A DNA stretch of 64,000 bases from Roseibium litorale (GTDB taxonomy: Bacteria; Pseudomonadota; Alphaproteobacteria; Rhizobiales; Stappiaceae). Positions 1 to 64,000 of the stretch are shown here, in pieces (the stretch's first letter is position 1; each line of letters starts with the position of its first letter). The stretch spans positions 1 through 64,000 of the forward strand of contig NZ_JACYXI010000004.1 of NCBI RefSeq assembly GCF_014842915.1. Direction: 5' to 3'. The translations under genes were made by a program, and so were the position numbers. The notes under the pieces are model-generated. The model saw only the letters and a program-made list of their open reading frames with translations. It searched no databases and was not told the DNA's origin.

Positions 1-308
1 GCTTCCTTGTCTTAAAGATCAGCGTACCTGCGTAACTCTTACTCCAAACCCCAACCTTCCGGTCAGAGCCTCGCAAGAACAACGCCGTCCACGCTTCCCT
101 TCCTTCAAATCCTAATTGTCAAAGAACTCTAACCCGTTGGGCTAGATCGGTTTTCCATCTGCGCCTAAGCGAAAATCAGAAGACCAGAACCTCCGGAGAG
201 GCCCGGAACAGAGCCGCCTTATCAACTATCCTAAGACCGTTGTCAACGCTCAATTCCAGTAATTTAGAGCGCAAGGCCCTGTCGCCAGCGACGTTGCCGC
301 CGTCGATG
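1..308 (-). ncRNA. 5' leader of an rRNA operon transcribed leftward (16S gene lies beyond the window)
   Basis: Read on the minus strand, this stretch carries the arrangement seen upstream of alphaproteobacterial 16S genes: promoter, boxB hairpin, boxA-like GTTCTTTGACAATT, then a purine-rich segment containing GGGAAGCGTGGACGGC and a G-rich run toward the edge. No ORF here has coding character. The 16S gene itself is not visible, so calling this the rRNA leader is inference from the ordered motifs. The leader would be transcribed from about position 308 and removed during rRNA processing. Confidence 0.75.
114..145 (-). promoter_or_regulatory. boxB hairpin plus boxA rRNA antitermination site
   Basis: On the minus strand a short hairpin (129-145, CTAGCCC-AAC-GGGTTAG with one G-T pair) is followed directly by GTTCTTTGACAATT (114-128). 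The second element closely resembles boxA of bacterial rRNA operons, where NusB/NusE load and make RNA polymerase resistant to Rho. Hairpin followed by boxA is the classic nut-like order. The NusB/E role is family knowledge; the sequence match is direct. Confidence 0.7.
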
Positions 309-314
309 AACCGG

Positions 315-343
315 GTTATAGGCCCCGCCCCACGAACCGTCAA
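315..343 (-). promoter_or_regulatory. Strong sigma-70 type promoter of the rRNA operon
   Basis: The minus strand shows TTGACG (338-343), a 17-nt G-rich spacer, then TATAAC (315-320). This is a near-consensus vegetative promoter with a GC-rich discriminator, as expected for stringently controlled rRNA promoters. About 15 nt upstream lies a perfect palindrome with A/T-rich ends (358-376, TTTTTCAAA-C-TTTGAAAAA) that could act as an UP element or Fis-type site. A weaker second -35 (TTGACA, 241-246) could serve a downstream P2. Confidence 0.7.
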
Positions 344-345
344 CT

Positions 346-491
346 CCTAAAACAAACTTTTTCAAACTTTGAAAAATCCCCCAACACTCACCCTGTGGAC
401 AAACACCCAACCAACACCCCAAAAACCAACAAAAACCCTCACAAAAAACCCAAAACATAAACATCCACAGAACCTTAACCCACAGTAAGAA
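346..491. other. Non-coding A/C-rich spacer between the rRNA promoter and the thiolase gene
   Basis: This stretch has no credible gene. The plus strand is strongly C/A biased (runs such as CCCCAAAAACC), giving marked strand asymmetry. It holds the palindrome at 358-376 and two DnaA-box-like nonamers, TTGTCCACA on the minus strand (394-402) and ACATCCACA on the plus strand (461-469). Two imperfect boxes are not enough to call an origin. The thiolase stop codon lies at the right end and no clear intrinsic terminator follows it. Confidence 0.5.
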
Positions 492-1691
492 TTAGCATCC
501 CGGCTTGAGCGCAAGCACGCTGGCCAGTCCGCCTGCCGCTGCAATGGCTGCAATTCCCCGTGCTTCGCCGGCTTCTTTTTTCAAATCTTTTTTCAAATCG
601 TCCTTCAAGCCATGGAATAGGCGCACCGCAAGAATAGCTCCGGACGCCCCAATCGGATGGCCTCTCGCGAGCGCACCACCTTCCAGGTTCACTGTCGCCG
701 GGTCCCAAGCCAGATCTTCAAGCGTTGCCATGGCCTGCGGGGCATAGGCTTCCATCAGCTCCAGCCGCTGATAGCGGGAAGGGCTGGTCCCTTCCCGTTT
801 CATCAGCTCTTTGATGGCCAGCGTTGGAACAAGCGCCGGCTGATCTGGATTACCTCCAAGGGACAGGCCTGCTGTCACCTCCATGACCTGCCCCGTCAAC
901 GCCGGCTCTTTCCGGACCAGATCTCGAGCGAACTCGTCACTGGCGATCACGAGAGCTGCAGCAGCATCTGCTTCCACCGCCGTAGCTGCTGACAGGAGAG
1001 CCGTCTCACCTGCCCCGGCAAGAACCGGGCTGCGCAAGGCAACAGCCCCAGACAACAAACGAGTAAAGCTGTCCCGGGCGAGAGGCTCAGATTCCGGTCC
1101 AACCCGAACCAGTTCTCTTGAGAACAGCCCGGCAGCTTCTGCGGCCCTGGCCTTGGCATGGGAGTGAACCGCATAGGAGGCCTGATCTGCCCGGAGATAC
1201 ATCCGGTCCCTCGCAAGACGGCCTGCCGCCTCTGCCAGGTCCGGGTCTTCGAAGGGAGCAGGCGCAAAAGCGGGGCGCGTATAAGGAACAGGCGCCAGAT
1301 CCGGCGAGAGCGGGCGGTGCGCACGCAAGGGCGAGCGGGAAAAACTCTCCATCCCCCCCGCGATCACACAAGAGGCCGCCCCGGATTCGATCAGACGAAC
1401 CCCAAACAGGATCGCATCCAGACCGGAGCAGCATTGCGTATCAAGGGTCAGCGCGGGAACAGTTCTGGGAAGACCGGCGCGCAGGGCTGCCAGCCTGGCC
1501 GGGTTTCCTCCGCCATAAAGCGCATTGCCGAAGATGACGTGATCGACGGCGTCGCCAGACAGGCCGCACTGCGCCAGAAGAGCCTTGATGACCGGAGCGG
1601 CAAGCTCGTCCGCCTGCAAAGACTTGAAGGCCCCTCCCCTCGGCGCAACCGGTGTCCGCAGACCTGCCAGGATCACCGCCTTGCTGCTCAT
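492..1691 (-). CDS. Thiolase-family protein lacking two catalytic residues, last gene of the biotin-transporter operon
   Basis: This 399-residue protein has the normal length and fold signatures of a beta-ketothiolase. The nucleophilic cysteine motif is present (C87 in QCCSG) and so is GHPIGASG with H345. Two other active-site motifs are altered. The NEAF motif reads MEAYA (M313 for Asn), and the C-terminal CxGGGxG motif reads AAAGGLA, so the second catalytic Cys is Ala (about position 384). It could therefore load an acyl group on C87 but would be poor at ordinary Claisen chemistry. Its start overlaps the ligase stop by 4 nt (ATGA), indicating translational coupling. A thiolase, an AMP-ligase and BioY also occur together in the B. 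subtilis yhfS-yhfT-yhfU cluster. The real reaction is unknown. Confidence 0.8.
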   Translation of the reverse strand: MSSKAVILAGLRTPVAPRGGAFKSLQADELAAPVIKALLAQCGLSGDAVDHVIFGNALYGGGNPARLAALRAGLPRTVPALTLDTQCCSGLDAILFGVRLIESGAASCVIAGGMESFSRSPLRAHRPLSPDLAPVPYTRPAFAPAPFEDPDLAEAAGRLARDRMYLRADQASYAVHSHAKARAAEAAGLFSRELVRVGPESEPLARDSFTRLLSGAVALRSPVLAGAGETALLSAATAVEADAAAALVIASDEFARDLVRKEPALTGQVMEVTAGLSLGGNPDQPALVPTLAIKELMKREGTSPSRYQRLELMEAYAPQAMATLEDLAWDPATVNLEGGALARGHPIGASGAILAVRLFHGLKDDLKKDLKKEAGEARGIAAIAAAGGLASVLALKPGC

Positions 1692-3154
1692 ACCTTCAGC
1701 CCCTCCGGAGCGGCTGGCGGAGTCTTGCCCTCAGTGACCATCGCCTCCAGCTGCTTCAGGTCGATCTTGCCGCCCGGTGTCAGCGGCATTGCGTCCAGAA
1801 ACAGAAACGCCCTCGGTGTCCGCGACCGTCCGAGTAGTGTGAGACAATGACGCCGCAGCCCGGCCCCTCCCAGTCCGGACCCCGTCTCCGTTTGAACCAC
1901 GGCCACGAGAGCGGCTCCGCGCACCGGGTCCCGCTTTGCAACCACAGCCGCAAGGGCAACATCCTCATGCGAGAGCAGCACCTGCTCGACCTCCTCAGGA
2001 TAGATGTTGAGCCCTGAAGTTATGATCATGCGCTTTTCGCGCCCAGCGAGATAGAGGAAGCCGTTTTCATCAAGCCAGCCACGGTCCCCGACGGTCAGCC
2101 ATCCATTCTCGCGGGCAATTTCACTGCCGCCGCCGCAAATATAGCCATCGAACAGCATGGAGCTGCGCACCCAGATCGCTCCGGTCTCACCCGCTGGCAG
2201 CTCTTCCTGGTTTTCGCTGCGGATGGAAATCCCGACACCATAGGCAGCCCGCCCCACAGAGCCGTCCGGCGGATTGTCCTCGGGAGCGGAGATGGTGATG
2301 AAACTCATCTCTGACGCGCCATAGAACTCCACCAGCCGGGCACAGGGGAAAACCGACGCCATAGCCCTGCGGTCCGCTTCGCGCCATTTGGCGCCACTGG
2401 CAAGCACGAGCCTGACACCCTCCGCCGCACCGCTACGGCGCAGCTCTCCCGCCATGTAGTGGATCTGGGTTGGCGTGGCATAAAGAACGGATGGCCCTTC
2501 GGCCCGCAGACGCGCAGCCAGCCAGCGCGGATTGAAGCGCTCCGCGATTTCCACAACCGCTCCTGATGCGATGCCATGAACCGCTCCATAAAGGTGAAGC
2601 GAATGCACCATGTTGCCTGGAATGAGAACGCGGTCAGCTTCGCCGATTGCAAACTCCGCCGCGCTGACGGCGAAGCTGTCGAGCCAGGACCGGTGGCTGC
2701 GGCAATAGCCCTTCGGATCGCCGGTGGAGCCGGAGGTGAAGCCTGCGTAGAAAGGGGCATCTGCGGCGGGAGCGGCCCCGGCTGCATCCGTTGGTTCTCT
2801 CAAGGCAGTGCCCTTTGCCATGAGCGCCGGGAAGCTTCTCTCATCAAGGATGACAGAGGGCCGGGTTTGCGTCTCGATCCACTGGCGCCGCCGGTCCGGC
2901 CAGGCCGGATCATAGACCATGGCAACCGCTCCGGCCCGGGCAGCCGCAAAGAAGCCGATGAGAAGCCGGATGGGGTCTTCCAGGTACAAGGCGACCCGCC
3001 CGCCTTCCGGCAGGCGGGACCCAAGAGCCCGCGCAAGACACAGGATCTCATCGCTCAGCTGCCTGCGGGTGAGCGTGCGGGGGCCACAAGACAGCGCCAG
3101 CCGCTCAGGATCCGCCTCCGCCAGCGGCTGCACACTCTCGCCGACATATCCCAT
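1688..3154 (-). CDS. AMP-dependent acyl-CoA synthetase/ligase linked to bioY
   Basis: This 488-residue member of the ANL superfamily would activate a carboxylic acid through an acyl-adenylate to an acyl-CoA. The P-loop-like motif TSGSTGDPKG, the EFYGASE adenine-pocket motif, the VGDRGWLDENGFLYLAGR hinge region and the C-terminal GGKID catalytic lysine are all present, so it looks active. It lies between bioY (29-nt gap) and the thiolase (4-nt overlap) in one operon. The substrate is not evident. The context suggests a carboxylate related to biotin, such as biotin itself, a shortened biotin or a pimelate-type precursor. That is inference from neighbours. Confidence 0.85.
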   Translation of the reverse strand: MGYVGESVQPLAEADPERLALSCGPRTLTRRQLSDEILCLARALGSRLPEGGRVALYLEDPIRLLIGFFAAARAGAVAMVYDPAWPDRRRQWIETQTRPSVILDERSFPALMAKGTALREPTDAAGAAPAADAPFYAGFTSGSTGDPKGYCRSHRSWLDSFAVSAAEFAIGEADRVLIPGNMVHSLHLYGAVHGIASGAVVEIAERFNPRWLAARLRAEGPSVLYATPTQIHYMAGELRRSGAAEGVRLVLASGAKWREADRRAMASVFPCARLVEFYGASEMSFITISAPEDNPPDGSVGRAAYGVGISIRSENQEELPAGETGAIWVRSSMLFDGYICGGGSEIARENGWLTVGDRGWLDENGFLYLAGREKRMIITSGLNIYPEEVEQVLLSHEDVALAAVVAKRDPVRGAALVAVVQTETGSGLGGAGLRRHCLTLLGRSRTPRAFLFLDAMPLTPGGKIDLKQLEAMVTEGKTPPAAPEGLKV

Positions 3155-3183
3155 GGCGGATTGATCCAGCCAGATGTCCGGCT

Positions 3184-3738
3184 TCAGGAGCGGGACAGAA
3201 GCGCGCTCGGCAGGCCGCGCGCAACGGTTTCGGCCACGGCGGCGGCTACCACGACCTTGAGCAGATCCCCAGGCAGGAACACAGCGCTGCCCGCAGCGGC
3301 CTTCGCAAGGCTCATGTCCGCCAGGAAGGCGAGGCCTGGAATGCCGAAGAGATAGACAACCCCGATGCCGCCAACAGTGGCGGCAAGCGCCGCGGCAGGC
3401 AGGACCCGCCAGGACGCCGTCTTCTGCATGATCAGCCCGGCGGCAAGCGCTCCGAGCGGCCAGGCAAGGATGAACCCGGCGCCGGGAGACTGGAAGACCG
3501 CCAGGCCACCACGGCCACCGGCAAGAAGCGGCGCACCAAGGGCGACCAGGAACAGGAAGAGAAGAATGGAAAGGGCACCGCGAACCGGGCCAAGCATCAC
3601 GCCGGCCAGCATGATGCCGAGGGTCTGGGCGGTTACAGGCACGCCACCGGCAACCGGGATGGCCAGCTTCGGCAAAAGGCCAAGGGCAGCGGTCAGAGCA
3701 GCATAAAAGGCGATCTGAACCAGAGTACGGTCATTCAT
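3184..3738 (-). CDS. bioY: BioY, biotin-binding S component of an ECF transporter
   Basis: A hydrophobic 184-residue protein with about six membrane segments and the BioY hallmarks: a GGVPVTAQTLG segment, MLGPVRGALS, and a glycine-rich loop (AGGRGGLAVFQSPGAGF). BioY binds biotin at the membrane and is energised by BioM and BioN, encoded just upstream in the same operon. The ATG at 3738 is preferred because AAGGA sits 8 nt upstream; an in-frame ATG two codons earlier is possible. The order bioM-bioN-bioY is the usual alphaproteobacterial arrangement in altered order. Confidence 0.9.
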   Translation of the reverse strand: MNDRTLVQIAFYAALTAALGLLPKLAIPVAGGVPVTAQTLGIMLAGVMLGPVRGALSILLFLFLVALGAPLLAGGRGGLAVFQSPGAGFILAWPLGALAAGLIMQKTASWRVLPAAALAATVGGIGVVYLFGIPGLAFLADMSLAKAAAGSAVFLPGDLLKVVVAAAVAETVARGLPSALLSRS

Positions 3739-3788
3739 GCTCATTTCCTTTTCCGGATCAGCCGGCATCCAACACGCTCCGGCATCCC

Positions 3789-4433
3789 TCAGGTTATTGT
3801 CCGCGCGGGCAGTGCGCCGGGATTGTTATCCGCCAGGCCATCTGCACTACCCCGCGCCGTCAGCGCTTCGGCCACATTGTCGGCCATGGCAAGAGACTGC
3901 AGCATGAACGGCCCCATCAGCCGCCAGCTGCCACGCTTGCCGGTGCGGGCCTGATAGGCTTCGCGCAAGGAGGAATATACACCGAGAAGCACCGGCGCAA
4001 ATCTTAGCACAAGGGTGACCGCCAGAGCGGGCTTGCGGGGGGAGAAGCCGAACCAGCCGAGCGGCGCAAAAAGCCGCATGACGGCCTGAAGCATGTCATC
4101 CATCCGGGTGGTGATGGTCACGAGATTGGCCAGGAGGACCAAAGCCGCCAGCCTCTCGACCGAGACAATGCCTTCCCAGATGTCTCCGGTGATTGCGTGC
4201 AAGGCAAAGATCATTGCCAGCATGAGAGCCATAGGCCGCAAGGCTCTGAGTTCACCAAGCCCCCGCGTGCCGAGGCTCGCGTAAAGCCCCAGCACCAGAA
4301 CCAGCACGGCACTCAAGACCGGAATGTCCTTGATGGGAAACACCGCCATGCTCACAACCGCCAGGCCAGTCAGCTTGAGCCAGGCCGGAAGCCGGTGGCA
4401 CCAGGACCGGCCCGGCATATAGAGAGAGATCAC
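3789..4433 (-). CDS. bioN: BioN, transmembrane coupling (T) component of the biotin ECF transporter
   Basis: This 214-residue CbiQ/EcfT-type protein has several membrane helices. Near the C-terminus are the two short Ala-Arg signatures of T components (YQARTG and LTARGS), which form the coupling helices that contact the ATPase. Its start overlaps the bioM stop by 4 nt, so the two are translationally coupled. It links ATP hydrolysis by BioM to toppling of BioY. The length fits the family (about 200-260). Confidence 0.9.
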   Translation of the reverse strand: MISLYMPGRSWCHRLPAWLKLTGLAVVSMAVFPIKDIPVLSAVLVLVLGLYASLGTRGLGELRALRPMALMLAMIFALHAITGDIWEGIVSVERLAALVLLANLVTITTRMDDMLQAVMRLFAPLGWFGFSPRKPALAVTLVLRFAPVLLGVYSSLREAYQARTGKRGSWRLMGPFMLQSLAMADNVAEALTARGSADGLADNNPGALPARTIT

Positions 4434-5206
4434 AAGTCCTCTCCATTCAGCGGGGCCGCGGCCCGGACCTCAAGATCCACCTCATAGGCGGGTAGAACCT
4501 CCGCAGGCGGTCCGTCCATGCGAATGCGCCCCGCTTCCAGCCACACCACCCTGTCATAGGATCGCAAAAGGCTGAGATCGTGGCTGATCATGACGATCTT
4601 CTGGTCCAGCCCGTCCAGCAGCCTGTGGATCCGCCGGGAGGCCAATCCGTCCAGAGACGACATGGGCTCGTCCAGCACCAGCAGCCGGGGCTGCATCACC
4701 AGAACGGCAAGGATGCAGATCAGCTGTTTCTGGCCCTCGGAAAGTTCGGCAAACGGTTTTCCGGCAAGATGAGCGCATCCATGCTGAGCGAGAAAGTCGA
4801 GCGCTCCGGCCCGGGCCGTCTGTTTGGCCTCACCAAGCTGCGTCAGCCCGAAGGCGATCTCTTCTTCCACCGTCGGAAAGATGGCCTGGTGATCGGGGTT
4901 CTGGAACACGAAGCCCACATAGCGCGGCAGTTCGGCCAAAGCCTGTTTCGTTTCTGCACCGAAAACGCGGACGCTGCCCCGGGAGGGAAGGCGAAGCCCG
5001 TTCAGGAGACGGATCAGGCTGCTCTTGCCCGATCCGTTGAGGCCGACGAGACCGATGCGGCGCTCAGACAGGCGAAGGGAGATATCCGTGAGCACCTGAC
5101 GATTCGACAAGGTCAGGCTGACACCCTCCAGCAGCGCATAAGGACTGGCGTCAGGATCAAAGGCTGCGGCGGCGCGGTTCTGCTGCCGTTTCCGAAAGAA
5201 AGCCAT
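4430..5206 (-). CDS. bioM: BioM, ATPase of the biotin ECF transporter
   Basis: This 258-residue ABC ATPase has Walker A GLNGSGKSS, Q-loop FQNPDHQ, signature LSEGQKQ, Walker B LLVLDEP and the H-loop ISHD. FQNPDHQ and LSEGQ are typical of ECF/CbiO ATPases. An N-terminal extension of about 25 residues is rich in R/Q/A. It is the first gene of the operon bioM-bioN-bioY-ligase-thiolase, with a promoter-like sequence 50-75 nt upstream. Energy-coupling role is established for the family. Confidence 0.9.
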   Translation of the reverse strand: MAFFRKRQQNRAAAAFDPDASPYALLEGVSLTLSNRQVLTDISLRLSERRIGLVGLNGSGKSSLIRLLNGLRLPSRGSVRVFGAETKQALAELPRYVGFVFQNPDHQAIFPTVEEEIAFGLTQLGEAKQTARAGALDFLAQHGCAHLAGKPFAELSEGQKQLICILAVLVMQPRLLVLDEPMSSLDGLASRRIHRLLDGLDQKIVMISHDLSLLRSYDRVVWLEAGRIRMDGPPAEVLPAYEVDLEVRAAAPLNGEDL

Positions 5207-5232
5207 GTCTCGCGCAAGATCCTCGTTGTGCA

Positions 5233-5282
5233 GGGCGGAACATCCGCCCGACGCTTATTCACATCTTGCAATGAATTGTCAA
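5233..5282 (-). promoter_or_regulatory. Putative promoter and hairpin operator of the bioMNY operon
   Basis: On the minus strand TTGACA (5277-5282) is followed after 17 nt by AATAAG (5254-5259), a plausible sigma-70 promoter. Just downstream, near the expected transcription start, lies an inverted repeat GGGCGGA-TGT-TCCGCCC (5233-5249). It could be an operator or a 5' mRNA hairpin. The TTATAGATAA-type BioR box known from some alphaproteobacteria is not visible here. Confidence 0.45.
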
Positions 5283-5295
5283 AACGCGAGGCTAG

Positions 5296-6708
5296 TCAGG
5301 CTACCGGGCCCGGCAGATCCCGCGCCTGAGGCCGGGGATCCGCCAGCACCTCCGCAACACGGGTTACGGCAGTGCGGAACTCGATACCGCCTGCGATCGA
5401 TCCGAGACACAGCCGCATGAAGGGCGCGGGCCTGCGGTCCGATGCCTGGAAATACCGGGAGGAAAGGCTTGCAACACCTCTGCGCCGGAGCTCTGCCTCC
5501 ACGGCCCCCGGATCGGTTTCCGGGTCAAGATGCAGCCAGCCGAACACCTTGTCGGGTCCGCCTTCGAACCGCCCGCCGCCAAGCAGCTCCCGGGTCATCT
5601 CAAACCTCGCCTCGTTGGCCCGGCGCTTTTCCTGCAGAACGCGCTTCAGCGTTCCGTCGGCAATCCAGCCGGATACGAGCTCGGCCGTGATCGGCGACGC
5701 CATCCAGGTGCTTTCGCCGATCAGATTGCGGACAGCGTGACCGTATTCCCTCGGAACATGGACAAAACCGATACGGCTGCCGGGAGAAAGCAATTTCGAG
5801 ATGCTTGCGATGGAGGCTGTCAGTTCCGGCGCCAGTTCACCGATGGCGGGCAGCTCCTCGCGCACGAACGGCGTGTAGGGATCATCCTCAATGATTTTCA
5901 GCCCATGCAGTCTGGCAACTTGGACCAGTTCCTCCCGCTCCGCCAGGGTCATGGTATGCGTGGTGGGATTGTGCATGTTCGGCATCAGGAACACACCCCG
6001 CACCCCCTCGGTACGGGCAACCCTGCCAAGCGCCTCCGGATCCATGGCCAGAAACCGCCCGTCTACGCCACGGCGCATGGGCACCGGAACCAGTTTCAGG
6101 CCAAGATGCGGGGCCGAATTCAGAAGGGACGGATAGGTGAAGGTGTCAACCGCAACCGCATCCCCCTGCCGGAACAGAGCCTGCAGCAGAACCTGAATGC
6201 CATGCTGCGCGCCACAGGTGACCGCGATATCCGAGGGATCTGCAGACAAGCGGAACAGCTGGAACAAACGGGCCCCCGCTTCCCGGTGATGCGCAAGACC
6301 TTCCGAAGGCACGAAACCGTTCAGCCGTTCGATACCTGGCGTGCGGGACAGCCGGGCGAGCCCTTTCGCAAGATCCGGATTGAGATGCGGAAAGGCAAAG
6401 TTCCGGGCCAGATCCAGCTCCCCGGCCCGGTCTTCGCGCGGGATCAGGGGTGACGCCTCGATTTCCGCAGGCGCTACAAAGGTGCCTCGCCCGGTCTCGC
6501 CACGCAGAAGCCGCCTGCGCTCTGCTTCTCTATAAGCACGGGTAATCGTGCCCAGTGTCACGCCGAGCTGATAGGCAAGTTCCCGCTGGGGCGGAAGCTT
6601 CGTGCCGATTGCCAGCGCCCCCGAGCGGATATCTGCCTCCAGAGCATCTGCAACGGCAAGATAGATCGGCCCGGAGGCAGTCGAAATGTCTGGGCACCAT
6701 ATTGTCAT
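5296..6708 (-). CDS. MocR-type transcriptional regulator (GntR HTH fused to a PLP aminotransferase fold)
   Basis: This 470-residue protein has an N-terminal GntR winged helix (residues about 10-80, with QRELAYQLGVTLGTITRAY) and a C-terminal class-I aminotransferase domain with the PLP lysine in SISKLLSPGSR. MocR proteins bind PLP or a PLP-amino acid adduct and usually act as regulators, not transaminases. The gene is divergent from a LysE-type exporter with 80 bp between start codons, and repeated TGTAT motifs lie there, so the exporter is its likely target. No ribosome-binding site precedes the ATG, which suggests a leaderless transcript. The downstream biotin operon has its own promoter. 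Confidence 0.85.
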   Translation of the reverse strand: MTIWCPDISTASGPIYLAVADALEADIRSGALAIGTKLPPQRELAYQLGVTLGTITRAYREAERRRLLRGETGRGTFVAPAEIEASPLIPREDRAGELDLARNFAFPHLNPDLAKGLARLSRTPGIERLNGFVPSEGLAHHREAGARLFQLFRLSADPSDIAVTCGAQHGIQVLLQALFRQGDAVAVDTFTYPSLLNSAPHLGLKLVPVPMRRGVDGRFLAMDPEALGRVARTEGVRGVFLMPNMHNPTTHTMTLAEREELVQVARLHGLKIIEDDPYTPFVREELPAIGELAPELTASIASISKLLSPGSRIGFVHVPREYGHAVRNLIGESTWMASPITAELVSGWIADGTLKRVLQEKRRANEARFEMTRELLGGGRFEGGPDKVFGWLHLDPETDPGAVEAELRRRGVASLSSRYFQASDRRPAPFMRLCLGSIAGGIEFRTAVTRVAEVLADPRPQARDLPGPVA

Positions 6709-6784
6709 GAATACAATAAATACATTGACGAAAACAAAGATGCAAGCGATTGCTTTGTCATCATTAATTGTATCGATTGTATCT
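6709..6784. promoter_or_regulatory. MocR operator pair between the mocR-like gene and the LysE exporter gene
   Basis: Two copies of TGTAT-NN-ATTGTAT lie head to head: TTGTATCGATTGTATCT on the plus strand at 6768-6784 and ATGTATTTATTGTATTC on the minus strand at 6709-6725. One abuts each start codon. Repeated half-sites on both sides of a divergent spacer are typical of MocR/PdxR-type operators. Assignment to this regulator is inference from position. Confidence 0.6.
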
Positions 6785-6788
6785 CATT

Positions 6789-7385
6789 ATGGACACCGCT
6801 GCTCTCGCTGCCTTCGCCCTGTTCGTTGCCGTGATGACCGGAACACCCGGCCCAGGCAATCTGACCTTCATGGCCATTGGCGCTACCTCCGGATACCGCA
6901 CGGCCTTTCCGGTCATTCTGGCCTCACAGATCGGCTCCATCTGCCTGAACCTTTGCGTTGCCTTCGGTCTCGGGCAAGTGATGGCGCAGGGCGGAACCCT
7001 TGTGACGGTCTTCAAGGTCCTGAGCATGGGATATATGACCTATCTGGCCTGGCGGATCATATCGCTGAGCATCAAGCCCAAGGGAACCGTAAGTCTGCCG
7101 AGCTTCTGGGAAGGGCTCCTGATCCATCCGCTCAGCCCTAAGACCTGGGCCATGAGCCTGGTCGCCTTCACGACATTCTTTGCCGGCAATGGTCTCGGCC
7201 TTGGTGAAAACGCCCTGATCCTGACGGGGGGCTTTATCACGGGCGGCATGATCTCCCACTCCATCTGGGCGCTCCTTGGCGTCTCGATCCTTTCCCTATT
7301 GGGAGAAGGCAAGGCGCTCCGGATCACGACCGTGCTGATGGCCGCAGGCATGCTTGCGGCCACCGCCTGGGCGATGCTGCTCTGA
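6789..7385 (+). CDS. LysE/RhtB-family amino acid or metabolite exporter
   Basis: A 198-residue inner-membrane protein with about six helices and the family signature TGTPGPGNLTFMAIGATSGY near the N-terminus. LysE/RhtB members export amino acids or related metabolites. The upstream TTG in frame (6768) would start inside the operator, so the ATG at 6789 is chosen. There is no Shine-Dalgarno sequence before it. The divergent MocR regulator suggests export is induced by an amino acid or PLP-related metabolite. The substrate cannot be read from sequence. Confidence 0.8.
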   Translation: MDTAALAAFALFVAVMTGTPGPGNLTFMAIGATSGYRTAFPVILASQIGSICLNLCVAFGLGQVMAQGGTLVTVFKVLSMGYMTYLAWRIISLSIKPKGTVSLPSFWEGLLIHPLSPKTWAMSLVAFTTFFAGNGLGLGENALILTGGFITGGMISHSIWALLGVSILSLLGEGKALRITTVLMAAGMLAATAWAMLL

Positions 7386-7396
7386 GCAGCAAGCGC

Positions 7397-7666
7397 TTAC
7401 TCTTTATCTGAGACGATACTGTCGCAGCGATGCTCCAGTTGGGCTCTTAATTCGCGCCGCCAGCTCTCATCCAGACTGCCTCCCAGACCAGTCCGCGCAT
7501 AGAGCCCAGCATCGCGAAGCAGCGGCTCAGACAAATGGGCAAGGTCAGCACGCAGCGGGTCCCTGCGGAAAGCCAAGCCCAGGCGGGACATAAGGGATTT
7601 CAGGGCAGTCTTGATCAAAAAAGGCATAGCACGGCCATTCTGCCGAACAGGTGTGTCCGCAGTCAT
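7397..7666 (-). CDS. Small basic protein, DUF1127-like
   Basis: An 89-residue protein with a short Arg-rich middle part and the segment LSEPLLRDAGL, which resembles the LSDRELRDIGL motif of DUF1127 proteins. In Hyphomicrobiales some DUF1127 proteins affect RNA turnover or carbon and phosphate metabolism. The ATG at 7666 is favoured by GGAG 9 nt upstream; the next ATG (7627) would give a 76-residue form. It converges with the LysE gene and is divergent from the LysR gene. Family assignment is tentative. Confidence 0.5.
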   Translation of the reverse strand: MTADTPVRQNGRAMPFLIKTALKSLMSRLGLAFRRDPLRADLAHLSEPLLRDAGLYARTGLGGSLDESWRRELRAQLEHRCDSIVSDKE

Positions 7667-7764
7667 TGGGGAGATACTCCAAAGGGTTGCGGCAAGAGTA
7701 ATGGCGGAATAGGATCTGGCTGACCAACCAAAATTCCGCTCACCTGCATAAGGAGAGCTTATGC

Positions 7765-8682
7765 ATGAACCAGCCTCTTCCTCCCCTTTCGGCAATCCGC
7801 GTATTTGACGCGGCCAGCCGTCACCTCAGCTTTACGCGTGCTGCCGATGAACTTGGCATGACCCAGGCTGCGGTCAGCTATCAGATCCGTATTCTGGAAG
7901 AGAACCTGGGGTTTCAGGTCTTTGTGCGCCTGCCCCGGCGCATTGAGCTGACGGAGCGGGGTATCCGCCTTGCCCAGCGTGTCACCACATCCTTCGCGGA
8001 TTTGAGGGAGGCATTTTCGGAGGTCAGAAGCAACACCGCGTCTCTGCTGACCATTTCCAGCAACACGACCTTCGCGATGCGCTGGCTGTCGCAACGCATT
8101 CATTTCTTCGAGCTGGAGTATCCGGATCTCAACGTCAGGATCATGCCCTACGGGCCGGCCTCTTCCCCGGAGTTTCAGAGTGCAGACGTGGTTTTGGCCG
8201 CCTGCTATCCGCCACCGCAGGACTGGCACAAGATTGCCATTGTCCGGGCCAATTGCACACCGTTGCTTAGCCCGAAGCTGGCGGCATCTTATGGCCCCAT
8301 CACAAAGCCGGAGGACTTGCTCCAGTTTCCGCTTATCGACGCGCATGATCCCTGGTGGCAGATCTGGTTCGCAGAAGCGGGCCTGCCGGATATGGACTTC
8401 AGCCATCTGCCCTCTTCGCGCATGGGATCACAGGCACTGGAGGCCAGCCGTGCCATTTCCGGTCAGGGGGTTGCAATCCTGACCCCCTATTTCTGCAAGG
8501 AATCCCTGGAGCGGGGCGAGCTTATCCAGCCCTTCGAGCAGGTTTCGGAAGTCGAGGGAGAACACTGGTCGCTGAGTTATTCCAAACTCAACGGCCGGTC
8601 CCGGAAGGTCCAGCTGTTCCGGGACTGGATTCTCAGCGAATTGCAGCGCGATGGAATTCTCATGGAAAGGGCAATGGCCTAA
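7765..8682 (+). CDS. LysR-family transcriptional regulator (GcvA-like)
   Basis: A 305-residue LysR regulator. The N-terminal winged helix reads LSFTRAADELGMTQAAVSYQI (about residues 20-40), followed by the effector-binding periplasmic-binding-protein-like domain. Wording such as AVSYQIRILEENLG and the P-rich start PLPPLSAIRVFDAA are typical of the GcvA/AmpR-like branch. AGGAG lies 6-10 nt upstream of the ATG. No target operon is evident: the left neighbour is a DUF1127-like gene on the other strand and purU converges from the right. Confidence 0.85.
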   Translation: MNQPLPPLSAIRVFDAASRHLSFTRAADELGMTQAAVSYQIRILEENLGFQVFVRLPRRIELTERGIRLAQRVTTSFADLREAFSEVRSNTASLLTISSNTTFAMRWLSQRIHFFELEYPDLNVRIMPYGPASSPEFQSADVVLAACYPPPQDWHKIAIVRANCTPLLSPKLAASYGPITKPEDLLQFPLIDAHDPWWQIWFAEAGLPDMDFSHLPSSRMGSQALEASRAISGQGVAILTPYFCKESLERGELIQPFEQVSEVEGEHWSLSYSKLNGRSRKVQLFRDWILSELQRDGILMERAMA

Positions 8683-8693
8683 GCCCCTGAGCT

Positions 8694-9551
8694 TTATTGG
8701 CTGAAGACAATCGTCTTGTTGCCGACGATGATCACCCGGTTCTCCATGTGATACTTCACGGCACGGGCCAGAACGCGGGATTCAATATCGCGGCCACGGG
8801 CCACAAAATCCTGAGCGGAAAGCGAGTGGCTGACGCGCTCCGCGTCCTGCTCGATGATCGGACCTTCATCAAGATCCGCGGTCACATAATGCGCCGTTGC
8901 ACCGATCATCTTCACACCGCGCTGATGCGCCTGATGATAGGGCCGTGCGCCTTTGAAACTCGGCAGGAACGAGTGGTGGATGTTGATCACCTTGCCGAAC
9001 AGACGCTTGGACACAGTGTCGGAGAGAACCTGCATGTAGCGGGCAAGCACCACGAGATCAGCGTCGGTCTCGTGAACCAGCTTCAGCAAACGTTCTTCCT
9101 GTTCAGTCTTGTTCTCCTTGGTGACCGGCCAGTGATAGAAAGGAATACCCTGGATTTCAGCGGTCTGGGCGCTGTCCTCGTGGTTGGACACGATGGCGAC
9201 AACCTCCGCGTCCAGCCAGCCGACCCGGATCTGATAGAGAAGATGCAGAAGCGCATGGTCGAATTTGGAGACCATGACGATCATCCGCGGCCGCCGCGAC
9301 ATGTCATTCAGGGATGTTTTCATGTCAAAACGGGAAATCGCCGGAGCCAAGGCGCGCTGGAGGCTTTCCACTGTCGCGTTTTCGGGCGCCACGAAGGCAA
9401 TGCGCATAAAGAAGCGGTTCGTCACCTGATCCCAGAACTGATTGCTCTCCGCGATATTCGCACCCAGATCGGCAAGCTCGGTGGTGACGGCTGCAACGAT
9501 ACCTGGCTGGTCCTCACAGGACAGCGTGAAAACAAAACGATGGTTGGACAC
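8694..9551 (-). CDS. purU: Formyltetrahydrofolate deformylase
   Basis: A 285-residue PurU. An N-terminal ACT domain (residues about 5-85, CEDQPGIVAAVTTELADLGANI) is followed by a formyltransferase-type hydrolase domain. The catalytic set is visible: the Asn/His motif INIHHSFLPSF and the downstream Asp in LDEGPII. The enzyme hydrolyses 10-formyl-THF to THF and formate, balancing one-carbon pools and feeding PurT. It converges with the LysR gene, with an 11-nt gap. The length is normal. Confidence 0.95.
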   Translation of the reverse strand: MSNHRFVFTLSCEDQPGIVAAVTTELADLGANIAESNQFWDQVTNRFFMRIAFVAPENATVESLQRALAPAISRFDMKTSLNDMSRRPRMIVMVSKFDHALLHLLYQIRVGWLDAEVVAIVSNHEDSAQTAEIQGIPFYHWPVTKENKTEQEERLLKLVHETDADLVVLARYMQVLSDTVSKRLFGKVINIHHSFLPSFKGARPYHQAHQRGVKMIGATAHYVTADLDEGPIIEQDAERVSHSLSAQDFVARGRDIESRVLARAVKYHMENRVIIVGNKTIVFSQ

Positions 9552-9809
9552 TTCTTCTTCTCCATGACCGCACTGGCCGGTGCGCGGCGCCTCTCTTCCC
9601 CCAGCTGAGCCGGACAGTCAAGCAGAACAGCCCTTAAGCTGGCAGCATCCCCGCGCCGATGAGATGCCCGGCGCCGCTGGAAATTAACAAAAACTCACCG
9701 GCTCAACGCCAATTTGATGCAATTTTAACTATGTTTGTCACGATTAACTTAACCAAGCCGCGCGAGAGTCCCTCCTGGGAAGGGACGATTGATTGGAAGG
9801 GACCGGGTC

Positions 9810-10196
9810 ATGAAACTGCCCGCCAAAAACCTCGCGTGTATTGTCGCTGCGTCTCTGCTTCTGTCCGGATGCGCGGGCTGGTTCTCAAGCAGCGATGTCG
9901 CCTATCACGACACACGCTGGTGCGTTCCGGGCAAGCTCAAGCGTGTCATCAATCGCGTTGCAGACCGCTATGGCCATGTCACCGTGACCTCGACCAATCG
10001 CTGGTGGCTGGAAAACTGGTGGAAGGGCGGCGCGAGCAGCTCCTATCACCTGAGCTGCGACGCCGTTGACTTCAAGGTGCGCGGCAACCCCAGCTCCGTC
10101 ATTGCCTTCCTGAAGGCGCAGAAGGAAGTCGGCGGCTACAAATATTACCGCTCCGGCCACTACCACATCGACATAGGCCCGCGCCGGACCTGGTGA
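9810..10196 (+). CDS. Small lipoprotein with an M15-type D-Ala-D-Ala carboxypeptidase-like domain
   Basis: A 128-residue protein. A lipoprotein signal peptide ends in LSGC (C21), so the mature protein should be lipid-anchored in the periplasm. The rest matches the minimal zinc peptidase M15 core: SxHxxxxAxD (H80 and D87 in YHLSCDAVD) and the late HxH motif GHYHID with H119. These three residues are the zinc ligands in this family. A role in trimming peptidoglycan peptides is likely. GGAAGG precedes the ATG at 9810; upstream in-frame starts would spoil the signal peptide. Confidence 0.75.
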   Translation: MKLPAKNLACIVAASLLLSGCAGWFSSSDVAYHDTRWCVPGKLKRVINRVADRYGHVTVTSTNRWWLENWWKGGASSSYHLSCDAVDFKVRGNPSSVIAFLKAQKEVGGYKYYRSGHYHIDIGPRRTW

Positions 10197-10247
10197 CGTG
10201 CCCATCTGAAGTTCGAAGGAGCCCCGGGACCAGCCAGGCTGGCCGTC

Positions 10248-10607
10248 TCAGGCCAGCTCACCAAGCTCCAGCGCCATCTCCCAGGCAACCGGATCGTATC
10301 CGAGCAGGGTCTTGACCTTGCCTTCCGCAATCGGACGCTTGATGGCCGAGGGATGCTCCAGCATGATCTCAATGGCAGTGTCCGCGCTGGTCACGCCGTC
10401 CTTGATGTCCTCATCCAGCTTCCGCCAGGTGGTGCCCTTGCGGTTCAGAACCATTTCCCAGCCGAACTCGTCAACGAACCCACGCAATTTGACCGGATCC
10501 ACGCCGTCTTTCTTGTAGTCGTGGAAACTGTACTCGACACCAGCTTCCTCAAGAAACTTGCGGGCTTTCTTGACCGTATCGCAGTTCTTGATGCCGTAGA
10601 CTTTCAT
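10248..10607 (-). CDS. YffB/ArsC-Spx-family thioredoxin-fold protein
   Basis: A 119-residue protein starting with VYGIKNCDTVKKA, the signature of the YffB branch of the ArsC/Spx family: a thioredoxin-like fold with a single cysteine (C9) in place of CxxC. The HPSAIKRPI segment matches the conserved Ile/Lys-Arg-Pro loop of the family. The cellular role of YffB proteins is poorly known; arsenate reduction should not be assumed because the Arg triad of ArsC is incomplete. It stands alone between a peptidase gene (convergent) and an FAD oxidase gene. Confidence 0.8.
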   Translation of the reverse strand: MKVYGIKNCDTVKKARKFLEEAGVEYSFHDYKKDGVDPVKLRGFVDEFGWEMVLNRKGTTWRKLDEDIKDGVTSADTAIEIMLEHPSAIKRPIAEGKVKTLLGYDPVAWEMALELGELA

Positions 10608-10696
10608 GCCAGACCTTCCTCCAGTTTGCGCCCGAATCGGAGCAAACCTTTGCCTTTCACTCTTGAGGTTTCAACCCCCCATGACGCAGGCCACGT

Positions 10697-12043
10697 TCAG
10701 ATGGCGAGCTTGCCCGGATTCATCAGGCCATAAGGATCCGCAATCCGCTTGAACTCCGGCTGCGGTGCATCGACCCTTTTCCAGCCCGCGTTGTTCAGCA
10801 CATAGGTATGCGGATTGGAAACCTGCGCGCCCAGCGCCTCGATCCGTGCCATGACCTCGTTCAGCCGCTCATCGGTGGAGTAGCTCACCAATGGCAGGGC
10901 GGAACAGGTTACCCTGCCAAAACGGCGCTGAAACTCCAGATGCAGCAGCACCTCATCGCCAAATTCGGTAGCCACCTTGTCCACGATCTCCAAATTCGAG
11001 CCCGGCGGAAACCGAAGCTGAAGGTAGGTGATCGCGGGGTCGCGCTTGAGCGCATGGAGCGTCGTATGGTTCCAGGTGTATTCATAAAGCGGGCCGTAGC
11101 TGCCATGCCCTTCGAATGCGGCAGCCTGTGCCTCCTCAGCGCGCCGCTCAAACACCATTTCGCCGCCAAACTGCGCAGCCAGATGAGCCATGGCACCGGC
11201 CTGGGGCTCGCTCACCATGATGATCGCTGCCGCCTTTCCTTCCGGCACCAGCTTGCCCACACGGCCCAGCTTGGGTGGAATACGCTGATCGAACACCGAG
11301 ACCAGCTTCTTTGCGATGCCGTCAGCCTCGGTGAAAGCCTGACCGAAAGCAGCAGCTTTCTTAAGGTCCGGAAAGGCCACGATCCGTTCAGCCCAGGGAT
11401 GGGCCGGCGCCAGCGGTACGGTTACGGAGACGATGATGCCGTTGATGCCATAGGCGTGGAGCACCTTGAGGACGTCGGGCCCATCCAGCCGGATCAGCTT
11501 CGGCTCTTCCTCGACGGTCACAACTTCCACCGCCAGAACGGCTCCCGGATCAGCAAGCTGCCCCCAGGTGCAGGACCCGGCCCCAGCAGCCCCACCGGCA
11601 ACAAAACCGCCGATCGTCGCCTGTTTCCGCGTTGAAGGATAGAACCGCAACTCCCAGCCCATGGGCGCCAGCGCCTTGTCGATCTCCAGCATCGTTGCCC
11701 CTGCCTCGAAGGTACCGGCGCCCGGAAAGACATCAACCACGCGATCGAGGCCAGCCATGTCGATGACGAGCCCTCCCTTGAGAGGAACGGCTTGTCCATA
11801 GTTGCCGGTCCCTCCCCCGCGCACCGTGACAGTGCTGCGGGATTTGGCTGCAGCTGCCGCAACTTGCATCACATCTGCGATCGTCTTCGGCCGGACGACC
11901 AAATCCGCCCGGCAGCTTTCCAGCTCCCGCTTCAAAATGGGAGAGAACCAGAAAAAATCCCGGCTTTTGAGCCGCAAGGTTGCTGGATCACTCGCCAGTT
12001 CCAAATCCTTCAGATCGGTTTCCAGCTGGGACGATATGGACAC
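10697..12043 (-). CDS. FAD-linked oxidase (GlcD/D-lactate dehydrogenase-like)
   Basis: A 448-residue flavoprotein with an FAD_binding_4 domain (VRGGGTGNYGQAVPLKGG at about 75-92 and GGFVAGGAAGAGSCTWG at about 148-164) followed by a C-terminal substrate domain. It resembles 2-hydroxy acid dehydrogenases such as GlcD and D-LDH, which pass electrons from a hydroxy acid to the respiratory chain. No iron-sulfur partner (GlcF) is adjacent. It starts with GTG, and GGAG lies 8 nt upstream. The substrate cannot be told from sequence. Confidence 0.75.
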   Translation of the reverse strand: MSISSQLETDLKDLELASDPATLRLKSRDFFWFSPILKRELESCRADLVVRPKTIADVMQVAAAAAKSRSTVTVRGGGTGNYGQAVPLKGGLVIDMAGLDRVVDVFPGAGTFEAGATMLEIDKALAPMGWELRFYPSTRKQATIGGFVAGGAAGAGSCTWGQLADPGAVLAVEVVTVEEEPKLIRLDGPDVLKVLHAYGINGIIVSVTVPLAPAHPWAERIVAFPDLKKAAAFGQAFTEADGIAKKLVSVFDQRIPPKLGRVGKLVPEGKAAAIIMVSEPQAGAMAHLAAQFGGEMVFERRAEEAQAAAFEGHGSYGPLYEYTWNHTTLHALKRDPAITYLQLRFPPGSNLEIVDKVATEFGDEVLLHLEFQRRFGRVTCSALPLVSYSTDERLNEVMARIEALGAQVSNPHTYVLNNAGWKRVDAPQPEFKRIADPYGLMNPGKLAI

Positions 12044-12219
12044 GTAATGGACTCCAGGCTTGTCATGAGCGGCACCTGCCCTTAGGGAACAGTCCCGAGC
12101 CAGGCATTTTCTCGTGCTGATGAAGCAATCTACGCGCCAATCGAAAACCTGGGCGCGGTTCCCTGGAACCTAGTGTATCAACTATCAGAGAACGATCCCC
12201 AACCTGGAAGCCACATTGC

Positions 12220-13965
12220 ATGAGCAAGCAGATCAAGCACCCGCCCAGCAGCGGCCCCCTGGAGCAACGCATCCGGCTCGCGTCCGGGCTGGTTTTGTTT
12301 TCATTTGCGCTGATGCATTTCCTCAATCACACCCTGGGCAACATATCCCTTGAGTGGATGGAATGGGGACTGGGGCTCTTCGGGATCATCTGGTACTCGG
12401 CCGCCGGAGCCGTCCTGCTCTACTCAGCGCTTCTGACCCATGTCTGTCTTGCGCTGTGGAAGACCGTCAAGCGCAGAACGTGGCGTATGCCGGTTTGGGA
12501 AGCATTGCAGCTCTGCCTTGGTCTTCTTATTCCCTATGTGCTCATCAAACACATTATCGTCACCCGTGGCGCAACCATGCAATTCGGCTCGGCCATCGGC
12601 TACAAGTACGAGCTGTTCTCGCTTTGGCCCGGCAGTGCCATCCTGCAAAGCGGTCTGCTGGTCATCGTCTGGCTGCACGGCTGTATCGGCCTGCATTACT
12701 GGCTGAGGATGAAGCCATGGTACGCCCGTCTCCGCACGACGCTTGCCTGCATTGCTTTGCTGATCCCCATTCTTGCACTCACCGGCTGGACCTCCGAAGC
12801 GCGGCGGGTCATCCTCAACGGCAAGGGCTTCACGGCAGAAGGCATTGCAAGCCACACGGGCCAGACCAAAGGACTTCCGTTCCTGACCGTTGAACAGAAA
12901 GCCGCCCTGCTGCAGCAGGTCGAGATCGTGCGAAACGGCTTCTATCTCCTGGCCCTTGCCCTGCTCGTGTTCATGATCGCGCGTCACGTCTACAACGCCT
13001 TCTCGCGCAAGATCACCATTCAATACCTTGACGGCAGGACGGTGAAATCAACTCCTGGCCCAACCCTGCTTGAGATCAGCCGGATGAAGAGTATCCCGCA
13101 CATGTCCGTCTGCGGCGGACGCGGGCGGTGCTCCACGTGCCGGACCCTGATCCTCTCAGGTCAATCCGGGCTGGCGCCTCCCAATGCCATCGAACGGCAG
13201 GTGCTGAAGCGCATCGATGCCCGCTCCAACGTGCGCCTTGCTTGCCAGTTCCGTCCCGTCGACGACATGGTGGTGCGGCCTCTCTTCAATGCCACACGGC
13301 CTCTGGTCCGCGAGGGAATCTACGACCGCTACCGCTGGGGAGTGGAGCAACAGATTGCGGTCATGTTCATCGATCTGCGCGGGTTCACCTCGCTCAGCGA
13401 GGGCAAGCTTCCCTTTGACGTGGTTTTCATTCTCAATCGCTACGTGGACGGCGTCGTCCGTACAGTTCAAAAAGCGGGCGGCATGGTCGACAAGGTCATG
13501 GGCGATGGTGTCATGGTTCTCTTCGGAGTGGAAACCAACCTCGCGGAAGGTGTCACCTCGGCCCTTGCCGCAATCTCGGCCCTGAATTCTGAACTTGCGC
13601 AGGTGAACGAGGACCTCAAGGGCCATATCGACAAACCACTGCGTATCGCGGTGGGCATGCATGCCGGCACCGTCATTCTGGGCCGCATCGGACTTGAGGG
13701 ACGCGGCGGCGTCGCCTCCGGCCTGACCGCGCTAGGGGATGTGGTCAATGTGGCAAGCCGCCTGGAAGGCGTTGCAAAAGAAGAAAATGTTGTCGCCGCG
13801 ATTTCTCACGATGTTTTCGACGCAAGCGGCTTCTGGCCAGACAAGCCCGGAGTCACACGCCATGTGACCGTTCGCGGCCGGCAAGCGCCTCTCGCCGTCG
13901 CATGTATCGCGGATATTCGCCAGCTATCGGTCCCCACTCCAATGCCGGTCAGCAGATCAGCATAA
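12220..13965 (+). CDS. Membrane adenylate cyclase with heme-type anchor, 2Fe-2S ferredoxin domain and class III cyclase domain
   Basis: This 581-residue protein has three parts. Residues about 15-265 form six or so membrane helices carrying several histidines (LMHFLNH, LLTHVC, LIKHII, WLHGCIGLH), similar to succinate-dehydrogenase-type diheme cytochrome b anchors. Residues about 268-350 are a 2Fe-2S ferredoxin domain with C298, C304, C307 and C342 (CX5CX2C...C, adrenodoxin spacing). Residues about 360-560 are a class III cyclase with metal aspartates D385 and D429, K425 and D507 for adenine choice, and N510/R514 of the transition-state pair. All catalytic residues are present, so cAMP production is expected. 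S. meliloti CyaC is a known quinone-responsive cyclase with a diheme-b anchor; electron transfer through the ferredoxin is inference. Confidence 0.85.
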   Translation: MSKQIKHPPSSGPLEQRIRLASGLVLFSFALMHFLNHTLGNISLEWMEWGLGLFGIIWYSAAGAVLLYSALLTHVCLALWKTVKRRTWRMPVWEALQLCLGLLIPYVLIKHIIVTRGATMQFGSAIGYKYELFSLWPGSAILQSGLLVIVWLHGCIGLHYWLRMKPWYARLRTTLACIALLIPILALTGWTSEARRVILNGKGFTAEGIASHTGQTKGLPFLTVEQKAALLQQVEIVRNGFYLLALALLVFMIARHVYNAFSRKITIQYLDGRTVKSTPGPTLLEISRMKSIPHMSVCGGRGRCSTCRTLILSGQSGLAPPNAIERQVLKRIDARSNVRLACQFRPVDDMVVRPLFNATRPLVREGIYDRYRWGVEQQIAVMFIDLRGFTSLSEGKLPFDVVFILNRYVDGVVRTVQKAGGMVDKVMGDGVMVLFGVETNLAEGVTSALAAISALNSELAQVNEDLKGHIDKPLRIAVGMHAGTVILGRIGLEGRGGVASGLTALGDVVNVASRLEGVAKEENVVAAISHDVFDASGFWPDKPGVTRHVTVRGRQAPLAVACIADIRQLSVPTPMPVSRSA

Positions 13966-14157
13966 TTATCAAGGACATAATCTTGCTCATTCCGCCACGG
14001 AAGGATACGAATGATGTGAACTCGCCCTGAAACTCCGGCGCATTGCAGCCCAACTGCATTCCAGTGGACGGGAATGGATCCGTTGCAGAGCTCACCGGCC
14101 GGAATTCTGTGCGAGGTTGAGAATGTCCGATTAACCGGATCAAGCATGCGAGGGGTC

Positions 14158-15744
14158 ATGAGAAACTTCGGAAAGAGTTTTGCCGCAATCATTTTAGCGG
14201 CCAGTGCAATGGTTCCGGCAGCACATGCGGAAACGCTGAAGTTTGCTTATCAAGGACCTCTGACGCAGTTAGATCCCTACAGCTTGAATGAAACTTTCAC
14301 GCTTTCGATGCTCGGAAACGTCTACGAAGGGCTGATTCGCCGGAACGAAAAGCTTGAGATCGAACCTGCCCTTGCAGAAAGCTGGGAACTGATCGAGCCG
14401 ACCCGGTGGCGTTTCCATTTGCGCAAGGGTGTGAAGTTCCAGAACGGGAACGACTTCACTGCCGAGGACGTTCTTTTTTCCGTGTCACGGATGCGCGGAG
14501 AAGGTTCGGATCTGGCGTCCCGGGTCCCCAAAGACGCAAAAGTTGAAGCCATCGACGACTACACAGTCGACTTCGTTCTCTCTTCGCCAAATCCAATCCT
14601 GCCTTCCGAATGGGAAACCATGTTCATCATGGACAAGGACTGGACGGAAGAACACGATGCGGTGAAAATCACCTCCGCTGCCGACACGACACCCAACTAT
14701 GCCAGCCTGCATGCCAACGGCACTGGCCCCTTCAAGATCTCCATGCATGAACCAGGTGTTCAGACCACCTTCGAAAAATTCGATGGCTGGTGGGATACGG
14801 CAAGGCACAATCTGGACAAGGTGGAGTTCACCCCCGTCAGCTCCGATGCGACCCGTGTTGCTGCGCTGCTCTCCGGGGAAATGGACATGGTCTATCCGGT
14901 GCCCGTGCAGGATCTGAAAAGGATCGACAGCAACGACGGCACCCGTGTCATGACCGGGCCGGAACTGCGCACCATCTTCCTTGGCATGGATCAGATGCGC
15001 GATGAGCTGCTCTATTCCAGCGTCAAGGGCAAAAACCCGTTCAAGGATGTCCGCGTCCGCAAGGCCTTCTACCAGGCAATCGACATTGAGGGGATCAGCC
15101 AGAAGATCATGCGCGGCATGTCAACGCCATCCGCGCTCATGATTTCGCCATTGCTCTTCTCCCGCTCCGGCGAATTTCACCGCTATCCGTACGACCCAAA
15201 GGCAGCGAAAGCCCTGCTGGAGGAAGCCGGCTATCCAGATGGCTTCTCCGTCACGATGGACTGCCCCAACGACCGATACGTCAACGATGATGCGATCTGT
15301 CAGGCCGTGGCATCCATGCTGGCGCGCGTCAACGTCAAGATCGACCTGAACGCGCAGCCAAAGGCCAAGTATTTCGCCCGCATTCTGCCTGCAGGCGGTT
15401 ACAATACCTCCTTCTACATGCTGGGCTGGACACCGCCGTCCTTCGACAGCTGGAACATCCTCGCCGACCTCGAAGCCTGCCGGGATGAGAAGGGCAATGG
15501 TGGCGCCTTCAACATCGGCGGATATTGCAATCCCAAGGTCGATGAACTGGCAAAGCAGATCCTCGTGGAGAACGATCCAAAGACCCGTGATGATCTGATC
15601 GCCCAGGCCTTCACGCTGACCCAGCAGGATGTTTCGCACATTCCCTTGCATCAGCAGAGCCTTGCCTGGGGCGTTTCCGACAAGGTCACGCTCGCACAGC
15701 GCGCCGACGATCAGTTCCTTTTCCGCTTCGTGACCAAGAACTGA
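14158..15744 (+). CDS. Peptide/nickel-type ABC transporter solute-binding protein (SBP family 5)
   Basis: A 528-residue periplasmic protein. The ATG at 14158 gives a clean signal peptide (MRNFGKSFAAIILAASAM, cut after AHA) with AGGGG just upstream. SBP_bac_5 features include the LTQLDPYSLNE start and ESWELIEPTRWRFHLRKGVKFQNG. It captures oligopeptides, glycosides or related compounds for the two permeases and double ATPase downstream. It is the first gene of a four-gene operon. The ligand is not predictable. Confidence 0.9.
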   Translation: MRNFGKSFAAIILAASAMVPAAHAETLKFAYQGPLTQLDPYSLNETFTLSMLGNVYEGLIRRNEKLEIEPALAESWELIEPTRWRFHLRKGVKFQNGNDFTAEDVLFSVSRMRGEGSDLASRVPKDAKVEAIDDYTVDFVLSSPNPILPSEWETMFIMDKDWTEEHDAVKITSAADTTPNYASLHANGTGPFKISMHEPGVQTTFEKFDGWWDTARHNLDKVEFTPVSSDATRVAALLSGEMDMVYPVPVQDLKRIDSNDGTRVMTGPELRTIFLGMDQMRDELLYSSVKGKNPFKDVRVRKAFYQAIDIEGISQKIMRGMSTPSALMISPLLFSRSGEFHRYPYDPKAAKALLEEAGYPDGFSVTMDCPNDRYVNDDAICQAVASMLARVNVKIDLNAQPKAKYFARILPAGGYNTSFYMLGWTPPSFDSWNILADLEACRDEKGNGGAFNIGGYCNPKVDELAKQILVENDPKTRDDLIAQAFTLTQQDVSHIPLHQQSLAWGVSDKVTLAQRADDQFLFRFVTKN

Positions 15745-15758
15745 TCTAATACGCACGT

Positions 15759-15783
15759 CCGCTTCCGGCATTACCGGGAGCGG
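15759..15783 (+). repeat. Intercistronic stem-loop after the binding-protein gene
   Basis: CCGCTTCCGG and CCGGGAGCGG pair around a 5-nt loop with one mismatch, between the binding-protein stop and the first permease. It has no U-run, so it more likely stabilises the upstream mRNA than terminates. Similar hairpins follow both TRAP binding-protein genes in this window. Confidence 0.5.
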
Positions 15784-15812
15784 CTGCCAGCTTCAAAACA
15801 CGCAAGGTCCAG

Positions 15813-16787
15813 ATGCTCGGTTTTGCCCTCCGCCGCCTTGTTCAGGCTCTGATCGTGATGCTTGCGGTGGCCCTGATCGCTTTTTCCATGTTCCGCTTCG
15901 TGGGAGACCCGGTCAACCAGATGGTGGGACTGGAGACCAGCATTGAATCCCGTGAAGCGCTGAGAGAAAGCCTTGGGCTGAACGACCCGCTGCCCGTCCA
16001 GTTCGCCCGCTTTATCGGCAACGCCGTGCAGTTCGACTTCGGCACGTCCTATCAGTTCCGCCAACCGGTCGCAGATCTCTTTGCCAAGCGTATTCCGGCA
16101 ACCCTGGAGCTCAGTTTCACGTCAGCGCTCTTCGCATTGATTGCGGGAATTCCCATGGGCATCTACGCCGGACTGAACCGGGAGTCCTGGCTCTCCAAAC
16201 TGTTCCTGTCGGTGTCCCTGATCGGCATTTCGCTGCCGACCTTTTTCATCGGTATTCTGCTGATCTTTCTGTTTTCCGTGACGCTTCAGTGGCTGCCGAG
16301 TTTCGGGCGGGGCGATGTGGTGGAGATCGGTTCCTGGTGGACCACCGGGTTCCTCACCGTCTCGGGCCTCAAAGCCCTGATCCTGCCGTCTATCACGCTC
16401 GGCCTCTATCAAATGACTCTGATCATGCGGCTGATCCGCGCCGAGATGCTGGAAGTCATCCGCACCGATTACATCAAGTTCGCCAGGGCCCGCGGCCTTA
16501 GCAACAGGGTGATCTATCTGCGCCATGCACTGAAGAACACGCTGATCCCGGTCATCACCATCACCGGATTGCAGCTCGGATCGATCATCGCCTTCGCCAC
16601 CATCACCGAGACGGTGTTTCAATGGCCGGGGATGGGGCTCTTGTTCCTTCAGGCGGTGCAGAATGTCGATATTCCAGTCATGGCCGCCTATCTGATCCTG
16701 ACCGCCTTCCTGTTCGTGTCGATCAACTTCATCGTCGACATTCTCTATTTCCTCATCGACCCGCGCCTGCGGGTGAAACAAGCCTGA
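15813..16787 (+). CDS. ABC transporter permease, DppB/OppB type
   Basis: A 324-residue permease with an N-terminal membrane helix, a periplasmic loop and a BPD_transp_1 domain. The EAA loop around RARGLSNRVIYLRHALKNTLIP contacts the ATPase. The LGLNDPLPVQFARFI segment is typical of the DppB group. AAGG precedes the ATG. It pairs with the DppC-type permease 11 nt downstream. Confidence 0.9.
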   Translation: MLGFALRRLVQALIVMLAVALIAFSMFRFVGDPVNQMVGLETSIESREALRESLGLNDPLPVQFARFIGNAVQFDFGTSYQFRQPVADLFAKRIPATLELSFTSALFALIAGIPMGIYAGLNRESWLSKLFLSVSLIGISLPTFFIGILLIFLFSVTLQWLPSFGRGDVVEIGSWWTTGFLTVSGLKALILPSITLGLYQMTLIMRLIRAEMLEVIRTDYIKFARARGLSNRVIYLRHALKNTLIPVITITGLQLGSIIAFATITETVFQWPGMGLLFLQAVQNVDIPVMAAYLILTAFLFVSINFIVDILYFLIDPRLRVKQA

Positions 16788-16798
16788 CGGAGAGGCAT

Positions 16799-17749
16799 AT
16801 GCGCCGCTCAGGACAAGACCAGACAAACCCCGCAGCAAGACCCGTGCTTAATCGAATACTGGACAGCGACCTCACCCACTCGTTCCTGCGCTCGAAAGTG
16901 ACCGTCGCCGCAGCAACAGGAACCCTGCTTTTCTTTCTGGCGGCGCTTCTTGCTCCGCTGATCGCCCCGCATGACCCGTTTGACCTTGCGGGGCTTTCCA
17001 TCATGGATGCCCGCATTCCACCGGTCTGGATGGAATATGGCGAGCCCCGCTTTCTGCTGGGCACGGACGATCAGGGCCGCGACCTCCTGTCGGGCATTCT
17101 GTATGGCTTGCGCATTTCGTTGATTGTAGGCGCCTGCTCGGTCTTTGCCGCGGCAGCCATAGGCATTTTCCTGGGACTGATCGCAGGTTATGCGGGCGGA
17201 AAGACCGATGCCCTGATCATGCGTATTGCCGATGTGCAGCTGACCTTTCCGGCCATCCTGATCGCCCTCCTGGTCGACGGCGCAGTGCGCGGCATCTTCG
17301 GCAATCTCGACCGGGAAGTGTTCTCCTTCTGGATCCTGATCTTCTCCCTCGCCCTGTCCTTCTGGGTGCAATACGCAAGAACCGTGCGCAGCTCCACTCT
17401 GGTGGAAAAGAACAAGGAATATGTCCAGGCAGCCCGTGTGACCGGAATTCCGTCCATCATCATCATGGTCCGTCACATCCTGCCGAATGTCCTTGGTCCC
17501 GTTCTCGTGATTGCCACCATCAATCTTGCGCTGGCCATCGTGACCGAGGCGACCTTGTCCTTCCTTGGCGTCGGCATGCCCTCCACCCAGCCATCCCTTG
17601 GAACGCTGATCTCGATCGGCAACGATTTCCTCTATTCCGGCGAATGGTGGATCGCGATCTTCCCCGGTATTGCGCTTGCCCTTCTGGTGCTGAACGTAAA
17701 CCTTCTGGGTGACTGGCTGCGTGACGCCTTGAACCCGAAACTCCGCTGA
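16799..17749 (+). CDS. ABC transporter permease, DppC/OppC type
   Basis: A 316-residue permease with the OppC_N leader helix, the diagnostic LLGTDDQGRDLLSGILYGLRIS segment and an EAA loop (AARVTGIPSIIIMVRHILPN). The ATG at 16799 follows GGAGAGG by a few nucleotides; an in-frame upstream extension from 16622 overlaps the previous gene and is rejected. The GTDDQGRD motif is typical of DppC. Confidence 0.9.
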   Translation: MRRSGQDQTNPAARPVLNRILDSDLTHSFLRSKVTVAAATGTLLFFLAALLAPLIAPHDPFDLAGLSIMDARIPPVWMEYGEPRFLLGTDDQGRDLLSGILYGLRISLIVGACSVFAAAAIGIFLGLIAGYAGGKTDALIMRIADVQLTFPAILIALLVDGAVRGIFGNLDREVFSFWILIFSLALSFWVQYARTVRSSTLVEKNKEYVQAARVTGIPSIIIMVRHILPNVLGPVLVIATINLALAIVTEATLSFLGVGMPSTQPSLGTLISIGNDFLYSGEWWIAIFPGIALALLVLNVNLLGDWLRDALNPKLR

Positions 17750-17759
17750 GAGACCGGTT

Positions 17760-19475
17760 ATGAGTGTCTTGTCGATCGATAACCTGACTGTCAGCTTCCC
17801 CGGCCGGAAGTCCACCTTCACGGCGGTCGAAGGCGTGTCCCTGACCCTTGAGGCCGGCAAGATCCTTGGCGTTGTGGGCGAAAGCGGCGCGGGCAAGTCG
17901 ACGGTCGGCAATGCGGTCATCGGCCTGTTGCAGGAGCCGGGCCGGATCGCCGCCGGTGAGATCCGTCTGGATGGCGAGCGGATCGACCAGATGCCGGAGG
18001 CCTCCTTGCGCAAGCTGCGCGGCAAGCGGATCGGCATGATCTTTCAGGATCCCCTGACGTCGCTCGATCCGTTGCAGACCATCGAAGCGCAGCTTGTCGA
18101 AACCATCCGGGTGCATCTGCCGCTTTCACCGGCGCAAGCCAGACAGCGGGCACTGGAGTTGCTGAAGGCGGTTGGCATTCCCGGAGCAGAAGAGCGTCTT
18201 TCCCAATATCCGCACCAGTTCTCAGGCGGCATGCGGCAGCGCGTGGTGATCGCGCTTGCCCTTTGCGCCGAGCCGGAACTCATCATCGCCGACGAGCCGA
18301 CAACGGCGCTGGACGTCTCCATTCAGGCACAGATCCTCGAACTGCTACGAAAGCTCTGCCGCGAACGCAGCGTCGCCATGATGGTCATCACCCACGACAT
18401 GGGCGTGATCGCCGAACTGACCGATCAGGTGGCGGTCATGTACAGGGGCAAGCTGGTGGAGCATGGGCCGACCGCACAGGTCCTTGGCCACCCGAGCCAC
18501 GCCTATACGAAAAGCCTGATTTCTGCGGTTCCAAGGCCGGATGTCCGGGTCGAACGCTTTCCGAGCGTGTCTTATATCGAAGAGGCTGCGGCGCCCTCCT
18601 CCACCATTGATCTGTCCACCCATTGGCTGGGCAAGACGCGCAATTTCGCTTCCGCCGGCGGACCGCTTCTCAGCCTCTCCGGCCTTTCCATGCGCTTTGA
18701 GACAAAATCGTCGGTCTTTCCGTCCCGGCGGCGCTATTTCGATGCGGTCAAATCCGTCTCCTTCGACATCATGGAAGGGGAAACCTTCGGCCTCGTGGGC
18801 GAGTCCGGGTCCGGAAAGTCAACCATCGCACGGCTGATCACTGGGCTCTATCACCCGACGGGTGGCTCGATCCGCTTCGCGGGGCAGGAGTTGACGGCCT
18901 TGAAGGAACGCAGCCAGATCCTCGCCATGCGGCGGCAGATGCAGATGATTTTTCAGGATCCGTTTTCCTCGCTTAATGCGAGGATGCGGGTACGCTCCAT
19001 CGTCGCCGAGCCGATCAAGTTCCACCGGCTGGCCTCCTCCAACGCGGAAGTCCAGCAGATTGTCGGCGATCTTCTGGATCACGTCGGACTGGGAGCGGCG
19101 GCTGGTGACAAGTTCCCGCATGAGTTTTCCGGCGGCCAGCGGCAGCGCATTTCGATCGCCCGCGCTCTTGCCACCCGCCCGCGCTTTCTCGTCTGCGATG
19201 AGCCGACGTCCGCGCTGGATGTGTCGATCCAGGCCCAGATCCTCAATCTCCTGAAGGATCTGCAGGAAGAGCTGGGGCTGACGATGCTGTTCATCAGCCA
19301 CGACCTCGCCGTGATCCGGCAGATGTGCAACCGGGTCGCCGTGATGCGCAATGGCGAGCTTTGCGAACTGGCGGACTGCGAGAGGCTGTTTACCTCCCCG
19401 GAGCACCCCTACACCCGCCAGCTTCTAACCCTGATGCCCTCCATGGAACTTCTGGCGGCATCGCCACAGGGCTGA
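17760..19475 (+). CDS. Fused double ATPase of the peptide-type ABC transporter (DppD-DppF fusion)
   Basis: One 571-residue polypeptide holds two complete ABC ATPase domains. Domain 1 has Walker A GESGAGKST, signature FSGGMRQR and Walker B IIADEPTTALD. Domain 2 (from about residue 300) has GESGSGKST, FSGGQRQR and VCDEPTSALD. Both carry the C-terminal oligopeptide region. In E. coli these are two separate genes; fused forms are common in alphaproteobacteria. It energises the permeases encoded just upstream (10-nt gap). Confidence 0.92.
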   Translation: MSVLSIDNLTVSFPGRKSTFTAVEGVSLTLEAGKILGVVGESGAGKSTVGNAVIGLLQEPGRIAAGEIRLDGERIDQMPEASLRKLRGKRIGMIFQDPLTSLDPLQTIEAQLVETIRVHLPLSPAQARQRALELLKAVGIPGAEERLSQYPHQFSGGMRQRVVIALALCAEPELIIADEPTTALDVSIQAQILELLRKLCRERSVAMMVITHDMGVIAELTDQVAVMYRGKLVEHGPTAQVLGHPSHAYTKSLISAVPRPDVRVERFPSVSYIEEAAAPSSTIDLSTHWLGKTRNFASAGGPLLSLSGLSMRFETKSSVFPSRRRYFDAVKSVSFDIMEGETFGLVGESGSGKSTIARLITGLYHPTGGSIRFAGQELTALKERSQILAMRRQMQMIFQDPFSSLNARMRVRSIVAEPIKFHRLASSNAEVQQIVGDLLDHVGLGAAAGDKFPHEFSGGQRQRISIARALATRPRFLVCDEPTSALDVSIQAQILNLLKDLQEELGLTMLFISHDLAVIRQMCNRVAVMRNGELCELADCERLFTSPEHPYTRQLLTLMPSMELLAASPQG

Positions 19476-19893
19476 TTCGCCGGGCGCAGGGCAGGGCTTA
19501 TGCGCGGTCAAATCAGGCCTGAGCCGTCGGAACTCTTGAGCGCAGAATCCTCTTTGCACGAAAAACCGGAGAAGAGATCGCTCCCTTCTCCGGCGTGCGT
19601 TTCAGGCAATGCTCAAAACACGGAGGCGACCTTGAAAACCGGCAGGTCTTTCAGAAATTCCGTAGGGGCATTTTAGCACTTTCCCGCGGTTTCTGAAGAC
19701 CCCCAACGCTCAAATCAAAGGCAGTGCATGCCGCCACGTGCAAACATGCTTTGCAGCCCGCCTTATTCTTGGCCGATCCTTCCTGTTTACGGATCGGGAA
19801 TCATAGCGACAGTGTGCCGCGACTGGCATACAAGTCAGCTCCTACCTGCCATTTGTCCGCAAGGCACGCAGCTACTCAGGTAATTGAAGTCTC
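19476..19893. other. 418-bp intergenic stretch with one strong hairpin
   Basis: No supported gene. A stem-loop at 19556-19598 (CCGGAGAAG pairing with CTTCTCCGG, flanked by outer GCACG/CGTGC arms) follows the ABC operon. It has an A-run on its 5' side and a weak T-stretch on the 3' side, so it could end the ABC transcript. The remainder to 19893 shows no clear promoter or conserved motif. Confidence 0.4.
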
Positions 19894-21465
19894 ATGCCTC
19901 TTTCCGTCATCAAGCCGATGATCCGAAACCCCGCCTGTTTCGGGCTGGTTCTGCTCCTGTTGCCGCTTCTGTCCGCGGCGTTCGCCTTTTATGGCCAGGA
20001 GCCGGTGCTTCCTGCCGCTGCCGCACTGCTTCTGGCGGGAACGGCTGCGGTGCTCGGAGGAGCCGGGCTTTTTCAGGCAGCAAGAGCCGGCGCGTTTCTG
20101 CCCTTGGACCTGATGACCTATGCTGCGGCTCTGTTCTCCGCCATCGGAGCTGGACTTGCGGGCTGGCTGACCGGACAGCTCGAAATCGCAGAGCCGCTTG
20201 CCCTAACGGCCGCCTGCCTTGTGACGCTACGCGCTCTTTGCCGGACCGCAACGAGCACCGAAACGGTTTCCGCCCGCATCAGCCTCGATCTGCATGACCC
20301 TCTCTCCTGGGAATATTTGCAGGTGCTTACGGGGGCCGTTCTCGCCCTGATCGCAGGCCTTGCCTGGGGTCTTGTGTCGGATCCCGCCTCAGGCATCAGT
20401 GCCGGTGCTGCCGTTCTGGCCGTTGCCTGGCCTTACACGCCAGAGCTCCTCCGGCGCATGGCGGCAAAGGCCGCAGAAACGCGCGCTGCCGGTTACGGCA
20501 TCGAACTCTACGGCCCGGATGCTCTTCAGAACGTGCAATCGGTTCGCGCTATTGCCTTTGACCGGCACGCGCTGCTGGCAACGGAAGAACTTGTTGTGAC
20601 CGATGTTCACGCCTTTGACCGCAGGCAAGAGCCGCTTCTGGCTGTGGCTGCGGCGGCAGAGCGGCATGCGACCCATCCAGCGGCCCGCGCCATCCGGTCC
20701 ATCGCCGCGGACTGGCAAGTGCCGGAAGGCGCTCCCGAAGAGTTCGAAGAGGTTCCGGGCCTTGGCGTTGTGGCCATGCTGGGCGGGGAGGCGATTGCCG
20801 TCGGCAACCGCAACCTTATGCAGGAGCTGAAGATCGACAGCTTTACCGCCACATCTCTCTGCCGGTCTCATGAAGCGGAGGGCAAGACCTGCCTGATCGT
20901 TGCCGCCGGTGGCCGCGCTGTCGGCATGCTCGCCCTGCACGTGACGATGCATCCGGATAGTCCGGCAACGATTGCCGCCATCCGTCACACGGGACGCAGC
21001 ACCACCCTGGTCTCCGGTGCCGTCGAGACAAGCGCCAACGCCTTTGCCAAACAGCTGGGCATGAGCGCAGCCATCGCGGACAAGCGGCCGCAAACGCGCC
21101 TCGCAAGTGCTGGCGGGATCGCGGCCTCGGAGCCTGGCCTGTTTGTGACGCCGGAACCGGGCAACGGGCTTGTGGTCTATTTTCTGGGTGGCAGCGTAGC
21201 CCCCGGTGCGCTTCTGGCCCGCATCCACCCGGCCCTCGCCGCGTCGCCCCTTCGCCATTTCCCCTTCCTTCTGGATGCCGCGCAGGACAGCGGCAAGCTG
21301 TCCAGGACCCTGCTGATGACCCAGGCCAGTCTTTCCGGGCTCGCGGCTCTTGTTTGCTGCTTCCTGGTGCTTCCGGTTGCCGCTTCGCCCTTTGTTTGCG
21401 GAATTTGTGCAGCAGGCGGCAAAGCTCTGGCAGGCAACTGGCTGCGGAAAAACAGAAACGCTTGA
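19894..21465 (+). CDS. P1B-type ATPase-like membrane pseudoenzyme lacking the catalytic motifs
   Basis: An intact 523-residue ORF laid out like a heavy-metal P-type ATPase. It has hydrophobic helices at about 13-32, 38-62, 70-115 and 140-185, a large soluble part, and two C-terminal helices (about 460-510) ending in a basic tail like NALRLRR. Every key motif is damaged. The CPC metal site reads AWPYTP (about 178-182); the phosphorylation loop DKTGT reads DRHAL (D223 kept, KTGT lost); TGE is absent; GDGxND is absent. Only the HP motif (ATHPAAR, about 259-265) survives. It cannot pump ions by the known cycle. The open frame over 1.5 kb argues that it is maintained, perhaps as a metal or regulatory scaffold. 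Function unknown. Confidence 0.75.
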   Translation: MPLSVIKPMIRNPACFGLVLLLLPLLSAAFAFYGQEPVLPAAAALLLAGTAAVLGGAGLFQAARAGAFLPLDLMTYAAALFSAIGAGLAGWLTGQLEIAEPLALTAACLVTLRALCRTATSTETVSARISLDLHDPLSWEYLQVLTGAVLALIAGLAWGLVSDPASGISAGAAVLAVAWPYTPELLRRMAAKAAETRAAGYGIELYGPDALQNVQSVRAIAFDRHALLATEELVVTDVHAFDRRQEPLLAVAAAAERHATHPAARAIRSIAADWQVPEGAPEEFEEVPGLGVVAMLGGEAIAVGNRNLMQELKIDSFTATSLCRSHEAEGKTCLIVAAGGRAVGMLALHVTMHPDSPATIAAIRHTGRSTTLVSGAVETSANAFAKQLGMSAAIADKRPQTRLASAGGIAASEPGLFVTPEPGNGLVVYFLGGSVAPGALLARIHPALAASPLRHFPFLLDAAQDSGKLSRTLLMTQASLSGLAALVCCFLVLPVAASPFVCGICAAGGKALAGNWLRKNRNA

Positions 21466-21590
21466 TTTCGGCAGCCAAGGACTGGACAGAAGTCTCTTTT
21501 GGGCTTTTCCCGCCTTTACAGATCCCCGTCGGGTGAACTTAATCATGGTCAATGCGGCCAAAGCGCCGCCACCTGACTGGGAGAGGTTTC

Positions 21591-23390
21591 ATGGGTGACA
21601 AGAAGGAGCATCAGCTGCGCTCCAGAGCCTGGTTCAACAATCCGGACAATCCAGGCATGACGGCGCTCTACATCGAGCGCTATCTGAACTTCGGCCTGAC
21701 CCGCGAAGAGCTGCAATCAGGCCGCCCGATGATCGGCATCGCCCAGACGGGCTCAGATCTTTCCCCCTGCAACCGGCATCATCTTGAACTGGCCAAACGC
21801 GTGCGCGAAGGCATCCGCGAGGCTGGCGGGATCTGTTTCGAGTTTCCGGTTCATCCGATCCAGGAAACCGGCAAACGCCCGACCGCAACTCTCGACCGGA
21901 ACCTAGCCTATCTGGGCCTGGTGGAGCTGCTCTACGGTTACCCGATCGATGGCGTGGTTCTCACCATAGGCTGCGACAAGACCACCCCTGCCTGTCTGAT
22001 GGCGGCGGCAACCGTCAACATCCCGGCCATCGCCCTGTCCGTCGGCCCGATGCTGAACGGCTGGTACAAGGGCGAGCGCACCGGCTCAGGCACAATCGTC
22101 TGGAAGGCCCGCCAGATGATGGCCGCCGGAGAGATCGACTACGACGGTTTCATGGACATTGTCGCCTCCTCTGCCCCCTCGGTGGGGTATTGCAACACCA
22201 TGGGCACGGCGACGACGATGAACTCGCTTGCAGAAGCCCTGGGTATGGAACTGCCTGGCGGAGCTGCCATACCCGCCCCCTACCGCGAGCGCGGGCAGAT
22301 CGCCTATGAAACCGGCCGGCGGATTGTCGGCATGGTGCATGAGGATCTTAAGCCCTCCGACATCATGACCCGCAAGGCCTTCGAGAACGCTATTGTCGTC
22401 AACTCAGCCATTGGCGGCTCGACAAATGCGCCCATTCACCTGAACGCCATTGCAAGCCACCTGGGCGTTCCGCTGGACAATGACGACTGGCAGGACATCG
22501 GCCACGACGTGCCGCTCATGGTCAATCTCCAGCCTGCGGGCGAGTATCTTGGCGAGGACTATTTCCATGCAGGCGGTGTTCCGGCGGTCATCTCCGAACT
22601 GATGCGCCACAACGCGTTGCCCCACCCTGATGCAGTAACCGTGAACGGCAAGTCCATCGGTGACAATTGCCGCGGCATTGTCACGGATCTGCCCGATGTG
22701 ATCCTGCCCTATGACGAGCCGCTCAAGGAAAGTGCTGGCTTCATCAACCTGAAGGGCAATCTCTTCGACAGCGCGATCATGAAAACCAGCGTGATCTCTG
22801 AAGAGTTCCGCAACCGCTACCTGTCGAATCCGGATGATCCGGAAGCCTTCGAGGGCCGGGCCATCGTGTTCGAAGGGCCGGAAGATTATCACGACAACAT
22901 CGACAATCCGGAACTCAACATCGACGAGCATTGCATGCTCTTCATTCGCGGTACCGGACCCATCGGCTATCCGGGCGGCGCGGAAGTGGTGAACATGCAG
23001 CCGCCTGCGGCCCTCATCAAGCGCGGCATTCATTCGCTGCCCTGTATCGGCGACGGCCGCCAGTCCGGCACCTCCGGCTCCCCCTCGATCCTGAATGCCT
23101 CTCCTGAAGCCGCTGCCATGGGCGGGCTGGCTCTGATCCAGACGGGAGACATGGTCCGGATAGATCTGGGCAAGGGAACGGCCAACATTCTGATTTCAGA
23201 TGAGGAACTTGCCCAGCGCCGGTCCGATCTGGAGGCAGAAGGCGGGTTTGCCGTGGCCGAAAACCAGACGCCCTGGCAGGAAATCCAGCGCTCCATGATC
23301 GACCAGTTCGACAAGGGCATGGTGCTGAAGCCTGCCGTCAAATACCAGGATGTCGCGCATACCAGAGGCCTGCCACGCGACAACCATTGA
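21591..23390 (+). CDS. IlvD/EDD-family pentonate dehydratase (xylonate dehydratase-like)
   Basis: This 599-residue dehydratase has the three Fe-S cysteines of the family: [17 protein letters not shown] and [11 protein letters not shown]. The start [23 protein letters not shown] and [19 protein letters not shown] closely resemble the Caulobacter XylD type. It would remove water from an aldonic acid such as D-xylonate to give a 2-oxo-3-deoxy acid. The ATG at 21591 has GGGAGAGG just upstream. It stands alone, without a transporter or downstream pathway gene; a denD-like dehydrogenase lies 2 kb further on. A second, different dehydratase of the family is at 55037. Confidence 0.85.
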
Positions 23391-23445
23391 TCAAACTGCG
23401 CCAGGTGTGAGGCCGTTGAAAAACAGTCTCGCGCCCATTGCCTAC

Positions 23446-23462
23446 TTGACGATTACGTAAAC
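23446..23462 (+). promoter_or_regulatory. LiuR/MerR-like palindromic site upstream of the SCP2 gene
   Basis: The site reads TTGACGATTACGTAAAC and contains the palindrome TTACGTAA. It resembles the TTGAC-TTACGTAAAC class of operators bound by MerR-family regulators of branched-chain amino acid and fatty acid breakdown in alphaproteobacteria. It lies about 70 nt before the SCP2 start. The match is by eye and the regulator gene is not in this window. Confidence 0.35.
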
Positions 23463-23533
23463 GGTATGATTGGGTTCATCCCAACCGGCGGGCAACACCC
23501 AACAGGAAAGCCGGATACCTAGGAGAGCGGAAG

Positions 23534-23815
23534 ATGAGCCTGGAACAACTGACGGAAAGCGTGCGGAGCAAGGTCGCAGGCGGAGGCATCGAGGAGAGCG
23601 TGAAGTTCAATCTCGGCGGCATGGGAGCGATCTTCATTCAGGGTTCGACCGTCACAAACGAAGATGCGGACGCTGACTGCACCGTCACCATTTCTCCGGA
23701 AGATCTCGCTGATCTTCTGTCAGGTGACCTCAACCCGACCGCAGCTTTCATGAGCGGCAAGATCCAGGTGGAAGGCGACATGAGTGTCGCTATGAAGCTG
23801 GGCAGCATCGTCTGA
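23534..23815 (+). CDS. SCP2 sterol-binding domain protein
   Basis: A 93-residue single-domain SCP2 protein. The pattern of a hydrophobic beta sheet (VKFNLGGMGAIFIQGSTV, DCTVTISPEDLADLLSGDLNPTAAFMSGKIQVEGDMSVAMKLGSIV) matches the family, including the M-G-K-I/L-K/Q-V-E-G-D motif. SCP2 folds bind long acyl chains or acyl-CoA in a tunnel, which fits a lipid carrier role. AGGAG precedes the ATG, and an intrinsic terminator follows 34 nt after the stop, so it is transcribed alone. Confidence 0.9.
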   Translation: MSLEQLTESVRSKVAGGGIEESVKFNLGGMGAIFIQGSTVTNEDADADCTVTISPEDLADLLSGDLNPTAAFMSGKIQVEGDMSVAMKLGSIV

Positions 23816-23849
23816 CGCTTACCGCGTCCAAGAGTTTGCAGAAACATAC

Positions 23850-23881
23850 ACGCCGGCCCCAGTGGGGCCGGCGTTTTCGTT
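23850..23881 (+). terminator. Intrinsic terminator after the SCP2 gene
   Basis: A perfect 11-bp GC-rich stem (ACGCCGGCCCC with GGGGCCGGCGT, 3-nt loop) is followed by TTTCGTT. It lies between the SCP2 stop and the convergent gfa gene. Confidence 0.85.
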
Positions 23882-23899
23882 GCACCAGAGGAGGAGCTA

Positions 23900-24532
23900 T
23901 CAAGCGGCAAGAACACCGTTCTTTTTCGCTGTATGTGTCGCGATCAGATCCATGATTGGCGGGGACAGGGCGTCATAAGGCTCAAGCCCGAGTTCGCGCA
24001 GGCGGGCGCGGATGCCGTCCATTTTCGCTGGCGGATAGCCGGATTCGATGATGGAGGATACGAAAGCCGCAAATTCCGGCGGCGACCAGCCGTCCTCGTT
24101 CGAAAGCTCGGTATGGATGAAATCGAGACCATAGAGCGGATGCTCTGTGTTCTCGATCCGCCCATACATGTGGACGCCACAATCCTTGCAAGCGTAGCGC
24201 TGGATCGGTGCGGCGGGATTGACGATCTCCAGCTTGTCGGCATTGGCGATCACGGACACGGAATCCCTCGGCACCACCGCGATCTGGCTGAAAACAGCCC
24301 CGGCCGGCTTCCAGCACTTCGTGCAGCCGCACACGTGATTATGCGCGCTCTGCGCGGAAATCCGGACCTTGACCGGGTTTGACTTGCAATGACAGGTCAG
24401 CGTGCCGCCCGCAAATCCGGGCTTTGCCGGCGGATACCCGTTGTCCACCTGCGGATGGATCTTGACGCTGCTGGGCGGCGGCGCTGACGGCTTCCCGTCT
24501 GCTCCTCCAAAAATTCCAGATAGAAATGACAT
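23900..24532 (-). CDS. gfa: Gfa, glutathione-dependent formaldehyde-activating protein
   Basis: A 210-residue protein of the Gfa family. Zinc-binding cysteines are in CHCKS, CGCTKC and [11 protein letters not shown], and the [17 protein letters not shown] and [12 protein letters not shown] segments are diagnostic for S-(hydroxymethyl)glutathione synthase of Paracoccus and relatives. It promotes formation of the formaldehyde-glutathione adduct used by AdhI/FrmA; whether it is a true enzyme or a glutathione carrier is debated. No adhI is adjacent. It converges with the SCP2 gene. Confidence 0.92.
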
Positions 24533-24921
24533 GAGAACGCACCTCCCTGCGTGTTTGGGTTCAGACTGAGACCCGGGACCTTGGCGCCGCTGCCGTGCTC
24601 ACTTTCCGTCAGGAGGCCGTTTTTCCTGCCTAAAGAGGACCACTGGAGCACGCTGGCACTTCCAGTCATCACAAACATTAGGAACAACGCCCAAACAGTC
24701 ACAAGAGATACATAGGTGTGTATTTGCAGCCCGTCACAATGCGTAAAAATTCTATTTTATTGTTCCCCGGCAAATACTTGCAGCAAACTTGATACATACT
24801 CAGGGGAATTGGGCCAGAGAGCCGTCCCAGCGGTAGACAGTCCGCTGCGCGCGTCCCTGCGCCATTGACCTGGCCGCGCGTCATGCCACTATCTGACAGC
24901 TAGGCATAGGGAGTGACGGAA
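24533..24921. other. 389-bp intergenic stretch, relatively A+T-rich
   Basis: No supported gene or RNA. The part from about 24690 to 24810 is clearly richer in A+T than its surroundings and probably holds the divergent promoters of gfa and the GNAT gene. I see no strong inverted repeat or riboswitch-like fold. Confidence 0.4.
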
Positions 24922-25389
24922 ATGAATGGCGGGACACTCAACCTCCGGAAGGCGGTTGCCGAAGATGCGAAAGGCATTACGGAACTCGCCCGCGACGCGT
25001 ATCAGCATTACATTCCGGTCATCAACGCCACGCCTCAGCCCATGCAGGCAGACTACGCGGCTTTGATCAGGAAAGATGAAGTCTGGCTTGCAGGAACCTC
25101 AGACCACCCGGATGCGTCTCTTGTCCTGCGCCTGGCGGCAGATCATCTGCTTTTATGGAGTATTGCCGTTGCGCCGAGGCTGCAAGGCAGCGGCTTTGGC
25201 AACCGGCTGCTCGATTTCTGTTTTCAGCGGGCCCGTGACCATGAAAAACCGGAACTGCGCCTTTTCACAAATGCGCTGATGACCTCCAACCGCCTCTGGT
25301 ATCGACGCAGAGGCTTCACCGAAACCAGCCATGAGCAGATCGGTGACAAGCTGGTCGTCCATATGAGTGCGCCGGCAGCCGAGGCGTAA
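24922..25389 (+). CDS. GNAT-family N-acetyltransferase
   Basis: A 155-residue single-domain GNAT. The acetyl-CoA binding motif A is read as SIAVAPRLQGSGFGNRLLDF (Q/RxxGxG/A-like, QGSGFG). The following region RLFTNALMTSNRLWYRRRGFTE is the usual motif B with the Tyr general acid. The ATG at 24922 has AGGGAG 8 nt upstream; the GTG 9 nt earlier lacks spacing. The substrate is unknown. Confidence 0.85.
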   Translation: MNGGTLNLRKAVAEDAKGITELARDAYQHYIPVINATPQPMQADYAALIRKDEVWLAGTSDHPDASLVLRLAADHLLLWSIAVAPRLQGSGFGNRLLDFCFQRARDHEKPELRLFTNALMTSNRLWYRRRGFTETSHEQIGDKLVVHMSAPAAEA

Positions 25390-25475
25390 CGTTTCAGGGA
25401 AGAATGATCTTTCCCCACTCCCACTTGTGCCGCTAACCTCACCACATCAAAAATCGCCGGGAGGAAACAGGCGCT

Positions 25476-26453
25476 ATGGTTCATGCACTGATCATTGGTG
25501 CGGCCGGAATGGTCGGGCGGAAGCTTGCGGAGCAAATCGCACAAGAAGGATCACTGAACGGCAAACCGCTCAGCAAACTGAGCCTGGTTGACATCATCAC
25601 GCCAGCCGTACCAGCCGGAGCACCGCAGGACACCAGTTGCAGCGCCTGCGACTTTTCGCTGGAAGGCGAAGCGGAAAAACTGATCGCCGACCGTCCGGAA
25701 GTCATCTTCCTGCTGGCCGCTATCGTGTCGGGTGAAGCGGAAGTCGACTTCGACAAGGGCTACCGCATCAATCTCGACGGCACCCGCCGCCTGTTTGAAG
25801 CAATCCGTGCAGCCGGCGACGACTACTGCCCACGCGTTGTCTTCACATCTTCGTCTGCCGTTTTCGGAACGCCGTTCCCGGATCCGATCCCGGACGACTA
25901 TCTTGCAGCTCCACTGACCTCTTATGGCGTCCAGAAGGCCATGAGCGAACTGCTGCTGGCAGATTACAGCCGCAAGGGCTTCCTGGATGGTGTGGGCCTG
26001 CGTCTGCCGACCATCGTTGTCCGTCCGGGCAAGCCCAACAAAGCTGCTTCCGGTTTTTTCTCCGGAATCATCCGCGAGCCACTGAACGGCCAGGAAGCTC
26101 TGCTTCCGGTGGCTGACGACGTTCTGCACTGGATGGCCAGCCCGCGCGCGGCAGTGGGCTTCCACATTCACGCAGCAGGCGTCAGCGGCGAAGCTGTAGG
26201 CCCGCGCCGCAGCATGACCATGCCCGGACTTGCGGTGACAGTTGCGGAGGAAATCGAAACCCTTCAGCGCTTTGGCGGAGAAAAGGCCGTCAAGCTGATC
26301 CGCCGGGAGCGGGACCCTGTTATCGAGAAGATCGTTGCGGGCTGGCCGCGCAGCTTCGCCCCCACGCGCGCGCTAGAGCTTGGCTTCAAGGCGGACGACA
26401 GCTTCGACGCCATTGTGAGAGCCTACATCGAAGAGGAAGGCATCAACGTCTGA
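25476..26453 (+). CDS. denD: D-erythronate dehydrogenase-like NAD-dependent epimerase/dehydratase family protein
   Basis: This 325-residue SDR has a Rossmann start GAAGMVGRKL, a Ser-containing TSSSAVFG strand and the catalytic SYGVQK (YxxxK). The sequence, including the GLRLPTIVVRPGKPNKAASGFFSGIIREPL segment, matches the DenD family, which oxidises D-erythronate at C2 during tetronate catabolism. The usual partners (DenK-type kinase, OtnC, OtnI) are not adjacent, so the exact substrate is inferred from family only. It ends one base before the convergent citrate synthase stop. Confidence 0.75.
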   Translation: MVHALIIGAAGMVGRKLAEQIAQEGSLNGKPLSKLSLVDIITPAVPAGAPQDTSCSACDFSLEGEAEKLIADRPEVIFLLAAIVSGEAEVDFDKGYRINLDGTRRLFEAIRAAGDDYCPRVVFTSSSAVFGTPFPDPIPDDYLAAPLTSYGVQKAMSELLLADYSRKGFLDGVGLRLPTIVVRPGKPNKAASGFFSGIIREPLNGQEALLPVADDVLHWMASPRAAVGFHIHAAGVSGEAVGPRRSMTMPGLAVTVAEEIETLQRFGGEKAVKLIRRERDPVIEKIVAGWPRSFAPTRALELGFKADDSFDAIVRAYIEEEGINV

Positions 26454-27647
26454 TCACTTCCCCCTGCGCGGCCGCTCACCAACATAGGCCGCGCGGGGAC
26501 GGATCTGATCCGGCAAACGGTATTGCTCCAGCGCATGGGCGATCCAGCCGACCATGCGCCCGGCGCAGAAAATGACCTTTCCTGCTTCTTCCGGCAGACC
26601 GAGCTGCCTTTGAATGACGGCAAAGGCAAAGTCGATGTTGGGTGCCAGACCGAACAGCGCCTCCCCAGCCTCCACCAGGGCGGGAACAAGCTGCGCAAAC
26701 TCCCTGTCTCCCTGAACACCCGCTGCAAGCTGCAAAAGACAATCACCGCGCGGGTCCCGGCCCGAATAGATTGCATGACCGAACCCGGCCAGCGGTTCTC
26801 CCCGCTGAAGCATGGCGCTCAGTTCTCTATCGGCGTCTTCCAGAGACCGAACCCGGTCCAGCCAGGCTGTCACCCGGTCAGAATGAGCGCCATGACGCGG
26901 GCCGCTGAAGGCGCCCAGGCCGGATATGAGCGCCGCATGCAGCGGTGCCCTGGTTGACGCTGCGCAGCGCACCGCAAAGGCACTCGTGTTGAACTCGTGA
27001 TCGGCAGCCAGAACAAGCGCCGCGCGCAGCAGCTCGGCTGCCGGCCCCGCAGGAACATTCCAGGCCCGCGCCAGCTGCATGTGCACGGGAGACGCGTCAG
27101 GCTCGCGCCGCCCAAGCAGCGCGGCGCATGAGGCCCTGACCAAACCCGCGCCTTTGTCCCGCAGAAGGGCAGGGGACTGCGTGTAGGCGGCCCGGTCCTG
27201 CAAGGGCCAGGCCGCAAGCGCAGTCATCAGCCGTTCCATGATGCCGAGCCCTTCCGGCAAGGCTGGAAGCGTTTCTGGTGCTGGGCGCGAAAAAGGATCC
27301 GTCCCGCACTCCCAAAGCAGATTGGCAACGGCCTCAAGACTGAAGCTTCCGGCTAGCTCGACCGCCGAATGACCGCGATACCAGGGGCCATCCTCAGCAA
27401 TCATCGTCAATGAGGTGGTGAGCGCCGATGGCTGCGAACCTGCGGGGACGGGCCCCAGGCCTCCCAGAACCGGTTCTGCCCTTTGCCCCTGCAATTGGCG
27501 GATGTCTGCCGCGTCATACCGCCTTTGCTTGCCTGGACCAGGCACGGAGCGGATCAGCCCCCGGCTGACATAGGCGTATAGCGTCGCGGGGCGGACACCA
27601 AGTTCGGCGGCAGCCTCACGGGCCGAAAGATAGACAGGTTCGCTCAT
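26454..27647 (-). CDS. Citrate synthase-family protein with N-terminal helix-turn-helix domain
   Basis: This 397-residue protein begins with a MerR-like HTH (residues about 4-55, LSAREAAAELGVRPATLYAY and GKQRRYDAADIRQL), followed by a citrate synthase domain. The catalytic residues are present: His in GPRHGAH, His in GFGHAIY with SGRDPR, and Asp in PNIDFAF. It may therefore be both an enzyme and a DNA-binding protein. The start at 27647 is the ATG before MSEPVYLSARE; longer in-frame starts overlap the divergent gene. It shares an 80-bp spacer with a second citrate synthase, and a palindrome lies there. Confidence 0.8.
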   Translation of the reverse strand: MSEPVYLSAREAAAELGVRPATLYAYVSRGLIRSVPGPGKQRRYDAADIRQLQGQRAEPVLGGLGPVPAGSQPSALTTSLTMIAEDGPWYRGHSAVELAGSFSLEAVANLLWECGTDPFSRPAPETLPALPEGLGIMERLMTALAAWPLQDRAAYTQSPALLRDKGAGLVRASCAALLGRREPDASPVHMQLARAWNVPAGPAAELLRAALVLAADHEFNTSAFAVRCAASTRAPLHAALISGLGAFSGPRHGAHSDRVTAWLDRVRSLEDADRELSAMLQRGEPLAGFGHAIYSGRDPRGDCLLQLAAGVQGDREFAQLVPALVEAGEALFGLAPNIDFAFAVIQRQLGLPEEAGKVIFCAGRMVGWIAHALEQYRLPDQIRPRAAYVGERPRRGK

Positions 27648-27662
27648 ATGTTGATTGTATTT

Positions 27663-27674
27663 ATCAATATTGAT
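27663..27674. promoter_or_regulatory. Palindrome between the divergent citrate synthase genes
   Basis: ATCAATATTGAT is a perfect 12-bp palindrome. It is nested in a TTGAT-N7-ATCAA repeat (27651-27667) that starts just upstream of the HTH-citrate synthase ATG. It is the obvious candidate operator for the HTH domain encoded by that gene, which would make it autoregulatory. This is inference from position. Confidence 0.45.
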
Positions 27675-27727
27675 CCTTGCAACAAGTCCGTGAGAACTGA
27701 AAGGGACACAAGACAAGGAGAGATGAC

Positions 27728-28834
27728 ATGACCCTCGCGTTTCCGGCCCCCGGCCTTGCCAATTCAACGGCTTCCGGCCTTGAAGGTGTGATCGCTGCCG
27801 ACACGGTTTTGAGTGAAGTCGATGGCGCAAAAGGGCGGCTTATCCTTCGCGGCAAAGCGATTGAAGACCTTGCGGGACATCTGAGCTTCGAAGAGGCAAT
27901 CCGCTTTTTCTGGGACGGGCTGGTCACAGACAGAAATGCCCCCCTTGCGGAACGTCTCGCACAGGCGCGCAGGGACGCCTTTGCCCTGGTGCCCGTTCTG
28001 GAAGCAGCCCCAAGAGACCTTCCCGTCTATCAGCGCATGCGTCTCGGCCTCTCGGCTCTGACATCAACCCGGCATGAGGACGATGCCGCGGCCATCTGCG
28101 GTTCGCTGCCCGTCTTTCTCGCCGCCTCAGCGCGCATAATGGCCGGCGTGAAGCCGGTTGCGCCGGACACGTCTCTCACCATCGCGCAGGATATCCTGCA
28201 GATGCTGACCGGCAGGCAACCGGTCGAGCGGGCGGCCAGTGCACTGGACCGGTATCTGGTGACCATCCTCGATCACGGTCTCAATGCCTCGACCTTTACT
28301 GCAAGGGTGATCGCCTCGACCAAGGCGGACATGGCCTCGTCGATCATCGGCGCCATGGGCGCTCTGAAAGGCCCGCTTCACGGTGGCGCGCCGGGACCGG
28401 TTCTTGACATGCTGGACGCCATTGGCACGCAGGACCGGGCGCAGGACTGGATCCTGAACGAGCTGAAACAGGGGAGCCGCCTTATGGGGTTTGGCCACCG
28501 CATCTACCGGACACGCGACCCGCGCGCCGACGTTCTGAAGGCAGGTCTCGCTGAACTTCCGAAGGAGGATGGGCGCATCGCCCTGGCGGAGGCGGTGGAA
28601 GCGGAGGCCCTTGCTGCCTTGCGGGTCCACAAGCCGGACCGGCCGCTGGAAACCAACGTGGAATTCTACACCGCCGTGCTGCTGGAGGCTGCGGGCATTG
28701 ATCGCAGCCTGTTCACGCCGCTGTTTGCGGTGGGGAGAAGCGCCGGCTGGTGCGCCCATGTGGTGGAACAGCAGCAGACGGGCAAGCTGATCCGCCCGGC
28801 CTCCCGCTACACCGGTCCGATGCCGCAAGCTTGA
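27728..28834 (+). CDS. Citrate synthase (second, HTH-less paralogue)
   Basis: A 368-residue citrate synthase-family enzyme. Active-site segments are GPLHGGAP (His), GFGHRIYRTRDPR (His) and ETNVEFYTA. In the last segment the usual catalytic Asp (NVDFY) is Glu. This Asp-to-Glu form occurs in a known subfamily but should lower or change activity. AAGGAGAG precedes the ATG. It is divergent from the HTH-fused paralogue; a heteromer, or 2-methylcitrate synthesis, is possible. No prp genes are near. Confidence 0.8.
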   Translation: MTLAFPAPGLANSTASGLEGVIAADTVLSEVDGAKGRLILRGKAIEDLAGHLSFEEAIRFFWDGLVTDRNAPLAERLAQARRDAFALVPVLEAAPRDLPVYQRMRLGLSALTSTRHEDDAAAICGSLPVFLAASARIMAGVKPVAPDTSLTIAQDILQMLTGRQPVERAASALDRYLVTILDHGLNASTFTARVIASTKADMASSIIGAMGALKGPLHGGAPGPVLDMLDAIGTQDRAQDWILNELKQGSRLMGFGHRIYRTRDPRADVLKAGLAELPKEDGRIALAEAVEAEALAALRVHKPDRPLETNVEFYTAVLLEAAGIDRSLFTPLFAVGRSAGWCAHVVEQQQTGKLIRPASRYTGPMPQA

Positions 28835-28851
28835 AGATCAGGGGAACCGCC

Positions 28852-29280
28852 TCAAACACCCTTCTTGTAGGCCATGCCGATGGTGCGCGGGCCGGTTTCC
28901 TTGAACCCGAACTTCTCGTAGAGCCTGTTCGCCGGAACATCGGCGAGCAGGTTCACATAGGCCGTGTCCGGCACATTGGCAGCAATGTAATCGCTCAAGG
29001 TCTGCATGATCAGCCGCCCGTAGCCTTTGCCGTGATGTTCCGGACGCACAACGATATCGACGATATGCACGGCCAGAGCGCCATCGCCAACGATGCGGCC
29101 CATGCCAATCTCTTGTCCGTCGAGCTCCAGCACGATGCAGTAAAGTGACTTCGGCAGTCCGGCCTTTGCCGCCTCCAGGGAATAGCCGCTGAGACCTCCG
29201 GATCTGCGCAGATCGATATAGGTTTGCGGATCGGGAAGACGCTCGACGATGTGAGGCTGCACGGCTGATTCTCCTGACAC
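28852..29280 (-). CDS. GNAT-family N-acetyltransferase
   Basis: A 142-residue GNAT with the acetyl-CoA loop VRPEHHGKGYGRLIMQTL (motif A, Q/HxxGxG) and the C-terminal VNLLADVPANRLYEKFGFKETG motif B. It lies after the citrate synthase gene on the other strand and just beyond the terminator of the dct operon. The substrate is unknown. Confidence 0.85.
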   Translation of the reverse strand: MSGESAVQPHIVERLPDPQTYIDLRRSGGLSGYSLEAAKAGLPKSLYCIVLELDGQEIGMGRIVGDGALAVHIVDIVVRPEHHGKGYGRLIMQTLSDYIAANVPDTAYVNLLADVPANRLYEKFGFKETGPRTIGMAYKKGV

Positions 29281-29327
29281 TTTTCCGGAGGCGGAGCTTT
29301 GCCGAAATGCAGACGGCCTTCAATGCA

Positions 29328-29354
29328 AAAGGCCGGAGCAATGCCCCGGCCTTT
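29328..29354 (-). terminator. Intrinsic terminator of the dctPQM operon
   Basis: AAAGGCCGG and CCGGCCTTT form a perfect 9-bp stem with a 9-nt loop. On the minus strand the stem runs into TTTTGCATT. It lies 20 nt after the dctM stop. Confidence 0.8.
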
Positions 29355-29374
29355 GTCTTCTCATGATTGCCTGA

Positions 29375-30778
29375 TCAGCGGTTTGTCAGGATTTCCGGTC
29401 CCATCAGGCTGTAGGGCAGCCAGGTAGACAGGGCCGGGACATAGGTCACCAGGATAAGGAACAGGAACAGAATCAGCACGAAGGGCGCAGCCGCCCGCAC
29501 CACCTGAACCAGGCTCATCCCCGTGATCCCGGAGGTTACGAACAGGTTGAGGCCGATCGGCGGAGTGATCATGCCGATTTCCATGTTCACCACCATGATG
29601 ATGCCGAGGTGGATCGGATCGACGCCCAGCTCCATGCCGATCGGGAACACCACCGGTGCCACGATCAGGAGCAGGCCCGACGGTTCCATGAACTGGCCAC
29701 CCAAAAGCAGCAGCAGGTTGACCGCGATCAGGAAGGTGAACCAGTTGAAGCCTGCGTTCAGCATCAGATCGGTGATCGCCTGCGGGATCCGCTCAGAGGT
29801 CAGAACATGAGCGAAGAGCAGCGCGTTGACGATGATGAACATCAGCATGATCGTCGTCTTGCCCGCATCCACCAGCACCTTCTTGGTATCCTTGTGGAAG
29901 CAGCCCGGACCAAAGTTCGCGATGGTCAGCCACAGGTTCCGGACAATCGCGGACCCAAGGCCTTCGCCTTCCTTGCGCATCGGCACGCCCTTGAGCGGAC
30001 CCATGTCACGGTAGATGAAGATGGCGATCAGGAACGAGTAGACCGCAGCCACGGCAGCCGCTTCAGTCGGTGTGAACACTCCGCCATAGATACCGCCGAG
30101 AATGATGACGATCAGCAGCAGACCAAATCCCGCCTCACCTGCGGCGCTGGCAATTTCACCAAACCCGGCGAAAGGCTGCTTCGGCATGTTCTTGATGCGC
30201 GCATTCACATAGATCGCGATCATCAGCATGAGACCGGCCACGAGACCCGGAATCACACCGGCAAGGAACATGCGGCCCACGGAAACGTCCGTTGCAGCTG
30301 CATAGACCACCATGACGATGGACGGCGGGATCAGGATGCCCAAGGTGCCTGCATTGGCGATGACGCCTGCCGCAAACTCCTTGGTGTAGCCGACCTGGCG
30401 CATACCGGCGATGGCAATGGTGCCGATGGCGACCACGGTTGCAGGCGAGGAGCCTGATAGCGCGGCAAAGAGCATGCAGGAGAACACCGCCGCGATGGCA
30501 AGACCGCCGCGCACATGGCCAACGCAGGCAATGGCGAAGCGGATAATGCGGCGGGCAACGCCCCCGGTCGACATGAAGGCCGAGGCCAGAATGAAGAACG
30601 GGATCGCCAGAAGCGTATAGTTCTGCGAGGCGGTGAACAGCTGCAGAGCGACCGACGAAATGGAATCGTTGGAGAAGATGGCGATGGCCAGAACGCTGGA
30701 AAGACCAAGCGAGATGGCAATCGGAACGCCCAGGAACAGGAGTGTCAGGACGAGAATGAAAAGGATTGCGGCTTCCAT
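29375..30778 (-). CDS. dctM: TRAP transporter large permease DctM
   Basis: A 467-residue membrane protein with about 12-13 helices. The N-terminal LGVPIAISLGLSS and the GSSPATVVAIGTIAIAGMRQ motif are DctM signatures. The protein is about 30 residues longer than typical DctM, with an extra hydrophilic stretch around 250-290 that includes a GPGCFHKDTKK segment. It drives Na+/H+-coupled uptake of the substrate delivered by DctP. It is the last gene of dctPQM, with an 11-nt gap to dctQ. Confidence 0.92.
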   Translation of the reverse strand: MEAAILFILVLTLLFLGVPIAISLGLSSVLAIAIFSNDSISSVALQLFTASQNYTLLAIPFFILASAFMSTGGVARRIIRFAIACVGHVRGGLAIAAVFSCMLFAALSGSSPATVVAIGTIAIAGMRQVGYTKEFAAGVIANAGTLGILIPPSIVMVVYAAATDVSVGRMFLAGVIPGLVAGLMLMIAIYVNARIKNMPKQPFAGFGEIASAAGEAGFGLLLIVIILGGIYGGVFTPTEAAAVAAVYSFLIAIFIYRDMGPLKGVPMRKEGEGLGSAIVRNLWLTIANFGPGCFHKDTKKVLVDAGKTTIMLMFIIVNALLFAHVLTSERIPQAITDLMLNAGFNWFTFLIAVNLLLLLGGQFMEPSGLLLIVAPVVFPIGMELGVDPIHLGIIMVVNMEIGMITPPIGLNLFVTSGITGMSLVQVVRAAAPFVLILFLFLILVTYVPALSTWLPYSLMGPEILTNR

Positions 30779-30789
30779 GGTTATTTACC

Positions 30790-31410
30790 TCAATCCTTCA
30801 GAATGTCTTTATTTTCGGCCACAAGCTCTTCAGCTTCATGCGCCGCAATCATCATCGCCCTCTGACCGGTGATGATCTGCCAGGTTGCCTGAAGGCAGCG
30901 GAACGCAAAGAGGGCAAGCCCGATGGGCAGGATGAGGTAAGCGATCCAGCGCTGTACGCGCTCCTTGGTGCCGAAGGCTTCCTGCACCCATTCCGGATAG
31001 CGCAGATCGTCCAGGCCGATACCAATCTTGAACATCTTCTGCCAGTAGTCGATGGCCCCGCCCTTCGCATCGATCCCGAAAACATGGAGCCAGTCCGCAT
31101 TGAGCAGGATCACGGCGTAGGCAACGCCGCAGAGCGCCCCAAAAACCGCGACGGCGCGGAATAGGGGCTTCGGCAGCAGCTGGATCACGGCATCCACCCC
31201 GAGGTGAGACCCGATCTTCACGCCATAGCTCATGCCGAAGAGGATGAGCCAGGCAAACAGGATACGCGTCAGCTCCAGGGCGCCCGTCCAGCCGGAGTTG
31301 AAGCCATAGCGGGCGACCACCTGGGTGAAGGTGACGATTGTCATTGCCGCGAGAAGGAAGGCGATGACGCCTTCCTCGAAGCGGGTGACCCAATTGTCGA
31401 GGCGTTGCAT
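30790..31410 (-). CDS. dctQ: TRAP transporter small permease DctQ
   Basis: A 206-residue protein with four membrane helices in the order expected for DctQ and the conserved WTGALELTRILFAWLILFG region. The ATG at 31410 follows a GGGGG run by 5 nt. It is somewhat longer than average (about 170) because of a hydrophilic insert around 110-150. It scaffolds DctM. Confidence 0.9.
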   Translation of the reverse strand: MQRLDNWVTRFEEGVIAFLLAAMTIVTFTQVVARYGFNSGWTGALELTRILFAWLILFGMSYGVKIGSHLGVDAVIQLLPKPLFRAVAVFGALCGVAYAVILLNADWLHVFGIDAKGGAIDYWQKMFKIGIGLDDLRYPEWVQEAFGTKERVQRWIAYLILPIGLALFAFRCLQATWQIITGQRAMMIAAHEAEELVAENKDILKD

Positions 31411-31572
31411 TGTTTCCCCCGAATCATGCCTGCGGCATGTTCTCGATTGTTCTTTCCCTGTCCGCGCCCGGGGCAGCCCATCTCGAAAGGGCATTCCAGC
31501 CTGTTGGCGCAGGGAATCCTGCGGGTGGAGGTATTTGTCTCTCTTCCCGGAAACCCCTGGGGCGGAGACCCC

Positions 31573-31598
31573 GGAAGGGCCGGCGGACCGGCCCTTCC
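31573..31598 (-). repeat. Stem-loop between dctP and dctQ
   Basis: A perfect 11-bp inverted repeat (GGAAGGGCCGG and CCGGCCCTTCC, 4-nt loop) lies 11 nt after the dctP stop. A poly-U run is missing, so partial termination or 3'-end stabilisation of the binding-protein mRNA is more likely than full termination. The same arrangement occurs in the second TRAP operon at 52959. Confidence 0.6.
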
Positions 31599-31608
31599 AA
31601 AGCTGACC

Positions 31609-32616
31609 TTACTTGGCCGTGTTGGACGCAACAGCTGCGTCGATCAGGTCCTTGCCGATGTCGCCTTCGAACTTGGCCCAAACCGGCTTCATGGCATCAA
31701 CCCATGCCTGGCGCTGTTCTGGGGTCAGCTCGCGGATGACCGCGCCGGTGTCCAGGATGCGCTTCCGGTTCATGGCTTCCTGTTCAGCCACGGACCCGTT
31801 GGCGGCAGCAGTGACTTCCTCTGCAATCTTGAGGAACTGCTCACGGACATCCGGCTCCAGGCTGTTCAGCCACTCGTCGGAGGTGACGAGCAGGTAGGCC
31901 AGGAGCTGGTGGTTGGTTTCGGTGATGCCGTCCTGAACTTCAAAGAACTTCTGGGTGTAGATGTTGGACCAGGTGTTCTCCTGGCCGTCCACAACACCGG
32001 TCTGAAGCGCGCCATAGACTTCCTTGAAGGCCAGTTTCTGAGCGTTTGCGCCCATGGCTTCGATCATGGCTTCCGCCACGTCGGAGGTCTGGATGCGGAA
32101 CTTCAAGCCTGCCGCATCACTCGGAACCAGCAGCGGCTTGTTCGCGGAGAACTGCTTCAGACCGGAGCTCCAGTAGCCAAGGCCCTGGAAGCCATATTCG
32201 GTCATGGAACCCAGAAGCGACTTGCCGTCAGCGCTGGTGGTGAAGCGCTCGACCGCGTCCAGATCCTGGAACAGGAACGGCAGATCGAAAAGACGGAACT
32301 TCAGGGTATAGGCTTCGAACTTGGACAACGAAGGTGCCGCCAGCTGAACGTCGCCCAGAAGCAGGGCTTCCATCACCTTGTCGTCATCGAAAAGCTGAGA
32401 GTTCGGGAACACCTGCATGCAGGCCTTGCCGTCCATCTCCTTGTTGACGCGTTCTGCAAGCAGGGTCGCTGCGTCGCCCTTCGGGTGACCAGTCGCGGCC
32501 ACGACGTGGCTGAACTTGATAACGATTTCGCCGTCGTCACAAGATTCAGTTGCCTGAGCTGCGCCAGAGAACGCAAGAGTAACCACAGCGGTTGCTGCGA
32601 GAAGAAGCTTTTTCAT
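31609..32616 (-). CDS. dctP: TRAP transporter solute-binding protein DctP (C4-dicarboxylate type)
   Basis: A 335-residue periplasmic protein. Its signal peptide starts at the ATG at 32616 (MKKLLLAATAVVTLAFSG) and is probably cut after AQA. An AGGA site lies 8-11 nt upstream. The carboxylate-binding arginine is in AGLKFRIQ, and the GALQTGVVDGQENTW segment is conserved in DctP. It binds malate, succinate or fumarate in characterised relatives. Transcription is predicted from a sigma-54 promoter 80 nt upstream. Confidence 0.9.
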   Translation of the reverse strand: MKKLLLAATAVVTLAFSGAAQATESCDDGEIVIKFSHVVAATGHPKGDAATLLAERVNKEMDGKACMQVFPNSQLFDDDKVMEALLLGDVQLAAPSLSKFEAYTLKFRLFDLPFLFQDLDAVERFTTSADGKSLLGSMTEYGFQGLGYWSSGLKQFSANKPLLVPSDAAGLKFRIQTSDVAEAMIEAMGANAQKLAFKEVYGALQTGVVDGQENTWSNIYTQKFFEVQDGITETNHQLLAYLLVTSDEWLNSLEPDVREQFLKIAEEVTAAANGSVAEQEAMNRKRILDTGAVIRELTPEQRQAWVDAMKPVWAKFEGDIGKDLIDAAVASNTAK

Positions 32617-32695
32617 GGAATGTCCTCCCAGACATTTTTCATATGTCCGGCTCATGAAACGGAGCCGGAGCGCGAATGCACGCTGGGGAAGAAAT

Positions 32696-32711
32696 AGCAA
32701 CGTCCATGCCA
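32696..32711 (-). promoter_or_regulatory. Sigma-54 promoter of dctPQM
   Basis: The minus strand reads TGGCATGGACGTTGCT, matching the TGGCAYR-N4-TTGCW consensus with GG at -24 and GC at -12. It lies 80 nt before the dctP ATG and downstream of two enhancer-like sites, as expected for DctD activation. Confidence 0.88.
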
Positions 32712-32774
32712 AACGGCAGGAATAAAGGATTTTCTGAAAGAATTCGCAGTTACAGCTCAAAATGCTGAAACGGA

Positions 32775-32830
32775 TGGGTCGAAAGTGACCCACCCCTAGC
32801 CTTAAATGTGTCGAAATCGACACATTTAAG
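32775..32830. promoter_or_regulatory. Two DctD enhancer sites (UAS) upstream of dctP
   Basis: Two 18-bp inverted repeats are present: TGGGTCGAAAGTGACCCA (32775-32792) and TGTGTCGAAATCGACACA (32807-32824). The second is the core of a 30-bp repeat (arms CTTAAATGTGTCGA, 32801-32830). Their centres are 32 bp apart, about three helical turns, and 80 and 112 bp from the sigma-54 promoter. This is the classical layout of Rhizobium dctA UAS sites. The site also lies just after the dctD stop. Confidence 0.85.
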
Positions 32831-32832
32831 GC

Positions 32833-34173
32833 TCAGCCATCAGCTTCTTCCAGATCCGCTTTCCCCAGGCCGTATTTGCGCATCTTCTCATAGAGAGCCT
32901 TGCGGGACAGGTTGAGGCTTTCGTAGGTCGGCTTGATGGCGCCACCGTTGCGCGCCAGCTCCGCGGAAATCAGGGCTTTTTCATAGGCGGCGACCTGATC
33001 GAAAAGGCTGGCACCGGATGAGCTAACAGCGGCGGCCGAGCTGTCGATACCAAGCACGAAACGGTCTGCGACATTACGCAATTCCCGCACGTTTCCAGGC
33101 CAGTCCCGGGTCATCAGCGCCGCCAGATAGCCTTCCGGAATATCCGGGATCTCCCGCCGGTAGCGGGCCCGGGCCTCAACCGCCAGATGGCGGAAGAGAA
33201 GCGGGATGTCCTCGATCCGCTCGCGAAGGGCCGGAATGGCAACGGAGACCACGTTCAGGCGGTAGAACAGGTCGAGACGGAACCGGCCTTCCCGCCCGGC
33301 GGCCTCCAAGTCTTCCTTGGTTGCCGCAATGAAGCGAACGTTGAGATCAATCGACTTGTTCGACCCCAGCCGTTCGATTGTCCGGGTTTCGATCACACGC
33401 AAAAGCTTGACCTGAAGCTCCGGCGGCATGGATTCGATCTCGTCCAGAAACACCGTCCCGCCATGGGCATGTTCCAGCTTGCCAATCCGCTGGCTAATCG
33501 CCCCGGTAAAAGCACCCTTCTCATGGCCGAAAAGCTCAGACTCGATGATCTCGGCAGGCAGGGCGCCGCAATTGAGGGCCACAAAGGGCCGCGACCTGCG
33601 TGGTCCTTCATCGTGCAGGGCACGCGCCACCACTTCCTTGCCCGAGCCGGTTTCCCCAAGGATCAGCACATCCGCATCCGTTGCGGCCAAGGCAGCCACA
33701 GTGCGGCGGAGCTTGTCGATGGCAGGCGTCCGGCCGACCAGACGGCCCTCGAGGCCCGTCCGGTCCGCCAGTTCCTCGCGCAGCTTCCTGTTTTCCAGCA
33801 CAAGGCGGCGCCGGTCCAGCGCACGTTCGACAACGGAATCCAGCCGCGACACGGAGAAGGGTTTCTCCATGAAATCATAGGCCCCGGCACGCATTGCCTC
33901 GACCGCCAGCGGCACATCGCCATGACCGGTGATCAGAACGACGGGCAGGGCAGGATCAATCTCGAAGGCCCGCCGCATCACCTCGAACCCATCGGTTCCC
34001 GGCATACGGATGTCGGTCACGAGCACGCCGTAAAAATCACGGGCAATGCGTTCCAGAGCCGCATCCGGGTCACCGGTCGCCATGACCACATGGCCGCTCA
34101 GTTCCAGCCCCTGGGACAAGGAGGCGCGCAGGTCTTCCTCATCATCCACCAGCAGAACGCATCCTTGATCCAT
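32833..34173 (-). CDS. dctD: DctD, sigma-54-dependent response regulator
   Basis: A 446-residue NtrC-family activator. The receiver has phospho-acceptor D54 (LVTDIRMPG), the AAA+ domain has Walker A GETGSGKE and the GAFTGA loop contacting sigma-54, and a Fis-type HTH lies at the C-terminus (ESLNLSRKALYEKMRKYGL). The ATG at 34173 starts MDQGCVLLVDDEED. Its partner DctB is upstream with a 5-nt gap, and its target sites sit right after its stop codon. Confidence 0.93.
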   Translation of the reverse strand: MDQGCVLLVDDEEDLRASLSQGLELSGHVVMATGDPDAALERIARDFYGVLVTDIRMPGTDGFEVMRRAFEIDPALPVVLITGHGDVPLAVEAMRAGAYDFMEKPFSVSRLDSVVERALDRRRLVLENRKLREELADRTGLEGRLVGRTPAIDKLRRTVAALAATDADVLILGETGSGKEVVARALHDEGPRRSRPFVALNCGALPAEIIESELFGHEKGAFTGAISQRIGKLEHAHGGTVFLDEIESMPPELQVKLLRVIETRTIERLGSNKSIDLNVRFIAATKEDLEAAGREGRFRLDLFYRLNVVSVAIPALRERIEDIPLLFRHLAVEARARYRREIPDIPEGYLAALMTRDWPGNVRELRNVADRFVLGIDSSAAAVSSSGASLFDQVAAYEKALISAELARNGGAIKPTYESLNLSRKALYEKMRKYGLGKADLEEADG

Positions 34174-34178
34174 GTTCT

Positions 34179-35963
34179 CTATTCCGCTGCGAGTGTTTGA
34201 GTACCGGCCACGGGAAGCCGCATGGTGAAGCATGCACCGCCGGATGGGCCATTGACTGCCGTCAAAGTGCCGGAGAAGTCATGGACGATCTTGTAAGCGA
34301 TGGAAAGACCGAGGCCCAGCCCTGCGCCCACGTCCTTCGTGGTGAAGAAGGGATCGAAGATCTGGGGCAGCACCTCTTCGGAAATGCCTGTGCCATTGTC
34401 GGAAACGGTCAGAACCGCATGGCTGTCCTCAACAGACAGGGCAAGACGGACACTTGCGCCTTCCCGGCCCTTTACCGCGTCGAGCGCGTTCGACATCAGG
34501 TTCACCACCACCTGTTCCAGCCGGATCTGCCCGGCGGAAACGATGATGTCGTCTGACGGCAGATCCGTTTCAAAGGCAACGCCGCTTTGCTTGATCTGCG
34601 GCATGAGCAAAAGCAAAGCCTCATCAATCACCTGACGAAGCGAAACAGGTTTTATCTCGGTGCCGGAACGGCGGGTGAAGCCCTTCAAAGTCCGCGCGAT
34701 TTCTGCCATCCGGCCGACCATTCCGCCGATACGGGTCAAATTGGCGAGCGCCTTTTCCGGCATGCCGCGAGCAATCAGCATTTCCGCCACTTCCGCATCA
34801 GACCTGATCGCCGCAAGCGGCTGATTATATTCATGGCTGAGAGCTGCAGACATCTTGCCGAGTGTTGCCAGCTTTGCCGCCTGAACCAGCTCAGCCTGGG
34901 TCTGGCGCAGTTCCGCTTCGGCCTGCTCCCGGTCGCGCACCTCCTGCTCCAGCTGGGCGTTGGCCGCGCTGAGCTCTGCCGTCCGTGTGCGCACGCGCCG
35001 CTCCAGACGCAGGGCAGCTGCCTTGTCCAGGCGCTGCCTGCGCCCGAATTCCTCCCGCCGGGTCAGCCAGATCCAGACGAAGCCAAGCACGATGACGCAA
35101 AGCAGAAGGGAGATCACCATGGCACGGGCCGATTGGCGCCGGGCCTCGGTCGTGTCCGCGAAGATCATGACCCGCCAGCCCAGAACGGGCAGGGGAGCGG
35201 CCAGCTCCATCCGGCTCCGGCTGATGCCCCGGTCCGCGAGGCGGTTGAAATTGACCGGATTGGCGCTTGTGTCGATGACACTCAGCTCATCGGTATCGCC
35301 GAGATCTTCCAGGTTCCTGCCCCGCCATTGGGACACGTTGGTGACAACGACGAGGCCCTGATTGTCGACCGCGACGATGGGATCCTTGGACAAGGCCCAG
35401 GCCTGTTCCACATAGGCAAGGCTGACTTTAACGGCCAAGACACCCGTCACCTGATCGCCGGTGCGAACCTGGGACGCAAAGACATAGGACGCCGGTGAGG
35501 TGGTTGAGCCGGGCAGCAGCTCCCGCCCGAGCTGACCGCGCAGCGCGTCTTCAAAGGCAACCGGGATCAGGCTGGCGCTACGATTGATATTCCGCTCTTT
35601 GTTGCTCGTCGCGATCAGTTCGCCCCGCACAGAGAGCATCCAGACCTCTTCCGCGCCAGCCATGCCTGCGGCCACAGCGGCAAGCTGATTGCCGCTCTCC
35701 TCATCCGCCTCCGAAACGATCCGGGCAATTTCCGGACTGCGGGCAAGAAGAGGCGCCATGAGGCGGAATTTGTCGAGCAACCCTTCCAAAACCGCGGCCT
35801 GAACAGCCAGATTGGCCGTCGCCCGCGTCCGTACTTCACTCAGAAAAAAGCCAAGACTGGTCGTTCCGGTAACCCAGACCACTCCGGTTCCGGCAACCAG
35901 CATCAAAATCACCGCGAAGATCTTCAAGCGGCGCGCCAGCCGTCTCTGGGTGAACATGCTCAT
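34179..35963 (-). CDS. dctB: DctB, C4-dicarboxylate sensor histidine kinase
   Basis: This 594-residue kinase has a short N-terminal cytoplasmic tail, one membrane helix (about 15-38), a periplasmic double Cache-type sensor (about 40-290), a second helix (about 292-310), a coiled coil, then HisKA with H377 (ALSHEYNQPLAAIR) and HATPase with DNGTG and GLGLGLS. DctB senses C4-dicarboxylates in the periplasm, usually together with the transporter, and phosphorylates DctD. It forms an operon with dctD. Confidence 0.93.
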   Translation of the reverse strand: MSMFTQRRLARRLKIFAVILMLVAGTGVVWVTGTTSLGFFLSEVRTRATANLAVQAAVLEGLLDKFRLMAPLLARSPEIARIVSEADEESGNQLAAVAAGMAGAEEVWMLSVRGELIATSNKERNINRSASLIPVAFEDALRGQLGRELLPGSTTSPASYVFASQVRTGDQVTGVLAVKVSLAYVEQAWALSKDPIVAVDNQGLVVVTNVSQWRGRNLEDLGDTDELSVIDTSANPVNFNRLADRGISRSRMELAAPLPVLGWRVMIFADTTEARRQSARAMVISLLLCVIVLGFVWIWLTRREEFGRRQRLDKAAALRLERRVRTRTAELSAANAQLEQEVRDREQAEAELRQTQAELVQAAKLATLGKMSAALSHEYNQPLAAIRSDAEVAEMLIARGMPEKALANLTRIGGMVGRMAEIARTLKGFTRRSGTEIKPVSLRQVIDEALLLLMPQIKQSGVAFETDLPSDDIIVSAGQIRLEQVVVNLMSNALDAVKGREGASVRLALSVEDSHAVLTVSDNGTGISEEVLPQIFDPFFTTKDVGAGLGLGLSIAYKIVHDFSGTLTAVNGPSGGACFTMRLPVAGTQTLAAE

Positions 35964-36015
35964 CCGGCTATCATATCAGCGATCTGCTTCCAAGCGCATC
36001 CCGGAAGACGCAGCG

Positions 36016-37116
36016 TCAGCTTTCCCGGACAGCAGGCCCCACCCGGCCCTGATCGATGGTGACGCTCTTGATCAGCAAAAAGACAGTCTGACCAGGTTTG
36101 AGGCCAAGTTCGAAAGCAGACGCCCGTGTGATCCGGGAGCGGAGCATCTGTGCCCCTACTTTGCAGACCGCTTCCAAGTAGGCGCCATCAAGTGGCCGGA
36201 GCGCGTCCACTTCCGCCTTCAGGATATTGCGGACGCTGATCCCGCTTGGCTTTGCCAGGGAAATGGAGACATCCCGGGCCGGAATCCGCAACCGGATCCG
36301 GTTGCCGAGGGATGCGGGAAGACCCGGCACCTGGATGACCAAACCCTCATCGAGCGCCACATCCGAAAGGTCCCATTGCTCATCCCTGTGCGTCACGACC
36401 CCTTCGAGCAAGGTTCCCGTTTCCTCTCCGCCCAGATCCGTGCCAGGATCCAGACTCGCAAGGACGGACGAAACCGGACCAGAGGCAAGCGTCTTGCCAG
36501 CGGACAGGATCACCAGCGTCTGGGACAGCCTGGCAACCTCCTCCATCGCATGGCTGACATAAAGGATCGGCAGCCCGGTCTCGCTGCGCAGGCGGTCGAG
36601 ATAGGGAAGAATATCCGCCTTGCGGGCCTGATCGAGTGAGGCGAGGGGCTCGTCCATGATCAGCAGGCGCGGGGCGGACAATAGCGCCCGCCCAATCGCC
36701 ACCCGCTGACGCTCTCCGCCAGACAGCTTGCCCGGCTTGCGGTTCAGGAGATGCCCGATCCCTAGCAGCTCAACCACTTCCGTGAGAGACCGGTCTTCGG
36801 AACGTCCGCCGGCCCAGCGGGCAAAGGTCAGATTGGCCTTCACGCTCAGATGCGGAAACAGGCGGGAATCCTGGAACACATGGCCGATCCGCCGATGGCG
36901 GACAGAAACATCAATGCCTTTGACGTTGTCGAACAGCACCTCGCCATCGACGGCAATCCGCCCTTCATCGGGCCGCAAAAGGCCTGCTATCATCCGCGTG
37001 ACCGTGGATTTTCCCGCACCAGACACACCGAAAAGAGACGTCACGCCCGGCGGCGCGGTGAATTGCGCCTGCACGGCAAATGAACCCGCCCGCCCCTTGA
37101 TATCGACCTCAATCAT
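36016..37116 (-). CDS. modC: Molybdate ABC transporter ATPase ModC
   Basis: This 366-residue ABC ATPase has Walker A GVSGAGKST, signature LSGGERQR and Walker B LIMDEPLASLD. A C-terminal TOBE/Mop domain follows (residues about 290-355, ending SVTID). This domain is typical of ModC and binds molybdate. It overlaps modB by 8 nt and is the last gene of modABC. Confidence 0.93.
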   Translation of the reverse strand: MIEVDIKGRAGSFAVQAQFTAPPGVTSLFGVSGAGKSTVTRMIAGLLRPDEGRIAVDGEVLFDNVKGIDVSVRHRRIGHVFQDSRLFPHLSVKANLTFARWAGGRSEDRSLTEVVELLGIGHLLNRKPGKLSGGERQRVAIGRALLSAPRLLIMDEPLASLDQARKADILPYLDRLRSETGLPILYVSHAMEEVARLSQTLVILSAGKTLASGPVSSVLASLDPGTDLGGEETGTLLEGVVTHRDEQWDLSDVALDEGLVIQVPGLPASLGNRIRLRIPARDVSISLAKPSGISVRNILKAEVDALRPLDGAYLEAVCKVGAQMLRSRITRASAFELGLKPGQTVFLLIKSVTIDQGRVGPAVRES

Positions 37117-37816
37117 CGGCAGCCCCGATCCGTCGGCGCAGATGCCTTGCGAGAAATTCAGACAAAAGCAGCGCGCACAGCGCCACAGCGGCGGCGATGA
37201 AGGTCAGACGGAAGGCGATCACGTCCCCGGAAGGGGTCTGGGTGGCGGTATAGAGCGCCAGCGCCAAGGTCCGTGTCTCGCCGGGAATGTTCGAGACGAA
37301 GGTGATCGTTGCGCCGAATTCGCCCATGGCCTTGGCAAAGGCAAGAACCGCCCCGCCGAGCACGCCGGGCAAGGCGAGCGGAAAGGTCACTACCGCAAAG
37401 GTCACCAGACCTGACGCTCCAAGCGAGGTAGACGCTTCCTCAAGCTTCGGGTCGACCGCCTCGAAAGCCAGCCGGATCGGATGAACCAGGAGGGGAAATG
37501 CCATCACCCCGGCAGCAAGCGCCGCGCCTGTCCAGTTGAAGGCGAAACTGAGGCCGAAGGTTTGCTCCAGAAACTTGCCCACAGGGCCAACTGGTCCAAA
37601 CAAGATCAGCAGAACATACCCCGTCACCACAGGCGGCATGACCAGCGGCATATGGATCAACGCATTCAGAAGTCCGTGACCGGGAAACCGCCACCGGGCC
37701 AGCCCATAACCCGCGAGAACCGCAACCGGCAGCGAACCCGCCAGCGCGGATGCCGCGACTTTGAGCGACAGGGAAAGGGCTTCCCATTCCTGCGGATGAA
37801 GCTCGAAAAACGCCAC
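37109..37816 (-). CDS. modB: Molybdate ABC transporter permease ModB
   Basis: A 235-residue permease with about five helices and the EAA loop EASTSLGASGLVTFAVVTFPLALPG. The segment HMPLVMPPVVTGYVLLILFG is characteristic of ModB. It lies 54 nt after modA and overlaps modC by 8 nt, so the two are translationally coupled. Confidence 0.93.
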   Translation of the reverse strand: MAFFELHPQEWEALSLSLKVAASALAGSLPVAVLAGYGLARWRFPGHGLLNALIHMPLVMPPVVTGYVLLILFGPVGPVGKFLEQTFGLSFAFNWTGAALAAGVMAFPLLVHPIRLAFEAVDPKLEEASTSLGASGLVTFAVVTFPLALPGVLGGAVLAFAKAMGEFGATITFVSNIPGETRTLALALYTATQTPSGDVIAFRLTFIAAAVALCALLLSEFLARHLRRRIGAADD

Positions 37817-37870
37817 GCTCAGCCTGCTGTCCTCATCCGGTCTCCGGGGTCTGCCACGCGCTTCATAAGC

Positions 37871-38623
37871 TCAATCGGCAGGCGTGAGACCCGCTTCCTC
37901 AAGGCGCTTGCGGGCGGTTTCACTCGAAAGAAAGTCGAGAAAATCCGCAGTCCCCTCCGACGCCCCCACCGTCAAGGCAGCAGGATAGCGGATCGGCGTA
38001 TGGCTTTCGCGCGGAAAAACAGCCAGCACCTCAACTTTCGGCTCCACATGCGCATCCGAGGCATAGACAATTCCGAGCGGTGTATCTCCGCGCGCTACGG
38101 ACGCCAGCGCGACACGGACGTTTTCCATCGGTGCAAGCTTGCCCGAGACGCTGTCCCAGAGCCCCGTGCCTTCCAGAGACTGCTTGCCATAGCGGCCCGC
38201 AGGAACCGTGTCCGGGTCGGCAATGGCGAGGCGTCCACCGCTCAGACGGGCTGTTAGCGCATCAGCGGTAAGTTCCAGCTTGTCCACCCCCTTCGGTCCC
38301 ACCAGGACCAGCTCGTTCTCCGCAATCACCTGAACGCTACCGGGATCGACGGCCTGTTTCTCGACCGCATAATTCATCCAGGCTTCGTCAGCGGAAATGA
38401 ACACATCCGCGGGCGCGCCTGCTTCCACCTGACGCGCCAGCGTTCCGGAGCCCGCAAAGGAGAAAACGGCCTCTATTCCGGTTGCCTCTTCATAATCCTT
38501 GCCGATTGCGGTCATGGCATCAGTCAGGCTTGCCGCCGCGAAGACCGTGACCTTCTCCGCAGCCAGAACAGGAGCAGACAGGCAGAATGACAGCGAAAGA
38601 GACAGCAGGAACTTCCGGAGCAT
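37871..38623 (-). CDS. modA: Molybdate-binding periplasmic protein ModA
   Basis: A 250-residue periplasmic protein. The signal peptide MLRKFLLSLSLSFCLSAP is cut after LAA. ModA signatures are TVFAAASLTDAM, FSFAGSGTLARQVEAGAPADVF and GDTPLGIVYASDA. The ATG at 38623 has GAGG 9 nt upstream. The preceding inverted repeat with CGATATGT half-sites is the expected ModE operator. Confidence 0.92.
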   Translation of the reverse strand: MLRKFLLSLSLSFCLSAPVLAAEKVTVFAAASLTDAMTAIGKDYEEATGIEAVFSFAGSGTLARQVEAGAPADVFISADEAWMNYAVEKQAVDPGSVQVIAENELVLVGPKGVDKLELTADALTARLSGGRLAIADPDTVPAGRYGKQSLEGTGLWDSVSGKLAPMENVRVALASVARGDTPLGIVYASDAHVEPKVEVLAVFPRESHTPIRYPAALTVGASEGTADFLDFLSSETARKRLEEAGLTPAD

Positions 38624-38634
38624 GAAAGGCATCC

Positions 38635-38660
38635 TCGATATGTTCATTTGGACATATCGA
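38635..38660. promoter_or_regulatory. Mo-box (ModE operator) upstream of modABC
   Basis: Perfect 9-bp arms TCGATATGT and ACATATCGA are separated by 8 nt. The half-sites resemble the CGATATA-type Mo-boxes bound by ModE dimers. It lies between the one-domain modE stop and the modA start, 12 nt upstream of the modA ATG, in a position to repress modABC when molybdate is abundant. Confidence 0.75.
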
Positions 38661-38662
38661 TA

Positions 38663-39043
38663 CTAAGCGGAGCTGCCCTCATCTGCAAGCGGTGGTTTCA
38701 CCATTGCGGACAAAATGGCGAAATCGGCCTCAGCGCCAGTCTCCAGCTGGGCTTCGATCGACCGGAAAGTCGCAAGAAGGCGCTCGCCAAAGGGCGTAAG
38801 ACGGCTGCCGCCTCCGCCGCCGGAGCCACCTTTTTCCGTTTCCACCACGGCTTCGGCAAATTGGCTGTTCAGATCCGAAATCAGGCTCCAGGCCCGCTTG
38901 TAGCTCATCTTCAGCCGCTTGCCCGCAGCAGACAGAGATCCGGTCTCGGCAATGCCCTGAAGCAGATCCGCCTTGCCGGGACCGAAAGCCACTCCAGGCG
39001 CCAGAACGATACGCAGGCGGATCTTGGGAAACTCATCGGACAT
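38663..39043 (-). CDS. One-domain ModE-type winged-helix regulator of molybdate transport
   Basis: A 126-residue protein containing only the N-terminal HTH of ModE: LLQGIAETGSLSAAGKRLKMSYKRAWSLI (about residues 25-53). A Gly/Ser-rich EKGGSGGGGGS wing follows. The C-terminal Mop domains that sense molybdate in E. coli ModE are missing. How Mo status reaches it is unclear; the TOBE domain of ModC is one possibility. It is just upstream of modA, with the Mo-box between. The ATG at 39043 gives MSDEFPKIRLRIV. Confidence 0.85.
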   Translation of the reverse strand: MSDEFPKIRLRIVLAPGVAFGPGKADLLQGIAETGSLSAAGKRLKMSYKRAWSLISDLNSQFAEAVVETEKGGSGGGGGSRLTPFGERLLATFRSIEAQLETGAEADFAILSAMVKPPLADEGSSA

Positions 39044-39120
39044 GGCGGTCTCGTAGGCTAAAAAACGGCTCAGGCGCGGGCACGCCAGTGAGATTGATGA
39101 CAAAATGGCTGTCTTCTCGC

Positions 39121-39199
39121 TCGTCATGGTCGGGCTTGTCCCGACCATCTGCAAGCCTTTGACGTGTATAGGTCCTCGGCACAAGGCCGAGGATGACGA
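39121..39199. repeat. REP-like intergenic repeat with two hairpins
   Basis: Two stem-loops stand side by side: ATGGTCGGG with CCCGACCAT (39126-39148) and TCCTCGG with CCGAGGA (39173-39193). The outermost 7 bases are also inverted (TCGTCAT and ATGACGA), so the unit is a composite palindrome. Elements of this shape are common in intergenic regions of alphaproteobacterial genomes. It lies between the modE-like gene and the GMC gene; no second copy was seen in the window. A near-identical 17-bp direct repeat flanks it (39070-39086 and 39230-39246). Confidence 0.65.
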
Positions 39200-39229
39200 T
39201 GGAGAGGCCGCAGCTTTCTCAACGGTCTG

Positions 39230-40843
39230 TCAGGCGCGGGTACGCCTGTCCTGCCTTATCATGTCCGCGCCCTTTTCGGCGATCATCATCGTCGGCGCAT
39301 TGGTGTTGCCCGAGGTAATCGTCGGCATCACCGAAGCGTCCACAACCCGCAAGCCGGCAATGCCGCGCAGACGCAAGCGGCCATCAACCACGGAGGCCTC
39401 GTCCTTTCCCATCCGGCAGGTGCCGACCGGGTGGAAAATCGTGGTGCCGATGCTGCCAGCGGCCCCGGCCAGCTCCTCATCGGTTTCCAGTCTGGAGCCC
39501 GGCAGATATTCCTCCGGAACATGTCTGGCCATGGACGGCGCCGACATGATCTTGCGGGTGAGACGGATCGAATCTGCCGCAACCTTCCGGTCGCTCTCGG
39601 CGGAAAGATACCGTGGCAGGATTTCCGGCTGCGTATCCCGGTCTGGCGATGTGATGTGAATGTGCCCCCGGCTGTCCGGCCTCAAATTACAGACACTCGC
39701 CGTGATAGCAGGGAAGGTGTGAAGCGGATCGCCAAACTTGTCGAGAGACAACGGCTGGACATGATACTCCACATTCGCCGTTTCGAATGAGGGATCGGAC
39801 TTGGCGAAGACGCCGAGCTGGCTCGGGGCCATGGACATGGGCCCCGTCCGGCGCAGGACATATTCCATGCCGATCAGCATCTTGCCGAACCAGTTGCCCG
39901 CCTTCTGGTTCAGCGTCACCGCATCCTTGATCTTGTAGATGGTTCTGAGCTGCAGATGATCCTGCAGGTTCTCGCCGACCTGCGGCAGGGCATGAACCGT
40001 CCCGACGCCCGCCTTCGCCAGAACCTCCGGATTGCCGATGCCGGACAGCTCCAGAAGTTGCGGGGAACCAACAGCCCCAGCTGCAAGAACCAGTTCGCCA
40101 GAGACCAAAGCCCTCGCAGGCTCCCCTTTCACCGTCAGCTCCAGCCCCGTTGCCCGGCCGTTTTCGACCAGGATCCGGCTGGCATGGGCCTCCGTCACAA
40201 CCTTCAGGTTCGGGCGCTTCATGGCGGGCCGCAAAAAGGCCTTGGCCGCATTCCAGCGAATGCCTGACTTCTGGGTCACCTGGAAATAGGAGGCGCCGAA
40301 ATTGTCGCCCCGGTTGAAATCATCGATCTTGGGAATGCCGGTCTCGGCGCAGGCCTCCCGAAAGGCATCCAGCACTTTCCAGGACAGGCGCTGTTCCTCT
40401 ACGCGCAGACCGCCACCCTGACCGTGCATGTCATCGTTCAGCGCATAGTGATCCTCGGACTTGCGGAAGAAGGGCAGCACATCGTCCCAGCTCCACCCCT
40501 CCAGGCCCTGCTGCCGCCAGCCGTCATAGTCGCGCGCCTGGCCACGCATGTAGATCATGCCGTTGATGGAAGAGCAGCCGCCAATGACCTTGCCGCGCGG
40601 ATACATGAGCGAGCGGCCGTTCAGCCCCGGGTCCTTCGCCGTATGAAAGCCCCAGTCCGTGCGTGGATTGCCCATGCAGTAGAGATAGCCGACCGGAATA
40701 TGCACCCAGATGTAATTGTCGTTGCGGCCAGCTTCCAGCAGCAGCACCTTGACATCCGGATCCTCGGAGAGCCGGTTCGCCAGCACGCAACCTGCCGAGC
40801 CGGCCCCGACAATCACATAGTCCCAGGTCCCCAGATCGCGCAT
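39230..40843 (-). CDS. GMC-family FAD oxidoreductase (alcohol/choline dehydrogenase-like)
   Basis: This 537-residue flavoenzyme has the N-terminal FAD dinucleotide motif VGAGSAGCVLANRL and the C-terminal catalytic His in FHPVGTCRMG and Asn in SGNTNAPTM. It oxidises a primary alcohol (polyol, choline or aliphatic alcohol). Compared with BetA, no betB is adjacent. The ATG at 40843 has GGAGG just upstream. The last codons are repeated nearby as part of the direct repeat flanking the REP-like element. Confidence 0.88.
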   Translation of the reverse strand: MRDLGTWDYVIVGAGSAGCVLANRLSEDPDVKVLLLEAGRNDNYIWVHIPVGYLYCMGNPRTDWGFHTAKDPGLNGRSLMYPRGKVIGGCSSINGMIYMRGQARDYDGWRQQGLEGWSWDDVLPFFRKSEDHYALNDDMHGQGGGLRVEEQRLSWKVLDAFREACAETGIPKIDDFNRGDNFGASYFQVTQKSGIRWNAAKAFLRPAMKRPNLKVVTEAHASRILVENGRATGLELTVKGEPARALVSGELVLAAGAVGSPQLLELSGIGNPEVLAKAGVGTVHALPQVGENLQDHLQLRTIYKIKDAVTLNQKAGNWFGKMLIGMEYVLRRTGPMSMAPSQLGVFAKSDPSFETANVEYHVQPLSLDKFGDPLHTFPAITASVCNLRPDSRGHIHITSPDRDTQPEILPRYLSAESDRKVAADSIRLTRKIMSAPSMARHVPEEYLPGSRLETDEELAGAAGSIGTTIFHPVGTCRMGKDEASVVDGRLRLRGIAGLRVVDASVMPTITSGNTNAPTMMIAEKGADMIRQDRRTRA

Positions 40844-41052
40844 GTCTCCTCCCGGCGTTCTCTGTTTCATGTGCGAGGAGACATGGCGCCGGAGCAGGGG
40901 TCAAGTGTTCATAGACGCACATCCGGTCTCGACCTGACGCACATAACACCGGGCCGACGCTCCACCTAGCGGACAAAACCAACAGTTTACGGAAAAATGA
41001 CAGAGGTCGCCTAGGGTGCCGTCATTGCCCCTCGCGCTCCGGAGCCCTCCGC

Positions 41053-42231
41053 GTGACCTCAGCTGCCCGTCTCCTGGAAACCACATTCCACTCTGTCTAC
41101 GACTATGTGACCAGAGCCTATCGGCCCTTGCGGCACTGGATCGGCGCCCTGACCCTTGCAACCTTCATTGCCATGATCGCCGCAGTCAGCCACATTTTCC
41201 CCGTTTCCAACTGGGATATGTTCGCCTACACGGCTGCGGTTCTGGAGCCGGAAATTCCTGACCCCGTGCAGCTTCACGACCGGTCCTTTGCCATCGTGAA
41301 GGAGAATATATCGCCCGGTGAATTCCTGACGCTGACCCAGGATCGGGACTACCGTATCCGGCAATATGAGGATCCGGCGGCCTTCTCCACCATGCTCGGC
41401 TTCTACCGGCTGAAGCTCGGATACATCGAAACCTTGCGCGCCCTGTCCGGAGGGATGGATCCGGTCAAAGCCATGCGTCTCGTCTCCATTGCATCGGCGG
41501 TTGCCATTGGCCTGCTGCTGCTGGTTTGGCTGGCACGGGAAAAGGCGCTGATGTATGGGCCGGTTGTTGCCGCCATGCTCGTAATCGGTGACTTCAGCGG
41601 CTCGGCGGCGCTGCTGTCTCCGGACCTCTACGCCTCAGCTTTCCTGTTGCTGGCAGCCTTTCTCTATATCGAGCGGCAGGATGTTGGCGCAGCACTGTGC
41701 CTGCTGATTGCCCTCTCGATCCGGCCCGACCATCTGGCATTCATCGGCGTGTTCTTCGTCTTTGCCCTGATCTACGGTCCTGGCCGCTGGGTGATGACGG
41801 CAACATTCATTCTGGCTGCGGTTGCCTATCAATTCATCCTCAAGGATGAGAGCCATCCCGGCTGGTGGATCCATCTATGGTTCACCCACGTGGAATATGT
41901 GCCGACGCTTGAGGGCTTCCACCCGCCATTCTCGCCGCTGATCTATCTACAGATGCTTGTCCGCTCGACGGTGCGCTCCATGGTGGGGCAGAACTGGCTG
42001 GCAGCGCTGCTGGCGCTGGTGATCTTTTATGCCAAGGTCGTCGAACCGCCCCGCATGGCGGAGCGTTCCAGGATCCTGCTCTACGCGGTGTTCACGTCCA
42101 TCTGCGCGAAATATCTCGTCTTCCCGCATTTCGAAACGCGCTTCTATTTCCCCTATCTCATGATCATGGGCATGATCCTGCTGATTGCCTGGCATCGCCA
42201 GCAGGAAAAGACAGCCGTCACGAGCGCGTAA
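41053..42231 (+). CDS. Polytopic membrane protein of unknown function, GT-C-like
   Basis: A 392-residue protein with about eight or nine hydrophobic helices and a long first extracytoplasmic loop (residues about 62-115) rich in Asp/Glu/Arg. That layout resembles GT-C glycosyltransferases, which use lipid-linked sugars, but no family is recognised with confidence. The GTG start has GGAG upstream. The 3' end overlaps the convergent DUF1203 gene by 14 nt. Confidence 0.6.
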   Translation: MTSAARLLETTFHSVYDYVTRAYRPLRHWIGALTLATFIAMIAAVSHIFPVSNWDMFAYTAAVLEPEIPDPVQLHDRSFAIVKENISPGEFLTLTQDRDYRIRQYEDPAAFSTMLGFYRLKLGYIETLRALSGGMDPVKAMRLVSIASAVAIGLLLLVWLAREKALMYGPVVAAMLVIGDFSGSAALLSPDLYASAFLLLAAFLYIERQDVGAALCLLIALSIRPDHLAFIGVFFVFALIYGPGRWVMTATFILAAVAYQFILKDESHPGWWIHLWFTHVEYVPTLEGFHPPFSPLIYLQMLVRSTVRSMVGQNWLAALLALVIFYAKVVEPPRMAERSRILLYAVFTSICAKYLVFPHFETRFYFPYLMIMGMILLIAWHRQQEKTAVTSA

Positions 42232-42679
42232 CGGACGCGGCAAAGCAACCTCGGCGGGCGAAGTGCAAGTGGATGTAGTCAACGTCCGGATTGGCAAACA
42301 TCCGGAGGATCACTTCCTCCGCATCGGCGCCCTCGCAAACGTCCGCATCGACGATCTCATGGCTCTGATTGAACGCCCGCACGGAAAGCAAACGCGTGCG
42401 GACCATCGCGGGCAGCTCATCCGGTCCCGGCTGCGCTTCCACGGCGCCCTCAGCGACAAAGATCGCATGGTGGGAGCGGTAAGGCGTCCTGTTGGGCTGA
42501 TGCTCATAGTTCAGCAGGAAGACCCGCTGTCCCGCGGGCACATCGCTAAGAGAAACCCGGCAGGGGAAGGCGCCGTCCGAGATATGGACCTGAATGTCCC
42601 GGTCTTTCCGGTCCTGTTCAGAAAGCCCTTCAAGGCCAGCGAAGGCCGAAGCGGGAAGAGGATGAATTTGAAAGGTCAT
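42218..42679 (-). CDS. DUF1203 family protein
   Basis: A 153-residue soluble protein matching DUF1203. It has the ISDGAFPCRVSLSDVPAGQRVFLLNYEHQP segment, the SHHAIFV motif and a C-terminal VDYIHLHFARRGCFA stretch. The function of the family is unknown. Conserved Cys, His and Tyr suggest a possible binding or redox role. It shares its 3' end with the convergent membrane protein gene. Confidence 0.8.
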   Translation of the reverse strand: MTFQIHPLPASAFAGLEGLSEQDRKDRDIQVHISDGAFPCRVSLSDVPAGQRVFLLNYEHQPNRTPYRSHHAIFVAEGAVEAQPGPDELPAMVRTRLLSVRAFNQSHEIVDADVCEGADAEEVILRMFANPDVDYIHLHFARRGCFAASVTRS

Positions 42680-42760
42680 TGGCCGTCTCCGTTGCTGATC
42701 CCGACCCTATAAGGATGCGGTCAGCCGGAGACGACCCGATTTGCGAGCGGGCCTAGCTGA

Positions 42761-43510
42761 TCAGGCCTCTTCCGCCTCGCGGACGGCAATCTCGATCTCA
42801 TCCACCAGGGCCGCATCCAGATTCAGCCGGGCGGCCAGCATCTGAAGATAGGCCTTCTCGGCGGCATGGTCCGGATCAATGGCGAGGCGGGACACTGCAT
42901 AGATTTCCGCAGCCACTTCCGGGGTGGACGCGCTTGAGACGATCTTGTCCAGGTCCAGCGGGGACCGCAGTTCATCCATCAGGAAGGCCTTTGCCTCACT
43001 GTCGAGTCCAGCTTCGTCGATCTTGCCAAAGATCCTCCGCTGTTCCTCCGCATCGATATGCCCATCCGCCTTGGCTGCAGCGATCATCGCGCTAAGAAGC
43101 GTTACGGCCATGGTGTTTGCACCGCCCGGAACTTCTTCGGGATGGAAGCCCGTGCCCTTCGGCGGCTCCAGCGGAATAGGAGCCTGCGAAGGGCTTCCGG
43201 CAGCGGGAGCTGCACCCTGATCCTGGCCAGTTTTGTAGTTCTGATAGGCCTTGTAGGCGAGGCCGGCGACCAGAGCCATGCCGCCATAGGTCACGGCCTT
43301 CTTGCCGATCTTGCGTCCGCTTTTGGAGCCAAGCAGCAGCCCTGCGATGCTGCCAACCGCCAGACCGCCGCCCTGGGAGGTGAGGAAGTCCCGCCCTCGG
43401 GATATCAGATCGTCTGCGCCGCCCCTTTGCCCTCCGGCTCCCTGCCGGCTGGCCGTCTGGCCGCCTGCGCCACCTAGAAATTGGTCCAGCAAAGATTTGG
43501 CATCGAACAT
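42761..43510 (-). CDS. DUF533 / TerB-like protein
   Basis: A 249-residue protein. An N-terminal Gly/Gln-rich low-complexity region (about 10-60) is followed by a glycine-zipper-like membrane segment (about 45-95, GLAVGSIAGLLLGSKSGRKIGKKAVTYGGMALVAG), a Pro/Ala linker, and an acidic TerB-like helical domain (about 135-245, KADGHIDAEEQRRIFGKIDEAGL). DUF533 proteins of this type are inner-membrane anchored and of unknown function. AAGGAG lies 9 nt upstream of the ATG. Confidence 0.8.
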   Translation of the reverse strand: MFDAKSLLDQFLGGAGGQTASRQGAGGQRGGADDLISRGRDFLTSQGGGLAVGSIAGLLLGSKSGRKIGKKAVTYGGMALVAGLAYKAYQNYKTGQDQGAAPAAGSPSQAPIPLEPPKGTGFHPEEVPGGANTMAVTLLSAMIAAAKADGHIDAEEQRRIFGKIDEAGLDSEAKAFLMDELRSPLDLDKIVSSASTPEVAAEIYAVSRLAIDPDHAAEKAYLQMLAARLNLDAALVDEIEIAVREAEEA

Positions 43511-43819
43511 ACGGGCGTCTCCTTCTCGGGGCGTCTGGTTCTCGGGCGTCTGCATTCAGCGGACATAAATCTTCCAGTTCCGCACATGGGGAAGCAGCAG
43601 ACGCTGCGCAAGGTTGACGCTACCGGAACTGCAGAGCAGCCGGCAGAGAATGCGGATAATGATGACCAATGACACCGGGTTGAATGCATTTGTTCAATTA
43701 GAATGAACGACCCTTCCAGCATTTCTGCTCTTTTGCCAGCGTTGCTGCCGGACCATCTTGGAGGGCAAGACAGGAGGAAAGACACTTCCTCCACATCCGC
43801 TCGCAAAGGAGTGCATCAC
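43511..43819. other. 309-bp spacer between the DUF533 and extradiol dioxygenase genes
   Basis: No supported gene. It should hold the promoters of both divergent genes. A GTTCA-N7-TGAAC inverted repeat (around 43693-43709) is the only symmetric motif seen. Confidence 0.35.
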
Positions 43820-44635
43820 ATGACTGCACAGCCTGGAAGCCCAAAGGCACCTCATCTGGCTCCGATGTTTCTGGCGCATGGCTCACCCATGCTTGCACTG
43901 ACGCCAATCCCCGCGCATCACTTCTTGCGCGACCTCGGACAATCGCTGCCCCGCCCCAAAGGGATCGTCATCCTGTCTCCTCATTGGGAAACGCAGGATC
44001 TCAGGATTACTTCACCGGGAACGCTGAAGACGATCCACGACTTCGGCGGCTTCCCTCGCGCCTTGTTCGAAATCCAATACCCGGCGCATGCAACCCGTCA
44101 GCTCGTCGATACGGTGAAGAAGCACGCCCTTTCCGGCGGCTTCTCATTGAAAGAAGACGGCAGCTGGGGTCTGGACCATGGCGCATGGGTTCCCTTGTCT
44201 CTGCTCTTCCCGAAGCTGGATGTTCCGGTTGTCGAGCTTTCGCTGCCCTATGACAGCACGCCCGCGAGCATTCATGCGCTCGGGCGCAGTCTTGCCGCGC
44301 TGACGGAACAAGGCATCCTGATCCTTGGATCCGGCAGCACGACGCATAATTTGCGGGAAATCCAGCCGGAGGGTTCTGAGGCCGCCGGTTGGGCAAAGGC
44401 CTTTGATGCCTGGGTGGATGAGGGGCTGGAAAAGGCAGACATTGCCTTCTTTGCCGACCCGTCCGTGGCACCTAACTTCCGCCGGGCGCATCCGACCGCC
44501 GAACATTTCCTGCCGCTGTTCTTCGCCATGGGTGCCGCGGGCAAGGATGTTCCGGCAGACCTCCTGCACCGCAGCTATTCCCACGGCACTTTGAGCATGA
44601 GTTACTTCAGCTTCCCGCAAAAAGCCGCAGCCTGA
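43820..44635 (+). CDS. DODA-type extradiol aromatic ring-opening dioxygenase
   Basis: A 271-residue member of the LigB superfamily. Metal-binding histidines are in FLAHGSPM, SPHWE and LDHGAW, with a further conserved HPTAEHFLPLF near the end. Members open catechol-type rings such as DOPA with Fe(II) or Zn and O2. The ATG at 43820 has AAAGGAG upstream; earlier in-frame ATGs lack a site. The natural substrate is unknown and no aromatic pathway is adjacent. Confidence 0.85.
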   Translation: MTAQPGSPKAPHLAPMFLAHGSPMLALTPIPAHHFLRDLGQSLPRPKGIVILSPHWETQDLRITSPGTLKTIHDFGGFPRALFEIQYPAHATRQLVDTVKKHALSGGFSLKEDGSWGLDHGAWVPLSLLFPKLDVPVVELSLPYDSTPASIHALGRSLAALTEQGILILGSGSTTHNLREIQPEGSEAAGWAKAFDAWVDEGLEKADIAFFADPSVAPNFRRAHPTAEHFLPLFFAMGAAGKDVPADLLHRSYSHGTLSMSYFSFPQKAAA

Positions 44636-44642
44636 TATCCGC

Positions 44643-45869
44643 TCAAAGGCGTTTCAGATGATCCGCGATCCGCTGCACAAGGCGGACCGCGACCTCCTGT
44701 TTGTCCATGGACGGCCAGTCCTCAATGCCTGAAGCCGAGACGATGCGCACCGTGTTGGCATCGCCGCCCATGATCCCTGTTGTGGCGCTGACGTCATTGG
44801 CGACGATCCAGTCCGCCCGCTTGCGGGTGAGCTTGCCTTGCGCGTTTTCAAGCACATTCTGAGTTTCGGCGGCAAAGCCGACCAGCAGCTTCGGGCGCAG
44901 GGCTTCATCATGACCGACGGTCGCCAGAATGTCCGGGTTCTCAACAAACTCCAAAGACGGCGGTTTGCCGGACCCGTCCTTCTTGATCTTCTGTCCGCCT
45001 TCAGATGCCACCCGCCAGTCGGCAACCGCTGCCGCCATAACGGCAACGTCCGCGGGGAGGGCGGTCTTGACCGCGGCCAGCATCTCGCGGGCCGTTTCGA
45101 CATGTACGACTGTCACGCCTTGCGGATCGGGAAGATTGACGGGGCCTGCCACCAGCGTGACCTCGGCCCCTGCAGCAGCGGCGGCAGCTGCGATCGCATG
45201 CCCCTGCTTGCCGGAGGACCGGTTGGCGATGTAGCGCACCGGATCGATCGGCTCGTGGGTCGGGCCTGAAGTGATCACGATGCGGCGGCCAGCCAGCGGC
45301 TTAGCAGCTTCCGCCTGAGAACCACTCCGCAAAAGAGCCCCAGCGGCGGCAACGATTTCCAGAGGCTCGGACATGCGCCCGAGACCAGCCTCCCCGCTTT
45401 CCGCCATTTCACCGCGGTTCGGCCCCACAAAATGCCGACCGTCCCGCTTAAGGGTTTCGACATTGCGAAGGGTTGCTGGATTGGCCCACATCTTCGGGTT
45501 CATGGCTGGAGCCACAAGCACAGGCCGGTCTGTCGCCAGCAGGACAGCCGTTGCCAGATCGTCCGCTATTCCATGCGCCATCTTCGCCATCAGGTTGGCC
45601 GTCGCAGGCGCGACGATGATCAGGTCCGTGTCACGCGCGAGGCGGATATGCCCGACATCCTGTTCCGCTTCCCGGTCGAACAGTTCGGTATAGACCTTGT
45701 CTGCGGTGAGCGCGCCCACGGCCAGCGGCGTGATGAACTTCTGCGATCCCGCCGTCATCACCGCCCGCACCCGGGCGCCGCGTTCCCGCAGGCGCCGGAT
45801 GAGGTCCAGAGACTTGTAGCAGGCGATGCCGCCAGAAATGACGAGCACGATGCGCTTACCGGTCAGCAT
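44643..45869 (-). CDS. coaBC: CoaBC, phosphopantothenoylcysteine synthetase/decarboxylase
   Basis: A 408-residue bifunctional enzyme of CoA synthesis. The N-terminal CoaC flavoprotein domain has H74 in VGHIRLA and the PAMN motif with N124. The C-terminal CoaB domain (from about 190) has SSGKQGHA and uses CTP to ligate cysteine to phosphopantothenate. The substrate-clamp motif, usually ACGxxGxGRM, reads ESGEAGLGRM, so the catalytic Cys158 of E. coli Dfp aligns with S158. As the only coaBC seen, it should still function, which makes the change notable. Confidence 0.93.
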   Translation of the reverse strand: MLTGKRIVLVISGGIACYKSLDLIRRLRERGARVRAVMTAGSQKFITPLAVGALTADKVYTELFDREAEQDVGHIRLARDTDLIIVAPATANLMAKMAHGIADDLATAVLLATDRPVLVAPAMNPKMWANPATLRNVETLKRDGRHFVGPNRGEMAESGEAGLGRMSEPLEIVAAAGALLRSGSQAEAAKPLAGRRIVITSGPTHEPIDPVRYIANRSSGKQGHAIAAAAAAAGAEVTLVAGPVNLPDPQGVTVVHVETAREMLAAVKTALPADVAVMAAAVADWRVASEGGQKIKKDGSGKPPSLEFVENPDILATVGHDEALRPKLLVGFAAETQNVLENAQGKLTRKRADWIVANDVSATTGIMGGDANTVRIVSASGIEDWPSMDKQEVAVRLVQRIADHLKRL

Positions 45870-45906
45870 GAGCTTTCAAGTCCGCAATTGGGTCCAAAGA
45901 GGCCGG

Positions 45907-47136
45907 TCAGATGCCCGAGCGGAAGTCGCGCGGAGCAGGGGAGATGGTCTGGGCACCCGAACCAGTGAGCTGATAGACCGCAAGGCCCCGCTCGTTCTGT
46001 CCGTCTGACTTGAACCGGAACAGCCCGTCAATGCCGATGAATCCATCTGGATTGGTCAGCACATTGGCCGCAAAACGCTGCACTCCGGCAGACCGGACGA
46101 GCCCTGCGGCAAGTGTCACCCCATCATAGGCAAGGGTGGCATTGCGCGGCGGCAGGGAGCCATAGGCCGACTTGTACCGTCCGGAAAAGGCTTCAAAACC
46201 CTTGTCATCCGGTCCCGGATACCAGCTTCCGACCATGAGCGGATTGGATTTCATTTCCGGCGTGTCCCACTGACCGGTGCCCAGCATCTTGATACTTCCG
46301 AGATTGACCCCGGCGCCGCGGAGCGTCTGTGCAACCACAGGAGCAACACCGCCGCCTGCCGGAATGAAAAGCGAGTCCACCTGGCCGAGAGACGCCGCCA
46401 GCGCCGTGGTCTTGGCCACCAGGTCCGTGGAATCGGTGCCCGTCAGCTTGTAGCGCTGGATGGTGACAATCCGTCCGCCGGCACGCCCGACTTCCTGGCG
46501 GAACGCGGCTTCGACGACGGCGCCATAGCCGTCATCCGGAATAAGCGCCGCATAGGAACGGCGGTTCTGGCTGGCTGCATAGGCCACAATCCGCTTCACG
46601 TCGCTCTGGGGCAGGAAGCTCAAAAGATAGGTGCCACGGCTTGCGACCGAGACGTCAGAAGAGAACGCCACCATGGGCACGCCTGCAGCGCGGGCAGAAG
46701 ACGCCGCACCCGAAACAGCCTGTGCGAACACAGGGCCGAGGATCATCTCCGCGCCTTCCGCAATGGCCTGATCCGCTGCCGCACGGCCGCCGCTCGTGGT
46801 GCCGGCCGTATCCTTCACCAGAAGCTGGACATCCGCGTTGGGGAAGTTTGCGAGCGCCAGCTCGGCGGAATTCTTGAACACGGTGGCAATCGAACTTGCG
46901 CTTCCGCCTGCGCTCATTGGCAGCAGCAAGGCAACGCGGACAGAGCCAGACCCGACCACCTGTCCGGTTGGCTGCGCCAACTCGCCCGGCTGGATCGACT
47001 GGCCCGGCACGCCGCCCAGATTGGACCCCATGCAGCCCGAAAGTGTCAGGGCTCCCGCGATGCCAAGACCGGCAGCACAGGTGCGCAGGAAAGCCTTGAC
47101 CCGCGTTGCGGCTCGAGAAACGCCCGTATCGATCAA
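45907..47136 (-). CDS. LpoA-like penicillin-binding protein activator lipoprotein
   Basis: A 409-residue outer-membrane lipoprotein. The lipobox LSGC is preceded by an N-terminal hydrophobic stretch. The body is a periplasmic binding protein-like (LivJ) fold of the PBP-activator family. It is divergent from rsmI, as in many proteobacteria where lpoA-yraN-rsmI sit together. It lacks the TPR N-domain of E. coli LpoA, which is usual for alphaproteobacteria. Confidence 0.82.
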   Translation of the reverse strand: MIDTGVSRAATRVKAFLRTCAAGLGIAGALTLSGCMGSNLGGVPGQSIQPGELAQPTGQVVGSGSVRVALLLPMSAGGSASSIATVFKNSAELALANFPNADVQLLVKDTAGTTSGGRAAADQAIAEGAEMILGPVFAQAVSGAASSARAAGVPMVAFSSDVSVASRGTYLLSFLPQSDVKRIVAYAASQNRRSYAALIPDDGYGAVVEAAFRQEVGRAGGRIVTIQRYKLTGTDSTDLVAKTTALAASLGQVDSLFIPAGGGVAPVVAQTLRGAGVNLGSIKMLGTGQWDTPEMKSNPLMVGSWYPGPDDKGFEAFSGRYKSAYGSLPPRNATLAYDGVTLAAGLVRSAGVQRFAANVLTNPDGFIGIDGLFRFKSDGQNERGLAVYQLTGSGAQTISPAPRDFRSGI

Positions 47137-47304
47137 ATCCGCCTCCTGGAGTTACGTTGCTAGAGACTTACGGATTCCAGCCGGTTCTGTCCAGTTTCTA
47201 GCCGCAACCCCCTGTTTTGCCGATTTGCGCTTGCACAGCACGAGCATCACCATTAGCCCCAAGTTAGATCCTTTTTTCAAAGGCGGCTTCAGAAAGACCC
47301 ATCG

Positions 47305-48255
47305 ATGACTGAGACAAACGGACAGGAACCGGACGCAGCGTTCCGTGCGGAGGAAAAACCGGCGGGAACCGTTCGGCGCTATATCCTGTCGGCCCACGCT
47401 TTTCCGGCCCCGCCGCTGGAACCAGCTCTCTACATCGTTTCCACACCCATTGGAAATCTTGGGGACATCACCATCCGCGCGCTCGAAACCCTGGCAAGCG
47501 CGAGCCTGATCGCCTGCGAGGACACAAGGGTTACAGGCACTCTGGTCCAGCGCTTCGGCCTGAAGGCACCGCTCATGCCCTATCACGAGCACAATGCCGA
47601 CAAGCAGCGCCCGAAGATCCTGGAGCTCCTGGGCCGGGGAGAACCGGTTGCCCTGGTTAGCGACGCAGGAACGCCGTTGATTTCAGACCCGGGTTACCGC
47701 CTGGTCCGCGATGTGGTGGAGGCTGGGTACAAGGTGATCCCGATCCCCGGAGCTTCCGCACTTCTGGCGGGTCTTGTGGGGGCGGGGCTTCCCAGCGACA
47801 CGGTTCTTTTTGCCGGCTTCCTGCCGCAGAAAGGCGGCCCGAAGACTGCCCGCCTGAAGGAGCTTGGCAGCATCCCCGCAACGCTGGTCTTTTATGAATC
47901 CCCGCGCCGGGTCGGGGCAACGCTCGCTACCATGGCCGAGGTTTTGGGGGGAGACCGGGAAGCTGCCGTTGCCCGCGAGCTGACCAAGCGGTTTGAGACC
48001 TTCGAGCGCGGAACTCTGGAAAGTCTTGCGGAAACATTCTCCGGCGATGCCCCCAAAGGCGAAATCGTCATCCTGATCGGACCGCCCGGAGAACAGGCCC
48101 CGGCGGATGCGGCCGATGCCGAAGCGCTGCTGCGTCTTGCCCTGGAGACCATGCCGGTCAGCGCCGCCGCCAAATCCGTTGCCAAGAAGACCGGCCTCGA
48201 CCGCAACGAGCTCTACAAACAGGCGCTGGACATCAAGGCGGGAGCGGGTAACTAA
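47305..48255 (+). CDS. rsmI: RsmI, 16S rRNA 2'-O-ribose C1402 methyltransferase
   Basis: A 316-residue TP-methylase-fold enzyme. Signatures are YIVSTPIGNLGDITIRALETL, ACEDTR, SDAGTPLISDPGYRLV and VIPIPGASALLAGL. It methylates the ribose of C1402 in the decoding centre. An extra N-terminal tail of about 45 residues precedes the fold, slightly longer than usual. It opens the rsmI-(48338 gene)-yraN-gshB run. Confidence 0.93.
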   Translation: MTETNGQEPDAAFRAEEKPAGTVRRYILSAHAFPAPPLEPALYIVSTPIGNLGDITIRALETLASASLIACEDTRVTGTLVQRFGLKAPLMPYHEHNADKQRPKILELLGRGEPVALVSDAGTPLISDPGYRLVRDVVEAGYKVIPIPGASALLAGLVGAGLPSDTVLFAGFLPQKGGPKTARLKELGSIPATLVFYESPRRVGATLATMAEVLGGDREAAVARELTKRFETFERGTLESLAETFSGDAPKGEIVILIGPPGEQAPADAADAEALLRLALETMPVSAAAKSVAKKTGLDRNELYKQALDIKAGAGN

Positions 48256-48337
48256 CCAAGCGTCAAAATAACGTTTGCCAAAGACAAAAAACAATCTAAG
48301 GTTTTTTTCAATAAATATTCATATTAGAGTTTTGCTT

Positions 48338-48796
48338 ATGGCTTACCCAGTTCAAATGATGAAACCCGGCACCCATATCGCCACGGTCGGTTATCGTGGT
48401 TTTTCTTGGACCTGCTTGTTTTTCGGACCATTTCCAGCACTGTTCCGGGGCCACATCACGGGATTTATTGGAATGTTCGTTCTTTCCGTGATCACGTTCG
48501 GGCTGTCCGGCCTAGTCTTTATATTCGTTTACAATAAATGGCATTATGGCTGGCTTTTATCACGTGGCTACATTCCAGCCATGGGACAAACTGGCCAGGT
48601 ACAGAATGTTGTTCATGTGTCGGTGGGGAACGTTGGCTCAAACGAGCTATATCAGGCCCCGTATCGCGGCCCAGACCCTCATAGACAAGATCTTCCGTCC
48701 CACCAACTCGCGGCCACACCTCATCCGGTTGTACCTTCAACTCCGAATGCGGGCCGCACCTATTCGCCAGAGCAACGGCTCATTGGAAACGACTAA
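48338..48796 (+). CDS. Small membrane protein of unknown family inserted between rsmI and yraN
   Basis: A 152-residue protein. It starts MAYPVQMMKPGTHIATVGY, has two hydrophobic helices (about 22-40 and 44-68) and a long Pro/His/Gln-rich C-terminal tail. A faint similarity to DUF2628-type small membrane proteins is possible. The upstream 80 bp are A+T-rich, unlike the neighbours, and have no Shine-Dalgarno sequence. Its stop lies inside the start region of yraN, so the two overlap by up to 50 nt. The base composition suggests later insertion into a conserved neighbourhood. Confidence 0.55.
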   Translation: MAYPVQMMKPGTHIATVGYRGFSWTCLFFGPFPALFRGHITGFIGMFVLSVITFGLSGLVFIFVYNKWHYGWLLSRGYIPAMGQTGQVQNVVHVSVGNVGSNELYQAPYRGPDPHRQDLPSHQLAATPHPVVPSTPNAGRTYSPEQRLIGND

Positions 48797-49151
48797 CCGG
48801 CACGAAGCATACAAACTCGGCCTTTCTGCCGAAACACGCGCCGCCTGGGCCCTGCGGCTCACCGGCTGGCGCATCCTGAAGACACGCTACAAGACCAAGG
48901 CTGGCGAAATCGACCTGATTGCCAAGCGGGGCAAGGTGGTCGCCTTTGTCGAGGTGAAAGCCCGCCGCTCCCGCGCTGCCGCCATGGAGGCGGTGACCCC
49001 GGCCAGCCAGCGCCGCATCATCAATGCCGCGAAGATCTTCATCGCCCAGCACCCGAAAGCGGCTTTCTTCACCCTGCGCTTTGATGTCGTCCTCGTCCGG
49101 CCCTGGCGCTGGCCCGAGCGGATCGCAAATGCCTTTGAAGGCAAAAGCTGA
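48747..49151 (+). CDS. yraN: YraN, UPF0102 family endonuclease-like protein
   Basis: A protein of about 122-134 residues with a restriction-endonuclease-like fold. The motif GEIDLIAKRGKVVAFVEVKARR carries the D/E-x-K triad. The start is uncertain: ATG at 48747 gives 134 residues, while a TTG at 48783 gives 122 and lies 12 nt before the upstream stop codon. Neither has a good ribosome-binding site, suggesting coupled translation. YraN usually sits between rsmI/lpoA and gshB, as here. Confidence 0.85.
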   Translation: MRAAPIRQSNGSLETTNRHEAYKLGLSAETRAAWALRLTGWRILKTRYKTKAGEIDLIAKRGKVVAFVEVKARRSRAAAMEAVTPASQRRIINAAKIFIAQHPKAAFFTLRFDVVLVRPWRWPERIANAFEGKS

Positions 49152-49260
49152 CAGATCCCTCTGACGGCACCTCTGGACAAAGCGGATTGCCAGACGCATA
49201 TCTGGACCAACCGAACCAAAATCCCACGCGCAAACCTGCGCCCCTGCCGGGAGACTTCTC

Positions 49261-50205
<945 letters not shown>

Positions 50206-50356
50206 GGGCTGCACTCTCAGCCGCACACACTTCGCTGTCCCGGCCATGAGCCAGGCGTGAGCGATAGCTGAGGTGGAACTTCTGCGGTTTGCAGAGATAG
50301 GGGGCGTCCTCTCATTTCGCTGGCATCTTTTGCCTGAAGACGCGGCCAAGCTGCAA

Positions 50357-51060
50357 GAGACCTGTGCACGGGTTGTTTTCCTATTGGATTTACTCAGTTT
50401 TCTGAGGCTCTCTTATGGGGCGCAGGCCTGCGGGAGGCTCTGTCGACCAAAGTATTCGGCCCGATTGGCCGGTAATGGCCACCTCCAGCCGAAACCAGGA
50501 TGTTGAAAGTGCTTTTCAGGTTGCAGGCGATGGCGGTGAGGCGATGATCGTCGCATCCACCAAAGTCCCGGTCTTCACCTGGATCGCCTTGGCCTTCAAC
50601 TGTCCGGCGATCTGGTCGAACAGCGTCTTGTCCAGACCATGGGCCACAAGGGTTTTTCGGAATCGCACGAACGCCGTGCGCTCCGGCGTAGGTTCTGACC
50701 GCGAGACCCCGCAGAAGCGGCGGAACGAAGCTCTATCGTCCAAGGCTTCAGTAAGCTGGACGTCCGGAAGATCGTATCAGACCGCCAGAAGCATCGCCTT
50801 GAACAAGGCCAGTGGAGGCCAGGCTGGCTCTCCCTTGGCGGCGCAGGAAATATCCGCGAGCAACCTCTCAACCGACGGTCAGTCCAGCAACTGACCAATC
50901 TCATCCAGCGATGTCCTTCGACCGGCTTTATCGCCAAATCCGAATGTATCTTGACCAATCCGCCGACGGCCCATCGCGTGCCTCCATCAAACCCGCAGAA
51001 GCATTGCGTCATCAACGTTGCCAAACGTTCACACCCTGCCCTTATCCGCGCACAGGTCTC
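50357..51060. mobile_element. Decayed IS5-family element with terminal inverted repeats
   Basis: The ends are inverted: GAGACCTGTGCACGG on the left (50357-50371) and CCGCGCACAGGTCTC on the right (51046-51060). They match at 14 of 15 positions. Between them lies a broken transposase on the minus strand with its central third deleted. No target duplication is visible. The right end abuts the GntR stop codon. At 704 bp it is close to a non-autonomous derivative. Confidence 0.8.
50394..50974 (-). pseudogene. IS5-type transposase remnant: two stops and an internal deletion
   Basis: On the minus strand the reading frame gives the family N-terminus MGRRRIGQDTFGFGDKAGRR, continues to TSLDEIGQLLD and then a TGA where Trp is expected. 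It resumes as PSVERLLADISCAAKGEPAW, and a second TGA (also at a Trp position) follows AMLLAV. It continues through DDRASFRRFCGVSRSEPTPE to GTLVDATIIAS. The frame then shifts straight into the C-terminal motif AIACNLKSTFNILVSAGG, so the catalytic DDE core is gone. Confidence 0.85.
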
Positions 51061-51792
51061 CTAACGCTCGAAATACTCTGCATGCCGCTCGCGGATGTCC
51101 GCGATCTGGGACAAGGTGCCTGTCAGGTGCTTGCGCACGGCGTCCTGTGCGGCGGCTGTATCGCTCTTCCCGATGCCGGCGAGAATAAGCTGATGATACT
51201 GGATGATATTGGCTGGCTTGCCCGGATCCGGCAGGTTCAGGTTCCGCAACCGGTCGATGTGGCCTGAGCGTGACTTGATCAGGTCCCACAGGTTGGATAC
51301 GCCTGCGGCTTCGCAGAGCGCCTGATGGAACTGCCGGTCGCAGCTGGCGAAGCGGTCGAGATCGCCTTCCTCAAGGCTCTTTTGCTGCAATGCCAGCAGC
51401 CACTGTGCCGGGCCGAGAATGCTCTTGTCCGGGCACAGAGACAGATGACGCGCCACCTCCAGCTCGACCGAAAGCCGCAGGAACTGGGTCTCCCGCGCTT
51501 GCGTAACGTCAATCCTGGACACTTCCGTCTTCGACTGCGGATAGATGACAAGGAGTCCCTCCTCCTCCAGCTTCAGCATGGCATCACGCACTGGCGTCTG
51601 ACTGACACCGTAATATTCCGCAATCTCCTGGCGCTGCAGCGCCCGTCCGGGCGCCAGCTCAAGCGATACGATCCTTTCCCGCAAGGCCGCGTGAATCTGC
51701 TCGCTGGCAGATGTCCGCTTGATCTTCGGGCTGCGAGCCGCTTTCGCCATCCGGGGGTCATCCGTGCCAGGTTCGATATTCTCAAGTGCCAT
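51061..51792 (-). CDS. GntR-family (FadR/FCD type) transcriptional regulator of the sugar-acid operon
   Basis: A 243-residue regulator with an N-terminal winged helix (APGRALQRQEIAEYYGVSQTPVRDAMLKLEEEG) and an all-helical FCD ligand-binding domain (FHQALCEAAG, and HL at the C-terminus as metal/ligand residues). FCD regulators commonly sense acid sugars or organic acids and repress catabolic operons. It is divergent from the TRAP-dehydratase-aldolase operon, with a large palindrome in the spacer. The ATG at 51792 is chosen over a GTG at 51825. Confidence 0.85.
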   Translation of the reverse strand: MALENIEPGTDDPRMAKAARSPKIKRTSASEQIHAALRERIVSLELAPGRALQRQEIAEYYGVSQTPVRDAMLKLEEEGLLVIYPQSKTEVSRIDVTQARETQFLRLSVELEVARHLSLCPDKSILGPAQWLLALQQKSLEEGDLDRFASCDRQFHQALCEAAGVSNLWDLIKSRSGHIDRLRNLNLPDPGKPANIIQYHQLILAGIGKSDTAAAQDAVRKHLTGTLSQIADIRERHAEYFER

Positions 51793-51847
51793 CAGTTTCA
51801 ATCGTTTGCCCAGTAAGTCCAGCACGACTATAGGTCATCCTTGACGG

Positions 51848-51873
51848 TGATGCACTAATATATTAGTACATCA
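51848..51873. promoter_or_regulatory. 26-bp palindromic operator between the GntR gene and the TRAP operon
   Basis: ACTAATATATTAGT is a perfect 14-bp palindrome, extended by TGATG and CATCA arms with one mismatched pair. It lies 46 bp before the TRAP binding-protein ATG and 55 bp from the GntR ATG. FCD-type GntR proteins bind such A/T-centred palindromes. It is the obvious operator for both genes. Confidence 0.75.
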
Positions 51874-51918
51874 GATAGCGGGTTGAGGATCCCGTGCTAA
51901 AACCCTTGGGAGGAAATC

Positions 51919-52944
51919 ATGACTTTCGCGAAGAAGGCCGTCCTGGCGGCATCGGTGTCCCTGCTGACTACAGCCGCGCAGGCGGAAACCTTCAACATCC
52001 AGACGTCGTTCAATGCCGGCGACTTCTCGACCCAATACATCACCGAAAACTGGCTGCCGAAGATCAAGGACATGACGGACGGCCGCGTCGAAATCGTCCT
52101 GATGCCCAACGGGTCTGTCGTTCCGGCCAAGGAAACGCCGGACGCCGTGTCCGCAGGCGTTCTGGATGGCGACTTCACCTCCGTGAACTACTTTGCCGGC
52201 CGTGAACCGGCCTTCGCGATTCTGGGCGACCTGATCTCCGGCTACGACACACCGGCCCAGATGCTGGGCTTCTGCAAGGATGGCGGCGGGGAAGCCGTGA
52301 TGCAGAAGGCTGCCGACGCAATTTCCAACGGTGAAGTTCATGTGGTCGCCTGCGGCCCCTATTCGCGCGAAGCGCTTCCGGCCCGCGTACCGATCCGGAC
52401 CTTTGAGGACTTGAAGGGCAAGAAGATCCGCTCTCCTGAAGGCCTGGCCGCCGCCGTCTTCCAGGCAGCCGGCGCGTCCCCGGTTTCGATCCCCTTCTCT
52501 GAAGTTTATGGTGCACTCGAGAAGGGCATCGTCGATGCCGCCGATGCGTCTGCCTATGTGAACAACGACGCGACCGGTCTGCATGATGTGGCGCCCTACC
52601 CGCTCTATCCGGGTATCCACTCCATGCCGTCCATGCAGTTCACCATCAACAAGGAAAAATGGGACGCCCTGCCGGAAGCCGATCAGACGGCCCTGCGCAC
52701 CTGGTGGTATGACGCCATGACCGCAATGACCGATGAAGTCGCCAAGAAGGACGCAGAACTGGCAGCCCGCGACAATGCAGGCGGCAAGATCGAAGTCATC
52801 GACTGGGCGCAGGCAGACCGCGACAAGTTGCGGGAAGTCGCCCGTCAGCAGTGGGAGATCTTTGCCGAAAAATCTCCGCTCGCCAAGGAAGCGCTCGACG
52901 CGAACGTCGCCTACATGACCGAAATCGGTCTCTTCAAGAAATAA
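51919..52944 (+). CDS. TRAP transporter solute-binding protein (DctP family), sugar acid candidate
   Basis: A 341-residue periplasmic protein. The signal peptide MTFAKKAVLAASVSLLTTAA is cut after AQA. The DctP fold shows the carboxylate arginine in KIRSPEGLAA and SIPFSEVYGALEKGIVDAAD. GGGAGG precedes the ATG. In this operon it should bind the aldonic or related acid used by the downstream dehydratase. The ligand is inferred from context. Confidence 0.88.
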   Translation: MTFAKKAVLAASVSLLTTAAQAETFNIQTSFNAGDFSTQYITENWLPKIKDMTDGRVEIVLMPNGSVVPAKETPDAVSAGVLDGDFTSVNYFAGREPAFAILGDLISGYDTPAQMLGFCKDGGGEAVMQKAADAISNGEVHVVACGPYSREALPARVPIRTFEDLKGKKIRSPEGLAAAVFQAAGASPVSIPFSEVYGALEKGIVDAADASAYVNNDATGLHDVAPYPLYPGIHSMPSMQFTINKEKWDALPEADQTALRTWWYDAMTAMTDEVAKKDAELAARDNAGGKIEVIDWAQADRDKLREVARQQWEIFAEKSPLAKEALDANVAYMTEIGLFKK

Positions 52945-52958
52945 GCCTTCCGGCTTCA

Positions 52959-52987
52959 ACAGCCACCGCCGTGCTGGCGGTGGCTGT
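52959..52987 (+). repeat. Intercistronic stem-loop after the second TRAP binding-protein gene
   Basis: A perfect 12-bp stem (ACAGCCACCGCC with GGCGGTGGCTGT, 5-nt loop) follows the dctP-type stop by 14 nt. The following GTTCAAATCTTT is only weakly U-rich. It likely stabilises the binding-protein mRNA and lets limited read-through reach the permease genes. Confidence 0.65.
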
Positions 52988-53027
52988 GTTCAAATCTTTC
53001 CCATCAGCCCGGTAACCGGAGATCGCG

Positions 53028-53549
53028 ATGAGCCGCCTTCTTGCGAGCTACGCCAATGGCATGGACCGCGTCAGCGTGTTCATTGGACAAAACTGTTCCG
53101 TTCTCTTCTTCGCCTGCATTGCGGTTTCGGCAATCGAAGTCGTCATGCGGTATGGCTTTGACCGCCCGACTGTCTGGTCAACCGAATTGGCAATGACCCT
53201 CTGCGCGTCGGCCTGGGTTCTTGCCGTCGGCTATGTCACTGAGCGCAACCGGCACATCTCGATCACTATGGTGGAAACGCTCGTGAGCCCCGCTGTGTGG
53301 CGCGTCTTCCGGCTCATCCAGATGCTGATTGCCAGCGGCGCAATCCTGGTCCTGTCACTTGCCCTGTGGGAGCCTGCAGTGAAGGCAGTCACCCGCATGG
53401 AGCATTCGGGAACAGCCCTGAACTCCATTCAACCTGCCTACCTGAAGGCTTTGATCGTCGCAGGCTGCGCGCTCTACCTCTTGCAGTTGCTCGCCAATAT
53501 CATCCGCTGGTTTCAGCACACCGAAGGGGAGTTAGACGGTGGGCATTGA
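53028..53549 (+). CDS. TRAP transporter small permease (DctQ type)
   Basis: A 173-residue protein with four membrane helices and the conserved WSTELAMTLCASAWVLAVGY stretch of the DctQ family. Its stop overlaps the dctM-type GTG start by 11 nt, so the two are translationally coupled. The length is typical. Confidence 0.88.
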   Translation: MSRLLASYANGMDRVSVFIGQNCSVLFFACIAVSAIEVVMRYGFDRPTVWSTELAMTLCASAWVLAVGYVTERNRHISITMVETLVSPAVWRVFRLIQMLIASGAILVLSLALWEPAVKAVTRMEHSGTALNSIQPAYLKALIVAGCALYLLQLLANIIRWFQHTEGELDGGH

Positions 53550-54855
53550 ACTCATCACCCTGGCGATTGTCGCCTCGCTTCTGGCGCTCATGGCCCTTGG
53601 CGTGCCGCTCGGGATAACCACGCTCACGGTTTCCCTTGCAACGGCAATCCTCTATTTCGGCGAACGTGCCGGCTTCTTCATCGTCGCCGCCAATGTCGGC
53701 GAGGTCCTGCACAAATACGAGTTGATCGCCGTTCCCTTCTTCGTGTTCATGGCCAATGTCCTGGAGCGGTCCGGGATCGCCAAATCCCTGTTCGACTCCA
53801 TGGCGATCATGGGCGGGCGGTTCCGTGGCTCCGTCGCCGTCCAGACCTGTATCGTCGCGGTGGTCCTGGCTGCCATGTCTGGCATCATGGGTGGCGAGAT
53901 CGTGATGCTGGGCCTGATCGCCCTGCCTCAGATGCTGCGCCTCGGCTATGACCGGAAGCTCTCCATCGGCATCATCTGTGCTGCAGGTGCGCTTGCGACC
54001 CTGATCCCGCCCTCCGTGGTCCTGATCGTCTACGGCTTGGCAGCCCAGGTCTCCATCACCAAGCTTTTCGCCGCATCTGCCGTGCCCGGCCTGATCCTCG
54101 CCGCACTCTACATCACATACATCCTGGTCCGCGTGCGTCTGAACCCTGCGCTGGCTCCGATCTATGACATTCCGGAAACCGGACTGCCGTTCTTCCAGCG
54201 CCTGAAATATCTGAAGGGTGTCATTCTGCCAGGCATTCTGATCGGCGCCGTCCTGGGTGTCATCTATTCCGGCATTGCCACGGTAACGGAAGCCGCTGCC
54301 GTTGGTGCTGTCGGTGCGCTGGTGGTCGCAGCTCTTCGCAAGGAACTCACCTGGACCATGAGCCGGGATGCCATGCGGCAAACCGTTCTGACTGTTGGCT
54401 CGATCATCTGGCTGGTCCTGGGCGCAATCTCCCTGATCGGCATCTACAACCGGATTGGTGGCGGCGAGTTCCTACGAGGTCTGCTGACCTCACTCGATAT
54501 TGCTCCCATCATGGTGATCGTCGTGATGATGCTGATCGTGATGCTGCTCGGCACATTCCTTGAGTGGATCGCCATCATCTTCATCACCGTTCCGATTTTC
54601 GCGCCGGTGGTCGTGGACCTGGGCTTCGATCCGGTCTGGTTCGGTGTGCTGTTCGCCATGAACATCCAGATCTACTACCTGTCGCCGCCTTTTGGCCCGG
54701 CCTGCTTCTTCCTGAAGTCCGTCGCTCCGAAGGACATTCAGCTGCAGGAGATTTTCTCCGCCGTTCTGCCCTTTATCGCCTTGCAAGCCGTTGGCCTGTT
54801 CCTGGTTCTGTTCTTTCCGGACCTGGCGCTCTGGCTGCCGTCCATGCTGAACTGA
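53539..54855 (+). CDS. TRAP transporter large permease (DctM type)
   Basis: A 438-residue membrane protein of about 12 helices. DctM hallmarks are ALGVPLGITTLTV, MSGIMGGEIVMLGLIALPQML and IPPSVVLIVYG. The GTG start lies inside the dctQ-type gene. It would translocate the sugar acid with Na+ or H+. It is followed, 10 nt after the stop, by a gene for a 54-residue membrane protein. Confidence 0.9.
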   Translation: MGIELITLAIVASLLALMALGVPLGITTLTVSLATAILYFGERAGFFIVAANVGEVLHKYELIAVPFFVFMANVLERSGIAKSLFDSMAIMGGRFRGSVAVQTCIVAVVLAAMSGIMGGEIVMLGLIALPQMLRLGYDRKLSIGIICAAGALATLIPPSVVLIVYGLAAQVSITKLFAASAVPGLILAALYITYILVRVRLNPALAPIYDIPETGLPFFQRLKYLKGVILPGILIGAVLGVIYSGIATVTEAAAVGAVGALVVAALRKELTWTMSRDAMRQTVLTVGSIIWLVLGAISLIGIYNRIGGGEFLRGLLTSLDIAPIMVIVVMMLIVMLLGTFLEWIAIIFITVPIFAPVVVDLGFDPVWFGVLFAMNIQIYYLSPPFGPACFFLKSVAPKDIQLQEIFSAVLPFIALQAVGLFLVLFFPDLALWLPSMLN

Positions 54856-54865
54856 GGAGGAAGCG

Positions 54866-55030
54866 ATGAAAATCAGCGATCAGGACCTCACCCGTCAGGA
54901 TGAAGACATGGACCCGGTGGTCTTCGAGGCGGAAGAAAACCGCGATCACAAATTCGGAAACTGGCCCGAGCTGTTCGGGACACTTTTCACCCTGTTTGTC
55001 ATTTGGCTGACCTTCGCCTTCACCGGATAA
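54866..55030 (+). CDS. 54-residue single-span membrane protein in the TRAP/sugar-acid operon
   Basis: The peptide starts MKISDQDLTRQDEDMDPVVF. The first half is very acidic; the second half is a hydrophobic helix (about residues 33-52, ELFGTLFTLFVIWLTFAFTG). GAGGAGG lies 5-11 nt before the ATG, one of the best sites in the window. It begins 10 nt after dctM and ends 6 nt before the dehydratase gene, so it is a real operon member. I know no family for it. A helper of the TRAP membrane complex is the simplest guess. Confidence 0.75.
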   Translation: MKISDQDLTRQDEDMDPVVFEAEENRDHKFGNWPELFGTLFTLFVIWLTFAFTG

Positions 55031-55036
55031 AAACAA

Positions 55037-56770
55037 ATGCCGCACAAAGCCCCAAGAGATCTCCGCTCCGCGCGCTGGTTCGCACCCGACGACCTCCGCA
55101 GCTTCGGCCACCGGTCCCGTATGATGCAGCTCGGTTATTCCGAGGACGATTTCCGGGACAAGCCTGTCATCGGCATCCTGAACACATGGTCGGAGCTCAA
55201 CACCTGTCACGCCCATTTCAAGGAACGCGTGCAGGACGTGAAGCGCGGTGTATTGCAAGCTGGCGGGTTCCCCGTCGAAATGCCGTCGCTCTCCGTGGAT
55301 GAAAGCTTCACCAAGCCGACCTCCATGCTCTACCGCAACATGCTTGCCATGGAGACGGAAGAGATGATCCGCTCGCACCCGCTGGATGGCGTTGTGCTGA
55401 TGGGCGGTTGTGACAAGACCACTCCCGGCCTGGTCATGGGGGCAATCTCCGCCGGTGTGCCGATGATCTATCTGCCCGCCGGTCCGATGCTTCGGGGCAA
55501 TTATGCCGGCAAGATCCTCGGCTCCGGTTCCGACGCCTGGAAATACTGGGACGAGCGCCGCGCGGGGAACATCAGCGACGAAGAGTGGCTTGGCGTGCAA
55601 GGTGGCATCGCCCGCTCCGCAGGCACCTGCATGACCATGGGCACGGCTTCGACCATGACGGCAATTGCCGATGCCATGGGCCTGACATTGCCCGGCGCGT
55701 CCTCCATTCCGGCCGTTGACGCCAATCACCAGCGCATGGGCGCCGATTGCGGCCGGCGCATTGTCGATATGGTCTGGGAAGACCTGACCCCGGACCAGAT
55801 CATCACGGAAGGCGCCTGCCGGAACGCCGCCGTTGTCGCCATGGCAACCGGCTGCTCCACCAATGCGGTTGTCCACCTGATCGCAATGGCCCGCAGGGCG
55901 GGCGTCAATCTGACGCTCGACGACCTGGATGAACTGGGCCGTGTAACCCCGCTCATCGCCAACGTCCGCCCTTCGGGTAAGGACTATCTGATGGAAGATT
56001 TCTTCTATGCAGGCGGTCTGCGGGCACTGATGAAGCAGATCGAAGACCGCCTGGAACTGTCTGCCCTGACCGTCACCGGCAAGACCATGGGCGAGAACCT
56101 CGAAGGCGCCGTTGTCTATAACGACGACGTCATTCGTCCGCTCTCCAACCCGGTTTATCAGGAGGGCTCTCTGGCCGTTCTACGCGGAAACCTCTGCCCG
56201 GACGGCGCGGTGATCAAGCCAGCAGCCTGTGACCCGAAGTACCATGTTCACGAAGGACCAGCCTTGGTCTTCGACAGCTATCCGGACATGAAGAAAGCGG
56301 TCGATGACGAGAACCTGGACATCACTCCGGATCACGTCATGGTGTTGCGAAATGCTGGTCCTCTGGGCGGTCCCGGCTTCCCCGAGTGGGGCATGCTGCC
56401 AATCCCGAAGGCCCTCATCAAGAAGGGACACCGGGATATGCTGCGCATTTCCGACGCCCGTATGTCCGGAACCTCCTATGGCGCCTGCGTGCTCCATGTT
56501 GCCCCGGAAAGCTATGCCGGCGGCCCGCTTGCCCTGCTGAAGACCGGCGATATCGTCCGTCTCGACCTGCCGAACCGGAAGCTGGACATGCTGGTCGACG
56601 CGGCTGAACTCGAACGCCGCCGGGCCGAATGGAAAGCCCCGGAGCCCCGCTTCGAACGCGGCTACGGCTACATGTTCTCAAAGCACGTAACCCAGGCCGA
56701 TCAGGGCTGTGACTTTGACTTCCTGCAATCCGATTTCGGCCGGACGGCCGGCGAACCCGACATTTTCTAA
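55037..56770 (+). CDS. IlvD/EDD-family sugar acid dehydratase (L-arabinonate dehydratase-like)
   Basis: A 577-residue dehydratase with Fe-S cysteines in LNTCHAHF, GGCDKTTPG and GTCMTMGTAST. Length and the SARWFAPDDLRSFGHRSRM start match the Rhizobium L-arabinonate / D-galactonate / D-fuconate dehydratase type, not IlvD of valine synthesis. It would turn an aldonic acid into a 2-oxo-3-deoxy acid. The neighbours (TRAP, RraA-type aldolase) give a complete short pathway. It differs from the XylD-like enzyme at 21591. Confidence 0.88.
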   Translation: MPHKAPRDLRSARWFAPDDLRSFGHRSRMMQLGYSEDDFRDKPVIGILNTWSELNTCHAHFKERVQDVKRGVLQAGGFPVEMPSLSVDESFTKPTSMLYRNMLAMETEEMIRSHPLDGVVLMGGCDKTTPGLVMGAISAGVPMIYLPAGPMLRGNYAGKILGSGSDAWKYWDERRAGNISDEEWLGVQGGIARSAGTCMTMGTASTMTAIADAMGLTLPGASSIPAVDANHQRMGADCGRRIVDMVWEDLTPDQIITEGACRNAAVVAMATGCSTNAVVHLIAMARRAGVNLTLDDLDELGRVTPLIANVRPSGKDYLMEDFFYAGGLRALMKQIEDRLELSALTVTGKTMGENLEGAVVYNDDVIRPLSNPVYQEGSLAVLRGNLCPDGAVIKPAACDPKYHVHEGPALVFDSYPDMKKAVDDENLDITPDHVMVLRNAGPLGGPGFPEWGMLPIPKALIKKGHRDMLRISDARMSGTSYGACVLHVAPESYAGGPLALLKTGDIVRLDLPNRKLDMLVDAAELERRRAEWKAPEPRFERGYGYMFSKHVTQADQGCDFDFLQSDFGRTAGEPDIF

Positions 56771-56779
56771 GGTGACCCC

Positions 56780-57505
56780 ATGACTGACTACATCTTGTCT
56801 GACGAGACCCGCGCGAAGTTCAAGGAGATCTCGACTGCGTCCATCGCCACGGCGCTGTTCAAGCGCGGGCTGCGCAACCAGTTCATCCAGGGGGTCGTGC
56901 CTGTGGCTCCCAAGCCAGAGAATATGGTCGGACAGGCCTTCACGCTGCGCTACATTCCCGCTCGGGAGGACCGCAATCCGATCACGGTTTTCCGCAATGC
57001 CGACCATCCGCAGCGCGTTGCGGTGGAAACCTGCCCTCCGGGCTGGGTCCTGGTCATGGATGCGCGCAAGGATGCGCGCGCCGCAACGGCGGGATCGATC
57101 CTGATCACGCGGCTGGCCCTGCGCGGTGCCGCAGGCGTGGTGTCCGATGGCGGCTTCCGGGACGCTGAAGGCATTGGCGCCCTCGACATGCCGGCCTATT
57201 ACGCCAAGCCCTCAGCTCCGACCAATCTGACCCTGCATGAAGCACTCGACATCAATGTGCCGGTCGCCTGCGGTGATGCTGCCGTTTTTCCCGGCGACGT
57301 GCTGGTGGGCGACAGGGACGGCGTCATGGTCATCCCGGCGCATCTTGCCGACGAAATCGCAGACGAATGCACCGGCATGGAAAGCTATGAGGCCTTCGTC
57401 CTGGAGCAGGTGAAGGCGGGCGAGGCGATCATCGGCCTGTATCCGGGCACGAAAGAGCACTTCCAGGTGAAATATGACGCCTGGCGCAAGGAGAACGACC
57501 GCTAA
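56780..57505 (+). CDS. RraA-like pyruvate aldolase (HMG aldolase family)
   Basis: A 241-residue protein of the RraA / 4-hydroxy-4-methyl-2-oxoglutarate aldolase family. The substrate/metal motif SDGGFRDAEG (R-D pair), the upstream GSILITRLALRGAAGVV and the tail GDVLVGDRDGVMVIP are clear. Class II RraA-type aldolases use a divalent metal to cleave 4-hydroxy-2-oxo acids to pyruvate and an aldehyde. That is exactly the product class of the preceding dehydratase (10-nt gap). RNase E inhibition, the E. coli RraA role, is unlikely here. Confidence 0.85.
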   Translation: MTDYILSDETRAKFKEISTASIATALFKRGLRNQFIQGVVPVAPKPENMVGQAFTLRYIPAREDRNPITVFRNADHPQRVAVETCPPGWVLVMDARKDARAATAGSILITRLALRGAAGVVSDGGFRDAEGIGALDMPAYYAKPSAPTNLTLHEALDINVPVACGDAAVFPGDVLVGDRDGVMVIPAHLADEIADECTGMESYEAFVLEQVKAGEAIIGLYPGTKEHFQVKYDAWRKENDR

Positions 57506-57528
57506 GACGCAGGTGGTTCAGCATTCAA

Positions 57529-57551
57529 GGGTGCCGGTTTTACCGGCACCC
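57529..57551 (+). terminator. Hairpin after the sugar-acid operon
   Basis: GGGTGCCGG and CCGGCACCC form a perfect 9-bp stem with a 5-nt T-rich loop, 24 nt after the RraA-type stop. No U-run follows, so termination may be factor-assisted. Confidence 0.6.
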
Positions 57552-57910
57552 GCAGTGCGGGGTCCTTCCCTCACCTGCCGCGTGCGTCCAGAAGCGGGAA
57601 ATCGCAGGGAAAGTCGATAGCGGAAACAAGATCCGTTCGTTAGGCACTACAGAAGTTACTTACTACCGGTGATGGTCTCAATATGGCGGCTTGAATTGCG
57701 AAATCTTCAACAGCCTGCGCGAAGCAACGTTCTGATCGAAGAATCGAGCAAGCATTACAGCCGGAACGAGCGGCCCCGAGGTGTTTTGGGCTTCGCCCAC
57801 AGGCCCCGGAAACCATCGTCCAGATGGACCAAAGGCCGGTCATGCGCTAACTGGCAAATTGGACCACTCGTGAGGGCTGATCACAACTTTGCCGGAGACC
57901 CGAACAATCC
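57552..57910. other. Unassigned 359-bp stretch before the DUF2809 gene
   Basis: I see no functional gene. A 67-residue minus-strand frame (57640-57843) and a plus-strand frame have unusual residue use and no family match. The region may be old mobile-element debris like that further right. No clear operator or RNA fold was recognised. Confidence 0.35.
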
Positions 57911-58324
57911 ATGCAGGTTAGTCAATTCATCTCCCGTCAAATGGTCACGCGGCTTGTCTATGCCGCGATCGTCATTGCCTTGGGATTGGCGTTGCGGCTG
58001 CTTGGATACCGCATTGGTCTGCCTTTCTTCATCGTTAAATACGGCGGTTCGGTTCTTTGGGGGATGATGGTTTTCTGGCTGATTGCGGCGGTTCTGGCGG
58101 GAAAAACCATGCGCCTGGTGCTGATTGCGTCAGCGCTTCTTGCCATCGCCGTCGAGCTGATCCGGCTCTATCACACGCCTTGGCTGGACGACTTCCGGGC
58201 CACGTTCTTCGGAGCATTGCTGCTCGGCCGTGTGTTCTCGCTCTGGAATATACTGGCGTATTTGACCGGCATCGCACTGGCATTTGGGGTGGAGCGGCGG
58301 GTGGCTAGAACCAATCGCATTTAA
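57911..58324 (+). CDS. DUF2809 family small membrane protein
   Basis: A 137-residue protein with about four helices, the conserved KYGGSVLWGMMVFWLIA stretch and a later VELIRLYHTPWLDDFRATFFGALLLGR motif, both typical of DUF2809. The function is unknown. It lies between the end of the sugar-acid module and an IS630-type remnant, on a stretch that looks like an integration hotspot. Confidence 0.8.
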   Translation: MQVSQFISRQMVTRLVYAAIVIALGLALRLLGYRIGLPFFIVKYGGSVLWGMMVFWLIAAVLAGKTMRLVLIASALLAIAVELIRLYHTPWLDDFRATFFGALLLGRVFSLWNILAYLTGIALAFGVERRVARTNRI

Positions 58325-58440
58325 TGAATTCCATATCCCGCAGCTTTGAAGAAGTTGTTGCATTCCTCATCTGTGAAGAGGTCACAGACATGTCCAACTG
58401 AGCTCCTCAGATCCAGCATATGTCGAATGATCTCACCGTT

Positions 58441-58658
58441 CCAGAAAACATCACCATCCTGACACTGCCATCCAAATCAACCGGCTGAACCCAGTCGAAA
58501 CCATCTGGCAGCTCATGCGCGGTAAATGTCTCTCAAACCGCGGCTTAAAGTTCTACGATGATATCGTCGACCATTTCAGCTACGCTTGGATAGAACTCAC
58601 GGATCTCTCATCGAAGAAAATGTCTGGTGGTATATATAAATATGCGCAATTGTTTTGA
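58441..58658 (+). pseudogene. IS630-family transposase C-terminal remnant, frameshifted
   Basis: The first frame reads PENITILTLPSKSTG then stops. A second frame continues with LNPVETIWQLMRGKCLSNRG and FYDDIVDHFSYAW. Together they match the C-terminal DDE-tail of IS630-type transposases (LPPYSPELNPVENIWQ...). A frameshift lies between them, near 58480. The rest of the element is missing. No terminal repeats were found. Confidence 0.75.
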
Positions 58659-58699
58659 ACAATGGCATCCCATAATACTAATACAGGTGAATGTCATGA

Positions 58700-58731
58700 A
58701 GAGTGAGAAGAAATTTCTTCTCACTCTTTTT
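58700..58731 (+). terminator. Strong intrinsic terminator between the IS remnant and hppD
   Basis: An 11-bp perfect stem (AGAGTGAGAAG with CTTCTCACTCT, 6-nt AAATTT loop) is followed by TTTT on the plus strand. On the minus strand the 3' side is less U-rich, but it also lies just after the hppD stop, so it may serve both directions. Confidence 0.75.
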
Positions 58732-58735
58732 GATA

Positions 58736-59848
58736 CTACTCAGCCGCATCGACCTTGATCACGCCGCGGCGGATCTGGTCTTCTTCGATGCTTTCGAAGA
58801 GGGCGCGGAAGTTGCCCTCGCCGAAGCCTTCATCCCCCTTGCGCTGGATGAACTCGAAGAAGATCGGGCCAATGACCGTCTTGGAGAAGATTTGCAGCAG
58901 GATCTTCGTCATGCCGCCATTCACCACGCCCTCACCGTCGATCAGGATGCCGTATTTCTTCATCCGGTCGATCGGCTCATCATGGCCGTTCACACGGGCC
59001 TGGGACATCTCGTAATAGGTGTCCGGCGGGCCGGGCATGAACTTCAGGCCATTGTCCGCCAGCCGGTCGGTCGCGCCGTAGATATCATCCGTGCCAACGG
59101 CGATGTGCTGAATGCCTTCACCTTTGTATTTCCTCAGATATTCCTCGATCTGGCTGGTGTCATCCTTGGACTCGTTCAGCGGAATGCGGATCTTGCCGCA
59201 GGGCGAGGTGATGGCCCGGCTGACGAGGCCCGTGATCCGGCCATCGATGTCGAAATAATGGATCTGGGTGAAGCCGAAGAGCTCACGGTAGAAGTCCCAC
59301 CACTTGTCCATATTGCCGCGATAGACGTTATGGGTCAGGTGGTCGAGATAGTAGAAGCCGACGCCTTCCGGCTTCGGATTGCGCTCACCAAGCCACTCGA
59401 ACTCTGCATCATAGACAGACCCATGAGAGCCATAGCGATCCACGAAATAGAGCAGGGAGCCGCCAATGCCGACAATGGCAGGCGTATCCAGCGTCTTATC
59501 GTCGCCTTCATAATGTGTCGCGCCCTTGGCGACCGCGTGGTCGAAAGCCTTTTGCGCATCCACCACGCGCCAAGCCATTGCCGGGGCGCAGGGGCCGTGC
59601 TTTTCGACAAATTTCATGCCGAAGGAACCGGGCTCCGCGTTCAACACATAAGTGACATCGCCCTGACGGTAGAGGGTGATTTCCTTGGTCTTGTGCTTTG
59701 CGACAGGCACATAACCCATGCGGCGGAACAGCTCGTCCAGCTTCTCCGGTTCGGGGTGAGAAAATTCGACGAATTCAAACCCATCGGTCCCAGCCGGATT
59801 TCCGGCAGTAATCTTCGCGGGCGGTGCGTCGTGCGGAAACGGTCCCAT
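58736..59848 (-). CDS. hppD: 4-hydroxyphenylpyruvate dioxygenase
   Basis: A 370-residue Fe(II) dioxygenase with two vicinal-oxygen-chelate domains. The metal triad is visible: His in LDHLTHNVYRG, His in GIQHIAVGT and Glu in IFFEFIQRKGDEGFG. It converts 4-hydroxyphenylpyruvate to homogentisate in tyrosine degradation. The divergent gene is an Lrp/AsnC regulator, a common partner of hppD in alphaproteobacteria. hmgA is not in the window. Confidence 0.95.
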   Translation of the reverse strand: MGPFPHDAPPAKITAGNPAGTDGFEFVEFSHPEPEKLDELFRRMGYVPVAKHKTKEITLYRQGDVTYVLNAEPGSFGMKFVEKHGPCAPAMAWRVVDAQKAFDHAVAKGATHYEGDDKTLDTPAIVGIGGSLLYFVDRYGSHGSVYDAEFEWLGERNPKPEGVGFYYLDHLTHNVYRGNMDKWWDFYRELFGFTQIHYFDIDGRITGLVSRAITSPCGKIRIPLNESKDDTSQIEEYLRKYKGEGIQHIAVGTDDIYGATDRLADNGLKFMPGPPDTYYEMSQARVNGHDEPIDRMKKYGILIDGEGVVNGGMTKILLQIFSKTVIGPIFFEFIQRKGDEGFGEGNFRALFESIEEDQIRRGVIKVDAAE

Positions 59849-59940
59849 AATGTCCTCCTCGGCGTTTCGGCGTCATGGCAAAATCATGCGCCAAACGCCG
59901 CGCAAGGTGTGTGCAAACTACGGGATTTGCCGTAACCTAC

Positions 59941-59955
59941 TGCACAATCCGTGCA
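59941..59955. promoter_or_regulatory. Inverted repeat between hppD and its Lrp/AsnC regulator
   Basis: TGCAC-AATCC-GTGCA is a perfect 5-bp inverted repeat, 19 nt before the regulator ATG and in the 126-bp divergent spacer. Position and symmetry fit an Lrp/AsnC operator controlling hppD and the regulator itself. Confidence 0.5.
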
Positions 59956-59974
59956 TCTAGTTAGGTAAATACGC

Positions 59975-60442
59975 ATGAACTCCGCACTTGATGGCTTTGA
60001 CATCAAAATTCTACGCCTTCTCCAGGGCAATGCGTCTCTGACAAATCAGCAGCTCGGCGAAGACGTTGGCCTCTCGGCAAGCCAGGTCTCGCGCCGGCGC
60101 CAGAAGCTGGAGCAGGAAGGCGTCATCCGGCGCTACCGCGCCAGTCTGGACCCGGACGCCCTGGGGCTCACCGTGACGGCCTATGTCGGGGTGACCCTTG
60201 GTGCCCACACCCGTGAGAATGCCCGCAGGTTCCGCGACCGGATGGTGGCCATGCCGGAGGTGCAGGAGGCCCACACCCTGACCGGCGACGTGGACTATAT
60301 GCTGAAAGTGGTGGTGGCAGATCTTAAGGCCCTGAGCCGCTTCATCAATGATGAGCTGCTGCCGCAGGAGGCCGTCCTCAACGTCCGCTCGTCCATCGCC
60401 ATGGAAACCCTCAAGGACGACAACCTGCTGCCGCTTGAGTAA
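59975..60442 (+). CDS. Lrp/AsnC-family regulator divergent from hppD
   Basis: A 155-residue Lrp-family protein. The N-terminal HTH is [20 protein letters not shown] and the C-terminal RAM domain includes [16 protein letters not shown]. Such regulators often answer to aromatic amino acids when linked to hppD. The divergence with a 126-bp spacer supports control of hppD by tyrosine or a related metabolite. Confidence 0.88.
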
Positions 60443-60546
60443 GCGGCTGCCTTGACAAGTTCCGGCCCGCGCGGTCTGACTGCGCCAAACTCAAGGCCTC
60501 CTCTCGGGGCCAGCTTTCTGGACACATCCCTCGACAAGGATCCCAC

Positions 60547-60996
60547 ATGAGCGTGACTGTTGAACTGAAACGCCTGCCCAATGGGGCCGATCTTCCTTTG
60601 CCTGCGTATCAAAGTGAACTGGCCGCCGGGCTTGACCTGCTGGCTGCGATTGACGCGCCGCTGGTTCTGGAACCCGGCAAGCGCGCGCTGGTGCCCACAG
60701 GTCTTGCCATGGCCCTGCCTGCTGGGTTTGAGGGACAGGTGCGCCCGCGTTCAGGCCTTGCGGCCAAGAACGGCGTCACCGTCCTCAACACACCCGGCAC
60801 GATCGACGCGGATTACCGCGGCGAGGTGAAAGTCATCCTGATCAACCTGGGCGACGAGCCCTTCACCATCGAGCGCGGCAGCCGCATCGCCCAGCTGGTG
60901 ATTGCGCCTGTGCTGCAGGCAAAGCTGGTTGAAGTCGACAGCTTGAGCGAAACCCAGCGCGGCGCGGGCGGTTTCGGCTCTACCGGCACGGCTTGA
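60547..60996 (+). CDS. dut: Deoxyuridine 5'-triphosphate nucleotidohydrolase
   Basis: A 149-residue trimeric dUTPase. All five motifs are visible, including [39 protein letters not shown] and the C-terminal [10 protein letters not shown], where the Phe stacks on uracil. It keeps dUTP low and supplies dUMP for thymidylate. The downstream HAD gene starts 17 nt after the stop. Confidence 0.95.
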
Positions 60997-61012
60997 TGCA
61001 AGGAACGCCTGC

Positions 61013-61672
61013 GTGACCCCTGAACTTGTCATTTTCGATTGCGACGGTGTCCTTGTGGACACCGAACTGACCGCCAACACCATTCTCGCCAAAATCATTA
61101 CGGAGCTCGGCTTTCCGATCACCGCACACGAATGCCAGGCGCGCTTCATGGGCCGCACACTGGAAAGCGTGAAAGAACTCGTGGAAGAGCTTTGCGCCGT
61201 CAAGCTGGCGGAGGACTGGCCCGATTACATCCGCATGCGGGATCTGGAGGCCTTTGCCAGGGGTGTCGACCCGATCCCAGGCATCACGGCTGTTCTGGAT
61301 GATCTGGACCGGCGCGGAGTGCCCTATTGCGTCGGCTCTTCCGGCAAATACGAGAAGATGCGCATGACACTTGGCAGCTCCGGACTGCTGCCGCGCCTGG
61401 AAGGCAAGCTCTATTCCGCTCAGGACTGCGCCCATGGCAAGCCTGCGCCGGATGTCTTCCTGCTTGCCGCCAAAGGCATGGGCAAGGACCCCGGTTCCTG
61501 TGTGGTGATCGAGGATAGCGTTCCCGGCCTGATGGCCGCCCGGTCAGCCGGCATGCGCGGTTTCGGCTACACCGCCGATCCCCATTGCGACAGGAAGGCC
61601 ATGGCGGATGCTGGCGGAACTCTGTTTGACCGGATGGAAGCGCTTCCGGAGCTTCTGTTTCCATCGAACTGA
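61013..61672 (+). CDS. HAD-superfamily phosphatase / beta-phosphoglucomutase-like protein
   Basis: A 219-residue HAD hydrolase of subfamily IA. Motif I is IFDCDGVLVDTE, motif II SS in CVGSSGKYEKM, motif III K in GKPAPDVFLLAA and motif IV the acidic pair in VVIEDSVPG. A GTG start follows AAGGA by 8 nt. Sugar phosphates are the usual substrates of this group; the exact one is unknown. It may be co-transcribed with dut. Confidence 0.85.
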   Translation: MTPELVIFDCDGVLVDTELTANTILAKIITELGFPITAHECQARFMGRTLESVKELVEELCAVKLAEDWPDYIRMRDLEAFARGVDPIPGITAVLDDLDRRGVPYCVGSSGKYEKMRMTLGSSGLLPRLEGKLYSAQDCAHGKPAPDVFLLAAKGMGKDPGSCVVIEDSVPGLMAARSAGMRGFGYTADPHCDRKAMADAGGTLFDRMEALPELLFPSN

Positions 61673-61732
61673 GGTTTCGGGAAACAGTCTTTCCCTTCCC
61701 CCGCATGTTTGCCAATATCCGCTCTTAGAAAA

Positions 61733-61762
61733 GATGGCATAAGACCCTAAACTTAGGCCATC
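61733..61762 (+). promoter_or_regulatory. Hairpin in the cysK 5' region
   Basis: GATGGC-A-TAAG pairs with CTTA-G-GCCATC around an 8-nt loop, with one mismatched pair (A/G). It lies between the HAD stop and cysK, 57 nt before the cysK ATG. It may be an operator or 5'-UTR stem. No intrinsic terminator run follows. Confidence 0.4.
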
Positions 61763-61818
61763 TCAAGGGTCAAAGAGCCCCGGCAAGAACCGTCCGGGTG
61801 CCGAACAGGGAGACAGTC

Positions 61819-62778
61819 ATGAGTGACAAGAAGCCCGGCCGCGGCCGGATCTATTCCTCGATCACGGAAACCATCGGGGATACTCCGATCGTTCGGCTCG
61901 ACCGCCTTGCCCAGAAACATGGCGTGAAGGCAAACCTTCTGGCGAAACTGGAGTTCTTCAACCCGATCTCCAGCGTCAAGGACCGTATTGGCGTCGCCAT
62001 GGTCGAGGCCATGGAGCAGGACGGCAAGATCACTCCGGGCAAAACTGTGCTCGTCGAGCCGACTTCCGGCAACACCGGCATCGCACTCGCCTTCGTGGCT
62101 GCCGCCAAGGGCTACCGGCTCATCCTGGTGATGCCGGAGACCATGTCGGTCGAACGCCGCAAGATGTTCAAGATCCTCGGTGCCGAGCTGGAATTGACCG
62201 ACGGCGCCAAGGGCATGAAGGGTGCCATCGCCCGGGCACAGGAAATCCTGACAGAAATTCCGGATTCCGTGATGCCGCAGCAGTTTGAAAACCCGGCCAA
62301 CCCGGAAATCCACCGCAAGACCACTGCTGAGGAAATCTGGAACGACACGGACGGTGCTGTGGACGTGTTCGTCTCCGGCATCGGCACTGGCGGCACGATC
62401 ACCGGCGTTTCGCAGGTGCTGAAGGCCCGCAAGCCGGACCTGCATGTGGTCGCGGTCGAGCCGGAAGCAAGCCCCGTCCTTTCCGGCGGCAATCCCGGCC
62501 CGCACAAGATACAGGGCATCGGCGCGGGCTTCGTTCCAGGCGTGCTGGACACGTCCGTTTATGATGAAGTGGTGCAGGTTGCCAACGAAGATGCCTTCGC
62601 GATGGCGCGCGAAGTGGCTGCAACCGAAGGTGTGCCGGTCGGCATTTCCTCCGGCGCAGCGCTGACGGCAGCGATCAAGGTTGGCCAGCGCGACGACATG
62701 GCGGGCAAAACCATCGTTGTCATCATCCCGTCCTTCGCGGAACGCTACCTGTCTACAGCGCTGTTTGAAGGGCTTTAA
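61819..62778 (+). CDS. cysK: Cysteine synthase (O-acetylserine sulfhydrylase)
   Basis: This 319-residue PLP enzyme has the Lys in [11 protein letters not shown], the TSGNTG substrate loop, and GTGGTITG for the phosphate. The C-terminal [13 protein letters not shown] is diagnostic for CysK. The ATG at 61819 follows GGGAG by 6 nt; a longer in-frame start upstream lacks a site. The 3' end overlaps a convergent GNAT gene by 4 nt. Confidence 0.95.
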
Positions 62779-63374
62779 GCTAGCCTTTTCTCCATCCGCG
62801 TCGCGGACGAAAACCCGAAGAGACCGCTGAAGATGCCGGTCTCTTCCACTCCAGCAGCTTCGAACCCCGCGCGCTCATAAAGTGCACGGGCTCTCGGATT
62901 GGTATCAATCACATCGAGACGCACCCGGGCCTGCCCACGTGCCCGCGCTTCCGCCTCGACGGCTTTCAGCAGGGCCGTGCCGACCCCCTGTCCCCGCGCC
63001 TCGGCGGCGACGAAGATACCGTCCATCAGAAAGACGCCCTTCTCAACCGGCCGCTCAAGCAGATCGAGAAGCAAACCTCTCCAGAGAGCGCCCGGCCAAC
63101 CATATATTCCGGCCAGGTGTTTCAGCCCGCCCGCCGTCAGGCCGCCCTCGCTTGTCTTGAAGCCCGCCAGCCCAAGCAGCCGCCCATCTGCTCCGATTGC
63201 ACAAATGGCATAGGCAGGATCAAGCAGATCCCTAAGCAGAGCGAGAGCCTTTTGCTCGGGAGACAGGATCTTGCCAAGCTTGCCGGAAAAGGCCTTCCAG
63301 AACAGATCTGCTGCTCTCTGCCGTTCCGCCTCCGGGAACCCATTCCTGATGGAAAACGGGCTGGCCGGCATCAC
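62775..63374 (-). CDS. GNAT-family N-acetyltransferase
   Basis: A 199-residue protein with a GNAT core in the second half: motif [20 protein letters not shown] and motif [20 protein letters not shown]. The start ATG overlaps the upstream ybjQ-like stop (TGATG), so the two are translationally coupled. A role in acetylating small molecules or a protein is likely; the substrate is unknown. Confidence 0.88.
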
Positions 63375-63691
63375 CTGACCAGCACCGCTGTCCCGGTGGC
63401 ACTGACCATCAACATTGAGCCGTTCTGACCGACGGTCTCATAGTCGAGATCCACGCCGATCACGCCGTTTGCGCCCAGCGCCGCTGCCTGTTGCTGCATT
63501 TCCTGAAGGGCGATGGTCCTTGCCTTGGCGAGTTCTTCCTCATAAGCGCCCGACCGTCCGCCGACGATGTCCCGGATTCCGGCAAAGAAGTCCTTGAACA
63601 CATTGGCACCGAGGATCGCTTCTCCTGTCACGATCCCCTTGTATTCCGCAATCTCACGCCCTTGTAGGGTGCTGGTGGTGGTTACGAGCAT
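63371..63691 (-). CDS. YbjQ/UPF0145 family protein
   Basis: A 106-residue protein with the family signature [16 protein letters not shown], starting [11 protein letters not shown] and with the [19 protein letters not shown] segment. The family forms decamers or pentamers and has been annotated as heavy-metal binding without firm proof. It is the first gene of a two-gene operon with the GNAT. Confidence 0.88.
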
Positions 63692-63766
63692 GTTGTCAGG
63701 TCTCCTGTCGAGGTTCGCCCAGACAGATAGGTTTGAAAGGCGACTTCCGAAAGGCGTTCAAACGCA

Positions 63767-63791
63767 AAACGCCCGGACAAGCCGGGCGTTT
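63767..63791 (-). terminator. Intrinsic terminator after trpS
   Basis: AAACGCCCGG with CCGGGCGTTT forms a perfect 10-bp stem with a 5-nt loop. On the minus strand it runs into TTTTGCGTTT. It lies 22 nt after the trpS stop and upstream of ybjQ. Confidence 0.8.
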
Positions 63792-63813
63792 CAGTTTCAT
63801 CCAGTAAAGACCC

Positions 63814-64000
63814 TCAGCGGACGTCCAGGAAGCCAATGATCTTGCGCACGTCCTTGAGGACCGGCTCGGCAATGGCGGAAGCTGCTTCCGCGCCGGACTT
63901 GAGAACAGCGTCGATCTCTGCTGGCTCGGCCAGAAGGCGGCGCATCTCGTTGGTCATCGGAGCGAGGACTTCCACCGCCAGATCCACCAGTGCCGGCTTG
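63814..64000 (-). CDS. trpS: Tryptophanyl-tRNA synthetase, C-terminal end only (partial)
   Basis: The final 62 codons give KPALVDLAVEVLAPMTNEMR, an MRRLLAEPAEIDAVLKSGAE stretch, a short helix ending AIAEPVLKDV, and RKIIGFLDVR before the stop. This is the C-terminal helix bundle of class Ic TrpRS (LAPI..EMRRLM...IDA.L..GA.RA..IA.P.....K.I.GF). The catalytic domain lies outside the window. Confidence 0.75.
   Translation of the reverse strand, partial: KPALVDLAVEVLAPMTNEMRRLLAEPAEIDAVLKSGAEAASAIAEPVLKDVRKIIGFLDVR

Follow-up and report, generated by a model that had tools for sequence, protein, structure and literature searches.

The yhfUTS operon of Bacillus subtilis, which encodes a BioY-like protein (YhfU), a ligase (YhfT) and a thiolase (YhfS), is regulated by BirA, and binding of the yhfU operator by BirA is described in published work (PMC4016012). 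Control by BirA is also in print for yhfS-yhfT of Staphylococcus aureus, where the genes are listed as repressed targets answering to BirA and biotin. In Sinorhizobium meliloti, the BioY, AMP-binding and thiolase family proteins encoded by bioB(BioY)-SMc00965-SMc00966 respond together to NolR (PMC12445080). Searches of an open-access library gave no function for the ligase-thiolase pair of yhfUTS and yhfS-yhfT, in keeping with a preliminary description of the DNA studied here, which knew of none for the trio with bioY.

Here, we analyze a 64,000-nucleotide stretch of the Roseibium litorale genome (contig NZ_JACYXI010000004.1, positions 1 to 64,000; hereafter the window) that carries such a pair beside biotin transporter genes, compare it with related loci in other genomes, and weigh what the pair may do.

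A biotin uptake operon with a ligase and a thiolase-fold protein

The operon and the gene upstream of it comprise the following features:

5296..6708, minus strand: MocR-type regulator with GntR (Pfam, 60 bits) and aminotransferase (Aminotran_1_2, 84 bits) domains
4430..5206, minus strand: bioM, ECF-type ATPase (A component); Pfam ABC_tran, 86 bits; top NCBIfam matches are ECF ATPases, below cut-off
3789..4433, minus strand: bioN, ECF transmembrane T component; Pfam CbiQ, 43.7 bits
3184..3768, minus strand: bioY, biotin S component; Pfam BioY, 114.8 bits
1688..3154, minus strand: ANL-type acyl-CoA ligase, YhfT-like; best NCBIfam match NF005797, ANL motifs intact
492..1691, minus strand: thiolase-fold protein with Cys87 and His345 and without the second Cys; Pfam Thiolase_N, 134 bits, and Thiolase_C, 74 bits

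The order bioM-bioN-bioY-ligase-thiolase runs nearly contiguously on the minus strand from 5206 to 492, and Pfam backs every gene of this five-gene group, which is real as first described. Because BioY, CbiQ-type and ATPase subunits are all encoded in the operon (Pfam and NCBIfam), we assign it an ECF biotin transporter, BioMNY; the only PDB relative of BioY was 4dve (E 2.2e-19). The ligase is an intact ANL-type enzyme, as previously noted, with all ANL motifs found in the sequence (TSGSTGDPK, YGASE, TVGD and GK463) and a Pfam AMP-binding match of 178 bits. It scored 357 bits against NF005797 (PRK07638), which we take to represent YhfT, below the cut-off of 518. An operon-encoded elongation cassette of FabG-, HadAB- and FabK-type genes is absent from the operon in the window, whose contig starts at position 1, and most operons of the same order likewise hold only the ligase and thiolase after bioY.

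The MocR-type gene ends 89 bp before bioM, and its product is a possible regulator of the operon; among the 60 family loci defined below, homologues occurred only at L029 and L030, both of the same genus. No site matching the BioR box (consensus TTATMKATAA) at up to two mismatches lies within 250 bp upstream of the window's bioM. Across 35 alphaproteobacterial loci there was none at up to one mismatch, and allowing two gave one site in L037 and one in L064, a weak negative since some upstream stretches were short or began at a recognized gene that was not the operon's first. No riboswitch or other RNA was found in the window at the gathering threshold.

The ligase-thiolase pair travels with bioY across three phyla

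We ran the search of bioY neighborhoods that had been proposed and found that co-occurrence of the pair with bioY is conserved. Among 297 sampled genomes of the window's order, 27 encode the ligase, and the thiolase adjoins it in 27/27. BioY was present somewhere in the genome in all 27 pair carriers versus 173/270 others, and in the same stretch as the pair in 19/27. The link between ligase, thiolase and bioY is thus far above chance, and, as anticipated, it crosses phyla, spanning Alphaproteobacteria, Bacillota and Actinomycetota. The pair is sporadic in the actinomycetotal class of genome G319, as a ligase match at 1e-45 was found in just 2 of 197 genomes, one being G319 itself.

The family set consists of 60 loci. 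Eight came from 80 listed genome-contig loci and were kept because the ligase adjoins the thiolase; the other 72 served as the outgroup, the choice being made by neighbors. From 34 Bacillota genomes with a match we took in 18 loci besides G322 (the 14 best and four lower); the remaining matches may be other ligases. Eight plasmid records were examined among 43 listed, with 152 further records outside that list, and gene calls at relatives' loci came from a home-made caller. Locus L162, a ligase-like match without an adjoining thiolase, was left out of the family. A thioesterase and an MDR reductase lie near the pair at L051, L053, L057, L062 and L061, the last being a separate S. meliloti copy on pSymB, where both adjoin the pair and the thiolase has Asn in NEAF.

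In a tree of BioY proteins, the window's BioY falls on the same side as every one of the 47 pair-linked BioYs compared. This side is set off by a branch with 100/100 support and also holds 16 of 49 unlinked BioYs, which were hand-picked among the order's BioY matches listed.

A thiolase family that lacks the second catalytic cysteine

The thiolase fold of the window's protein is indicated by PF00108 and PF02803, by a model with pLDDT 91.5, and by Foldseek, with query TM-scores of 0.84–0.90 to thiolases among the 50 rows listed. Its top NCBIfam match was TIGR01930 (250.2, above the cut-off of 240.55), followed by NF005212 (PRK06690), presumably YhfS, at 194.5 of the 498 needed; a Fictibacillus copy (L070) exceeds both pair-specific cut-offs (537.6 vs 518 for NF005797, 509.2 vs 498 for NF005212). 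All motifs given in the preliminary description are as stated: the nucleophilic C87 (DTQCCSG) and H345 (ARGHPIG) are in place, whereas Met replaces the NEAF Asn (LMEAYA, M313) and Ala the second catalytic Cys of CxGGG (IAAAGGL, A384). The protein therefore has the Cys and His of a working acetyl-CoA C-acyltransferase and lacks its second Cys and NEAF Asn.

Alignment at NEAF and CxGGG, a check suggested at the outset, revealed that these odd motifs are conserved across relatives, to differing extents. The nucleophilic Cys and His are kept in 60/60 family thiolases from Alphaproteobacteria, Bacillota and Actinomycetota, and the second Cys is found in 0/60 versus 72/72 outgroup thiolases, so its loss is universal in the family. 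The NEAF position, by contrast, holds Asn in 32, Met in 25 and Thr in 3, and Met marks a single clade (25/60), with Arg343 every time. In this clade, to which the window belongs, the TAGN motif is also altered, and Cys87 and His345 are still kept (25/25). Position 84 is Asp in 60/60 family thiolases and Asn in 61/72 outgroup sequences. Open frames and the fixed Cys and His led us to reject a pseudogene. Two outgroup loci, L069 and L098, carry a DRQC motif yet have canonical residues.

The second Cys is the base in acetyl-CoA Claisen chemistry, and thiolysis should depend on it. Cys, His and Asn are residues of a type that decarboxylating ketoacyl synthases rely on.

Extended operons in Bacillota

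At three Bacillota loci (L152, L154 and L155), HadA-, HadB- and FabG-like, ECF and FabK-like genes lie in one run with the pair on one strand. All FabG, HadA, HadB and FabK matches in Bacillota operons fall below their NCBIfam cut-offs; for the L152 FabK-like protein, FabK is the sole strong match (283 bits, cut-off 453). By their predicted functions, these neighbors favor elongation through carbon-carbon bonds, at any rate for members outside the clade of the window. Small ORFs that follow the pair at L159–L161 were not counted as HadAB (an 87-aa ORF reached an hhalign probability of 82 to HadB, a 127-aa ORF only 16 to HadA).

In a scan of the Bacillota loci, 10/18 had a BirA-like box no more than 75 bp from where bioY or the ligase starts, and L152, L154 and L155, the three fullest operons, had none. 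BioY was not found in the stretch examined at L154 and L155.

A possible route for rebuilding shortened biotin

Our preferred reading, held tentatively, is a salvage module in which shortened vitamers, among them bisnorbiotin, a known beta-oxidation product of biotin, are extended by two carbons to give biotin again; we infer both substrate and direction. BioMNY would import biotin together with side-chain-shortened biotin, e.g. bisnorbiotin, and the ligase would turn the shortened acid into its CoA thioester. The acyl group would then pass to Cys87 of the thiolase-fold enzyme, where a two-carbon unit would be added. A malonyl thioester would be the likely extender, because the family has lost the Claisen base Cys but retains Cys and His (and, in 32/60, Asn); we infer malonyl use, as well as condensation by the window's divergent thiolase. 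Reduction of the beta-keto group, dehydration and a second reduction would follow, carried out by FabG-, HadAB- and FabK-type enzymes, which some Bacillota may encode in the operon and housekeeping fatty-acid synthesis may supply in the window's organism, and the product would be released as biotin.

Favoring this reading are the pair's conserved place beside bioY in three phyla, the grouping of linked BioYs in the tree, the FabG-, HadAB- and FabK-like neighbors at L152, L154 and L155, the thioesterase and MDR reductase at other loci, the BirA-like boxes and published BirA binding in Bacillota, and the lack of bioB in many carriers. Several observations weigh against parts of this route. The missing NEAF Asn and altered TAGN of the window's thiolase make condensation doubtful in its clade, and function is less certain there, as the window has just the ligase and a further changed thiolase. 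FabG-like SDRs are common and work in either direction, which counts against the elongation direction, as does an acyl-CoA dehydrogenase (Pfam) encoded in the L150 operon, which fits oxidation. The three fullest operons, without a BirA-like box and in two cases without BioY, count against salvage itself.

Non-Claisen acyl transfer, the chemistry first proposed for this thiolase, is rather unlikely in our estimate. Biotin or one of its vitamers, once esterified to CoA by the ligase, would load Cys87 and be handed to a carrier protein, an amine or water, so as to be trapped or processed. This would explain why the window's clade dispenses with the second Cys, NEAF Asn and an intact TAGN and still keeps Cys87 and His345, and why the order's operons mostly stop after the thiolase. 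However, the ketoreductase-, dehydratase- and enoyl-reductase-like genes of some Bacillota operons would be needed by a condensation product only. The unusual active site thus stands, but with such genes in three Bacillota operons it does not require non-Claisen chemistry.

A fatty-acid response to biotin shortage is, in our judgment, unlikely. With acetyl-CoA carboxylase starved, uptake would be joined to fatty-acid activation and malonyl-CoA-independent chain building, which would account for biotin-controlled expression, for FabG/HadAB/FabK-like neighbors and for the presence of the pair with or without bioB. Yet building chains without malonyl-CoA depends on acetyl-CoA Claisen chemistry, whose base Cys is gone in 60/60, and the pair's frequent place in the bioY operon and the single side of the BioY tree would be left unexplained.

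Supply of pimeloyl-CoA for de novo synthesis, by pimelate activation or by BioZ-like extension of glutaryl to pimeloyl, appears improbable. Its chemistry suits a ligase, a condensing enzyme and FAS-type steps, and bioB is present in 13/17 Bacillota carriers and 23/52 of all carriers tested. However, bioB is missing in 23 of the 27 pair carriers of the window's order, and neither bioB nor bioF was recognizable in the genomes of L152, L154 and L155, and in all these genomes the product therefore cannot be destined for de novo synthesis. Within the order, moreover, bioB is rarer with the pair (4/27) than without it (97/270; Fisher p 0.03, genomes treated as unrelated). The 13/17 Bacillota carriers, together with 6/8 named-locus carriers with bioB, suggest that the module is not limited to auxotrophs, a point against the salvage reading. 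In the order, bioF was unusable as a marker (best score per genome about 317–379 bits, n = 27, cut-off 426), the sub-cut-off matches probably being, we assume, ALA synthase and relatives. Of the earlier interpretation, then, the bioY link, the motifs and salvage are retained, the dicarboxylate (pimelate) route is not supported for the window's order on these grounds, and non-Claisen chemistry is revised.

Biotin catabolism as a carbon source, through import, CoA activation and beta-oxidative shortening, is very improbable: the ligase and thiolase would form both ends of beta-oxidation, and the L150 dehydrogenase fits, but thiolysis should be badly impaired once the second Cys is lost, neighbor clusters of at least three loci (judged by eye) showed neither an acyl-CoA dehydrogenase nor an enoyl-CoA hydratase, and the B. 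subtilis and S. aureus genes are, in published accounts, BirA- and biotin-repressed.

Returning to salvage by elongation, a broader claim is one we hold a shade more cautiously: a dedicated pathway in three phyla may add two carbons to the side chain of biotin that has been degraded, with a thiolase turned ketoacyl-synthase-like, so that auxotrophs could subsist on a degradation product considered to have no vitamin value. If true, this would add a vitamin-repair pathway, alter the way in which genomes are read for biotin auxotrophy and, with the same caution, define a thiolase subfamily with remodeled catalysis.

Comparison with known systems

The B. subtilis yhfUTS genes share the three-gene content of the window, and differ in that the window's proteins fall under the NF005797 and NF005212 cut-offs, its thiolase has Met for the NEAF Asn and its operon has its own bioMN. 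Ligase and thiolase are likewise paired in S. aureus yhfS-yhfT, and S. meliloti bioB(BioY)-SMc00965-SMc00966 has, as published, the same BioY, AMP-binding and thiolase family composition. The Z. ramigera thiolase, PhaA and beta-ketoadipyl-CoA thiolase resemble the window's protein in fold and in catalytic Cys and His, whereas the family lacks the second Cys and has Asp at 84 throughout. Some Bacillota operon neighbors resemble FabG, HadAB and FabK of FAS II, under cut-off, but their operon serves biotin uptake and also encodes a CoA ligase and a thiolase-fold enzyme. BioZ, a KAS III-like enzyme that converts glutaryl to pimeloyl, is like the proposed enzyme in being a condensing enzyme that adds C2 in biotin metabolism; the window's enzyme belongs to another subfamily and lies beside a transporter, and most genomes of the order that carry it have no bioB.

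Operon structure and protein families

The operon comprises five genes, with 4-bp overlaps by gene coordinates at bioM/bioN and ligase/thiolase and spacings of 20 bp between bioN and bioY and 29 bp between bioY and the ligase. The thiolase gene comes last, as in most operons of the order (Rhizobiales).

5206-492, minus strand: bioM, bioN, bioY, ANL-type acyl-CoA ligase, thiolase-like protein
5296-6708: MocR-type regulator gene, ending 89 bp before bioM
1-491: noncoding, 3' of the thiolase gene

Copies of the MocR-type regulator, 63–64% identical, occur at two loci of the same genus (L029 and L030) and at none of the other loci compared. The window opens its contig (contig 30 of the assembly, first 64 kb), so the view stops at position 1. 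Part of positions 1-491 is conserved at L029, L030 and L033, and at these three loci the contig stops 373–753 bp past the thiolase; what lies beyond may be a repeat, for instance an rRNA operon.

In the ligase the ANL motifs are intact and lysine 463 is kept; its top NCBIfam match, NF005797 (PRK07638), scores 357 bits and does not reach the cut-off of 518. The thiolase clears only the broad TIGR01930 cut-off (250.2 versus 240.55), with NF005212 (PRK06690) as its second NCBIfam match at 194.5 bits (cut-off 498). At the Fictibacillus locus L070 the ligase copy scores 537.6 bits and the thiolase copy 509.2, each above its equivalog cut-off, and these copies tie the window's ligase and thiolase to the two families. 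An AlphaFold model of the thiolase from a 46-sequence alignment (pLDDT 91.5, pTM 0.93) matched only thiolases among the best 50 Foldseek rows, at query TM-scores of 0.84–0.90.

Association of the pair with bioY

Among 297 genomes sampled from the order, 27 carry the ligase at E ≤1e-50 and 24 of these the thiolase at 1e-60; tblastn on the stretches around the ligase places the thiolase directly beside it in 27/27 loci. These loci were selected solely by ligase and thiolase similarity, not by BioY, and BioY lies within the same stretch in 19 and is absent from seven; at L054 the stretch ends at the contig end, with bioMN present. Anywhere in the genome, BioY occurs in all 27 pair carriers versus 173/270 genomes lacking the pair (Fisher p 1.7e-5, no correction for relatedness). 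Of 200 genomes in the class of Fictibacillus, 34 match the ligase at 1e-60; of 18 places covered besides L070, 17 have the thiolase adjoining it, 12 of them with BioY. The pair is rare in the class of Arthrobacter (2/197 genomes, including Arthrobacter G319); named actinomycete examples include Arthrobacter, Paenarthrobacter, Rhodococcus, Nocardia and one Streptantibioticus plasmid. BioY is present in 46 of 60 compared loci, those outside the order being partly chosen by neighbours. The bioY-ligase-thiolase link claimed in the preliminary description is supported across phyla.

Several loci vary the arrangement. L047 has two tandem bioY genes (4996-6123) inside one bioMN-ligase-thiolase operon, which would fit two S components sharing a single ECF module. 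Three Rhodococcus and Nocardia loci (L075, L089, L117) run bioY, short ANL protein, thiolase, bioM, bioN, second ANL protein, and their thiolases have Thr at the NEAF Asn position. On a Thioclava plasmid (L063), a type II 3-dehydroquinate dehydratase gene (6410-6847) immediately precedes the pair.

Thiolase active site

The nucleophilic Cys, GHP His, Asp84 and Gln86 are conserved in all 60 family thiolases. The second Cys, the base in acetyl-CoA Claisen condensation, is found in none (Ala 31, Gly 26, Ser 3), while it and the NEAF Asn are both present in 72/72 outgroup thiolases among the matches listed. At the NEAF position the family has Asn in 32, Met in 25 and Thr in 3. In the tree, a branch with SH-aLRT 100 separates family from outgroup, and another with the same support has all Met forms on one side. 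Arg343, before GHP, occurs in 25/25 Met forms and 0/35 others; in the Met clade, position 238 is Ala in 21/25 and the TAGN-motif Gly is replaced by Ala in 23/25.

Both motif changes noted earlier in the window's thiolase are real but not equivalent: on this alignment and tree, the missing second Cys characterises the whole family, and Met is a later change within the window's clade. Position 238 is Cys in all 35 non-Met members and Ser in 63/72 outgroup thiolases among the matches listed. This Cys, in 35/60 of the family, sits in the TAGN loop in place of the usual Ser, and is possibly a relocated second cysteine.

Cys-His-Asn is one residue set of decarboxylating ketoacyl synthases. Because the Asn-type members have lost the second Cys and kept this set, we infer a malonyl extender for them; the case is weaker for the window's clade. 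A main rival reading is non-Claisen acyl transfer by the thiolase-fold enzyme.

Neighbouring genes

Bacillota operons often run on past the pair, and the reactions below are those expected from family membership. A MaoC/HadB-like gene is found at six loci (L070, L146, L152 and L154 over the Pfam MaoC cut-off; L147 and L155 by blastp), with weaker support for a HadA-like partner beside it. A FabG-like short-chain dehydrogenase is next in the run at L150, L152, L154, L155, L156 and L158 (Pfam on four), and a FabK-like protein lies past the ECF genes, at the far end, at L152, L154 and L155; FabK is the sole strong NCBIfam match of the L152 copy (283 bits, cut-off 453 not reached). The L152 order is bioY, ligase, thiolase, HadA-like, HadB-like, FabG-like, ECF ATPases, T component, FabK-like. 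The same order holds from the ligase onward at L154 and L155, where no BioY turned up within the 14-kb stretches.

At L051, L053, L057 (Rhizobium), L061 (Sinorhizobium) and L062 (actinomycete) the pair has a 4HBT thioesterase and an MDR reductase nearby; L054 has the thioesterase without the reductase. Five alphaproteobacterial loci (L049, L050, L058, L059, L063) have a nitroreductase-family gene close to the module, perhaps a flavin enoyl reductase; one protein of each of these three kinds was checked in Pfam. At L150 (genome G481) the run includes an SDR, glycosyltransferase-like genes, an MFS-like protein and an acyl-CoA dehydrogenase; it looks like a larger biosynthetic cluster, and the dehydrogenase counts against a reductive direction.

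Biotin control, BioY phylogeny and biotin synthesis

BirA boxes have the consensus TTGTTAAC-N14-16-GTTAACAA. Scanning 18 Bacillota loci (253 kb) with this consensus at ≤3 mismatches found 12 sites, and 10 loci have one of these each ≤75 bp from a bioY or ligase start. Shuffled sequence gave 0.38 sites per 15 kb, or about six expected in 253 kb; it is the placement of these putative boxes that is striking, not their number. Eight of the 18 loci, including L152, L154 and L155, had no such box near a start. Where a box is present, the module should be off at plentiful biotin, which fits salvage rather than catabolism; a fatty-acid response to biotin shortage is the other main rival.

In the BioY tree a branch with support 100/100 has every one of the 47 linked BioYs on one side, together with 16 of 49 unlinked BioYs hand-picked from the order (Fisher p 6e-14, relatedness not corrected). 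In genomes G170 and G219 the linked BioY lies on that side and a second, beside bioB, on the other. The split would fit a different substrate range and could just as well reflect which BioYs have a dedicated bioMN.

Within the order, bioB exceeds the cut-off in 4/27 pair carriers versus 97/270 other genomes (p 0.03, relatedness not corrected). It was not found in the window's genome (99.86% complete; best match 37 bits, cut-off 225), nor in the fullest-operon genomes G491, G328 and G513 (best 92, 36 and 33 bits), where the best bioF matches reach only near 1e-6. It is commoner elsewhere: 13/17 Bacillota carriers, 6/8 carriers behind named loci and 23/52 overall. The dicarboxylate route once entertained, pimelate supply for de novo synthesis, is disfavoured in the 23/27 carriers of the order and in G491, G328 and G513, since a de novo precursor would be useless where bioB is missing.

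Proposed function and relation to known systems

We tentatively propose that the module carries out two-carbon elongation of shortened biotin, a reading we rate somewhat short of even. The ligase and a thiolase-fold condensing enzyme would add two carbons, with bisnorbiotin the obvious candidate substrate, and ketoreductase-, dehydratase-, enoyl-reductase- and thioesterase-like genes would complete the set in part of the family. We favour elongation because ligase, condensing enzyme and reductive-type genes gather at a biotin importer, because biotin control is described in two species and because many carrier genomes lack biotin synthesis. Our confidence goes no higher because these features are scattered over lineages, no single one combining them all, and because in the window's clade the thiolase is further altered and the cassette is absent.

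By eye, L149 and L153 resemble the B. subtilis-type yhf region, with a histidine-phosphatase-like gene after the thiolase and a methyl-accepting-type gene before bioY. In B. subtilis, BirA together with biotin and ATP binds the yhfU operator (PMC4016012); yhfS-yhfT are under BirA control in S. aureus (PMC6391492; PMC7235819), and BioY, SMc00965 and SMc00966 change together in S. meliloti (PMC12445080). Searches of an open-access library found no published function for the trio. Its existence and its regulation by BirA have been published; what this analysis adds is the active-site pattern across the family, the neighbours of elongation type, how bioB is distributed in the order, and the split among BioYs.
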